The notes under the pieces were generated by a model. The model did not search any database. It was given only the letters and a program-made list of their open reading frames with translations, and was not told the origin of the DNA. Positions 1-44,795 of a stretch of 44,795 nt of DNA are shown here, one piece after another (within the stretch, counting starts at the first letter, position 1; each line of letters begins with the position of its first letter). Both the position numbers and the translations under genes were made by a program. The stretch is taken from positions 1 through 44,795 of IMG/VR virus record IMGVR_UViG_3300037042_004318, one strand, 5' to 3'. This DNA comes from a virus.

Positions 1-3000
1 TTCTATTATAAGTTCATCAACTATTGGAGAAATCACTGGAGCTGATTCTTTAATAATCTCAGGCATAAACTTATTAACAATAGCATCAAATATTCCTGTT
101 ATAGCTTGTGTTTCAGTTATATCACCCTTTTCAACTCTTTTAGCCAATGTTTCTTTTGGAAGACTAGGTGCATATATACCTTCAGATAATAATGCATCAG
201 TAAACTTACCACGTCCTTCTGGTGTAGAAATATCAGGTTTTAACCTATTAAATAATTCAGCTGCTCTTACTACATCAAGTTTAAAATTTACAGGACCATT
301 AGTTCCCCAAGGAAGTGTATTATTTGTATTACCATCTAATGTATATGTAATTCCATCTAATACAAGCGTATGTGGTGTTTTTGTTTCTATTGTTTCTTCT
401 TTTTTTACTATTGGAACTACTGGCTGTGCGACTACTACAGGAGGAGCTTCTGGCATTATGAAATCATCAGTAGTAGTATTTAATGTAAAATAAATACCCT
501 TCCTATTGATATCATTTTTATCTGTAAGTGGTCTGTATCTTGTTGTTAAAGGAATTTCTTTATCATCTCTTTTAATAGACAGTTTACCTGTTTCATCAGG
601 AATCTTATCTGATAATAAATATGTTTGATAATTGTCCCATTTTCTGGTAATTGCTTTTCCTTCTTTATTTATTCCTATTATTTCATAATAAGTATTATTC
701 CATTTATCTTCACTAACTTGTGATATATTGGTATGATTATACAAGTTTTTTATTAATCCAATAATCGCTGATTTACTATTTAATAATCCATAAGGAGTAA
801 AATCAAAGGATTGTGTAGGATCTGTTGATTTTCCAGAGATAAACAATCTTGTAGTTTCTTTATTATCTAATATAATTTTTTCAAACCATACATTATTATA
901 TCCTGCACGTTTTCTTTTCTTAGTGTCAGGATCTCTGGCAATACCCCAATATACTGTGGATCTTAACCAATTAAATAAAATATTAGTTTCAGGATCATCT
1001 TTAACTGTTCCCTTTTCTGCAGCATTTTTAGCTACTTGGAGGATTACATCAAATATAGTATTAGCTTCATTTTCACTAAATTTTCTATTAAATAATTTAA
1101 CTAAACCATTACTCACTTTTAAAAATACTCTTCCTAATTCAGTAGCAAATGTAACAGAACCATTAGTTACTGATTTACTTGTAGCAACTTGCATTACAGG
1201 TGCTCCTGTAAGAATTCGTGAATCAACTAATCCTGCTGATTCTGCTGATACAGGAGTATTATAATCATTCTCAAACTGTTTTGTAGTGTCATTCCATTTC
1301 TTAATATATTCAGCATTACCAAAAGATGCTTTTATTGCTTGAGGTTCAGATAAATTATCCTGATCTAACTGATCTTGTCTCCATTTAGCATATTGTTTTC
1401 TGAGAAATATTTGTTCTTTAGGTGAAACATCTTCTCTAAACATTGTTTCATTCTTGGTTGGACCATCCTTTTGAGGATAATTAGCCATAAGTTTATTACC
1501 AGGAAATGTCTGATATATTGCAGAATCAATTAATTTTACACCTTCAGCAATAGGATTACAATTTTGATCTACTAGTGTATATGTACCATCACTATTAGTC
1601 TGGACCATCACAAGAGCAATCACTTCATTTCTTGGATATTCTTTTTTCTCTTTTTCAGTGGTAACTCTTGAAAGTAAATGATCAATAAGCCCTTCAAGAC
1701 CAAGTTGTTCCTCAGTTTTAGCTGTAACAATTATCCCTTTAATATTTTTTCTTTTCTCTTCACTAAGTTTATTAAGATTGATACCAAAATGATTAGCTCT
1801 TATATGATGAGGTTGATTTTCTTCTACAGCACTAGTAGATTGAACCACTACTAATTTATCCTTCTTGCGAGAAGTCTCATAAGTGTCTTTACCATAAAGA
1901 CTCTGAAGCCCATTATCATGAGTACCAATTAACTCAATTCTTAAATCTTCATTTAATTGTAATATTTTTGCTTCTTCTTTTTGTTGTTTATCCTTTTGAA
2001 TATATTCTTCAAATGCTGATATTATTTTTTCTTTTGCTTTTTGAAGAATGATTGTCTCATCAATAGTGTTCTGAATATCTTTAAGTTTCTGTTCTAATTT
2101 AGATACATTAGTAGTTAGTTTAGGAATTTTTAATTCTTTTTCATAATCACTAATTTCAGATTCTAATTGTACAACAAGAGCAGTAAATGTAGCTTTATCA
2201 AAGTTTTCAACTCCTTCTGAATATTGAGCAAGATTATTTTCAAGATCTAAAATTGACAAAGGGAAATTAGGATTTGCTTCTTTTATTTTTTTTATGTGTT
2301 CATCAAGCAGAGTTAATGCATCTTTTAAAATATCATTTGCTTTTTCTAATAAACCTTTCTGTTTATTTAATGTTTTAGTAGTGGTTGTTAATAAATCATC
2401 TAAATCAGTAATATCTTTTTTTATCTGATTCATTAATTCTCTTCCACTATCAGGAAGAGATTCCAGATCATCAAGGAATTCTTTGAAAAAAGGAATATTG
2501 TTTTCAAGATCTGATTTTTCTTCAGATAGTATTTCATTTTCTTTTTCCAATGTAGTACGTAAAGTGCTTATATCACCAATCTGTCGTTTTAATGTATTGA
2601 GAACTCTTTTACTTACATTGGTTTCTGTTTTATTAGAAAGTTCTTCTAACTTTTTAGAATGTTCTGCTAGCTTTTCTTTATTTTTTTCTAATTTTTCTAC
2701 TATCTCTTTTACACGTTCTACACTATTTTCATATAATTCAGTAATAATATTATTTCTTATTTGTAAATTTTGAGAAATAGTTGTTTGAGCATCAACAAAT
2801 TCTTTTGCTACACCAGTCTCCACTGAAGAGAGTGTACCAATAGGTCTAATCATTGCATCTTGGAATCCAGGTTTGGCTTTAAATAATGTATTCCATACTT
2901 CTTTTCTTTGTACTTTACCATTATCATCCTTATATACAAATATAAGTTTATCTTTTACAGCAGTATATTCTAATTGTCCTTCAACAGGATTACCATTTAT

Positions 3001-5595
3001 ATCTCTAATCCCATAATGTTTATATAGTCTATTTATATTTGTATAAACAAAATTCTTTTTTTTGTCAGAAGTAATATCAGAAAGTTTTGATAAATTATAT
3101 GCTTCTAAAGATGATTTAGAAATATTTTTTATAATATTTTTGGAAACATCTAATATTTTAATAGTACCATCTTCATTCTCTCCCAAAATCTTTAATGTAG
3201 GAGCTTGAATCACTTCATTACCTTTACTATCATATTTTACAACTCTTCCTACTAAATATTCTGTTCCTATTTCAAAAGTTTTATCACCACTCTTTGTTTT
3301 TAATACAATAGTTTTTGTAGAAAGAGGTTTACCCAGACTATCTACAGGAACAATTGGTTCAATCTTTGTTGTTTGATAATTTTTAGGATTCTTTTTAATA
3401 TCTGAATACTCTTCTAAAAACTTATCTCTGCGAATACTCATTTTAGCAACATCTTCTAAGTGTTCTTTAAGAGTTATTTTATCTTCAGGGAGAATTTTTA
3501 ATGCATCAATTGTTGCCATTGCAGCATCATAACTCTTATCATCTTTCTTTAAAAGATCATCAACTACAGTTTCAACAACAATACCTGCTTTAGATAAATT
3601 TGAAGTGAGTGTAGGTATACGTTCATCATAATTAGATATTTTAGATGATGCATATACTAATTTATCTATTACTTCTGGTGCGTAAACAGCTTCTTTTTCT
3701 TCATTAACCATTCCACCATAACGTAAATGTAATGATTGATATAATGATTTTGTATTTTCAGCAATTTGTTCAAATTTATTAAGTCTTTCTGAATATGCCT
3801 CTCTTGTATCTTCTTTAAGAGCTTTACCTTCAGCTTGTAATTGAGCAAATCCTTCATCTGTCATTGCTAATCTTCTATAATCTTCTATTTCAGATTTAAC
3901 AAGATCATATCTACCATATTTGATACGAGGGGCTAAATAATTAATTATATAGTCTTGTTCTATATCTTTGCTATCTACTATATTACCCTCCTTTAAAAGT
4001 GCCTCTCTGTCCTGTTGAAGAGTAGTTCCTCTATTAATTGAATCAATAGTATCTTGTGTAAAATTTGAAAGTCTGTATTCATTAAATTGAGTTAAAGCAG
4101 CAGTAGTATTTTTATCTTTTTCCTGTCCTTCTTTAAATCTTCCCCTAGCCATCATAATAGATCCAGACAATCCTCCAGTGAGAACATTTGTCATTCCTTC
4201 ATCTGTAGCAAATGTCTGACCCATTCCATAAGCAAGACTTCTCATAAAGTCTGCAGTGGCATCACTATTATATTTTTTATTATAATAATCTTGTGTACCA
4301 GTTTGAATTGCAAACTGAGCACCTTCTTCAAATGCTTCAGATGCTGAGAATGTGTAAGGTCTAACCTTGTTCCAGAGGATGTCTCCCAGTTTATTCTTTA
4401 TACTTTTTTTCTCAACAAACTTTCCAGCTTCCTCAACAATCTCTTTAATATTTCTGGTTACATCATTAATAATTCCTTTTTCAACTTTATAAGAACTTCC
4501 TAATATTTTAGGAAACTGAATATAATTTGTTGCAGATAGTAAACCTACATTTAATAAAAATGATGAATTACCAACACTATCTGCATTTTCATTAATTTTT
4601 GCTAAGTCCTCTCCCATTGGACTCATTCCACTATGAGTTTCTTTATATTCTCTGATTTTATCATCTCTAAATTGATTAAGATTTTGAAATGCTTCAAATC
4701 CAGCTTCTCCAGTTGTAGAAAGTCCAGCAACTAATGCTCTGCTTCCTGGATTTAAAAGACTATATTGACTTAAAAATTTATCAGACAGAGATTTAACTTT
4801 ACCATAAGTTTCAGCAACTTTATCAACAGCCAATAATCCTTCTTCTGTTGCTGCTAATACTTCAGCAGCTTTTCCCATAGAAAATAATTTTCCAGCTTTA
4901 GGTATTGTACTTAATGCTTTACTTAAAGCTCCAATTCCTCCTGCAAAAACACCTCCTGCTAATGCAGCTCCAACAGAAAATCCTAAATTTTTTATTATAC
5001 CATCAAATAAAAAATTAGCTGTAAACAACTTAGTAGGAGAATACCAAGAAGCATTTTTTTCTACATCCTTATAATAATTAGGAAGATAGTTTTCAGCTTT
5101 CTTGTTTACCTCATCAACCCATTTATTTAAGTCATTATCATAAAATGATGCAGCTCTTCCATCTTGTCCCCATCTCACTAAACCATTAACCAATCCTACA
5201 GTTGATTGTAAAAATGTTGTACCAGTTAATATAATTCCTTTTCCAACACCAGAAACCATTTTAGAAGCCCAACCTTGTTCTTGAGCATATGCATCCTCAT
5301 TATTGTAATCTCCAGGCATAAAATTATCATACCTGTCAGAACTCATCTCATCTATAGTCCTAAGGATACTTCCTCCTTTTAACTTTCCATCACTACGTTT
5401 TGACAAAGCAAAGTTTTCTAATGCTGCCAATGGATCAGAAGGAGGTGTTTTTTGACCTTCTGAAAGAGAGGGCATAGATTTATCTAATTCCTCAAAAGGA
5501 ATAGAAGGAGCAGGTTGTGGGAGTTCAGGAGAAGTATATCCTCCAAATTGATCTTGTAAAGCTGATCTATCTAATAAAGGAGTATTATCTGACAT
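1..5595 (-). CDS. Giant virion cargo/ejection-type protein (3' end beyond left edge)
   Basis: An open frame runs from ATG at 5595 to the window edge (1865 codons, no stop), so the C-terminus is missing. The start overlaps the end of the upstream cargo gene by 11 bases. The N-terminus begins MSDNTPLLDRSALQ. Two hydrophobic Gly/Ala-rich stretches, near residues 115-138 and 190-235 (for example GAALAGGVFAGGIGAL), look membrane-interacting. Residues about 950-1300 are Lys/Glu/Leu-rich and very likely coiled coil. The rest is polar. In crAss-like phages giant proteins at this place, after the tail genes and before the virion RNA polymerase genes, are packaged in the particle and delivered with DNA; that role is inferred from position. 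No catalytic motif was recognised. Confidence 0.85.
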   Translation of the reverse strand, partial: MSDNTPLLDRSALQDQFGGYTSPELPQPAPSIPFEELDKSMPSLSEGQKTPPSDPLAALENFALSKRSDGKLKGGSILRTIDEMSSDRYDNFMPGDYNNEDAYAQEQGWASKMVSGVGKGIILTGTTFLQSTVGLVNGLVRWGQDGRAASFYDNDLNKWVDEVNKKAENYLPNYYKDVEKNASWYSPTKLFTANFLFDGIIKNLGFSVGAALAGGVFAGGIGALSKALSTIPKAGKLFSMGKAAEVLAATEEGLLAVDKVAETYGKVKSLSDKFLSQYSLLNPGSRALVAGLSTTGEAGFEAFQNLNQFRDDKIREYKETHSGMSPMGEDLAKINENADSVGNSSFLLNVGLLSATNYIQFPKILGSSYKVEKGIINDVTRNIKEIVEEAGKFVEKKSIKNKLGDILWNKVRPYTFSASEAFEEGAQFAIQTGTQDYYNKKYNSDATADFMRSLAYGMGQTFATDEGMTNVLTGGLSGSIMMARGRFKEGQEKDKNTTAALTQFNEYRLSNFTQDTIDSINRGTTLQQDREALLKEGNIVDSKDIEQDYIINYLAPRIKYGRYDLVKSEIEDYRRLAMTDEGFAQLQAEGKALKEDTREAYSERLNKFEQIAENTKSLYQSLHLRYGGMVNEEKEAVYAPEVIDKLVYASSKISNYDERIPTLTSNLSKAGIVVETVVDDLLKKDDKSYDAAMATIDALKILPEDKITLKEHLEDVAKMSIRRDKFLEEYSDIKKNPKNYQTTKIEPIVPVDSLGKPLSTKTIVLKTKSGDKTFEIGTEYLVGRVVKYDSKGNEVIQAPTLKILGENEDGTIKILDVSKNIIKNISKSSLEAYNLSKLSDITSDKKKNFVYTNINRLYKHYGIRDINGNPVEGQLEYTAVKDKLIFVYKDDNGKVQRKEVWNTLFKAKPGFQDAMIRPIGTLSSVETGVAKEFVDAQTTISQNLQIRNNIITELYENSVERVKEIVEKLEKNKEKLAEHSKKLEELSNKTETNVSKRVLNTLKRQIGDISTLRTTLEKENEILSEEKSDLENNIPFFKEFLDDLESLPDSGRELMNQIKKDITDLDDLLTTTTKTLNKQKGLLEKANDILKDALTLLDEHIKKIKEANPNFPLSILDLENNLAQYSEGVENFDKATFTALVVQLESEISDYEKELKIPKLTTNVSKLEQKLKDIQNTIDETIILQKAKEKIISAFEEYIQKDKQQKEEAKILQLNEDLRIELIGTHDNGLQSLYGKDTYETSRKKDKLVVVQSTSAVEENQPHHIRANHFGINLNKLSEEKRKNIKGIIVTAKTEEQLGLEGLIDHLLSRVTTEKEKKEYPRNEVIALVMVQTNSDGTYTLVDQNCNPIAEGVKLIDSAIYQTFPGNKLMANYPQKDGPTKNETMFREDVSPKEQIFLRKQYAKWRQDQLDQDNLSEPQAIKASFGNAEYIKKWNDTTKQFENDYNTPVSAESAGLVDSRILTGAPVMQVATSKSVTNGSVTFATELGRVFLKVSNGLVKLFNRKFSENEANTIFDVILQVAKNAAEKGTVKDDPETNILFNWLRSTVYWGIARDPDTKKRKRAGYNNVWFEKIILDNKETTRLFISGKSTDPTQSFDFTPYGLLNSKSAIIGLIKNLYNHTNISQVSEDKWNNTYYEIIGINKEGKAITRKWDNYQTYLLSDKIPDETGKLSIKRDDKEIPLTTRYRPLTDKNDINRKGIYFTLNTTTDDFIMPEAPPVVVAQPVVPIVKKEETIETKTPHTLVLDGITYTLDGNTNNTLPWGTNGPVNFKLDVVRAAELFNRLKPDISTPEGRGKFTDALLSEGIYAPSLPKETLAKRVEKGDITETQAITGIFDAIVNKFMPEIIKESAPVISPIVDELIIE

Positions 5596-8230
5596 AGGAA
5601 GGTTTTTTTGTAGCTTCTTGTATTTGTTTTAATTCTTTATCTGTAGGGGGAGTCACTGTACTATTATAAAGTTGATATGCCATAGCATCATTTAAATTCA
5701 TCATAGCTGTAGCCAGTCCTTCTTTAGATAAAAGATCTGTACGAGGATAAGGAATATTAGTCATCCATTTATCAGTGATGGGATCATGTATATTTATTCT
5801 TATAGAATATCTTCCACTATGTTCTTCAATATTTCCTGATATGCCATACATATTTATACTTTGAAAATCTGAATTATTTAAGAATGCATTATTTAGAGTG
5901 GTAGGTTTTCCATCATCTGCTGTTGTATAAGCACCTGGAGTTTTATTAATTTGTTCCTGATAGGGTCTTGCAAATTTATCAGCATCACTTGCTTCATACA
6001 TATTTCCAAATGTTTGATGATATTGATCAGGAGTAAGTCTAAAACTAGTGTTCTTATGATTCTTTCCTCCACTTACAAATATTTCATACATTGCAGGTTG
6101 ATATGCAGATCCTTCTACCACTTTAATATTAGCAGTTTCTGGATCTGTCATTATTTCTCTTAAATTTCCTTCATCATAATTAGGAGAATTCGCTATTCCA
6201 CCTTTTTGTGTTTTTGAAATATTAGCATAACTAGCAAGTTTATTTGCCCATTGACTTTTTAGATCTTGAGTTCCTAATGCAACATCATATGCTACTCCTT
6301 GTGTTCCACTTAACTTACCTTTTAATTCTTTGCCTATTTCATCATTAATTTTAGAAAGAATTTTTCCATAAGGACCATTGATTGTATTATTGTATGCATC
6401 AGCAGCAAAACTTAAAGCTTTTTCATTATCGCTTAATGAACCTGGTTGTCCATATGCTCTCTTCTTTATATTATATAAGATAAGTTGTTTTGGTGTAAGA
6501 ACTTGTTTTGCTTCTTCATCTGAAAATTTTACTCCAGGATTTGTTGATGATCCAGGAAATGCTCCAGTTTCTGGTCTAGTATTACTAAGTTTAAGCACTG
6601 CATAATTAAAATCTACTAATTCTCTAGGACTAAATATAATACTTCCTGAAGGTGTATCATATTTTATTGAAGGAGCATTTGTTGGAATATGTGAATAAAC
6701 ATCCCCTCCATATAATGCTGTAACTTTATCAGTTACCTCTTTATACATTTTTGTATCTGAATCATTTACTCTTCTTATATTATCTGAATTTCTAAAATAA
6801 GTAGCAATAACAGGATCTACTCCTTTAGGATTCTTTTTATATGCCATAGCCTGTTGATCAAACCATGTCTGATCTTTTCCATTTTGACTGATAAACTTTT
6901 GATCAGCTTCATTTAAAGCTTCTGCTGCCTTGGTAATATTATTTAATACTTTTGCTTGTGTAATCTCAGGAAGATCATCTTTGTTAATTGTAAATGCACT
7001 ACCTCCATATATAGATGATCCAGCTTTTCCTTTACCTGCTGCTGCATCAGCTTTTTCTTGTTCCATACTGAGTTCCAATCTTTTTAATTCAGTATTAATT
7101 GCAAAATGTCTTTCATCCTGATTAAATTTTGCTAAGAATTCAGCATGATCCTGGTTCTTTATTTCTCTTCTCATTGCCATATCAGCATTTGGATTTGTTT
7201 CCTGTGTTTGAGAAGTTTGTGTATAAGCATATGCTTTAGAAAAAGTATTCATAAAGTTTGCTGTACTCAATCTTGCTTTGGCAGATTCCACATCTCCTGA
7301 AGCAAATGTTTTTGATATATTATGATATTCTTTTCCTATACGTGTTAATGTTTTATTAATAGATTGAATTTCTGAATCTAGTTTTGCTTTCTCTGGTGCA
7401 GAAGTTGTAGTTGTTTTTGCATTTTCAAGTATTTCTCTTTGTGCTCCTAATGCATCACGATGCTCCATATAAGATGTATCTACACTAGATATGAATGCTT
7501 TACTATCTATATTTGAATAATTGTATCTACCATCAATTTCCATTTGTTTGAAATCAGCAGGAGTTAATGTTGCCATTAGTGCTTCCTGAATCTTTTCAGG
7601 AGAGAGCCCTGAAAGTGTTGTACGAGTGGTAGCATCTGTAGGAACCCAATGTCCTTTTGAATCTTGAGTAAAGGAAGCATCTGTTATAGTCTCATCTTTA
7701 GTAAGTGCTTTAATAGCAGCTAAAGCATTCTTTTTATAATCAGTATAAGGATTGTAACTACCATTAAATGTTTGTTTCATATCCTTACTATTCAACCATT
7801 TACCAGCCTCAGTTCTAAAATCCCAATCATTAGAGGGAGATCCTTTACCTTCTCTCCTATAACTATCCATATCTCGGATACCATTTCTATATCTTTGTGT
7901 TGAAGATACAGCATTAATCACATTATCATCTTTAGCAATTTGATTTGTCATTCCTCCAACAGAATTAACTAATTGAAAATTAGAGAAATCCCCTGCAGCA
8001 ACAGTTCTTAAATTATTACCAAGAGCATTAAGTTTAGACTGTAAATATTGTTTATCCACATCTCTGACAACATCAAGTCCAGCAATATTATCTATTTGAC
8101 CTTGAATCTTTTGTACTCCTTGATTGTATAAAGCTTGTTTCTCCATACCTACTTTTGACATCTCCTCTATAATAGGTAGTTGAGATATGTATGGATCAAA
8201 TTTTGTTGTGCGATCAGTATATGAAGCCAT
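5585..8230 (-). CDS. Virion cargo protein, 881 aa, conserved crAss-like family
   Basis: The protein opens MASYTDRTTKFDPYISQLP and has a helical N-terminal region (IQGQIDNIAGLDV, then DVDKQYLQSKLNALGNNLR at about residues 43-76). I recognise this as the conserved opening of a virion protein family in crAss-like and related Bacteroidota phages. No transmembrane segment or enzyme motif is evident; composition is polar with long helical stretches and a few beta-rich parts near the C-terminus. It lies between two giant cargo genes and is separated from the upstream one by 93 bases holding a candidate promoter. The likely role is a component packaged in the virion or tail; this is inferred from family and context. 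Confidence 0.85.
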   Translation of the reverse strand: MASYTDRTTKFDPYISQLPIIEEMSKVGMEKQALYNQGVQKIQGQIDNIAGLDVVRDVDKQYLQSKLNALGNNLRTVAAGDFSNFQLVNSVGGMTNQIAKDDNVINAVSSTQRYRNGIRDMDSYRREGKGSPSNDWDFRTEAGKWLNSKDMKQTFNGSYNPYTDYKKNALAAIKALTKDETITDASFTQDSKGHWVPTDATTRTTLSGLSPEKIQEALMATLTPADFKQMEIDGRYNYSNIDSKAFISSVDTSYMEHRDALGAQREILENAKTTTTSAPEKAKLDSEIQSINKTLTRIGKEYHNISKTFASGDVESAKARLSTANFMNTFSKAYAYTQTSQTQETNPNADMAMRREIKNQDHAEFLAKFNQDERHFAINTELKRLELSMEQEKADAAAGKGKAGSSIYGGSAFTINKDDLPEITQAKVLNNITKAAEALNEADQKFISQNGKDQTWFDQQAMAYKKNPKGVDPVIATYFRNSDNIRRVNDSDTKMYKEVTDKVTALYGGDVYSHIPTNAPSIKYDTPSGSIIFSPRELVDFNYAVLKLSNTRPETGAFPGSSTNPGVKFSDEEAKQVLTPKQLILYNIKKRAYGQPGSLSDNEKALSFAADAYNNTINGPYGKILSKINDEIGKELKGKLSGTQGVAYDVALGTQDLKSQWANKLASYANISKTQKGGIANSPNYDEGNLREIMTDPETANIKVVEGSAYQPAMYEIFVSGGKNHKNTSFRLTPDQYHQTFGNMYEASDADKFARPYQEQINKTPGAYTTADDGKPTTLNNAFLNNSDFQSINMYGISGNIEEHSGRYSIRINIHDPITDKWMTNIPYPRTDLLSKEGLATAMMNLNDAMAYQLYNSTVTPPTDKELKQIQEATKKPSYVR

Positions 8231-8251
8231 TGCTGTTTATTTTATTATTAA

Positions 8252-8282
8252 CAAATGTAATAGAAAGAATTATGTAATCCAA
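8252..8282 (-). promoter_or_regulatory. Candidate Bacteroidota-type promoter for the 881-aa cargo gene
   Basis: On the minus strand TTGG (8282-8279) lies 19 bases before TACATTTG (8259-8252). This is close to the Bacteroidota vegetative promoter pattern TTTG, about 19 bases, TAnnTTTG; the -7 box matches fully and the -33 box 3 of 4. It lies in a 93-bp gene-free gap, 22 bases before the ATG. Confidence 0.4.
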
Positions 8283-8323
8283 CAGAAATAATCAGATGTA
8301 GTAAACTAGTATAATGAGTTTAG

Positions 8324-11300
8324 TTATAAATTTTTAAGACCCTTAACTATTGTTCCATTTAAAGCTTTGATTCTTCCCCCATTCTTAGTTACAGGAGAGT
8401 CTTTTGCTGCTTTTCTTGTACCCACTCTTCTGCCAGATAAATTATAAAAATCTTCATATCCTTCTTCCAGTTGTCCTGTTCCTCTATTCTTAGGGGCATT
8501 TACTCCTGACATATCAAATTCATAGGGAGCATTTACATTAATAGGTCTTCCTGTTCTAGGATCAAATCTATAATTATATCTCTGCCCTTCAAGGTTGGCA
8601 AGAGTTTGTTCCATTTTATGTTTATTTGTTTTATCTGAAATGGATTTTGCTATTTCCAATGCTTGTTCTTTGGTATTAGATTTAGCTTGAGCCTGTTTAG
8701 TGGCTTGTTGATCTAGTATAGCCAGATTCTTCAATTGAGCATCATTAAGCGTAGCTCTGTTTCCTGAATACACTTTATCCTTCATAGCCTGATTAGCTCT
8801 GAATTGATCTGCTAACACTCTACTCTGAGGTCCATAAGCCTGTGCTGCTATTGCTGCTTGAGTTGCAGGATCATATCCAGCCATTCTTTGTGCTCCTCTT
8901 GTTTGAGCATTGATTTCATTCAATTGATCCTGAAAAGATACATCATAAGGAACATCTAATTGTGGATGATATAATTGTGCTTGTACAGGTTCTAATTGAT
9001 TCATACCCATAGCCATCATTTCAGAAGAAAGATCTGGTCTTGCTATCTTATCTGTAGGTCTAAAATAAGGTACTATACTATTAAAAGCAGTAAGCCAAGG
9101 AGATTGTTCTTTTTCAGTTGTAGGAATTTCTCTAGGAGTCATTGGCATAAGTGCATTTGATGGTGGTGCAGGAATAGGAAGTAGTCCAGTTCCTCTAGGT
9201 TGTAAAAGAGTTTCAGCAGGAGGAGCTTCTAAACTGTGTCTATAAGCTTTTGTTCTATCTCCAAATATTTGATCATAATTACTTTCAAGACTAGGAGTAG
9301 TTATACCTTTGGCTTTTCCATAATTAGTTACAGGAAATTGTGATAGAACTGATTGAGCTTTTTGAGGAGCAAGTCTACTAAATTCTCTTTGAAACTTTTC
9401 TACTGCAGGTCCTTTACCTTGTTTTTTAGCTTCATTATATAGTCCCACTAAATAATCATAATTCTCTCTACCTACTTTTCCATCTGTAGAAGGTGTATAA
9501 CCATCTTTAGCTTTATAAATCATATCACCATCCTTTTTCTTTTGACTTTTTATTAATGTAGAATCTTGTGCAGTAGGGATAGTTGGAGTAGTATAGTTAG
9601 AATCTATATTTTGTGGCAAAGGATTATATCCAAATGTATTATGTAATAGGGCTCCTCCTAATGGTATTATTGAAGCTGCTCCTGCTATACCTAATCCTCT
9701 TTTCCAACTTATATCACTTATTTTATTATATTCTGCAGTTTCTAGAGCTTTAGCTTCTTGAAGAAGTTTAGTTGTAGCAACTTTTTTTGCTTCTTCTGCT
9801 TTTTCTACTGCTTTACCTGTTACTTTTTTTGTTTTACTTGCTTCAGCCATAGCTAATTCATGTGCTTTATCCCCTGCTTTAGAAGCACCTTTACCAACAC
9901 GACTGGTTACAGCAGCTTTTGCTACTTTTGCAGGTATAGGAGCCACTCCTCCCATATAACCTGGAAGCCCTAATTCCTCTCTGCTTATTTCAGATGAAGT
10001 TTTTGGACCATGTGACCATTCATTAAAATCATTTATAAATTGTAATGGAGGTTCTATTACATTTTTAGCAAATTGTGGCATATAATTTTCATAGGCATTT
10101 CCTAATTGTTCTCCTGCCCAATCAGAAACTCTATTAGGAATATCCCAAGATGCTCTTTCATTTGTTCCATCTTGTGCTGTTGTAAATTTACCACCAAACT
10201 TAGCATTATTAGGATTGCTATCTATTTTAATTTTACCCTTAGCAAGATCATCAGCTACCCAACCATTTTCTTCAGCATGTTCATTAATAGCATTCTGTAA
10301 ATTGGCAGCATTCTCTTTCCATTCAGCTATTTCTTTTAATTGCATATTACTTCCATCAATACTTGCTTGTAATGCAGAAAATTTTAGTTTATCAAATGCT
10401 GTTTTAGGTGTAAACTCTAATAATTTATTAGTAGCTTTACTAATAGTTTTATTTGCTTTAGTTTCTTTATCAGATAAATTAGCAACATATCCTTTAAATT
10501 TTCCTTTAGCATCTGGATCTCCAATCATATCTGCTCCATATTTAGGGATTGGTAAATTACCCCATATTGTTAAAATTTTTTTACCTGTTTTAGGATCAAT
10601 TAATTCAGCTGCTGGTTCTTTTTCAACTTCTACACTAGCATCAGCTTGTTCAGTTCCATATTCAGCATAGTTTGTATAAGAATCTTGATTCCCTTGACCA
10701 TATTTAACACCTATACCTGTGTGTCCATTACCATCATGAGTCTCATGAGAATTACCTACAAATTGAACTGTTTCCCCAGTACCTGGCATATAACGATTAC
10801 GTGAAAGTGTTTTAACACCACCACCCCAAGTAGTTTGAATTTCACCATCTAAAGCAGATGTACTTACATCACCACCATCTTTATATGTTTCCATAGTTCT
10901 TTCACTAGGAGGAGTATAGGATTGTAAATGTCCACCAGCTCTTAATGTATCCATAGATTTATCAGGAGCCAATAAATCACTCATATTGTGTTCTCCAAAC
11001 TTAGTAATCACTTGTGGATTGTATTCAGGATTCATCCATCCTCCATCTTCCATAAATCCAGAGTTTTGTCCTGCAAATCCTTGCATTCCTCTTCCCATAG
11101 CCATTTGGTTCATATTTAAATCTGAGGCTGCATTTGTTTTTTTAATGTTTTTAGCATTAGTATCTAAAAGATTACCTGCCATACCTCCAACAAATCCTCC
11201 TATTGCACCACCAACAGGACCAAATATAGAACCAATAGCGTTACCAGCAGTCTTTCCTATTTGCCCACCAGCATTCTGTCCTCCCATCAACTCTTGTCCT

Positions 11301-12490
11301 ACACCTGTAGCTTTATCTGAAATCATTCCCCAAGGAGTTCCTCCACCTGCTCCAGCTCCAGAAAATCCACTTCCCCCACCACTCATTGAATTTTGCCAAT
11401 TAGAAAGTCCAGCACCTCCTGCTGCACTAGGAATATATCCACCTTCTCTATATTGTTTTACTATTTCAGAATCACTCAATGGTTCATATCCTGAATCAGT
11501 ATATATATCATTAGGAGCAAATGTATTTTGTATTTCTCCTGGATTACCTCCTATTCTATTATCCAAAGAAATACCATCTTTAGCTAAAGGATTAGTTCCT
11601 ACACCACCTACAGGAAATAGATTTTCTCCTGTAAACACTTGTTCCTCAGGACGAAGAAACTGTTTACTTCTCATACTGGCAGCATCTCTTGCTGATGCTT
11701 GAAATCCAGAATCCTGTGCTTCTCTGGAAAGATTACCAACAGCCAAAGTTTGTTTTGCTCCTTTTAATGCTTCCTTTTCAGCAGCCAAAGCTTGAAATCC
11801 TCCTATAAGTTCTCCTGCAGGTCCAGAAAATTTACCAAGTCCTTTCTGAAGACCTCCTAATATATCAGAACCTTTGCTACTCCCTACTTGAGCATTAGGC
11901 ATTCCTGATACAGATGACTGAATAGAAGGAGCAGAAGACTGTTGTCCTTGTAAATTCATTTGATTACCAGAAATTCCTTGATATCCTAATTGCTGTGGCA
12001 TTCCACTACTTTGTCCAAACTTATAGTTTATTCCTTGCATTGCAGGATCTGGAGCAGTACTACCATACCCTCCAGTAGAATTAGGCATATAAGATTGATT
12101 AAAACCTTCTAGTGCTTTGGGAATTCTTTTACCATTATAAGATTTTCCCATTTTAGATGCTCCTATTTTACCAGCTATATCACCAATTTGACCTATAGCT
12201 TTTCCAAAATCAAATCCTCCTGATTGTTTAGGTTGCTGTTGAGCAGTGAGCATTTGCTGTTTATATGCTTGTTCCTGTTGTATTTTATTATTTGTCCCTG
12301 TGACATTTAATTGTGTCTGATTTAAAAGATCACTATAACTAGGAGTGGCAGGCTTACTCATAGCAACACCCATTTGAGCTTTTTTAAACTCTTTACCATG
12401 AGCTTTCATGAAAGCCTCTTCTGATGGATATTTGGAGTAAAACTGTTTTTCTGTTTTACATTTAGCTATTTTTAAAATTTCTGCTTTCAT
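8324..12490 (-). CDS. Giant Gly-rich virion cargo protein, 1388 aa
   Basis: The first 450 residues are rich in Gly, Gln and Ser and include a glycine-zipper stretch at about 404-442 (IGSIFGPVGGAIGGFVGGMA), of a kind found in membrane-inserting proteins. A second hydrophobic segment lies at about 932-950 (GIAGAASIIPLGGALL), preceded by a Lys/Ala-rich helix. Around residues 550-600 is a beta-rich block with WGGG, GETVQFVGNSHETHDG and GIGVKYG, which I recall from other Bacteroidota phage virion proteins. Its start overlaps the upstream cargo gene by 4 bases (ATGA). The likely role is a packaged protein ejected into or through the host envelope, inferred from the hydrophobic segments and position. 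Short peptides of the type xxAx(D/N/E)G recur along the chain. Confidence 0.87.
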   Translation of the reverse strand: MKAEILKIAKCKTEKQFYSKYPSEEAFMKAHGKEFKKAQMGVAMSKPATPSYSDLLNQTQLNVTGTNNKIQQEQAYKQQMLTAQQQPKQSGGFDFGKAIGQIGDIAGKIGASKMGKSYNGKRIPKALEGFNQSYMPNSTGGYGSTAPDPAMQGINYKFGQSSGMPQQLGYQGISGNQMNLQGQQSSAPSIQSSVSGMPNAQVGSSKGSDILGGLQKGLGKFSGPAGELIGGFQALAAEKEALKGAKQTLAVGNLSREAQDSGFQASARDAASMRSKQFLRPEEQVFTGENLFPVGGVGTNPLAKDGISLDNRIGGNPGEIQNTFAPNDIYTDSGYEPLSDSEIVKQYREGGYIPSAAGGAGLSNWQNSMSGGGSGFSGAGAGGGTPWGMISDKATGVGQELMGGQNAGGQIGKTAGNAIGSIFGPVGGAIGGFVGGMAGNLLDTNAKNIKKTNAASDLNMNQMAMGRGMQGFAGQNSGFMEDGGWMNPEYNPQVITKFGEHNMSDLLAPDKSMDTLRAGGHLQSYTPPSERTMETYKDGGDVSTSALDGEIQTTWGGGVKTLSRNRYMPGTGETVQFVGNSHETHDGNGHTGIGVKYGQGNQDSYTNYAEYGTEQADASVEVEKEPAAELIDPKTGKKILTIWGNLPIPKYGADMIGDPDAKGKFKGYVANLSDKETKANKTISKATNKLLEFTPKTAFDKLKFSALQASIDGSNMQLKEIAEWKENAANLQNAINEHAEENGWVADDLAKGKIKIDSNPNNAKFGGKFTTAQDGTNERASWDIPNRVSDWAGEQLGNAYENYMPQFAKNVIEPPLQFINDFNEWSHGPKTSSEISREELGLPGYMGGVAPIPAKVAKAAVTSRVGKGASKAGDKAHELAMAEASKTKKVTGKAVEKAEEAKKVATTKLLQEAKALETAEYNKISDISWKRGLGIAGAASIIPLGGALLHNTFGYNPLPQNIDSNYTTPTIPTAQDSTLIKSQKKKDGDMIYKAKDGYTPSTDGKVGRENYDYLVGLYNEAKKQGKGPAVEKFQREFSRLAPQKAQSVLSQFPVTNYGKAKGITTPSLESNYDQIFGDRTKAYRHSLEAPPAETLLQPRGTGLLPIPAPPSNALMPMTPREIPTTEKEQSPWLTAFNSIVPYFRPTDKIARPDLSSEMMAMGMNQLEPVQAQLYHPQLDVPYDVSFQDQLNEINAQTRGAQRMAGYDPATQAAIAAQAYGPQSRVLADQFRANQAMKDKVYSGNRATLNDAQLKNLAILDQQATKQAQAKSNTKEQALEIAKSISDKTNKHKMEQTLANLEGQRYNYRFDPRTGRPINVNAPYEFDMSGVNAPKNRGTGQLEEGYEDFYNLSGRRVGTRKAAKDSPVTKNGGRIKALNGTIVKGLKNL

Positions 12491-15400
12491 GATGAATATT
12501 TATTAAGCCAACCACCAGGTTGTTTTGTATTATAATTTGTAAAGTTAACCAGATTATCTAAGTTTTGTAAACTTTTTTGTTCTTGTCTTAATCCATTCTT
12601 TCCTATAGGAAATTCTCTTACCTTTTTACCCTTGAATTTGTAATCTTTTCCTGGAAGCATCATTTTCTTATCTCCTGTATTGGAGATGCCTAGAAGAGGC
12701 TCATTTACCCCTTGCATTGTAATTTGATTACTATCTATCTCTACAGACTTTCCCCAGTTGTCAGGATTCCAATAACCGTTGTTATCTTTTGTAATACCTC
12801 CATTTTTCTGTTGATCTATATTAGCTGCTCCTGCTACTGCTCCTGCTAAACCAAAGGTATTTATTATCTTTTTTGTTTTGGGATCAAAGATAAAACCTAC
12901 TTGAACATCTAAAGGTTTACCAATTCCTAATGCTTTTCCTACTTCCATATTACGTAATAAGTCAAATGGATTGCTACTCTCAGAAAATTTAGGTCTTCCT
13001 TTAAAAGGTTGTAAATCCCAAATATCATTTGCCATAACTTTGTAATTTCCATCTGCCATAGGTGTTATATTCCAATGAAATCCCCCCATTGTTCCAAACA
13101 TATCACTATCATTATCAGGAACAATCCAACTATCGCCTTGTTTTGTCATTTTAGAAAATGCATTCAAATCCATCGAAGTTTTACCATACTTTTCTAGAGA
13201 AGTTATATTATCAGCCCATTCATTTAATCTACTCTCTATCTTAGGTTTATTAATAAAATCTTCTTTAATAGTATATACAATTTTATCTTTTGTAGTTAAA
13301 TCACTTATATCATACATAGGATGTTTTGTTTGTGGTTTTCCTAAGTACATATCCCAAGTAGTATATCTATTAGATTGCATATCTGGAAACAATGGTTTTT
13401 GATCTACAGTAATAACTCTATTGACATCTCTAATATCAATAGCTTTTTTTAACGATGGTTCTTTAACTAAAGCAGGTCTTTCAATAGTAGAATAGTCATA
13501 TAACTTGTTTTCTAATTTAGAACCTTTATACAAATTAAATTTACCTACAGCATTTTCCTTTTGTCGTAGTTGCTCTAACCATTCTGCTTCTGTTTTGTAT
13601 AATGGGTTTTTTCCACCAAATATAGCACCTTTAACATCACTAAATTTACTTCCTGTTATATTTGATCCGAAATCATCTCCATATCCCCAAGGTTCAATAC
13701 CTTTTCTTATTGGTTCTTTCCAAGGTAAATTGGGAGTTTTTTGTTGAGATATAATACCATTTTCTAATAATTCTGTTCTTAAATTATTTATATAATCTAC
13801 AGATGGTTTAGGAATTCTTTTTGTAAGATATTTACCTGCTTGTTCTACTCCTCTTTTAATTAATCTCTCTGTTCCTTCACCAAGATACTGAGTACCTTTG
13901 ATTGCTCCTATTCCCATTAATTCATTTCTTAATCCTGAATTAATAGCATTGCCTAATAACATACCTCTATCTCCCCAAGATCCTCTTCCTTGTTGATACT
14001 CTTCAGGAGTGGGAGAACGAAACTCTGTTCCTACAACAGCTGCTGATGTTCCTACGTCATTAATAAAATCACTTATATTAGTATCATTTCTGAGTGAGTT
14101 TGTCAAATTTCTTGCATCAGATGTAACTTCTTGAGATGGAGCAATATACTGTCTATTTGCACTAGCTCTATCTATCTCTTCTTGAGAAATACGAGTACCA
14201 TCTTGAAATTTTTGTAACCATCCACCATTCTTACTAATAGTCTTTGGTTTCCAATCAAGTCCTTCCTGATAGAATTTCATTTCTTGTCCATTCTCTGCTG
14301 AAGGCATTTCATTCTTAGAAGGCTCTGTTTTATTTTCAGAAATAGTATTAAGCATATCTCTGATTTCATCATCTGTATAAATACCTCTTAACTGCAGCAT
14401 AGGATCATAGCCTGCATTTTCATTAGGATTACTATCATAATAGTACTGCTGTAATTTATTAAGTATTTCAGGAGTAACAAATTGTGTAAAAGGATCATAG
14501 TATCCTTCTTCTTTTGCTCTTTGTCTAATAGTGTTTAATCTGGCTCTGGTTTCAGTAGGATCAGTTACATAGTTAATCCATTTATTAGTATTATCTAAAT
14601 ACTTAGATGTAGAATGAAATAAACTTGGTTTAGCCCTTTCCATTTTTTGAACATCTTTATCAGGAATTAGTCTATCACCAGAAACAATATTATTTGTAAG
14701 ATCAACTTTATTAACGGATGGTTTAAATACTCCAGAATTAAATCTATCTGTTCCATGAGATACTTCATGAGGTACAGTAGTTTGCATACCTGCTCCTTTA
14801 AGAAAAATTCTTATATACCCACTATCATTAGCATCTCCTGCTGCAGTAGGACGATCTTCCCTTAGTCTTGGGAAATACTCATAAGTTAAGCCTTCTAAGT
14901 TTTCCTTTCTTAACTTTGTAATCTCCCCAGCATTTTTAGGATCACTATATTTAAGCATTCCCCCATACATAGGAGAGTTCATCCAATCTCTTTGAAACTG
15001 TTCAGCTCTAGTTATTTGCTCCCCAACTTTTTCTTCAGGTGTTAATCCTTTTCCATCCTGAGCACTAGGCATTGTCTTCTTTGCATATTTTCCTTCACTG
15101 GGAGCAGGATTTATTGTTCTTGCATATGTGAATCCTACAGATCCTGGAATAGATCCACCCATAGCAAATTGAAATTTTCCTTTAGGGCTAAATGTTTCAC
15201 CTTCCCAACTTCCTCCTGTATTTTCAGGAGTACTATATATAGATTCATTAGAAAAAGTAGGATGATTAGGAAGTTTATATGTATCTGGAAAATGTTTCTC
15301 TGGATTACTTAATTCTTCTTTTGGTGTATTCTTAAAATAAGAATAAAAATCATATACACTATCAGGACTGTTATATGGTTTACCTTCTTTAGCTTCAAAA

Positions 15401-15630
15401 GTATTGTTATTATACCAATCAATAAATTTATCATCCTTTTTAGCTAATTCAGGATTCCATGATTTTAACTCTCCCCCTTTTTTAAACTGTCCTCCCCAAG
15501 CAGGAGACCAATTTCTTCCTTGTGTATTATTAGACATTCCTACCATTCCTTCAGGAATAAAAACTTTGGAATCATTATAATTTAATTCTCCACCATCTGC
15601 ATACTTATCTAACCAATTATTCTTTTTCAT
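12487..15630 (-). CDS. Virion cargo protein with probable zincin metallopeptidase domain, 1047 aa
   Basis: Residues 286-295 read VPHEVSHGTD, an HExxH zinc-protease motif (His288, Glu289, His292). About 70 residues later comes YVTDPTETRARL, whose Glu could be the third zinc ligand. The chain also carries Bacteroidota-phage virion modules: KNGGWLQKFQDG near residue 470, preceded by MKFYQEGLDWKPKTI, and a C-terminal block with YWNPDNWGKSVEI and MMLPGKDYKFKGKK ending PGGWLNKYSS. The start codon overlaps the stop of the upstream gene by one base (TAATG), and the stop overlaps the next start (ATGA). I infer a packaged protein whose protease domain may act on virion or host-envelope proteins; activity is untested. 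Confidence 0.87.
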   Translation of the reverse strand: MKKNNWLDKYADGGELNYNDSKVFIPEGMVGMSNNTQGRNWSPAWGGQFKKGGELKSWNPELAKKDDKFIDWYNNNTFEAKEGKPYNSPDSVYDFYSYFKNTPKEELSNPEKHFPDTYKLPNHPTFSNESIYSTPENTGGSWEGETFSPKGKFQFAMGGSIPGSVGFTYARTINPAPSEGKYAKKTMPSAQDGKGLTPEEKVGEQITRAEQFQRDWMNSPMYGGMLKYSDPKNAGEITKLRKENLEGLTYEYFPRLREDRPTAAGDANDSGYIRIFLKGAGMQTTVPHEVSHGTDRFNSGVFKPSVNKVDLTNNIVSGDRLIPDKDVQKMERAKPSLFHSTSKYLDNTNKWINYVTDPTETRARLNTIRQRAKEEGYYDPFTQFVTPEILNKLQQYYYDSNPNENAGYDPMLQLRGIYTDDEIRDMLNTISENKTEPSKNEMPSAENGQEMKFYQEGLDWKPKTISKNGGWLQKFQDGTRISQEEIDRASANRQYIAPSQEVTSDARNLTNSLRNDTNISDFINDVGTSAAVVGTEFRSPTPEEYQQGRGSWGDRGMLLGNAINSGLRNELMGIGAIKGTQYLGEGTERLIKRGVEQAGKYLTKRIPKPSVDYINNLRTELLENGIISQQKTPNLPWKEPIRKGIEPWGYGDDFGSNITGSKFSDVKGAIFGGKNPLYKTEAEWLEQLRQKENAVGKFNLYKGSKLENKLYDYSTIERPALVKEPSLKKAIDIRDVNRVITVDQKPLFPDMQSNRYTTWDMYLGKPQTKHPMYDISDLTTKDKIVYTIKEDFINKPKIESRLNEWADNITSLEKYGKTSMDLNAFSKMTKQGDSWIVPDNDSDMFGTMGGFHWNITPMADGNYKVMANDIWDLQPFKGRPKFSESSNPFDLLRNMEVGKALGIGKPLDVQVGFIFDPKTKKIINTFGLAGAVAGAANIDQQKNGGITKDNNGYWNPDNWGKSVEIDSNQITMQGVNEPLLGISNTGDKKMMLPGKDYKFKGKKVREFPIGKNGLRQEQKSLQNLDNLVNFTNYNTKQPGGWLNKYSS

Positions 15631-16493
15631 TATTTATAAGATATTTGGGAAGGACTTACAATAAAATGGCTCACAAGATGAACATCAGATTTATTTGTGA
15701 GCATTTGTCTTATTTTTAATTCTTTTGCTCTTAGAGGCTCTTTTTTGAAGCTTCTTGTTGAATAGTCCATATTTACCTGATTAACTATTTTATCAACTGA
15801 GAGGCTCTCGCATGATGTAATAAACAAAGGAATACTCTTGTTCTTTACTATAGACCAGAATGTGTTGTATTGATAGAAATTATCACTCTTGGTGTATGTA
15901 ATAGTTTTGCTGTCTGTATTGAAAATTGGATAGGACAAATATTGCTGTAAATTATGTTTTGGTTTAGGAACTAATTCTAATATTCCTGTTGATTGTTGTC
16001 CATTGTATAATACAACTTTATTGAACCATTCATTATCCACTTCTATTTTATCTGTATATGCAAACACTCCTGTACCATCAGGAAGGTATTTATATGCTTT
16101 AGTGTAGTCTTTTACATTCTGAAGTATTTCATCCTGAAAACTGTAAGAGAATGGATATTCAATTATATATGGATGTGTTATTCCATAATAAGAATTGTTA
16201 ATTGTGGTATTGGTGAGGTGTCTCCACAAACATGCAATAGTTGTAAATATAGTGGGAGTATTATATTCTATTGGACTTATAAGAGATAGATTAACTGTTT
16301 TAGTAAATATACATTCTCCTGTAGAGGTTAGGGTAATCATAGATACACTATCATCCACTAAATAACTAATTCCTGTTATAAGTGTTTCTCTTGAAACAAG
16401 ACTTGCTATGATATTTCCAAATTGATCATAGATAGTAAAAGGTCCCATCTTAATACCAACTTTTGTTAATTTTATAGTGATTATCTTTGACAT
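15630..16493 (-). CDS. Tail protein: beta-domain plus split-off stabilisation-protein C-terminal domain
   Basis: The frame is open from 16544, but I choose ATG at 16493 (287 aa, MSKIITIKLTKVG): it avoids a 40-base overlap with the upstream gene and begins a recognisable domain. Residues 1-70 resemble the N-terminus of the protein at 24186-24803 (GPF.IYD pattern, TLITG.SYLVDD, then TSTGEC). The remainder, with IIEYPFSYSFQDEI, YNGQQSTGILELV, ITYTKSDNFYQYN and FKKEPLRAKELKIR, is what I remember as the C-terminal region of crAss-like tail stabilisation proteins. It follows that gene after 11 bases. So this looks like a domain split from its parent at a Thr-rich linker. The role in the tail is inferred. 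Confidence 0.75.
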   Translation of the reverse strand: MSKIITIKLTKVGIKMGPFTIYDQFGNIIASLVSRETLITGISYLVDDSVSMITLTSTGECIFTKTVNLSLISPIEYNTPTIFTTIACLWRHLTNTTINNSYYGITHPYIIEYPFSYSFQDEILQNVKDYTKAYKYLPDGTGVFAYTDKIEVDNEWFNKVVLYNGQQSTGILELVPKPKHNLQQYLSYPIFNTDSKTITYTKSDNFYQYNTFWSIVKNKSIPLFITSCESLSVDKIVNQVNMDYSTRSFKKEPLRAKELKIRQMLTNKSDVHLVSHFIVSPSQISYK

Positions 16494-16504
16494 ATCAATT
16501 TTTA

Positions 16505-19500
16505 TTAAGGAGGAGATAATGTTGTGGTAGTGGTAGTTGTACAAACTGATCCTACAGTGTACATTCCATTAGTTGTAAAAAGATCTACAGACAGACAACA
16601 CCAGATATAAGGATATCCAGGAGCAACACTTACTGTTTCTGAAAATCCTTCACAAGTAGTATAAATGAAATTAGCATTATAACTATCTGTACTTTCCATT
16701 GTCATTTCATAACAAACAGGAACACTTGTTGTTGTAGTTGTAGTGGTAACAAGACAATCTATAATTTCAGTGATTATTCCTGATACAATATGAAATGTCA
16801 GATTACTTAAAGCAGATTCTTCTGTGAAATACCAACCATCAGGAGCAAGTGTACAATCTGTAGAAGTTCCTAAATAGCATAACATTCCTAAAGAAATACT
16901 TGTTGTTTGCATAATAAAGGAATTCCATATTACATCAATATATATTCCTGAGAATACATTCATATATCCTACAGCCAAACAAGCATCTGTAGAACTTCCT
17001 GAAGATACAATTGTAATACCAGTAGAAGGGGTGGTATAACCAAAAATAGGATAAAATTCAGTTAAGTCCATAGGTCTTTGACAAACAGGTTCAATTTCAG
17101 TAGCACTACCTGATAAATTACAACTAAGAATAAGACTTGCAATACCACTCAAAGAACAATCAAGAGGGGAAATAGCTATTCCTTGTAAAGAACAATCTGG
17201 TCCAGATATAGCTACACCATCAAGACTGCAATCTATATTTGTTAATATTCCTGCAATAAAATCAAATTCATCACAACATCCATTAATACCAGAATAGAAG
17301 AAATTATTTTCAGCTATATACCAGTTAGGAATATAACTATGAAAAGAAACCCAACTTTTGGTATTCATATTATAAGAAATAGTCCAACTCTTATTACAGA
17401 AATAATCTCCATCAGTTAAATAAACCTGTGTTTTTAATACAAGAGTATTTAATACTTTCTCAATATAGAATGTTCTGGTGGTTTCATCATATTTTATATC
17501 TGTAGAATGAGGAATATAATCAAGTTTAGTAATTATCACTCTGTCATACTTGCTATCATATACAGCATGAAGTCCTATTGTTGTGAAATTATTATCCACA
17601 TCTACTGTTGGGAAATATCTAAGTATCTCAAATGCCAGATGATCAGTAAAAAATCTATTCATACCAGAACCAAAAGCAGAGATATCAGTAGCTCTTGGTC
17701 TTCCATAAGCATCTGTATCTAACAAAAATATCTGTCCTCTTTTAGCATCTATTGTTATTTGTCCCTGTGGTATCTTAAGAAGCATTTTATGTTGAGAACC
17801 TACATAACCAAGATCTGTTTCTGCAAAATCAATAGGAGGATTCTCAAACATATTAGGATTTCCTAAATAAGCAGCTTGTGGATTACTGGTATCCATTGTT
17901 AACAAGCTGTTATACAAAAGACTTTTGTTTTCAAATCTTGCAAGAATTGCTCTGTTTTGAATACCATCCAATGATGTTAAGTTTCCATAATTCTGAGGAA
18001 AATCATAAAATGATGTAGCTCCATATGATAACCAGTTATTCACCTTATTATCAGCATCTGCTTCCTGAGAATCAGAATACACTGTTCTAAAGGGATAATA
18101 AGTATAACATAGTTGTGTTGACCAGTCAGGAGGAAGATGTGAGAAAGAATTTTCCTTATTCTGTTTTGAAAAAGTGATGTTATAATAATATGTATTATCC
18201 TGAGCAATAGGTACAAAATATTCCTGTACCCAATCATCAGGAATACTTGTTGTAACATGAGGATAAAAATCTCCTTCTCTGTTATTAAATGCTTGTCTAA
18301 GATCTACATTATATGAACTCTCACAATAGAAATTAGGAATACCATATGCAAACATATAGAAATATCCATCATAATACATGAGTGTATCAGATGGTGTTAC
18401 TATACTTGTTAATAATGTTGTGGTAGTGGTAGTAGTAGAAGATGTTGTAGATGTAGTGGGTGTAACATATGGTGAATCATTGGGACAATCAAAATTATGT
18501 GCTTTATAGGAAATAATATTTGATAACACTCCCACTCCTGTTAATGTATAATCTTTCACTATACTTCTTGCAGAATGCCAGTATTTAGGATAGGCAACAT
18601 TACCTAGTTCATCATAAAATATATCACTATCATCAGGAGCATTTACTCTGCTGTCTGTAAAAAAAGGAAGTTTTGTTTTAAAAGCAAATCTACTGATAAA
18701 GGTATCTCCTCCAAATACAACATTATTATTTACAATATCTTCTACAGTATTTTGAAATCCAGTATCTATTGTATTGTAAGAATACAATTGTCCCCATTGA
18801 TTTACTATCTGATTCTTTAAAGAAGCATAATAAGATACTACTTGTATAGGATTTTCTTTTGCAGGAGCATTACAACTACCTATTTCAGAAATAGTATATC
18901 TTGAGTTATCTGTAACTATAGAAATTCCTCCTGGAATCAGACTAGGAGTTTTATCAGGAAAAGGAAGAGGAGGTATTACTAAAGAATTTCTTTGCTCAAC
19001 TGTTTTTAGGAATACTGATGTTTCTCTTTCATAATTGTTAATACTATGAATATCTCCTACAGATTGTACTCCTGGAATCAGATATTTTTTAATATCTAGA
19101 TTTCTTTGTTTAATACCAAGATCATTAGGAATAGAAGCTTCATAATTATAATCAGCTATAGAATTGAATGAGTATGCAAAATTCTTTCTTGTTATACCAT
19201 TTATATAAATAGTGAGATATGCCTGATATGCTGTGAACATAGCAGTGTAATTAAAAAGAGAAGTTGCTCTTGCTAATTTATCAGCACTATCTAAAGCTTT
19301 TTTCTGTGCCTGTTCTGTAATAAGCTTATACATTGCATTCTTTTTCACTTCTACAAAGTGAGCTTTTCCTGCACCAAACATTACACTTTCTAATTTAAGG
19401 ATATCACCTAAGAAAGGTTGTCCAAAAGAAGTTTCAGGAGAATTAAATATTTGTCTGTATGCATGCTGAGGATCAGCATCTATAGCTGGCATTTCATTAG

Positions 19501-21769
19501 GAATAGTACAAGATGTACCTGAAAGATGCATTCCTATATAATGTATATTGGAATTACCTCCCTGACCAATCATTACAACTCCTCCTGTACCTGTCACTAC
19601 AGAAAACTCATGATAAGTTATTATCCATAAGGTTGTAATACCTTTAACAATATCATCATATTGCACTCTATATCCCTGACAAAGTCCACAAGAAATATTT
19701 GCACTCCATCTTTCATAGTTTGCATAGCCTGCTGTTCCTGTAGCAGGAAGAGTAATTGTAGGTCTGGTAATAGAACAAAATACAGATGTTCCTATTGTAT
19801 AATACTTTTTACTTCCTGGTTTACTTGTATTACAATCTATATATTGTAATTCAGCATAATCAGGTCCTCCATTAATATCAGGTTGTAATGTAAGAATATT
19901 TATATCCCATGTTTCACATGTTTCTGAATAAGCATTATTAGTACTATTTAAGAAAGCATCTGATTTAAGATCATTATATGGATAATTAGGATAAAAATAA
20001 TCAGTTTCTTCTCTTGTATAGGTTCCTATATTTCTTAGTATTCCTTTAGCAATAATAGATTTATTGGTTCCTCTGTCTCCTCTTACAATTTTATATCCTA
20101 TAATATCAGACTTTTGATCTGATGTAAGTTTTGATGAAGATATTAATACATTAATCTGTTGAGGATCAAGTAACACTCCTATTGGAAATACAGCATCATT
20201 TCCCATCACCATAGAACCTGGAGATGAGAATATTTTAGATTCATATATAGGACTTACCAGAACATCAGGAAACTTATGGTGTCTGATCTTTTGTCCTGCT
20301 AATTCTCCCCATATATCAATATTACAAGGATATTCTTCTGTGGATTCCCAATAGGCAAATTCTCCATATTGATATGCTCCTTTATAATCAGAAGAAGGAG
20401 AATACCCTTGAACATATCCAGAAACTGAAGCTGTATTATATATTTCCCAATAAGGACTATAGCCAATACCTCCAGCAGTATATGATGGAGAACCAATAAA
20501 ATCAGAATTAGAATCTGCAATATCAGGTCTGTTTTCAGTTAAAGATCTGATTCTTCCTGGAATATGAAAACCATCTGTTTGTTTACCATTCTTTAATAAG
20601 AATACAATTTCAAATGCATATACTTCATCACGAAGATATCCTCTAAGATTTGTAGCATTTAACTCATCTGAATAGTTTTCAGAAGCTGGTATTCTATATG
20701 TCTCCCATTGTAGAGATATTTTATTAGCAATCTCTTGATAGTTAATTCTATCAATAGATGTAAGTTGATCCCATACTAATATATCCTGTACAGCTGTTAC
20801 ATCCTGAGCAATATCATAATAAGGATATTTTTCAAATATATCATTAATTGCAAGTCTTATATTTTCTACATTTTGTCCTGTATATGTAATAGTCTTCTGT
20901 ACATTATCAATAAAATATGTTCCTAATAATTCTACAGAAGTAATTGCATTGATGGTTTTTAATACAGCCAGATTAAAATATTGAAATTGCCCTGTTATAT
21001 CTAAATGAGAAACATTAATAAGAATGGATTTACCTACAGGATAATTAAAATTAACTGTCACTTCACTTGTATTTGCTATAGGAGTGGGATTGGTGACAGA
21101 ATAATAAGATGTATAAGGATTACCTGCAGCATCAGAATATTGAACAGCAAACTGATATGTACCTGATATTAGATTTCCTCCTGATACAACATCAGATATA
21201 TTTAATAGTGGAATAGAAAAATTAGGTTGTACTTTTAATTGATTACAATCAACACTATCACTTTCAATAGGATCACAAAGAGTAGATCCTTGTTTTAATA
21301 TCTTTGGTATATCATTTATATCAAGATACCTTCTTGGATTAAATCCATCTGTCCAGTATATCTCTGTAGTACAATTGGTTATCTTATGGACACATTTATG
21401 AATAGGATGATTGATATTAAAATTCAGACAAGGAGCATTAACAAGAATATGATATAGACAATCATTATTATCCATATATCCAATCTGACTATCTTCTAAA
21501 ATAGGATTTGTCAGAAAGAATATGTGTTTATTTTTTTCAGGAATAAAATATTTTCCAATCAGTATATATCCTTCAGGAAAAGAAAGACAAAATTCATTAC
21601 CTTCTTCATTTTGATAATTAACTGAATTAGCATCAAAGTTTTCAACAGCAGCATTTAAACTATAAGTTAGGATTCCTTTCTTAATTTGATTAAGAGTTTG
21701 ATCTAAGTTAAGACCAACAGTAGCATTATTATACTCCTGTCTTATATTACTTTGTTCCTGATCTGCCAT
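16505..21769 (-). CDS. Giant tail stabilisation/fibre protein, 1754 aa
   Basis: The N-terminal two thirds are beta-rich with sequences I associate with the crAss-like tail stabilisation protein: DGFNPRRYLDIND, LRDEVYAFEIVFLLKNGKQT, DGFHIPGR, and later KSWVSFHSYIPNWYI and FYSGINGCCDEFD. Thr-rich tracts lie after about residue 1115 (TTSTTSSTTTTTTTLL), near 1680 and at the very C-terminus (CTTTTTTTLSPP). Between the last two is a Cys-containing surface-type domain (DGWYFTEES, FHIVSGIITEI). Four short repeats of the type CSLxGIA precede it. The protein starts 5 bases after the upstream tail gene. The likely role is a tail knob/stabiliser displaying exchangeable surface domains; ending in a linker suggests a lost C-terminal module. 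Confidence 0.85.
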   Translation of the reverse strand: MADQEQSNIRQEYNNATVGLNLDQTLNQIKKGILTYSLNAAVENFDANSVNYQNEEGNEFCLSFPEGYILIGKYFIPEKNKHIFFLTNPILEDSQIGYMDNNDCLYHILVNAPCLNFNINHPIHKCVHKITNCTTEIYWTDGFNPRRYLDINDIPKILKQGSTLCDPIESDSVDCNQLKVQPNFSIPLLNISDVVSGGNLISGTYQFAVQYSDAAGNPYTSYYSVTNPTPIANTSEVTVNFNYPVGKSILINVSHLDITGQFQYFNLAVLKTINAITSVELLGTYFIDNVQKTITYTGQNVENIRLAINDIFEKYPYYDIAQDVTAVQDILVWDQLTSIDRINYQEIANKISLQWETYRIPASENYSDELNATNLRGYLRDEVYAFEIVFLLKNGKQTDGFHIPGRIRSLTENRPDIADSNSDFIGSPSYTAGGIGYSPYWEIYNTASVSGYVQGYSPSSDYKGAYQYGEFAYWESTEEYPCNIDIWGELAGQKIRHHKFPDVLVSPIYESKIFSSPGSMVMGNDAVFPIGVLLDPQQINVLISSSKLTSDQKSDIIGYKIVRGDRGTNKSIIAKGILRNIGTYTREETDYFYPNYPYNDLKSDAFLNSTNNAYSETCETWDINILTLQPDINGGPDYAELQYIDCNTSKPGSKKYYTIGTSVFCSITRPTITLPATGTAGYANYERWSANISCGLCQGYRVQYDDIVKGITTLWIITYHEFSVVTGTGGVVMIGQGGNSNIHYIGMHLSGTSCTIPNEMPAIDADPQHAYRQIFNSPETSFGQPFLGDILKLESVMFGAGKAHFVEVKKNAMYKLITEQAQKKALDSADKLARATSLFNYTAMFTAYQAYLTIYINGITRKNFAYSFNSIADYNYEASIPNDLGIKQRNLDIKKYLIPGVQSVGDIHSINNYERETSVFLKTVEQRNSLVIPPLPFPDKTPSLIPGGISIVTDNSRYTISEIGSCNAPAKENPIQVVSYYASLKNQIVNQWGQLYSYNTIDTGFQNTVEDIVNNNVVFGGDTFISRFAFKTKLPFFTDSRVNAPDDSDIFYDELGNVAYPKYWHSARSIVKDYTLTGVGVLSNIISYKAHNFDCPNDSPYVTPTTSTTSSTTTTTTTLLTSIVTPSDTLMYYDGYFYMFAYGIPNFYCESSYNVDLRQAFNNREGDFYPHVTTSIPDDWVQEYFVPIAQDNTYYYNITFSKQNKENSFSHLPPDWSTQLCYTYYPFRTVYSDSQEADADNKVNNWLSYGATSFYDFPQNYGNLTSLDGIQNRAILARFENKSLLYNSLLTMDTSNPQAAYLGNPNMFENPPIDFAETDLGYVGSQHKMLLKIPQGQITIDAKRGQIFLLDTDAYGRPRATDISAFGSGMNRFFTDHLAFEILRYFPTVDVDNNFTTIGLHAVYDSKYDRVIITKLDYIPHSTDIKYDETTRTFYIEKVLNTLVLKTQVYLTDGDYFCNKSWTISYNMNTKSWVSFHSYIPNWYIAENNFFYSGINGCCDEFDFIAGILTNIDCSLDGVAISGPDCSLQGIAISPLDCSLSGIASLILSCNLSGSATEIEPVCQRPMDLTEFYPIFGYTTPSTGITIVSSGSSTDACLAVGYMNVFSGIYIDVIWNSFIMQTTSISLGMLCYLGTSTDCTLAPDGWYFTEESALSNLTFHIVSGIITEIIDCLVTTTTTTTSVPVCYEMTMESTDSYNANFIYTTCEGFSETVSVAPGYPYIWCCLSVDLFTTNGMYTVGSVCTTTTTTTLSPP
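17101..17234 (-). repeat. Fourfold tandem peptide repeat CSLxGIA in the stabilisation protein
   Basis: Four successive units of 11-12 codons encode IDCSLDGVAI, PDCSLQGIAI, LDCSLSGIAS and LSCNLSGSAT. Cys, Leu and Gly keep their spacing; the DNA units are related but not identical, so this is an aged tandem duplication. Confidence 0.75.
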
Positions 21770-21774
21770 TTGTT

Positions 21775-22746
21775 TTAAGAATTACGTCTCCAGCCATACC
21801 TGTTAGTACGATTGGGAAGTTGATACATATTAAGTCTATTCAGATCTTGTTTTATCCTTCTTTGTTTAGTCCAAGAATCTTGTTTCTTTGTTTCTATATC
21901 AGCCATAATAAAGGCTTCTTCAGAGAGTTGCTTGTAATATAATAGTTTCTGCTGTAATTGCTGAAAAGTTTCATCATTAGTTTGATTAGTGAGAGTCTCA
22001 AACACTTTGAACTTTATAAAAGTTTCAACAAATTCTCTTATACGATAATTATCAGGAATCATTTGATTACCTCCATTATCATATTCTGTTGCATAGAATA
22101 ATAAATGCACCACTCCACATCTGAAATTAGTAACAAACTTATTATCCCTTATATCAAAAGAATCAAATCCAGCAGAACCTGGAGTAAATTCATTATAAGA
22201 AGATGTTCTTACATTAAAATCCCAAGCATCAGTATAACTTACATCACAATTCTTTCTTGCTGAGATATTTCCTGGTTTAAGGAGATATTCTCTTTTGTAA
22301 GATCTTGGAACCTCATGATTCGTTTTATATACAGCCTGAACGATATCAGGCAAACATGTACCTGTACAATTAGGATCTTGACAAGCAGGATTATTACAAG
22401 CGTTACCATTGATAGTTAAAGGAGCTATTTGAATTGTTGTAGATGCAGTTTGTGAATAAAAAGATGTAGCTGTCTGATAAGGAAGCAATCCTGTTTCCTG
22501 ACATCTCCATGCTTCTCTTACAGCAAAGAAATTATCAGGAAGTCTTGCTTGAAAATCTTCTATATATAATATCTCTTCTGAAATTACATAAGAAGTTCTT
22601 CCTAACTTCCTAAGACATTTATCTAAGTATGTAGGAAACATTAAGGAGTCAACTGCTCCTGTATCCATGTAACTTTTTAATTCCTCTAGTATTATTGCAT
22701 ATACTGGTTCAGGACTAACAAAGGAATATTTATAATAATATGACAT
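21775..22746 (-). CDS. Tail tube / ring (adaptor) protein, 323 aa
   Basis: The segment YLDKCLRKLGRTSYVIS followed by IEDFQARLPDNFFAVREAW (about residues 41-80) is a hallmark I recognise from a conserved crAss-like head-tail/tail tubular protein. There are Cys-rich stretches (NACNNPACQDPNCTGTC) in the middle, and a helical, charged C-terminus (QLQQKLLYYKQLSEEAF, then RRIKQDLNRLNM). The C-terminal helices would suit a protein that stacks in a ring below the portal. It starts 10 bases after the IHF-like ring gene and ends 5 bases before the stabilisation protein. A function as a tail tube/adaptor component is inferred from family and order. Confidence 0.82.
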   Translation of the reverse strand: MSYYYKYSFVSPEPVYAIILEELKSYMDTGAVDSLMFPTYLDKCLRKLGRTSYVISEEILYIEDFQARLPDNFFAVREAWRCQETGLLPYQTATSFYSQTASTTIQIAPLTINGNACNNPACQDPNCTGTCLPDIVQAVYKTNHEVPRSYKREYLLKPGNISARKNCDVSYTDAWDFNVRTSSYNEFTPGSAGFDSFDIRDNKFVTNFRCGVVHLLFYATEYDNGGNQMIPDNYRIREFVETFIKFKVFETLTNQTNDETFQQLQQKLLYYKQLSEEAFIMADIETKKQDSWTKQRRIKQDLNRLNMYQLPNRTNRYGWRRNS

Positions 22747-22756
22747 CTTGTATTAT

Positions 22757-23263
22757 TTAAAGTTGAAAATATTCATCGTAATGAGGTTCTTCCCATTCAC
22801 TATAAATATGCTGATATTTATCATCCACTTTTATATAGTGTGCTAAAAGTCTTGATGTAGTACGAGAAGGTTTAAAATACCAAAAATCAGAATCTTTTAT
22901 CATTATAGTTCTCTTAAACCATTTCCATCCAAAGAAAAATCCTTCTGTATGGTAATTCATAATATAAATTCTTTTACCCAATAGTTTTGTTTTCACCCAA
23001 TCAACAGGAAGATTTAATTTTACCACACCTTTCTTCAATCTATTTATCTTTCTGAATTTCTTTACTATTGCAAAATCTCCAAAACCAAAAGGAAGTCTCA
23101 CTTTTTCTCCTGTTTCTAACATTTTGAATCTTATAGATTCATTAAAACCATAAAGAATATTCTTCCACTCATCAAATGTAATTTTTACAGTGGGATTCTT
23201 TTCACAATAATCCTTGTAATTACTTCTGTTTGCTGTTCTGAAATCTGTTGCTGCTCTACTCAT
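22757..23263 (-). CDS. IHF-like virion ring protein, 168 aa
   Basis: Residues about 28-75 fit an HU/IHF-type core: helix WKNILYGFNESIRFKML, then the turn TGEKVRLPFGFGDFAIVKK, where PFGFGDF matches the PGFGTF turn of HU proteins. The C-terminal half is rich in Trp, Tyr and Phe (HTEGFFFGWKWFKRT) and lacks the DNA-binding arm expected of HU. In crAss-like phages IHF-fold proteins sit in the structural cluster and form tail rings; this gene is wedged between two tail genes, with a one-base overlap upstream and a 10-base gap downstream. I therefore favour a structural ring role over DNA bending. Not to be confused with the second IHF-like gene at about 41.2 kb. Confidence 0.78.
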   Translation of the reverse strand: MSRAATDFRTANRSNYKDYCEKNPTVKITFDEWKNILYGFNESIRFKMLETGEKVRLPFGFGDFAIVKKFRKINRLKKGVVKLNLPVDWVKTKLLGKRIYIMNYHTEGFFFGWKWFKRTIMIKDSDFWYFKPSRTTSRLLAHYIKVDDKYQHIYSEWEEPHYDEYFQL

Positions 23264-23988
23264 TATTTAAGATTTGGTGAATTTGGTGCTTGTCCATCTA
23301 TTCCATCCTGTGTAATATCAGTTTTGATATTAAAATATGTCTGAAGTAGTTTTTGAGAAACAAGATCCAGTGTTTGTTTCTCCAGATATCCAGGAAGAGG
23401 AAACTCTTTATCCAAAGGGTTTTTACACCATTCTTCATCTGTTACTTCATTACCACATCCACATTCAGGATACATTATACTATTAGGAATATCTTCTTCA
23501 AACAAAGCAACAAATCTTACAGCCTGAAGAAGAGGATTAGTAATATATAAATAATCATTGGATATCCAGAAATATTCATTTTTCTTTATAACAGGAAGTT
23601 TTAAAAGATTTAAATACCTGTTAACAGTTATTTCTGTTATCTTTTTACCTTTTCCTCCCATTGCATTAATAGAATACACTCCTTGAATTACATACTGATA
23701 GTTTCCTTCAGCCATACGAGGAAGTTTATTTTTACTTCTGGCTATCATACATGGATCTACATAATCACAACATTCAGAAATAGGAACTTCCATCATCTCT
23801 AAACAAGGAATAGTAGTAAACAAAGTATCAGTAGCCCATAGTTTTCTAAGGTTAGTTTCTCTCTTAATTAATAATAAAGAATTGAATCTAATCTCAGAAG
23901 CAATAGCACGATCTGTAATTAAGGAATCTGTAGAAAGAATTTTATGCATTGATCTTACTGAACTGACTAAGTATCTGAGAGTTGCCAT
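23263..23988 (-). CDS. Conserved tail/ring protein, 241 aa
   Basis: This is the first gene after a terminator and a candidate promoter, so it likely opens a tail sub-operon. The N-terminal region is helical (IASEIRFNSLLLIKRETNLRK); the middle has GNYQYVIQGVYSINAMGGKG, YFWISNDYLYI and a Cys-rich stretch PECGCGNEVTDEEWC; the C-terminal helix (PGYLEKQTLDLVSQKLLQTY) resembles C-termini of phage connector/ring proteins. It has no enzyme motif. I recognise it as one of the conserved crAss-like virion genes next to the IHF-like ring protein; the exact place in the particle is inferred. Confidence 0.8.
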   Translation of the reverse strand: MATLRYLVSSVRSMHKILSTDSLITDRAIASEIRFNSLLLIKRETNLRKLWATDTLFTTIPCLEMMEVPISECCDYVDPCMIARSKNKLPRMAEGNYQYVIQGVYSINAMGGKGKKITEITVNRYLNLLKLPVIKKNEYFWISNDYLYITNPLLQAVRFVALFEEDIPNSIMYPECGCGNEVTDEEWCKNPLDKEFPLPGYLEKQTLDLVSQKLLQTYFNIKTDITQDGIDGQAPNSPNLK

Positions 23989-24021
23989 AATATCTAGTAG
24001 AATTAATTATAATTGCAATTG

Positions 24022-24052
24022 TAAAGATATGTTTTTCTATAAAGGTTTCAAA
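24022..24052 (-). promoter_or_regulatory. Candidate promoter for the tail sub-operon
   Basis: On the minus strand TTTG (24052-24049) and TATCTTTA (24029-24022) are separated by exactly 19 bases, matching the Bacteroidota -33/-7 pattern except for the last base. It lies between the terminator at 24121-24148 and the ATG at 23988. Confidence 0.5.
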
Positions 24053-24120
24053 AAAAGATTTAACTAATCGTATTATATACAATAACTTATTATAATTAAT
24101 TTGATTAGTTACAAGCAAAA

Positions 24121-24148
24121 ACTCCCAGATATATAAAGATCTGGGAGT
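24121..24148 (-). terminator. Rho-independent terminator after the linker-protein genes
   Basis: A perfect 10-bp stem (ACTCCCAGAT with ATCTGGGAGT, 8-nt loop) is followed on the minus strand by TTTTTG. It lies 37 bases after the stop codon at 24186 and separates the head/fibre genes from the tail sub-operon. Read on the plus strand the run of T is weaker, but no plus-strand gene is nearby. Confidence 0.8.
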
Positions 24149-24185
24149 AGTTTATTTTAAAATGAAATGTAATTATTATGTAATA

Positions 24186-24803
24186 TTAACAAAAGCCACC
24201 TAATGCTGGATTAAAATCAGAATTAGAATTAGTAACATATGCAAAATATGCAATGGTTCCTGCTGTATTAATATATCCTAAATAAGGATCTCCTGCAGGA
24301 GTTATTGAATATTGACTTGTACATGCTGCATCAGTATAGAATTTATCAATATCCACACCTGGAGTGGTAGCTATTAAAGCATATACTGATTCAGTGTGTG
24401 CTAATGAAAAGTCAGCATTAATTTTATTACATGCATCTAAGGAAGTTGCTTGTAGTATAGGAGTGTAAATAGCTCCTGTAATGTAATAACTTTCAGATAT
24501 TGGTGCTGCTGTAGTTGTTGTTGTTGTAGTACTAGTAGAAGTACTGGTAGATGTAGATGTGCTGGTAGAAGTAGATGTAGAAGTAGTAGTAGTTACTATT
24601 GTAAGAATGATACTATTAGTACATGCTCCTGCAGATACTACAGTAATTGATGTTGTACCATCAGTTACAGTATAATTTGCTCCTGTTAGTAAAGTAGCTT
24701 TAGATACTCCTGTTGCAAATGGAACAATGAGTTCTAAGTTTGTAAAAAGATTATAAGGTCCAGAATCTGTACCTGCTACTGTTAATTGAATGAATACTGT
24801 CAT
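24186..24803 (-). CDS. Linker-containing virion surface protein, 205 aa
   Basis: There are three parts: an N-terminal beta-domain (residues 1-69, TVFIQLTVAGTDSGPYNLF) with a counterpart in the gene at 15630-16493; a Ser/Thr tract of about 30 residues (alternating TS then poly-T); and a C-terminal domain with DACNKINADF, VYALIATTPG, FYTDAACTSQY and AYFAYVTNSN. That last layout (DAC, then a tyrosine strand, then a C..... GYY-type strand) is common in phage tail and head fibre decorations of Bacteroidota phages. Last gene before a strong terminator. Probable fibre or capsid decoration; host-binding is only inferred. Confidence 0.75.
   Translation of the reverse strand: MTVFIQLTVAGTDSGPYNLFTNLELIVPFATGVSKATLLTGANYTVTDGTTSITVVSAGACTNSIILTIVTTTTSTSTSTSTSTSTSTSTSTTTTTTTAAPISESYYITGAIYTPILQATSLDACNKINADFSLAHTESVYALIATTPGVDIDKFYTDAACTSQYSITPAGDPYLGYINTAGTIAYFAYVTNSNSDFNPALGGFC
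24508..24600 (-). repeat. Low-complexity TS/T codon tract
   Basis: On the minus strand runs of ACT, ACA, TCT and AGT codons encode alternating Thr-Ser followed by poly-Thr. The same type of tract appears in four other virion genes here. Confidence 0.8.
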
Positions 24804-24825
24804 TATAGTTTATTTTTTATAATTA

Positions 24826-25095
24826 TTAAATAGGAGGACTAGTTGTAGATGTGGTAGTGGTAGTAAGATTGTACAGAGCAGTGATTAGAAGGCATATTTG
24901 CTGATCAATCTTCTGTAGTGACACTGTTAGTGTATCACATGTATGAATGCCTGTACAGGGCAGATTTGGACCATTATAGGTAAGAAGGTCTGATTGTATA
25001 GGTTTAGCTGTACAAGGATCACAATTATCTTCTGTTCCTGCACAACCACAACCTGATATAGGTTTTAAGAAACTACCAAATATACCGTAAGTCAT
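24826..25095 (-). CDS. Small Cys-rich virion protein ending in a Thr tract, 89 aa
   Basis: The protein has paired cysteines near the N-terminus (SGCGCAGTEDNCDPC) and a central region (PCTGIHTCDTLTVSLQKIDQQICLLI) similar in layout to the start of the tail-collar protein just upstream (YTGIDVPVLGIQTGDSLSYV). It ends in TTTTTSTTSPPI. So it looks like the head module and linker of a fibre with no tip domain after the linker. It starts 4 bases after the collar gene stop. A fibre-base role is inferred. Confidence 0.7.
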   Translation of the reverse strand: MTYGIFGSFLKPISGCGCAGTEDNCDPCTAKPIQSDLLTYNGPNLPCTGIHTCDTLTVSLQKIDQQICLLITALYNLTTTTTSTTSPPI

Positions 25096-25099
25096 AATT

Positions 25100-26191
25100 T
25101 TAAGGAATAAACATTATATAATAACAAGCAAGAACAGGAGGAATATTTTCATGAGAAAGACTTCCACCAGTATTAGCATTAGTAAGAGCAGTAGTTACAG
25201 ATAGAGTTACATCTCCTGTATGTGTTCCACTAGGAGATCCTGTTACTCCTGCTGATATATGACTACCTGAAGAATCTGTTCCAGCATAAATTTGTACATC
25301 ATGACTATGAGGATTTGGAGATATAGTTGATGTAGCAGTATTAGCATGAGTATGAATAGGCATTTGTGATGGAGAAAGTGTAATAGTATTTGCTCCATGA
25401 GTAGTATTTAATGTATATGTAGGATTACCTGCAATTGCTGGATCTACATTTACATTAAATGCTCCTCCTCCTGTTCCTGTAGTTACACCAATAGGAATTC
25501 TTCCTCTTTTATCAGGAGTACCATGAACTCCATTACATAAATATATTTTATCCCAATCTCCAAGTCCTGCTCCTGTAATATCAAACTTTCCTGTAATATC
25601 ACCATAATATTCTACAGCAACATAAGGAACCATTTTATTACTGATTAATGAATTAGGATTATTAGCAGCCATCCATGCTGCTATATAAGCATCAATATCA
25701 ATAATTTTTACATAATTGGTAGTAAGGTCTAAAGTTAATGCAACTACATCCCCATTAAGAGAACATAGATTATCAATAACAGCCTGAAGAACTATATGTG
25801 TATCGGAAGAGGCTGATACACCTGTTAAACAATCTATTGTGTAATCATCATTAAGTGTAGCAAGTTCTGCTACCACTACATCAACTTGTCCCTGAAGATC
25901 ACAAGAAGCTTGAATTAAAGCTGATACAAGATCTACAATAGTAATGTCTCCACATACAGGAAGATATTGAGAAACCAGATTACAACTGATTCCTGCAGAT
26001 CCTGTATTAATATTAGGAATAATTCCTGTTCCATCTAATGTAGATGTCAGAAATGTTATTAATGCTTGTTCTACATAAGAAAGACTATCTCCTGTTTGGA
26101 TTCCTAAAACAGGAACATCTATTCCTGTGTATCTAACACACTGATCCGAAGTGATATCAACGCATCCATTAAAACAATTAGAACATGCCAT
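25100..26191 (-). CDS. Tail/head fibre with phage tail-collar tip domain, 363 aa
   Basis: The N-terminus (MACSNCFNGCVDITSDQCV, then TGIDVPVLGIQTGDSLSYVE) looks like a Bacteroidota-phage fibre anchor. The C-terminal 150 residues follow the tail-collar pattern: WDKIYLCNGVHGTPDKRGRI, a Gly-rich stretch, PSQMPIHTHANT, HSHDV, and the final SHENIPPVLACYYIMFI. In this family the paired His motifs (HTH, HSH) often bind metal in a trimeric fibre tip. It lies among linker-bearing virion genes, 5 bases before the next gene. Likely a receptor-contacting fibre; receptor unknown. Confidence 0.85.
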   Translation of the reverse strand: MACSNCFNGCVDITSDQCVRYTGIDVPVLGIQTGDSLSYVEQALITFLTSTLDGTGIIPNINTGSAGISCNLVSQYLPVCGDITIVDLVSALIQASCDLQGQVDVVVAELATLNDDYTIDCLTGVSASSDTHIVLQAVIDNLCSLNGDVVALTLDLTTNYVKIIDIDAYIAAWMAANNPNSLISNKMVPYVAVEYYGDITGKFDITGAGLGDWDKIYLCNGVHGTPDKRGRIPIGVTTGTGGGAFNVNVDPAIAGNPTYTLNTTHGANTITLSPSQMPIHTHANTATSTISPNPHSHDVQIYAGTDSSGSHISAGVTGSPSGTHTGDVTLSVTTALTNANTGGSLSHENIPPVLACYYIMFIP

Positions 26192-26230
26192 GATTTTATA
26201 TTTTTTATTATTAATTTATTTTTTGACTAA

Positions 26231-27037
26231 TTATGGAGCCCATAAAATACTTATAGTATAAGATTGCCCACTAAGTAATGTTACAGGAGAAAATACAGCT
26301 GTTCCTGATGTTGATAGATTTAATGCTTCTATTAAAACCATATTATTATAAAGACCCATTGTATAAGTACCATCATTACAACTATTATAAGGTACAGTAA
26401 TATTTCTCAACCCTATCATAGAAGTTAAAGCATAAACATTAATTATCCCATTAGGAATAGGAAAACTTCCTGTAATAGGTGTAATTGCTATAAGATCTAT
26501 ATAAACATTACTAATTCTTCCATTTTCTGCTGAATTGGGTCCATTTACAAATATAGCTGCTGTACCAACAGGAAAACTAGTTGTTGTTGTTGTTGTTACT
26601 GGTAGTGTAGTTGTAGTGGTAGTAGTAGTACTAGTTGATGTTGATGTGCTGGTAGATGTGCTGGTTGATGTTGATGTACTAGTAGTACTGGTTGTAGAAC
26701 TAGTAGTACTAGTTGTACTGGTAGATGTAGTTTCATCAGGAATTACATTAGGAACACAATCTTTACACTTACATCCTGCTGTGAGAAGTTTAACCTTACT
26801 GGCTATCATGTTAACTGTATAGTATCCCCCATAGTCACTATTGCAAAACTTGTATGTTAATATCCTTTTGTAATTTAGAAGATCAAACATAGCATTTCCA
26901 TCTATAGCTTGGTTTAAAGCAAAGATAGTATTATTATATAACTTCTTTGCCCATTGAGCCATCTTGCAATCAATATCCTGTAATAGTGTAGGAATATCAG
27001 AGCATTCTGGACAATTGGTAAGTCTAGGAGTTAACAT
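26231..27037 (-). CDS. Linker-containing virion protein with beta-sandwich tip, 268 aa
   Basis: Residues 1-95 are a conserved-looking base: CPECSDIPTLLQDIDCKMAQ, YKRILTYKFCNSDYGGYY and CKCKDC. A tract of about 50 Ser/Thr residues follows, then a beta-rich tip (FVNGPNSAENGRISNVYIDL ending in SGQSYTISILWAP). The base alone resembles proteins I remember from crAss-like structural clusters; the tip looks exchangeable. It begins 3 bases after a 32-residue zinc-ribbon gene. Most likely a fibre or decoration attached to the head or tail; the site is unknown. Confidence 0.75.
   Translation of the reverse strand: MLTPRLTNCPECSDIPTLLQDIDCKMAQWAKKLYNNTIFALNQAIDGNAMFDLLNYKRILTYKFCNSDYGGYYTVNMIASKVKLLTAGCKCKDCVPNVIPDETTSTSTTSTTSSTTSTTSTSTSTSTSTSTSTSTSTTTTTTTTLPVTTTTTTSFPVGTAAIFVNGPNSAENGRISNVYIDLIAITPITGSFPIPNGIINVYALTSMIGLRNITVPYNSCNDGTYTMGLYNNMVLIEALNLSTSGTAVFSPVTLLSGQSYTISILWAP
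26581..26732 (-). repeat. Longest Ser/Thr codon tract
   Basis: About 150 bases of near-repetitive minus-strand ACT/ACA/TCA/AGT codons encode alternating Thr-Ser and then poly-Thr. The antisense reading gives a Val-rich ORF that is an artefact. Confidence 0.8.
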
Positions 27038-27040
27038 AGC

Positions 27041-27139
27041 TTATTTCTTATTTTGTTGAGCATTACAATGAGCACAGAGTCCATTTACCAATTGACATCC
27101 ACAACCCACCTTTGTCCCACATTTACTACATGCTGCCAT
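27041..27139 (-). CDS. 32-residue zinc-ribbon microprotein
   Basis: ATG at 27139 to TAA at 27041 encodes MAACSKCGTKVGCGCQLVNG followed by LCAHCNAQQNKK. Its cysteines are grouped CSKC, CGC and CAHC with one His, which suits one or two zinc sites. It fits the operon tightly: one base after the upstream stop and 3 bases before the next start. Tiny Cys-rich proteins at this place are familiar to me from related phage genomes, but no function is known. It is too short for most gene finders, so the spacing and the cysteine pattern are the main evidence. Confidence 0.75.
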   Translation of the reverse strand: MAACSKCGTKVGCGCQLVNGLCAHCNAQQNKK

Positions 27140-27140
27140 A

Positions 27141-27707
27141 TTAGTTGAAATTATTTATGTAATTGTTTCCAGAACAACCACAATTATTATTAATAAAACT
27201 ATTTAGCATTTTATTTGCCTGAACATACAATTTGTTTGATTCATCAATTGCACAATTATTAGCTGCTGCAATTGCTCCCTGTATAAAGAAATATATACTA
27301 TTCAAATCTACCTTTGCTTGTGTTTTAATAGCTCTGTCACATTCCATCATATCAAGTTTCATAAATGCTGAATCAAACTTTTCCTGTAACTGATCCACAC
27401 GAATAATAGACTTCTCTACAAAGTTAATATAATCTGGGGCAATTGAGTATCTTAAAATATATACTCCATCAGGAAGAGGTAAATAAGGAGAACCAACAGC
27501 TGTAAGTCCTAATGTAGAGGAAGTGTATACAGTAAAATCATTAACACTAAAAGGTAATACCACCTTTGCAAATCCAGGAACACTTATTTGTATAGTAGGA
27601 GAAGATACAATAGGAGGAGTGTCAGGATAAATAGAAGCATCTGCTATTCCTAATGTTTTTGTATTATAAGTAGGAACTACTAATATATCTAATTTTAATG
27701 TAGGCAT
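27141..27707 (-). CDS. Conserved crAss-like virion protein, 188 aa
   Basis: The N-terminal half is a beta-sandwich-like domain (PTIQISVPGFAKVVLPF, LPDGVYILRYSIAP); the C-terminal half is helical with Cys (VDQLQEKFDSAFMKLDMMEC, IYFFIQGAIAAANNCAID, NNCGCSGNNY). I recognise this combination as a conserved gene of crAss-like head clusters. It is separated from the preceding virion gene by 75 bases holding a hairpin, and followed after one base by the zinc-ribbon microgene. A base or joint for fibres or capsid decoration is plausible but unproven. Confidence 0.8.
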   Translation of the reverse strand: MPTLKLDILVVPTYNTKTLGIADASIYPDTPPIVSSPTIQISVPGFAKVVLPFSVNDFTVYTSSTLGLTAVGSPYLPLPDGVYILRYSIAPDYINFVEKSIIRVDQLQEKFDSAFMKLDMMECDRAIKTQAKVDLNSIYFFIQGAIAAANNCAIDESNKLYVQANKMLNSFINNNCGCSGNNYINNFN

Positions 27708-27723
27708 ATTGTTTAAAATAAAT

Positions 27724-27760
27724 ATGCCAGAGGATTTGAGTTATCCTCTTCCTCTGGCAT
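27724..27760 (-). terminator. Nested hairpin after the 387-aa virion gene (partial terminator or stabiliser)
   Basis: A perfect 11-bp outer stem (ATGCCAGAGGA with TCCTCTGGCAT) encloses a second arm, AGAGGAT, that can pair with the same 3' strand (ATCCTCT). On the minus strand it is followed by ATATTTATTTT, which is only moderately U-rich. It could be a weak terminator, an RNA-stability hairpin, or a switch between two folds. Confidence 0.6.
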
Positions 27761-27782
27761 AGGTTTATAATTTATTATTCTC

Positions 27783-28946
27783 TTATAGAATAAGAGGAGC
27801 TGTAGTTGATGTAGTAGTGGTAGAAGAAGTGGATGTAGTTGATGTAGTAGTGATACATACATTGTTATCTTCAACAGCACCAAGACCAGCTACAAGAGCT
27901 GCTTCAAGTACAGTGGCATAAGCACCTCCAGAAAGACAAGCAATAATTACCATACTGTCTTCAGGAATATAGTCACCCCATACATAAGCATTCTTGTTAT
28001 AATTATTAAATTTGATATAATAAGTATCATAAGTAGATCCAGCACTAACCCAGCTTTCAAAGTTGCCATTATATCCAACCATCCTATAAAGATGTTTCAG
28101 ATAACCAGCCTGATAGCTATAGTAGTTTTTCTCTAATTGAGCAATCTCATCAGAAGTTCCTGTTGCATAAGAAGCACGTTGTGTTACAATAGCTTCAGCT
28201 ACAATATTACAAGCATCAGATACAATGAAATCTGCTGTAGTAGCAGGACCACTGTATACAAATGTCCTAAACCACATTCTGTCATATTCAAATGGGAAAG
28301 CAGCAACATCACATGGCTGACCATATTTAGTTAAAGGTTTTCCTTCAATACGAAGAATAGTACCACCTACATTTGTAAATGTAAAGAACTGGGTAAGATA
28401 AATGTTATCAGGATTAATTCCAGGAGCTTTGAGTGTAAGTTTAGCAATGAAAGCATCAATCAATGCAGATTCATCTACATTAACACAAGGATCACCACCA
28501 CAATCACAACATGGAGCCTGAACAGTTACTGAACGAGTAAGACCATTGAAATAAAGAGTATCAATATAACTAGAATGAGCACGTAATGTGAGAGTGACAA
28601 TGTCACCACATTTTACATTCCATCCTGCTACATCCATAATCTGATTTACAGGTGTAGGACATCCAGATACTTTGTACCATTCAGTCACATTAGAATTACA
28701 TCCAGATCCTGAAGGACAACCCTTAATCTTGTCTGAACGCTTAGAACCTTGCAAATAGGTATTCACTCTACCTTGTGCAATGTAGAAATAAGGAGCTGCA
28801 GCAATAGTTGTATCATCTATTGTAGCATACTCATTAGAAAATAATCCTACTTGACCTGCAGTAAGATTTTGCGTAGATCCAGTACTAGGGAGTGTCGTTT
28901 GCCCCACTGGAACCACGAATAGCGTAGTCAATGAAAAATCAGCCAT
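27783..28946 (-). CDS. Major virion (auxiliary capsid or tube-like) protein, 387 aa
   Basis: A crAss-like conserved protein: ADFSLTTLFVVPVGQTTLPS at the N-terminus; Cys-rich CPSGSGCNSNVTEWYKVSGC; PCCDCGGDPC; then the hallmark IYLTQFFTFTNVGG, YDRMWFRTFVYSGPATTADF and QLEKNYYSYQAGYLKHLYRM. It ends in a Ser/Thr tract (TTSTTSTSSTTTTSTTAPL). It is the third gene after the capsid gene and is followed by a strong hairpin, as the capsid gene is, which suggests high expression. The exact role (head auxiliary protein, or tube) cannot be decided from sequence alone. Confidence 0.8.
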   Translation of the reverse strand: MADFSLTTLFVVPVGQTTLPSTGSTQNLTAGQVGLFSNEYATIDDTTIAAAPYFYIAQGRVNTYLQGSKRSDKIKGCPSGSGCNSNVTEWYKVSGCPTPVNQIMDVAGWNVKCGDIVTLTLRAHSSYIDTLYFNGLTRSVTVQAPCCDCGGDPCVNVDESALIDAFIAKLTLKAPGINPDNIYLTQFFTFTNVGGTILRIEGKPLTKYGQPCDVAAFPFEYDRMWFRTFVYSGPATTADFIVSDACNIVAEAIVTQRASYATGTSDEIAQLEKNYYSYQAGYLKHLYRMVGYNGNFESWVSAGSTYDTYYIKFNNYNKNAYVWGDYIPEDSMVIIACLSGGAYATVLEAALVAGLGAVEDNNVCITTTSTTSTSSTTTTSTTAPLIL

Positions 28947-28979
28947 TTTGTTTACTTATTAAATTTATATATAAAAAAA

Positions 28980-29711
28980 TCATTCATTTGTTTGAATTCG
29001 CATCTGAGAACTTTGTACAGCAGAAGCATTTTCTGTATACATAGCCAGATTTTGAACTGTAAGATCTAATAGTTCATCTTCTAAATAAGTTTCAAGTTCA
29101 CAATTTGAATCTATAGAAGCAGTTCCATCAAATCTAATATATCCCACTTTATCAATATACTGAGGATATCTCATATACATTATATATATCTCAGTTGGAG
29201 TGAATGTACCATCAGTGAACACTGAAATTTCATCAGATGACAGAAAGTTAAAAGTCTCTTGATATTCAAATGAGGGTTTGTAATTCTCATTATTCACAAT
29301 GAATTGAAGATCACCATGTTTAGCAAGATCTCTATTTATCCATATCTGTCTGTTCTTACATCTTCCCTTATCTGCTAAAATATATGAATCTACATAAAAC
29401 ATATATTTAGGAACAAAAGCATGTATATTAGCACTCCATTGATGTAGTTCCTCATTTACTAATGTAAGTGTAAGAGGTTGATGATTGTAAGGTTCAATAA
29501 GTCTCTGAAGATCTTCATAACGCTTCTTGAATGCATCCATTCCCATTCCACTTGCTATACTTATACCATCAACTTTTTGTTTGATAAGTTTAATTTGTGC
29601 TTCATTCAAAGCTAAAATCTTATCCTCCAATTGAATCTGTTGATGATCATTGGTAGATAGTTTATTTAGTCTTTGATCAATTTTGTATAATAAACTATCT
29701 ACTTGTATCAT
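28980..29711 (-). CDS. Head-tail connector-like virion protein, 243 aa
   Basis: An N-terminal coiled-coil-like helix (KIDQRLNKLSTNDHQQIQLE, ILALNEAQIKLIKQKVDG) is followed by a beta-rich body with WSANIHAFVPKYMFYVDSY, SSDEISVFTDGTFTPTEIYI and GYIRFDGTASIDS, then a terminal helix ELETYLEDELLDLTVQNLAM. The last segment resembles the closing helix of phage connector proteins (DELLDL.V). Its start overlaps the previous gene by 4 bases (ATGA). A connector or ring role next to the portal is inferred. Confidence 0.75.
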   Translation of the reverse strand: MIQVDSLLYKIDQRLNKLSTNDHQQIQLEDKILALNEAQIKLIKQKVDGISIASGMGMDAFKKRYEDLQRLIEPYNHQPLTLTLVNEELHQWSANIHAFVPKYMFYVDSYILADKGRCKNRQIWINRDLAKHGDLQFIVNNENYKPSFEYQETFNFLSSDEISVFTDGTFTPTEIYIMYMRYPQYIDKVGYIRFDGTASIDSNCELETYLEDELLDLTVQNLAMYTENASAVQSSQMRIQTNE

Positions 29712-30676
29712 ATCGCAGCTATTTTCTTTGTTTTTAATTTCCCTTCTAATGTAAGAAGTTCATCTTGGTTTTCATCATCAGCTAGAAATCTTACGAGATC
29801 ATCTTCATCTTTTGACACCTCAAACTCACCTTCATAAATCTTACCATTTGGTTTCACTCTGTATACAGAATGAGCAACAGCTTGTTTTACTAAGTCTTTA
29901 ATGTGAAGAAGATTTTCTTTCATGTCAGCAAATCTGTTGAATGTATCTACAGTGGACTGACCTTGAAATTTACCACTCTTAAATTCAGTTTCTTTAAGAA
30001 CATTATCTACAAGATTATAAACAATTTCTTCTTTTGTATCCTCTGTTACAGGAAGACCAAGAAGTCTTGCTATCTTTCTTTTCTTTTGAGGAGTCATTGA
30101 ATCAAATTTAGCTATTGCTTTATTGATCAATTGTTTTTTCTTATATATGATTGTATTTTCGATTTCATCATCTGCTACATAAAATTGTGTATCTGCAGGA
30201 TATTCACCTCTTTCCCATGCCTGATGAGAAGAAGCAATAGTAGGATGAACTCTTAACCATGAAAAAGCTAACTCCTGAAAAGGAACTGATAAATCAAATA
30301 GATTATCACCATCCATCAGTTTAGCAGGTTGTACATGCATCTGATCATTATTAGATGTTGATAAGCCATAGTTCCAAAAAGAAGAACGAGCACCAAGATC
30401 TATATCACCAAGATCTGATTCAAGTTTTTTCTTTAGAGCTATAACACGTTCTTTCTCTAAATCTCTTTCCAAAGGATCTTGAATTCGTTTGATATAAGCA
30501 GCATCAGGATCTAACCCTGTTCTATACTTACCATCCAACTCTTTATAAGGATACTTAAATACTCCTGTTCCAGGAATTCTTGTAAGTCCTCTTGTTGCAA
30601 GACCACCTTGCATTGTCTGTAATTGAGAGTTATTGTAGTCTCTCTTCAATGTTGAGATTTTACCTATTCTAGCCAT
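29708..30676 (-). CDS. Conserved virion protein downstream of capsid, 322 aa
   Basis: The N-terminus is basic (MARIGKISTLKRDYNNSQLQ) with GLTRIPGTGVFKYPYKE; the middle has SWLRVHPTIASSHQAWERGE and a helical region (KKKQLINKAIAKFDSMTPQK); the C-terminus is acidic and charged. This gene follows the capsid gene in the crAss-like order as I know it. It is preceded by the tRNA-like element and overlaps the next gene by 4 bases. No motif identifies a biochemical role; head completion or capsid association is the best guess. Confidence 0.75.
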   Translation of the reverse strand: MARIGKISTLKRDYNNSQLQTMQGGLATRGLTRIPGTGVFKYPYKELDGKYRTGLDPDAAYIKRIQDPLERDLEKERVIALKKKLESDLGDIDLGARSSFWNYGLSTSNNDQMHVQPAKLMDGDNLFDLSVPFQELAFSWLRVHPTIASSHQAWERGEYPADTQFYVADDEIENTIIYKKKQLINKAIAKFDSMTPQKKRKIARLLGLPVTEDTKEEIVYNLVDNVLKETEFKSGKFQGQSTVDTFNRFADMKENLLHIKDLVKQAVAHSVYRVKPNGKIYEGEFEVSKDEDDLVRFLADDENQDELLTLEGKLKTKKIAAI

Positions 30677-30694
30677 AATGTAGTTTATTATTAG

Positions 30695-30748
30695 TAGAGA
30701 TGTAAGGATCGAACCCCATAGCGATTGGACTTGCCAATCCTCATCTCT
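30695..30748 (-). ncRNA. tRNA-like element lacking a D-arm
   Basis: On the minus strand a perfect 7-bp acceptor-like stem (AGAGATG with CATCTCT) encloses AG, then a 5-bp hairpin (GATTG, loop GCAAGTC, CAATC), GCTA, and a T-arm-like hairpin with TTCGAT (TGGGG with CCTTA, two G-U pairs). It is only 54 nt, with no D-arm and no U before the would-be anticodon, so it is unlikely to be a decoding tRNA. The acceptor plus T-arm stack resembles a tRNA minihelix. It lies between the capsid gene and the next virion gene, so it may mark an mRNA processing site or be a tRNA remnant. Confidence 0.5.
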
Positions 30749-30767
30749 TTAGTTTCTTAGAATTCCT

Positions 30768-30808
30768 CCTCCCTGAAATTGCTTTCAGGAAAGAGGTTTT
30801 CAGGGAGG
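30768..30808 (-). terminator. Nested hairpin directly after the major capsid gene
   Basis: An 11-bp perfect stem (CCTCCCTGAAA with TTTCAGGGAGG) contains an alternative 7-bp stem that uses the same arm (TTTCAGG with CCTGAAA, 4-nt loop). It starts 9 bases past the capsid stop codon. On the minus strand it is followed by AGGAATTC, not a U-run, so a classical terminator is doubtful; RNA stabilisation or a two-state fold is more likely. Confidence 0.55.
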
Positions 30809-30816
30809 GAATATAT

Positions 30817-32370
30817 TTAGAACTGTGGAATTTCTTCAATCAACACTGTTCTTGAAAGATCTTCAATAAAGATATCACATCTGTCTTTCATCCAGATTTC
30901 ATATCCAGGGAATTTATTAGCAGAACTCATACCTTGAGATTTTGCAAATCCTAAGTGGTGACGAGTACCATCAATATAACCCCAAGTCATAGAAGGAGCA
31001 CCTTTCATTCTGACTTCTCTGATATTATTAATCATTGAACCATCAGACATTGGAGATACATCAAACACCATAAATACAGGAGTGCTTTTCTTGTTCTGTC
31101 CAAACTCTAAGTTAGACTGTGGAAGATCAAGTTCTTTAAGGTGAATAAGTTCAACCCTACCAGTCTCACGTGTAACCATTGCATCAAATGCAAAGTTGTA
31201 AGTGATGTGCTGTCCTTCACCCTGCATATAACGATTGCCAGAGTCAGCCATAAATGTAAGCCCACTATTGAGAGCATCATTTTTCAAAGCCTGTTGGAAT
31301 ACATCAAATCCAGCCTCATTAGTATACATTTTAACTCGTCTGTCTTTAACATCAACCCTACGATAGAATAGATCACCAAATACCGACCTGATTAAGTTAG
31401 CAGAGAACTCACCACGATTATACTGAACAAGGTTACCATTGTTACGCATACGATGATATACACCTGCAGAAGTCCTTTTTAGTTCTTGTTTAGAACCATC
31501 AGTTTTAACTGTTCCTGGTTTACCCCAAATCATCTTCTTGACTTTCAATTCAAGCATAGATTTACGCATCCAGAATTCAATAAATGGTTCCCATTTAACA
31601 TCATTCCTTGTAAGAGGAAGTTGATTCCTACGTTGAGGAGCATATACAAGAATGTCAAGAGCTTTACCAGAAGCATCAACCATCATCTTATCATCAGCCC
31701 ATTCTGTGATTTTGTGCTCATAACCATATCCTGAACCAAGAGATTCAAACATAGTGATTTGTTCACCCAATCTTGGTAAGCCAAGCAGATCTTGATCAAA
31801 TTCTCCAATAGCAGCATCAACTAATTCAAGTTCAACACCCACTTGAAGGAAAGTAGAACTTACGAAGTCTACAATAGGATTGTCAGTAATTAACGTGAAG
31901 CTATAAAGATAGCCCATGTTCCAAGGTACAGGATCTTTGATTACATAGAAACGAGGACCATACTGACGAGAACCTACAGAAATAATTGCATTCTTAGAGA
32001 ACTCATTAGTATCAAGTACCAGTTGGAATTCCTGACCATCAATACCAGGTTTCTGCATAGCAGCAGTTGTAGAAGGTACATCAATGATCTTTGGAAATTT
32101 GTAAGGTACAGCTACTTGCCACTTCCAAGCATCGCTATTATTGTCGATGTAGAAAGGTGTACTCTTGTTAATCATGTCCAAGAAGTCATTACTATACAAA
32201 GAACTCTGTGTATAAAGACTTATGATTTTTTTATCATAGTCTGCAGGTTCTGTAGAGTGAAAGGATTCTAAGTGATTAGAATCAGTGAGTTTCCCTACAG
32301 CACGTTTGTCCATAGAGGCTACTCTTGCATAAGTAAATCCAGTTAAACCTGGGATTGTTTGAATTGCCAT
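30817..32370 (-). CDS. Major capsid protein, 517 aa
   Basis: Length and sequence fit the crAss-like HK97-fold capsid family. Recognised features include AIQTIPGLTGFTYARVASMD at the N-terminus, the mid-region YAPQRRNQLPLTRNDVKWEP and MRKSMLELKVKKMIWGKPG, and the C-terminal KGAPSMTWGYIDGTRHHLGF. It follows the scaffold-like gene and precedes the connector genes. ATG at 32370 is preceded by AAAAGGATAAC, an AGGA-type ribosome site at good spacing and more SD-like than most here. It is followed by a strong hairpin and the tRNA-like element. It forms the icosahedral shell. Confidence 0.93.
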   Translation of the reverse strand: MAIQTIPGLTGFTYARVASMDKRAVGKLTDSNHLESFHSTEPADYDKKIISLYTQSSLYSNDFLDMINKSTPFYIDNNSDAWKWQVAVPYKFPKIIDVPSTTAAMQKPGIDGQEFQLVLDTNEFSKNAIISVGSRQYGPRFYVIKDPVPWNMGYLYSFTLITDNPIVDFVSSTFLQVGVELELVDAAIGEFDQDLLGLPRLGEQITMFESLGSGYGYEHKITEWADDKMMVDASGKALDILVYAPQRRNQLPLTRNDVKWEPFIEFWMRKSMLELKVKKMIWGKPGTVKTDGSKQELKRTSAGVYHRMRNNGNLVQYNRGEFSANLIRSVFGDLFYRRVDVKDRRVKMYTNEAGFDVFQQALKNDALNSGLTFMADSGNRYMQGEGQHITYNFAFDAMVTRETGRVELIHLKELDLPQSNLEFGQNKKSTPVFMVFDVSPMSDGSMINNIREVRMKGAPSMTWGYIDGTRHHLGFAKSQGMSSANKFPGYEIWMKDRCDIFIEDLSRTVLIEEIPQF

Positions 32371-32396
32371 TTTGTTATCCTTTTAATATTAAATTT

Positions 32397-33620
32397 TTAT
32401 GAGAACCATGAATTAGGTTTTTGTTGTGAGTTTACTAAAGATTTTGTTTTAGTAACCTGTCTTGCCACTTCTCCAAATAACTGATCAGACTTCTTAGTTA
32501 TTCCTGATTTTTGTATTGTGGACAGAGTGGGATCTTTTTCCAAGATCTTTAAGAGAAGAGCAACTTTTACTTTCATTGCATGATTCTCAGGTCTCTTTAA
32601 GTCTAGCACTGTTCTGTCAAAATCTGTTAAAGTTTCACCAGAAGAAGTTTTATACTTATCAACCAGGAGGAAGTCTTGTAGTTCATTTGCTAATTTAGGG
32701 TTTAATGGAATTCCATCAAACTCCTTTGCTTTCAACTTCTCTTGTAAGATTTGTTGAATGTTTTGTGCATATTGATTTTTATATGCAGTCTTTTGTTGTA
32801 ATTCCTGTTCAGCTTTCTGTTCCAGTTGCTGAAGCTTTGTTGCTTCTTTTCTTACTAACACCTTATGATGTTTGGCAGCCACTGTTTCAAGATCACCATA
32901 GTTTCTAAGTCTTTCAATCTCTGTTGTAATATCCTCAGCATCAAACTCTTGATCTGTAAGTGCTTGTTTTATCACTCTGATTTGATTATCTTCATCAGAA
33001 AGATCCAGACTAGCAAAACTTGCTATATTATTATATGTACCAAAATACTCTTTAGGATCTGCTCCTTTTACAAATATGGCATCAAATGCTTTTTGATAAT
33101 CTTCTCCAAACTGACCTATAAAGTTATTTACAACTTCAATAGCTCCTTTTTTCTTTTCAGAATTAAACTTTTCTAGAAATTCATCAGGAGTGGTAATTTC
33201 TACCTCTTCTTCATCTTCTTCTTTGGAGAATACACCTAATTTAAATAGATCTCTTGCTAATGCTGTAAATTGAGATACTTCAGGTTCTTCTTCAGAATCT
33301 GCAGGAGATTTTGTTTTAACAGGAATATCTGTTTCTGTTTCTTCTGCTTCTTCATCATTTCCTAAGAAATTAGAGAGAATATCCTGATCTGTTAATGCTT
33401 CTCCTTCTTCTTTCTGGATAATTTCTTTTCCTTTAGTACTCTTTGCTGGAGCAGGAGTGTCAATCACTTCTTTTATAATCTCTTTAAGATCATCAGGATC
33501 TGATGTAGATGTCTCTGGAGACATAAGATCATTCAAAAGTTCTGCATTTCCTAGTCCCATTTCCATAGTATTTTCAATACTAAAGTTCCCAAATGGGGAA
33601 TTATCTAAAGCTTCTGCCAT
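32397..33620 (-). CDS. Scaffold-like capsid assembly protein, 407 aa
   Basis: The first 150 residues are very acidic and low-complexity (ILSNFLGNDEEAEETETDIP, FSKEEDEEEVEITTPDEFLE). Residues about 240-300 are a Gln/Lys/Glu-rich coiled coil (ATKLQQLEQKAEQELQQKTA). The C-terminus is basic (KKSDQLFGEVARQVTKTKSL). An acidic, helical protein encoded between portal and major capsid protein is typical of phage scaffolds, whose basic C-terminus contacts the shell. It has 26 bases before the capsid ATG. No protease motif was seen. The role is inferred from composition and place. Confidence 0.8.
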   Translation of the reverse strand: MAEALDNSPFGNFSIENTMEMGLGNAELLNDLMSPETSTSDPDDLKEIIKEVIDTPAPAKSTKGKEIIQKEEGEALTDQDILSNFLGNDEEAEETETDIPVKTKSPADSEEEPEVSQFTALARDLFKLGVFSKEEDEEEVEITTPDEFLEKFNSEKKKGAIEVVNNFIGQFGEDYQKAFDAIFVKGADPKEYFGTYNNIASFASLDLSDEDNQIRVIKQALTDQEFDAEDITTEIERLRNYGDLETVAAKHHKVLVRKEATKLQQLEQKAEQELQQKTAYKNQYAQNIQQILQEKLKAKEFDGIPLNPKLANELQDFLLVDKYKTSSGETLTDFDRTVLDLKRPENHAMKVKVALLLKILEKDPTLSTIQKSGITKKSDQLFGEVARQVTKTKSLVNSQQKPNSWFS

Positions 33621-33754
33621 AATGTAGTTTTGATTTTTGGTTTCTTTTTATAAAAGTATAATAAATCATCTATATATAAAACATATAAATGCTAGTTTAT
33701 AGTAAATTTTGTACTTTATATCGCATTAATATGTTATACCTCTAATTAAAATTA

Positions 33755-36325
33755 TTATTTTTTGTTTCTGCCCTTAGCATTTTCCCTTGCAACAGCAAGA
33801 TCATTGGCTTGATTTTCTCTTGCCACTTGTAATTTTTCTCTCTCAACAGCAAGTTTTTGTGTTGCAATAGAATTTTTAGAAGCTATATCAGAAAGTTTAG
33901 TCTGATAATCCCTTTGTGCTTTTGATTGTTCCAAAGAGAGTTTACTAATTTCCAATACATCTGGTACTTGATTAGCATCAACATCAGAAAGAGCCCCTTT
34001 TGATTCAGCAGCAATAAGAGCTATCTCCTTTTTATTAATCCTATCCAGTTCATTCTGATAATCTTCATGAGCAAGATCAGCTTCATGTTGCTGTTGAGCC
34101 TGAGCAAGAGTTGCCTGAGCCTGTTGATTTTGTTGATCAAGCTGTTGCTGTTGTTGTTGTTGAGCAGCTTGTTGTTGCTGTACTTGTCTGTCTCTTAATT
34201 CTTTAAATGTCTTCTTCATTGCTCTCATACTCTTGGTAGAATATAATTCTATAACATCATAGAGAGTTCCACCATTCTGAATAATAGCCTGAGAGAGTTG
34301 TCTGATTTCATTAAACATCTGTGTATCTTCAGGTCTGTTAGTAAGAAACACTTTAAGATCCCTGAATTTAAGATCTGTACCATTTACTTGTACAAATGCA
34401 GATTCTCCTTCATTAGTAATATATGAAAGGGTAGATTGTGATTTAGAACTTTCTACATATAGAGAAGCATCTATAATGGATTGATACAATTGTCCAAGGA
34501 CATATTCATGTGCAACGAATAGAGGCTCTGTTTGGGAATAACTCTGTTGCATGGCAGTATTGGTAGCTGTAGCTGTTTCACTGGCTGCAACACTTCCCAT
34601 ACGTTGTCTGGACATACCTACAAGTTCCCAGCACTCATTCTTCATCTGTTGTGCTAAAGTGTACCTTGATTGTATCTCCTGTGTTCTTGTAAGATCTATA
34701 TCTCTGAATTGATTAAATGAAGAAGGACTCTTGAGATTTTCAGGAGAATCATCTATAAAGACCACACCCCTGTTTCTTGCTTCTAATTCCCACATATCCA
34801 ATGCATCCTGTGCATCTCCATCTTTAGGAACAGGAATGTGCCTTATGGATGTTAAATACACTTTTCCTATTTCTTTCTCAAGAAGTTTGAAAAGTTGATT
34901 CATACATACATTATATATCACCTGAAATGGTTTCATCAGATCTACCAATGATTTTGCTTCTGAATTTTTCACTTCATATGTAGTTCCTATGATAGGGCAA
35001 TATGTAAGAAGATCAAAAGGTTTGATGTGATAGATATCTGGTCCTATTTTAGTTCCCTGATACCATTGATTAATCCATCCCCATTCTAAAGATATTTGTG
35101 TAGGAATAGTACCACTTTTGTAATGTTCATCTATTAACATAGACTGTTCATTACCCATTTCATCTATATATATAAGCTTACCTATTTTCTTTTTAGAAAT
35201 CCAATATCCTCTTACCACTACATATTTATATCCAAAGGAAGAAACATTAGATGTAAGACCAAGAAAATCTTTTAATCCATCATCATTCTCCTTCATCTCA
35301 CTTTCTATAATCATTCTTGTTTGTAAGACTAAAGGATCAAATGTGTCATATTGAACAGATTCTTGACCAGGAGTGACACTAGGATTACCAAGATTTGATT
35401 CACGAACATTGATAAGTCCATAATCCTGAAGAGAACTACGTAAGTGATCTATCTCATCCTTAGTAAGATCTGGAATTGCTTCAATGATTTCTGAGAGTTC
35501 CATAACCTGTACTGTCCCTGCAGCATATGCTCCTTGTGCTCTTCCTGTAGGATCAGAAGTCCATTTCCTGTCTGGTGTTGTAAGGAACCATGTATTCTTA
35601 GGATTAGCCACTTCTATATTATATCCAAGTTTTGAGTTGTCTTCATATATATGATAGAACTCTCTTGCAGAGATTAGCATATCTCTGAAAGCATCCTCAC
35701 TCTTTTCTTTAATATTGAATTCAGCTTTTTGACATGTAAGAACATGATTAGCCCATTTCTCTGCAATAGATGTATAAGAATCAATCTGATCCTTCACTTC
35801 TTCCATTGTCATTTTTTGCACTTCTTCTTCACCCATTTCAACACCCTGCATAGCAGCCTTAGCCATTATCTGTTGTTTGGCTTCATTAATGATGTATTCC
35901 TGAAGAATGTCTGTTTTAAATTGTAATTCTTCTGCTTGAGAATCATCATCAAAAGCCTTCACTCTAAATGTATCAGGTCTCTTGGAAATCTCTCCTACCA
36001 GTTCATTAACAGGAGTGGTGATAATAGAATAGTGTTTTACATATGCAGGAAGTTGCAGATCACTCTGAAGCATTTCTGTAAAACTCTTAACCTCAGGCTC
36101 TTGATAGAAATCCTCCATCCTAAGAATTCCTTTAACAAGATCATAGTTTTTTACAAATGTATCCCTGTTCTTTACATATTCAGCATATGCCTTGTTTGCA
36201 AAGTAGTCCATTGTATTTTTAACCCAACTCTCATCTTGTTTTTCTTTATCTGTCTTGAACTGATCAGGAAAGATATTCAGATAGGCATACCGTATGGTAG
36301 CGTCCTTGGTATAACGTATTATCAT
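33755..36325 (-). CDS. Portal protein, 856 aa
   Basis: The size and place after terminase fit the crAss-like portal. The body includes MEDFYQEPEVKSFTEMLQSD, PAYVKHYSIITTPVNELVGE, YKYVVVRGYWISKKKIGKLI and, near residue 600, MSRQRMGSVAASETATATNT, a portal-type stretch. The C-terminal 150 residues are Gln-rich coiled coil (QQQQLDQQNQQAQATLAQAQ), probably the barrel or crown region. It starts 6 bases after the homing-endonuclease-like gene. A gene-free gap of 134 bases follows it. It forms the dodecameric DNA gate at one capsid vertex; this is known for the family, not shown here. Confidence 0.92.
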   Translation of the reverse strand: MIIRYTKDATIRYAYLNIFPDQFKTDKEKQDESWVKNTMDYFANKAYAEYVKNRDTFVKNYDLVKGILRMEDFYQEPEVKSFTEMLQSDLQLPAYVKHYSIITTPVNELVGEISKRPDTFRVKAFDDDSQAEELQFKTDILQEYIINEAKQQIMAKAAMQGVEMGEEEVQKMTMEEVKDQIDSYTSIAEKWANHVLTCQKAEFNIKEKSEDAFRDMLISAREFYHIYEDNSKLGYNIEVANPKNTWFLTTPDRKWTSDPTGRAQGAYAAGTVQVMELSEIIEAIPDLTKDEIDHLRSSLQDYGLINVRESNLGNPSVTPGQESVQYDTFDPLVLQTRMIIESEMKENDDGLKDFLGLTSNVSSFGYKYVVVRGYWISKKKIGKLIYIDEMGNEQSMLIDEHYKSGTIPTQISLEWGWINQWYQGTKIGPDIYHIKPFDLLTYCPIIGTTYEVKNSEAKSLVDLMKPFQVIYNVCMNQLFKLLEKEIGKVYLTSIRHIPVPKDGDAQDALDMWELEARNRGVVFIDDSPENLKSPSSFNQFRDIDLTRTQEIQSRYTLAQQMKNECWELVGMSRQRMGSVAASETATATNTAMQQSYSQTEPLFVAHEYVLGQLYQSIIDASLYVESSKSQSTLSYITNEGESAFVQVNGTDLKFRDLKVFLTNRPEDTQMFNEIRQLSQAIIQNGGTLYDVIELYSTKSMRAMKKTFKELRDRQVQQQQAAQQQQQQQLDQQNQQAQATLAQAQQQHEADLAHEDYQNELDRINKKEIALIAAESKGALSDVDANQVPDVLEISKLSLEQSKAQRDYQTKLSDIASKNSIATQKLAVEREKLQVARENQANDLAVARENAKGRNKK

Positions 36326-36331
36326 AACTAT

Positions 36332-36904
36332 TTATATTTTATAATTTAACAATGCAGTGTATGTATCACTTGAAATTGTATTCTTGTATCTTATTGCTAA
36401 GTCTATCAGTTGTTGTTCTTTTTCTCTTTTATAACACTGCACAGCTTCTATTATTGTTGAGAAAATTCCTTTATATGTAGATATCTTTCCCACTTTAATA
36501 TGAGTAACAAATCTGTTGTGATGTTTATATACACCTAAGGGAAGTTCTCTTTTATTCATGGGTTTTATAAGTGCAAGATTAATTTCCTGGGGCACAAAAC
36601 AACAAGTTTTAGGAGAGTACACTTTATTATCTTTTACTAATAGATCCTTATCTAATTGATAAGTTTCTATATAATTCTCCCCAAACCATTTAGCAAAATT
36701 CTGAAAGTTGTGCCATTCTTGTATAACTTCACACTCTTTATAAGAAGGATGTCTCAAATGAAGTTTATCATCATAACATCTTTGAAGCATTGCACACCAT
36801 GTGTCATATTCTTTAGTATGATTGCTTCTATTTCTAGATTTATAATTTCCTACTCCTATAAAACCAATCCCATATATTTTTTCAGTTGACCCTGCTTTTC
36901 TCAT
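36332..36904 (-). CDS. Free-standing homing-endonuclease-like protein (HNH/AP2 type), 190 aa
   Basis: The pattern EYDTWCAMLQRCYDD, PSYKECEVIQEWHNFQNFAK, YQLDKDLLVKDN and YSPKTCCFVPQEIN is one I know from phage HNH-like proteins that carry AP2/NUMOD DNA-binding parts. The HNH catalytic His-Asn-His is not clear; the C-terminal part LPLGVYKHHNRFVTHIKVGK, TYKGIFSTIIEAV fits an AP2-like DNA-binding domain. The ATG overlaps the terminase stop by one base (TAATG) and the portal starts 6 bases later, so the gene sits inside the packaging operon without disrupting it. Probably a mobile intruder; it may cut DNA, or only bind it. Confidence 0.8.
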   Translation of the reverse strand: MRKAGSTEKIYGIGFIGVGNYKSRNRSNHTKEYDTWCAMLQRCYDDKLHLRHPSYKECEVIQEWHNFQNFAKWFGENYIETYQLDKDLLVKDNKVYSPKTCCFVPQEINLALIKPMNKRELPLGVYKHHNRFVTHIKVGKISTYKGIFSTIIEAVQCYKREKEQQLIDLAIRYKNTISSDTYTALLNYKI

Positions 36905-39900
36905 TATATAAATAATTTATTTTTTTTTCTGTTAAACATATTTCTACCTCCTGGAAACAGTGTTGGGTTTGCTCTCTTTCTAAAAAGAGCATTTATTCTT
37001 TCATCTCCTGCTCCTCCTACTCTTCCCATAATAGGATCCATTTTTATTGCCTGAGCTATTGCTAATTCTGCAGCAACAATCCTGTCAAAGTTTCCTGTAT
37101 TATTATATTGTATAGTTTCTTCTAAAAGAACAGGATCCAGTATTCTGTTTACACCTACTATCTCCTTAATCAACTTTCCATCCTCATCAGTTTCTGTATA
37201 AACTATCTCCTCCATATAGTGCTTATAACAGTTGTGAAGGTAATCAATTATTTTCTGTGCAGACCTATGTACACCATATTCTCTTTTCACTGTTGTATTT
37301 GGTACTATTTCCAAGAGCCATTGTGGCTGTTTTTCAAGATAGTGAGCATCTCCCTTTGCTTTCATATATTCTATAAAGGATATATCATCATTCTCACAAA
37401 GGGTGCGAGCATTGTAATATTTAATTAAAAGTCTTGCCTGTTCTTCCCAAGTATCCTTCTTTGCTGGTCTTGCACAATAACTTGCAACAAACATATCCTG
37501 ATACTTCTCACTTGTAATATCATGCATTCTTTTGTATATATATACACTTCCAAGTGAAGAACTATAAGCAGATTGTCCTTGTCTGTAAGGGTCAACTCCT
37601 GCAACATAAAGTCCATAAGGAGGATTTTCTACAGGAAATTCATATATCACTATAGGAGCATCTTTATCATCTGTTGCCCTTAAAGGATAATTTGTAATAG
37701 GTAGTTTATCTGTGAATTCATGAGAGATTCTTCCCTCATTATTATAAAGAATAACAGGAATACCTGTTCTCTCCTGATTTAATAATTTAATCTTTTGTCT
37801 CTTGGCAGCTTCAATATCAAATATATTTGTATCCTCATTAAGAAATATATCATCCACCTTAATAGGATAATACATTTTCTCCTTTAAATAAGCAATCCTG
37901 TCTCCTGCTTTCCTTGTCCTATCAAGATTATCCTGTGTAATCTTCATAGCCTTATGTAAATTTGAAACAAGCATTGGCACTTTATGCAAACCACTTGTAA
38001 CAGGAGCTTCTAAAAACTTGCCTAATGTAGAAGGTTCTTTAGCTTCCATCCTATACTTATAGGACATAAATAAGCCATGTACCCTTTTCTCATCATCTTC
38101 GTTATTATAAGTAAGAAAGTTAAAATTGTCTACATCAAACATTAAACTCTTAGCATCCTGAAACTTACTCATATCACCACCTGTATTATGTGTAATAATA
38201 CCGTTAGCAATATAAGTATTTGAAATTCCTGCTGTTAAATTATAAACAGGTTTCTTTCCTATTTTTTCTATTGATACTATTTTTTCAAATCGTATTCCTA
38301 CTGTTTCCTCTGGTATTTTATTCTTTCTATTCTCTAACAGAATAATTGTCTTTTCAAGTTTTTCTTGCTTATAACCTAAGAAAAAAGTAATTTGACTATG
38401 AAATTTTTGTATGCTTTTCCTGTCAATTACATTAAGTCTATAATACCCATTTTTATCTTTTACATTTTTTAGCTTTGGTTTATGAAAAGTTATATTACTG
38501 TGAATTCCTATTTTTTGTAATAATAACTTTACCTCTAAAAGAATATTTTTATGAGCAGCAGATAAATAAATACAAGGAGGGGTTTTTATATTATGACTAA
38601 TACTGCCATCTGTATCAAATAACCCACCAAGTAATTCACAAATATCATGTTTTTGATATGAATGAATATATAATGGTAGTGTTTTTTTATCTTTAGTTTG
38701 TCCATAAATTCCATGTGCTCTTAATATTGGACATATTTCTTTTATTCTTGTTTCTCTGTATTCTTTCCCATCTTTAGTTATATGACTTCTTTCAATAACT
38801 GTATTAAAATTATTTGTAATATAGTTATTTATCTCCTCATCACAATTAGACATTATAGGAGTTTTATCTTTTCCATAAGAACCATCTCCAATAAGCCAAC
38901 CTATCAAACGAGGTTCCCACATTCTATTTTCTCCAAAAATAGGAACTTCTTCTATTAATCCTATTTGATTTCCTATTTTTAAATCTTGTGTTTCCTTAAA
39001 ATACATCTTTCGGTAGCCTTTTCTTTTTCCTGTGGAAATAGGAACCATATATCTCTCATCTCTTGACCTGTATAAAATAGGATGATTATAACTACATTCA
39101 AGTACAGTTCCTTTATGTGTTTCTATCCGATAACATTCCACTTCTTTTGGTGGTTGCCAATATGTAATTGTTTCCTTTGAAAAAGAACCATTACTATATC
39201 CTATAATACCCTCTTCAGGAATTACATTTTCAATATTAATTAAGTCTCCTTTATTATTCCATACTTTTGTTCCTGCACAAACACACCCCACTAATAATGG
39301 AGAACATCCCCATCCATAAGGAGTGGTAAATCCAGGAATAGCAGCCTGAAGAGCTCTTAAATAATTACCTTTCCCTATTTCATCAATAATCAGTTTCCTT
39401 GGTTTTGTTCCTGCAATAGCTTCCTCATTATTTCCTTCATCAAGATTCCTAATAAGAATCTGAGAGAATGGTATTCTTTCTCCTGCTCTTGTCTTAATTC
39501 CCAATGTCACCTGATTCTTCCAATTATCCTCAACTCTTTGCCATCTCCAGGCTTCAGGAATGAAATTTAATCCCTTATCAAGCTTATCTGTAATCAATTT
39601 TATATCAGGGCTATTTAAGCCTGCAATTACATTCTGTGAATTCTCATCAAATGTAGCTCCCCATCCAATATAACTTGCCTCAAGCACTGATTTACCAAAC
39701 CTTCTTATTCCTAATATTACAAGACCCTTCTGTTCCTCATGAGCCCTGTGTATTTCATTTGTCACTATCCACTCATTATCCCTAAGAAGTGGTGTGGCAT
39801 ATTTCTGATTCACTCTATTTCTATCATCTATAATATCCACCTCTGTATGCCAGAAGTTTAAATGCCAATATAAAAAAGGATTAATAAATGTACCATTCAT

Positions 39901-40026
39901 CATAGCACCATTCAAACAAAACTCTTTGTGATATTCAAAGAACTTTATATACTCCTCTGACTCTTTATCAGGAATACTCTTCTGATTAATATACCAATCA
40001 GAATAATCTATACTCTGTATTTTCAT
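36904..40026 (-). CDS. terL: Terminase large subunit with in-frame intein, 1040 aa precursor
   Basis: Walker A is GIRRFGKS (residues 106-113) and Walker B is LIIDE (212-216). The chain then enters an intein at Cys248 and leaves it at Asn614. Joining the exteins gives SPLLVG-TGGDMSKF, so the GTGGDM sequence typical of crAss-like terminases is rebuilt. The C-terminal nuclease part includes YVAGVDPYRQGQ (first acidic ligand), CENDDISFIEYM and FDRIVAAELAIA. Mature protein would be 673 residues. The start overlaps the upstream small gene by 4 bases (ATGA). It packages DNA through the portal, using ATP and cutting the concatemer. Confidence 0.96.
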   Translation of the reverse strand: MKIQSIDYSDWYINQKSIPDKESEEYIKFFEYHKEFCLNGAMMNGTFINPFLYWHLNFWHTEVDIIDDRNRVNQKYATPLLRDNEWIVTNEIHRAHEEQKGLVILGIRRFGKSVLEASYIGWGATFDENSQNVIAGLNSPDIKLITDKLDKGLNFIPEAWRWQRVEDNWKNQVTLGIKTRAGERIPFSQILIRNLDEGNNEEAIAGTKPRKLIIDEIGKGNYLRALQAAIPGFTTPYGWGCSPLLVGCVCAGTKVWNNKGDLINIENVIPEEGIIGYSNGSFSKETITYWQPPKEVECYRIETHKGTVLECSYNHPILYRSRDERYMVPISTGKRKGYRKMYFKETQDLKIGNQIGLIEEVPIFGENRMWEPRLIGWLIGDGSYGKDKTPIMSNCDEEINNYITNNFNTVIERSHITKDGKEYRETRIKEICPILRAHGIYGQTKDKKTLPLYIHSYQKHDICELLGGLFDTDGSISHNIKTPPCIYLSAAHKNILLEVKLLLQKIGIHSNITFHKPKLKNVKDKNGYYRLNVIDRKSIQKFHSQITFFLGYKQEKLEKTIILLENRKNKIPEETVGIRFEKIVSIEKIGKKPVYNLTAGISNTYIANGIITHNTGGDMSKFQDAKSLMFDVDNFNFLTYNNEDDEKRVHGLFMSYKYRMEAKEPSTLGKFLEAPVTSGLHKVPMLVSNLHKAMKITQDNLDRTRKAGDRIAYLKEKMYYPIKVDDIFLNEDTNIFDIEAAKRQKIKLLNQERTGIPVILYNNEGRISHEFTDKLPITNYPLRATDDKDAPIVIYEFPVENPPYGLYVAGVDPYRQGQSAYSSSLGSVYIYKRMHDITSEKYQDMFVASYCARPAKKDTWEEQARLLIKYYNARTLCENDDISFIEYMKAKGDAHYLEKQPQWLLEIVPNTTVKREYGVHRSAQKIIDYLHNCYKHYMEEIVYTETDEDGKLIKEIVGVNRILDPVLLEETIQYNNTGNFDRIVAAELAIAQAIKMDPIMGRVGGAGDERINALFRKRANPTLFPGGRNMFNRKKNKLFI
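38185..39285 (-). mobile_element. LAGLIDADG intein in terminase, 367 aa
   Basis: It starts CVCAGTKVW (block A, with the block-typical Thr at position 6) and ends GIITHN before Thr+1. Block B is LECSYNHPI. Both homing-endonuclease motifs are present: LIGWLIGDGS at intein residues 127-136 with Asp134, and LLGGLFDTDG at 218-227 with Asp226. Block G is YNLTAGISNTYIANG. All splicing residues (Cys1, block B His, penultimate His, terminal Asn, Thr+1) are in place, so splicing and homing both look intact. The insertion point lies in the conserved GTGGD sequence soon after Walker B. Confidence 0.95.
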
Positions 40027-40355
40027 TTCCTTGCTTTAAGGAATGTCTGAGCCATTGCTCCTAATTCTGTTTTCCCCCTAATCTCTATCACCTTAGCTTC
40101 TTCCTTCTCCCTCAATTTCTCTACCACTTCCAGCAGAGCAAGATAATTCTTCATTGTCTCCTGAATAAACTTACCCTGAGCCTCTATTGAAGCAATCACC
40201 ATAGGAAGCATTCCTCCTTTAGATGTAGGCTTCCATTCAATCCTATCCACTAATTTATGCAAAGGATTGGCATCAACATATTGCTTCCATGAAGACAACT
40301 GCACCTCAGCCCAATCAAGCTCTGTATTAATATATGTAGTCTTTTTCAGTGCCAT
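40023..40355 (-). CDS. Probable small terminase subunit or packaging factor, 110 aa
   Basis: A helical, charged protein (NTELDWAEVQLSSWKQYVDA; LALLEVVEKLREKEEAKVIE) with no zinc or catalytic motif. The middle GGMLPMVIASIEAQGKFIQE is conserved-looking. Its stop overlaps the terminase start by 4 bases (ATGA), so translation is probably coupled, and it occupies the usual position of a small terminase. A DNA-binding HTH is not evident, so the assignment is positional. Confidence 0.6.
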   Translation of the reverse strand: MALKKTTYINTELDWAEVQLSSWKQYVDANPLHKLVDRIEWKPTSKGGMLPMVIASIEAQGKFIQETMKNYLALLEVVEKLREKEEAKVIEIRGKTELGAMAQTFLKARK

Positions 40356-40359
40356 AATA

Positions 40360-40545
40360 TCAAATTAAGAGTCCTGAATTCTTTGCATACATTGTCACCA
40401 ATGTTGGCTTAATTATTTTAATTATAATTTCCTGTATTTGCACATTAGCCAAAGCTATTGTCTCCTCATTAATCCCTTGTGTAGCAACCAAAGCTGCCAG
40501 CCTCTCCATAATCATAAAAGCATCCTGTGTAATTTCCTGAGCCAT
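40360..40545 (-). CDS. Small helical protein of unknown function, 61 aa
   Basis: The chain is mostly predicted helix with hydrophobic faces (FMIMERLAALVATQG, IQEIIIKIIKPTLVTMY). It lies 4 bases before the putative small terminase gene and 6 bases after the next upstream gene, so it is a tightly packed member of the packaging operon. I do not recognise a family. Confidence 0.65.
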   Translation of the reverse strand: MAQEITQDAFMIMERLAALVATQGINEETIALANVQIQEIIIKIIKPTLVTMYAKNSGLLI

Positions 40546-40551
40546 ATTGAA

Positions 40552-40761
40552 TTATATTAGTTTGTTTAATTCATCTTCAGACAATGTTTCTTTTGTAGAA
40601 ACATAATAATCTTCCCTTACAATTATTCCTAATGTATCCTCCTTCTTGGAAGACTCTCCTGTAAAATCAATATACTCAGCTCCTTCTTCATAAAGCTGAG
40701 AAAGCAATTCAAGCAGGGGAAGAAGAGGAATCTTCTGTATCAATAGATTTTTCATATTCAT
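40552..40761 (-). CDS. Small conserved phage protein, 69 aa
   Basis: The frame is open from 40815, but the likely start is ATG at 40761 (MNMKNLLIQKIPLLPLLELL) or 40755, because the longer version overlaps the zinc-ribbon gene by over 100 bases. LLELLSQLYEEGAEYIDFTG resembles a small protein I remember next to terminase genes in crAss-like phages. The overlap with the upstream gene is still 53 bases. Function unknown. Confidence 0.6.
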   Translation of the reverse strand: MNMKNLLIQKIPLLPLLELLSQLYEEGAEYIDFTGESSKKEDTLGIIVREDYYVSTKETLSEDELNKLI

Positions 40762-41032
40762 TAATTGTATCTTCTTCTTCCATTGTAAGAACAGCTTTCC
40801 ATTTACGCTTTTCACAATAACAAGAAAGACATTTTGTTAAAGCTACCAATGTACACCCACATACAGAACAATGCTCATCCATCCTCAATGAGGACATTCT
40901 GTTAACAGAATTAAATTCACAGGGAGTACAAATACTCATCCTGCTTTTATGTGTAGAAAGAATAGCTTCCTTTAATTCCTTTGAAGGAAGCAAATGATTC
41001 TTCCACCCCTCATATATCTTTCTTATGTTCAT
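40709..41032 (-). CDS. Zinc-ribbon protein, 107 aa
   Basis: Cysteines are arranged MSICTPCEFN, then EHCSVCGCTL, then KCLSCYCEKRKW, giving at least two CxxC knuckles and a CGC. This is a layout I know from small phage proteins of Bacteroidota. The N-terminus is short and basic and the C-terminus acidic (EEEDTINEYEKSIDTEDSSS). It overlaps the IHF-like gene by 23 bases and the next gene by about 50. It may bind nucleic acid or act as a regulator or assembly factor; undetermined. Confidence 0.75.
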   Translation of the reverse strand: MNIRKIYEGWKNHLLPSKELKEAILSTHKSRMSICTPCEFNSVNRMSSLRMDEHCSVCGCTLVALTKCLSCYCEKRKWKAVLTMEEEDTINEYEKSIDTEDSSSSPA

Positions 41033-41369
41033 GTAAAAAGTTTTTTACTCTCTCCTCATCAATAAGTGTTTCCTTATACCTCACTTCTCCCATCTTCTGT
41101 TTCTGGAGATCATCAGACAACATCCATTTAGAATACAGATTTCTTTGATTTTCATATTTCTTCATTCTCATGTTAGCCCTTGTAGCATTGAAAAAGAACT
41201 TACCAAATCCAGACATCTCAATCGTATTACACGTTTTCATAGCATTGAGAATACTCTTAAACTGATGATCAATAACAGAAATAATAACCTTCTCTGGCAA
41301 AGCCAAATCAACCACAAGCTTCTTTGCAACCAAATGCTTAATAAGCATCCTGCTATTATTTTCCTTCAT
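41010..41369 (-). CDS. IHF/HU-like DNA-binding protein, 119 aa
   Basis: Residues 9-60 fit HU/IHF: a helical start (LIKHLVAKKLVVDLALPEKV, IISVIDHQFKSILNAMKTCN), then TIEMSGFGKFFFNATRANMR, where SGFGKF matches the PGFGTF turn of the family. The long beta arm is short or replaced by a basic helical C-terminus (RMKKYENQRNLYSKWML). It overlaps its upstream neighbour by 14 bases and lies in the terminase region, away from the structural IHF-like gene. It may bend DNA for packaging, or be a second ring protein. Confidence 0.8.
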   Translation of the reverse strand: MKENNSRMLIKHLVAKKLVVDLALPEKVIISVIDHQFKSILNAMKTCNTIEMSGFGKFFFNATRANMRMKKYENQRNLYSKWMLSDDLQKQKMGEVRYKETLIDEERVKNFLHEHKKDI

Positions 41370-41697
41370 GTGTCAATTTTATTTGTAAAATCAACTCTTT
41401 AGAAAAATCCATAACAATAAGAGGAATAATTTTCACCTTCCCTTTCTCCTTAATAAAAATTCCCATCTTCTTAAGCTTGGAAATAATATTATTAATCGTA
41501 GCACTCGTTGTGTTATACTTCCTGCAAAACTCCTCTCTGACATTAGCATTGGAAATATTTCCCTTAACAGCTGTAAAGGCAACCAATTGTATTTCCCTAT
41601 TGGTTAATTGCAAGCCATTAATCGCTGAGAGAATAGCATAATACTTCTCAGCCAATTCAAAATCATCTATAAGGACAGATCTAAAATTTTGATTCAT
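41356..41697 (-). CDS. Winged-helix protein, 113 aa, first gene of the packaging operon
   Basis: The frame is open from 41817, but ATG at 41697 (MNQNFRSVLIDDFELAEKYY) is chosen: the upstream extension encodes low-complexity sequence over a poly-A/T tract and would leave no promoter space. Residues about 30-80 form an HTH (LTNREIQLVAFTAVKGNISN, VREEFCRKYNTTSATINNII, SKLKKMGIFIKEKGKVKIIP) with a wing-like end. It may regulate the late operon it heads, or be a structural or packaging protein with this fold. A weak TAnnTTTG-type box lies 23-30 bases upstream. Confidence 0.72.
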   Translation of the reverse strand: MNQNFRSVLIDDFELAEKYYAILSAINGLQLTNREIQLVAFTAVKGNISNANVREEFCRKYNTTSATINNIISKLKKMGIFIKEKGKVKIIPLIVMDFSKELILQIKLTHEGK

Positions 41698-41894
41698 ATG
41701 TAGTTTATAAATTCCATTACAAATATAACATAAAAGATTATAATTGCTTTCATGAAAAAAAAATTTTTTTATATTTTGCAAACCCTCTGTGTGTATGGGA
41801 AGAGATACTACTACCAATTACAACCCCACCTTTGATCTACGTGGTTGGGGGTATTCCCCATTTGATGTAACACGGCACATAAATACAAAAAAAC
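41698..41894. promoter_or_regulatory. Divergent control region between late operon and plus-strand genes
   Basis: This 197-bp gene-free stretch separates oppositely transcribed blocks. It holds TATATTTG on the minus strand (41727-41720, matches TAnnTTTG, but no -33 TTTG at 19 bases), a nine-A seven-T palindromic tract (41755-41770) that should be strongly bent, and a short hairpin TGGGG/CCCCA (41846-41860). Plus-strand promoter not identified. Confidence 0.5.
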
Positions 41895-42260
41895 ATGAAA
41901 GTTATTGAAGTAGTAGGTCGTGCAGTAATGGGCATCAAGAAAATTGGTGACAAACTGCCTTACAAACAATTCTTAGCAGACGGTGTGACTGAATCCAAAA
42001 TGTGGAAACAGGATTACTATCGCTATCGCTACAACGGCATAGTATTCATTGTGAATGCTAATGATGAATTCACCGAGCAGTATGATAGCAAGCAACTCTA
42101 CAGTGTCACGCTGATTCAGGACACTGATAATACATTGCAGTTTGATTTTGCAACAACCTTGCAACAGGAGATAGACTTCAAGCGTGGTGAGGTTACTCTT
42201 GAGTGCATCACGGTTGATAGCTTTAAGAGAGACTTCAGCAACGTTGCTGAGATAATTTAA
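41895..42260 (+). CDS. Protein of unknown function, 121 aa, GC-richer than neighbours
   Basis: ATG at 41895 to TAA at 42258. The protein MKVIEVVGRAVMGIKKIGDK continues with a Tyr/Arg-rich strand (WKQDYYRYRYNGIVFIVNAN) and ends EITFKRG-like charged sequence (DFKRGEVTLECITVDSFKRD). It looks like a small alpha/beta fold; I do not know the family. Its codons use visibly more G and C than nearby genes, which suggests recent transfer. It is followed at once by a UUCG-loop terminator, so it is a single-gene unit, the first gene of the plus-strand side. Confidence 0.8.
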   Translation: MKVIEVVGRAVMGIKKIGDKLPYKQFLADGVTESKMWKQDYYRYRYNGIVFIVNANDEFTEQYDSKQLYSVTLIQDTDNTLQFDFATTLQQEIDFKRGEVTLECITVDSFKRDFSNVAEII

Positions 42261-42277
42261 CCCTTCGGGGTTATTTT
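42258..42277 (+). terminator. UUCG-tetraloop terminator
   Basis: TAACCC-TTCG-GGGTTA makes a perfect 6-bp stem with a stable UUCG loop, followed by TTTT. The stop codon of the upstream gene is the first three bases of the stem. Confidence 0.85.
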
Positions 42278-42857
42278 ACATATAGAAGGGTGGGATGTGA
42301 ATTCATTCGCATTGGGTGGGTTTATTTCATCCTTCTATATTTCTTCTTACACTATTATATATATAGTGTACATTTTCTCATTTATTGAGAATATACAATT
42401 TAATAGGAAATATACTCAATGTATTAATAGATAAGCTGTTAGTTGAATAAACTAATAGAATATTAACTATTGATATAATTTAGGTACGGGTATTTTTAAA
42501 TTTAGATTGTGAATTGGGTTAATATTCCATTAGCTATAGTGATACTAATGTGATTTAAAATGATGGTATATTACCTTTCCATCAGTCTTTATGATGTCAA
42601 AATTGCTCAAAATCCATGTAGAATGAGAAATCTATGGCATTTGTAGCAATATTCTTTTCTTTATATATATTCTTTTTCTTTATATAGGGAAAGATTATAT
42701 TTACCTCTTTAGGGGAATTGTTGAGTGCATAATAAAGAATTTCTTTATTAGGTCTTATATATTAGTGTATATAAGGTTTAGGTCTATTTTCATGTGAAAA
42801 TACGATGCTCAAACTCAAGGTTAGAGAGTGACTCATGTGTGGAACTCTTACAATATT
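42278..42857. other. Long gene-free regulatory region with several inverted repeats
   Basis: About 580 AT-rich bases with no convincing gene. Contents: a G-rich element (TATAGAAGG at 42281-42289 pairing CCTTCTATA at 42331-42339, with two GGGTGGG copies inside); a 7-bp hairpin ACACTAT/ATAGTGT (42349-42369); a perfect 21-bp inverted repeat, TAATAAAGAA, T, TTCTTTATTA (42730-42750); and an 18-bp one, TATTTTCA, TG, TGAAAATA (42785-42802). The last two lie in front of the next gene and look like operators. A replication origin is possible but nothing here proves it. Confidence 0.55.
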
Positions 42858-43313
42858 ATGGGAACAAGATTTTACGAACACAAGGTAATTGGTAAAAATT
42901 CAGTCGTAATGACTGAGAATTTAAAGAGAGTAATTAGCTTCTTTGATAGGAGCTATATGAAAGTTAATTCTACTCTTTCATATTTGGATGCATTAGCATC
43001 TTTAACCTCTGAGTATTTTGAGGTAGATTTATCTGGAGATCTTAATATGACCTACAGGTCAACAGCTAAGGTTGTTCCTGAACAGGAGTATGTTGAAACT
43101 ATTGTTGCTATTCTTAGCAAAGATGAACAATTGGGTTATATTGATGAGGAAGGAATATTATATCCTGAAGCAGAATTGTTTATATATACAGATTATCAAG
43201 TTGATGAAAACGGAGAGCCTATTTGGAACTCACAAGAAAAAATACCATATTATATGGTAGGAAATACTATTGTTAGCAAGTATTTCCCTTCAACAAGGGA
43301 ATATGCTTGTTAA
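42858..43313 (+). CDS. Hypothetical phage protein, 151 aa
   Basis: The frame is open from a GTG at 42828, but ATG at 42858 (MGTRFYEHKVIGKNSVVMTE) is the better start. The protein has a Tyr-rich acidic C-terminal half (EEGILYPEAELFIYTDYQVD, EKIPYYMVGNTIVSKYFPST). No family recognised. It is first after the long regulatory region with two inverted repeats, so it may be under repressor control; the reading frame and typical phage composition support a real gene. Confidence 0.7.
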   Translation: MGTRFYEHKVIGKNSVVMTENLKRVISFFDRSYMKVNSTLSYLDALASLTSEYFEVDLSGDLNMTYRSTAKVVPEQEYVETIVAILSKDEQLGYIDEEGILYPEAELFIYTDYQVDENGEPIWNSQEKIPYYMVGNTIVSKYFPSTREYAC

Positions 43314-43382
43314 TTTATTGCACCCAAGTCATGTGTTTAAACTGACTTAAACTCTTTGTTTTACATTTATATTCAAATTATT

Positions 43383-43697
43383 ATGGAATTTAAGAATTAC
43401 ACACCACATATCATTAATATGAATGATGGTAGAATGTTTGAGCCTATAGGATTGGCTAGAGTATCAGCTACATTTTCTGAAGTGTCACAAGATATGTGCT
43501 TTCAAAGATTTGGTAGTATTGTTGGATTACCAGAACCAAAAGATGATATATATTTGATTATATCATCTGTGGTGTTAGCTGCTAATAATGCAGCATTTGG
43601 TAAAAGGCTTGATTTAGTAGCACCTGCTACAGGTCATCCTGATTGTATCAGAAATAATGGACAGGTTGTATCTGTTCCTTGTTTTGTTAGAAATTAA
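43383..43697 (+). CDS. Conserved phage/bacterial protein of unknown function, 104 aa
   Basis: The frame is open from 43356, but ATG at 43383 (MEFKNYTPHIINMNDGRMFE) gives a recognisable start: N.TPH.IN....R.FEP.G.ARVS. The C-terminus DLVAPATGHPDCIRNNGQVV, SVPCFVRN also fits a small family I have seen in many phages and bacterial genomes. Its function is unknown to me. It lies 69 bases after the previous gene. Part of the plus-strand series of small, probably early, genes. Confidence 0.75.
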   Translation: MEFKNYTPHIINMNDGRMFEPIGLARVSATFSEVSQDMCFQRFGSIVGLPEPKDDIYLIISSVVLAANNAAFGKRLDLVAPATGHPDCIRNNGQVVSVPCFVRN

Positions 43698-43737
43698 TGT
43701 GTTTTATCCATTATAACAAGGATTATATAACACTATT

Positions 43738-43977
43738 ATGATGACAATTTTATCTCTTGAGGATATATTGAACACTTGCTATTCAGAGCAAGATGGTCAA
43801 TATTCATACACTCTTAGATTTAGTTCTATGGAGGAAAGATCTTTATGGTTGCTCTATTATGAGAACCTTTTAAGGGTTTATTGCACATTCAATTGTTTTA
43901 CCACTCAATCAATTATTGTTATTCATTACAGAGATGAATTGATAATGAAAGAGTTTAAAGAATGGAACAATGAATAG
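43738..43977 (+). CDS. Hypothetical phage protein, 79 aa
   Basis: Starts ATG ATG (43738 or 43741), MTILSLEDILNTCYSEQDGQ, with an aromatic-rich middle (RSLWLLYYENLLRVYCTFNC). Family not recognised. It lies 40 bases after the preceding gene and 36 bases before a truncated gene start. Confidence 0.6.
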   Translation: MMTILSLEDILNTCYSEQDGQYSYTLRFSSMEERSLWLLYYENLLRVYCTFNCFTTQSIIVIHYRDELIMKEFKEWNNE

Positions 43978-44013
43978 ATTATGCTATATTTCAATAATTT
44001 AATATTTAATTAT

Positions 44014-44058
44014 ATGAATTTAATTTATCAGATTGGAGAGAACTATTGGAAGTCTTAA
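44014..44058 (+). pseudogene. Truncated copy of the start of the 98-aa gene
   Basis: ATG at 44014 encodes MNLIYQIGENYWK, then Ser and a TAA made by the first CRISPR repeat. It matches the start of the gene at 44309 (36 of 38 bases). The leftover is an apparent duplicated 5' end cut off by the array. Confidence 0.8.
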
Positions 44059-44310
44059 TCCTTGTTTTACTGGATATTACTCGCTGATTTCTTGATCATT
44101 TAATTGTATGTCGGATTTTTCACTAGTCTTAATCCTTGTTTTACTGGATATTACTCGCTGATAAATGTGATAAAAGGAGCTACCTTCAATGCTTCTATTG
44201 TCTTAATCCTTGTTTTACTGGATATTACTCGCTGATCTGCACTGCAAAAGCAGTACGCATTCGAAATTGCCTAGTCTTAATCCTTGTTTTACTGGATATT
44301 ACTCGCTGAT
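44052..44310. CRISPR. CRISPR mini-array: four 37-bp repeats, three 37-bp spacers
   Basis: Repeats at 44052-44088, 44126-44162, 44200-44236 and 44274-44310 are identical. Each begins GTCTTAATCCTTG and ends ATTACTCGCTGAT. Spacers at 44089-44125, 44163-44199 and 44237-44273 are unrelated to each other and each exactly 37 bp, so the period is a constant 74. Each repeat can fold, TAATCC pairing GGATTA with one bulged A. No cas gene lies in the window. Direction of transcription is undetermined; the flanking genes are on the plus strand. Type of the matching system is not assigned. Confidence 0.93.
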
Positions 44311-44605
44311 GAATTTAATTTATCAGATAGGAAAGAACTATTGGAATAGTGATTCTGATGGTTGGCAACATTGGGTTGATCAAAAGGTGATTAGCTATCA
44401 TGCTACCCAAGAAGGTGCTCAAAAGCAGATTGAAGTTTTATTGGCTAAAGAACTAATAGATTCTCAAAATAGATTAGTACAACCTGATGCTGAATATATT
44501 AAGAGATGCGCTGATCAAGCTACAAGGAATTATCTTACCTTGGATGAAAATGGTGAAATTGATGAACCATTATACTATTGCAGAAGTATTGTTCTGTTAG
44601 ATTGA
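44309..44605 (+). CDS. Hypothetical phage protein, 98 aa, start codon shared with the CRISPR repeat
   Basis: ATG at 44309 uses the last two bases (AT) of repeat 4 plus the next G; MNLIYQIGKNYWNSDSDGWQ follows. The protein is acidic and helical (THATQEGAQ-type middle, then LIDSQNRLVQPDAEYIKRCA) with no known motif. The frame also extends upstream to 44210 through a repeat and a spacer, but that part is not real coding. The duplicated start upstream of the array (44014) supports this start. Upstream expression signals may have been changed by the array. Confidence 0.78.
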   Translation: MNLIYQIGKNYWNSDSDGWQHWVDQKVISYHATQEGAQKQIEVLLAKELIDSQNRLVQPDAEYIKRCADQATRNYLTLDENGEIDEPLYYCRSIVLLD

Positions 44606-44762
44606 TTAATAAGGTGCTACAAAATGTTATACCAAAGCTGAACATTATTAAATAATGTCGTACTTATGGTGGATAAACAGCCTTATTTATTGACTTACTT
44701 GGAGGTAATAAGAGTTCGATTCTCTTTATAGTCACATTTATTTATTTAAAACTTAGACAATT
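44606..44762 (+). other. Gene-free stretch with palindrome and T-arm-like fold
   Basis: It holds a 17-bp perfect inverted repeat ACATTATT, A, AATAATGT (44642-44658). It also holds a fold at 44691-44734: TGACT pairing AGTCA around a small hairpin (TAC/GTA) and a T-arm-like AAGAG, TTCGATT, CTCTT. A full tRNA could not be drawn. Confidence 0.45.
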
Positions 44763-44795
44763 ATGAAAGCAATTATTAGACAAAAATTTGATGAT
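44763..44795 (+). CDS. Start of a gene running off the right edge
   Basis: ATG at 44763 opens MKAIIRQKFDD to the window end with no stop. Eleven codons are too few to name; it is listed because the start follows a plausible spacer and fits the plus-strand series. Confidence 0.4.
   Translation, partial: MKAIIRQKFDD

Follow-up and report, generated by a model that had tools for sequence, protein, structure and literature searches.

A CRISPR array of four identical 37-bp repeats (GTCTTAATCCTTGTTTTACTGGATATTACTCGCTGAT) and three unrelated 37-bp spacers (S1 to S3), with a period of 74, occupies positions 44,052 to 44,310 of a phage record. A gene for a homologue of the ring nuclease Crn4 (formerly Unk_01) precedes it, and so does a degenerate, solitary repeat that belongs to the repeat family of the array. 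The array splits a phage gene at its start, and the first codons of this gene are found on both sides (Table 1).

Table 1. Features of the array locus (positions in the window)
Feature	Position	Strand	Remarks
Crn4 (formerly Unk_01) ring-nuclease homologue, candidate anti-type-III protein	43383..43697	+	E 1.1e-8; 4.6e-10
Solitary degenerate CRISPR repeat, same family as array (candidate RNA anti-CRISPR)	43705..43724	+	starts 8 nt past the Crn4 stop
Left copy (X): first 12 codons of the gene at 44309, ended by repeat 1 (MNLIYQIGENYWKS-stop)	44014..44051	+	36/38 identical to right copy
CRISPR repeat 1	44052..44088	- (crRNA strand)	CRISPR-DR7, 37.4 bits
Spacer S1, 37 bp	44089..44125	-	no target found
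CRISPR repeat 2	44126..44162	-	CRISPR-DR7
Spacer S2, 37 bp	44163..44199	-	no target found
CRISPR repeat 3	44200..44236	-	CRISPR-DR7
Spacer S3, 37 bp	44237..44273	-	no target found
CRISPR repeat 4	44274..44310	-	CRISPR-DR7
Right copy of the duplication, abutting repeat 4	44309..44346	+	last two repeat bases are part of the ATG
Phage gene split at its start by the array, 98 aa	44309..44605	+	no relatives found

Phage record and accessory region

The window, i.e. the whole stretch of DNA analyzed, is one linear IMG/VR record of 44,795 bases, and the placement of the array in a phage genome rests on this single record. The terminase large subunit, the portal and the major head protein match PHROG phage families in profile searches. 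The portal shares 25-26% identity over its length with crAss-like phages, including records of Bacteroides, Flavobacterium and Cellulophaga phages. The initial annotation as a crAss-like phage is upheld by the presence of the portal and terminase of this group. The statement that cas genes are absent agrees with a PADLOC scan of 10 proteins from the contig fragment, which revealed none.

The capsid gene has more than 599 relatives in IMG/VR, the best 80 showing 94-96% amino acid identity. The 39-42 kb part of the record is ~64-80% similar at the DNA level to these capsid-matched relatives. Among the plus-strand genes, only 41895-42260 has protein matches, weak ones in five loci, and the four plus-strand genes beyond it yielded none in related loci. 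Positions 42300-44795 form a variable accessory region, with plus-strand genes unmatched in related loci next to a well-conserved structural part. The array is located in this variable part.

Other genes of the record were noted in passing. The terminase large subunit gene (36904-40026, minus strand) is apparently split by an intein: terminase matches lie on both sides of an insert, residues ~286-616 match helicase, primase and recombinase profiles, and junctions of the Cys ... HN-Thr type occur in the translation. The adjoining gene (36332-36904, minus strand) encodes a 190-aa protein that by eye resembles phage homing endonucleases and has no Pfam match. A small protein with a winged-helix stretch (41356-41817, minus strand), kept in relatives, shows weak similarity to CARF/Csa3 regulators in their C-terminal part (E 2.5e-4). 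An assignment as CARF protein was rejected, because the match spans the winged-helix part only.

The array and its CRISPR family

Four exact and equally spaced 37-mers are no product of chance, and the array is real in the record, as had been annotated. A tandem repeat or a phage-wide element was rejected, since outside the array the record contains the repeat only as the element at 43,705. All four repeats match Rfam CRISPR-DR7 (RF01320) at 37.4 bits, just above the curated threshold of 37. The match lies on the minus strand, which is therefore taken as the crRNA strand; the tag would be AUUAAGAC. This strand opposes the direction of the surrounding phage genes. No leader is recognizable, the phage gene lying at both array ends, and over the last 2.6 kb the minus strand showed no promoter of the Bacteroidota type.

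The repeat has no exact match in IMG/VR or in GTDB genomes. Allowing up to three mismatches, it was found in none of 50 related records, and CRISPR arrays were found in none of 80 related loci (the best 80 of more than 599 capsid relatives). A degenerate DR7 core occurs at 61 genome loci, mostly in Methanosarcina, also in Atribacteria, Chitinophaga, Microscilla and others; the same core retrieved nothing from IMG/VR. The nearest Bacteroidota array found, in genome G170, has the repeat GTCAGAGCACCACATCCACTAAAACAAGGATTAAGAC, which differs from the phage repeat at 8 of 37 positions and is identical to it in the last 18 nt in crRNA sense. This array comprises ~90 repeats and adjoins type III-D genes for Cas6, Cas10d, Cas5 and Cas7. 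The locus also encodes two CARF nucleases, Csx20, Cas1, PrimPol and Cas2, and thus amounts to a complete type III-D system. Thus, of the search proposed initially in repeat collections and Bacteroidota genomes, a near relative with a full III-D locus was the yield, while an identical repeat was not obtained. A closer host repeat was found in none of 291 genomes of the order of G170. A Chitinophaga metagenome-assembled genome with a related repeat carries the same Cas1-PrimPol-Cas2 module and a CARF effector. In G170, a lone degenerate repeat (L161, G170:C8:482608-482635) is located 248 bp past the last unit of the long type III-D array.

Spacers S1 to S3 showed no match beyond chance to phages, plasmids or the 80 related loci. 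Searches of IMG/VR by coding-degenerate patterns, which mismatched protospacers could escape, gave no target either. The suggestion that the array supplies guides for inter-phage conflict is thus unsupported, the three spacers having no target in any of these collections. The identity of the repeats had further been read as a sign of active use; it gives no proof thereof. No leader is recognizable, and the crRNA strand opposes the neighboring genes. With no leader, no Bacteroidota-type promoter on the minus strand, opposed genes and guides that lack a known target, the array may be a recent passenger in the phage.

A Crn4 homologue and a solitary repeat

The product of 43383-43697 matches the PADLOC family 'Unk_01' (E 1.1e-8), and again in a profile search of 20 records (E 4.6e-10). 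Among these 20 (18 related phages, G170 and the present record) the homologue is unique to this record. Unk_01 has since been renamed Crn4; it is a ring nuclease found in type III-D CRISPR loci, and homologues in phages and plasmids are proposed anti-CRISPRs (PMC12830947). In an annotated phage collection, the single match was a protein of a Pararheinheimera phage, 46% identical to the product, with T-P-H, LPEP and a C-terminal FVR conserved. This homologue itself matches a solved Crn4b structure (9r7b, E 1.7e-4), while the 43383-43697 product gave no direct match in the PDB. The Pararheinheimera gene (L168:2001-2357, gp50 of phage vB_PsoM_KLER1-1) is annotated as hypothetical and is a Crn4 homologue; no CRISPR-like repeat was found near it.

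The alignment reveals a conserved Thr-x-His and an arginine (T7, H9 and R103), R103 being paired with Crn4 R112 by its near-C-terminal position. The N-terminal T-P-H and the near-C-terminal arginine agree with the published description of Crn4 (PMC12830947). The protein resembles Crn4 and Crn4b in the family profile, the T-P-H near the N terminus, the arginine near the C terminus, a length of ~100 aa and a III-D setting, which is here that of a related repeat. It differs in its low identity to the solved proteins, and a ring-nuclease activity is a candidate function (compare PMC12830947). A CRISPR array adjoining the phage Crn4 gene is present here, whereas none is described in the accessible portion of PMC12830947. 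A single-sequence fold of the protein was too poor for use (mean pLDDT 41.8). Crn4 was found in none of 149 genomes of the class of G170, in which the controls were equally empty.

The solitary repeat agrees with the array repeat in 19 of 21 bases, where shuffled sequences are expected to give 0.00 matches at up to three mismatches. In simulated windows, the best of the seventeen 21-mers of the repeat had at least three mismatches. The element scores an E value of 0.0018, which applies to this genome and one family, and it outscores everything in 49 related records. Well-matching positions number 20 of 37, with a score under the Rfam curated threshold and a degenerate, unconserved 3' tag. Of the two positions differing from the array repeats, one follows the DR7 consensus. 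An origin as stray copy of an array repeat was rejected on account of this base.

RNA anti-CRISPRs (Racr) are solitary repeat units, and a published racr is located 11 nt downstream of acrIC5 in one operon. The element at 43,705 shares with them the intergenic position, the single repeat-like unit and the location directly 3' of a candidate anti-CRISPR gene on the same strand (PMC10651486). By definition, a Racr should match most of the repeat at 90% identity or higher, with a SRUFinder bit score of 41.1; the 19/21 identity spans ~57% of the repeat, i.e. a partial match. In contrast to the published units, the element belongs to a type III family (PMC10651486), and it is a candidate inhibitor.

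An array accompanied by a counter-type-III context is well supported. With two putative anti-type-III elements lying no more than 700 bp from the array, a counter-defense locus native to the phage is supported. What hints most strongly at the host system is that one phage locus contains both a ring nuclease of III-D loci and a repeat whose family is linked to III-D through G170; the other DR7 arrays are mostly archaeal.

Flanking duplication and possible origins of the array

The array is flanked by a duplication of 36-38 bp with two mismatches. It ends exactly at the outer repeats, bar two bases common to the repeat end and the gene start, and the longest identical run between the copies is 20 bases. 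A whole-repeat insert flanked by spacer-sized pieces of a phage gene is expected if one outer copy is a spacer, X, and the other its protospacer. Read on the crRNA strand, X is antisense to the mRNA of the 44309 gene, which type III targeting requires, and the bases that follow the protospacer leave the repeat tag unextended (TAGTGATT vs GTCTTAAT). In a host, X would therefore be competent as a spacer of a type III system. A protospacer for X was not found elsewhere, and host spacers of three DR7 arrays had no match in this phage clade closer than 9 mismatches, about the level of the shuffled control. Entry of a host array fragment through a spacer against this gene would produce such a duplication, whether the event was a recombination or an assembly chimera.

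In the explanation preferred, held with somewhat less than even confidence, a crAss-like phage possesses a counter-type-III locus into which a fragment of a host CRISPR array has been taken. As we infer it, the join is real, recombination provided the route, and transcription and every function would be as follows. The Crn4 homologue would form the protein part, degrading cyclic oligoadenylates, the alarm signals of type III systems. The solitary repeat, with the same transcript direction, would form the RNA part and occupy Cas6, Cas7-like subunits or the complex of the host. The array fragment of four repeats and three spacers would most likely derive from a host type III array in which X was a fourth spacer, directed against the phage gene at 44309. 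A circle with four repeats and the four spacers X, S1, S2 and S3 could have been excised from the host array through recombination between its repeats. Its insertion by one crossover between X and the protospacer would yield gene-start/R-S1-R-S2-R-S3-R/gene-start exactly. Against recombination stands the homologous stretch left of the first mismatch, which at only 20 nt is short for RecA. Once in the phage, the array could give decoy repeats and three guides to host type III complexes. A more specific version, in which a locus already equipped with a cyclic-oligoadenylate nuclease and an RNA decoy captured part of an array targeting it, through spacer and protospacer, and now uses the repeats and guides against host type III systems or other phages, is doubtful.

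An assembly chimera is rather unlikely, although several observations fit it. In this case a bacterial array would hold spacers against the phage gene, the assembler would have crossed from phage to array at a spacer and then back, and all that the record would show is the targeting of this phage by a host type III array. The spacer-sized duplication with exact ends at the repeats, the split gene and the absence of the array from all relatives (80 related loci; the repeat also being absent from 50 related records) are in accordance with it, and with a Crn4 homologue present, a host with a type III system is implied in any case. However, the copies differ at two sites, and their longest shared run of 20 identical bases falls below 21, the smallest k that assemblers commonly use. 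A single spacer is thus insufficient for a chimera; two different spacers against the same site, flanking S1 to S3, or strain variants would be required, which lowers this reading without removing it. The adjoining solitary repeat and Crn4 homologue would moreover be independent coincidences. On balance, the array is likely to be physically present in the phage and the join real (about two in three, as a judgement).

Two further origins place the array in the phage by other means. Host Cas1-Cas2 could have inserted a repeat-bearing fragment off target, duplicating 36-37 bp, with spacers added later. The duplication is as long as a repeat (37), as expected from such an integration, and the nearest Bacteroidota system has Cas1, Cas2 and PrimPol; but the 259-bp insert far exceeds prespacer length, a leader is lacking, and the two copies have already diverged while the four repeats are identical, all of which renders this route improbable. 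Slightly less improbable, yet well behind the chimera, is an old mini-array dedicated to the exclusion of related phages with the help of host Cas proteins, like those of the archaeal portogloboviruses. The arrays of SPV1 and SPV2 share its anatomy: they are short and without cas genes (here, none in the 10 proteins scanned), with a targeted site nearby and a solitary repeat in the viral genome (PMC6858448). Those arrays possess host-like leaders and spacers against relatives (PMC6858448), whereas here no leader is recognizable and no spacer target was found in the 80 related loci or, by coding-degenerate patterns, in IMG/VR. Unlike them, the present array splits a gene, has a flanking duplication and adjoins a Crn4 homologue. 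The arrays of huge phages are likewise compact and phage-borne, some without cas genes and with host-like repeats; they occur in other phage groups, and a flanking duplication, present here, is not described in the available part of the source (PMC7162821).

If the join is an artefact, the record still points to a host type III array targeting this phage, and it warns that arrays on viral contigs can arise via spacer-protospacer matches. If the capture of a host array fragment is true, the flanking duplication would be the footprint of one route by which viruses obtain CRISPR arrays, with host immune memory entering at the site that it targets. The locus would then combine an enzyme against type III signaling, a repeat mimic and a mini-array, bringing protein and RNA counter-measures against one CRISPR type together in one place.
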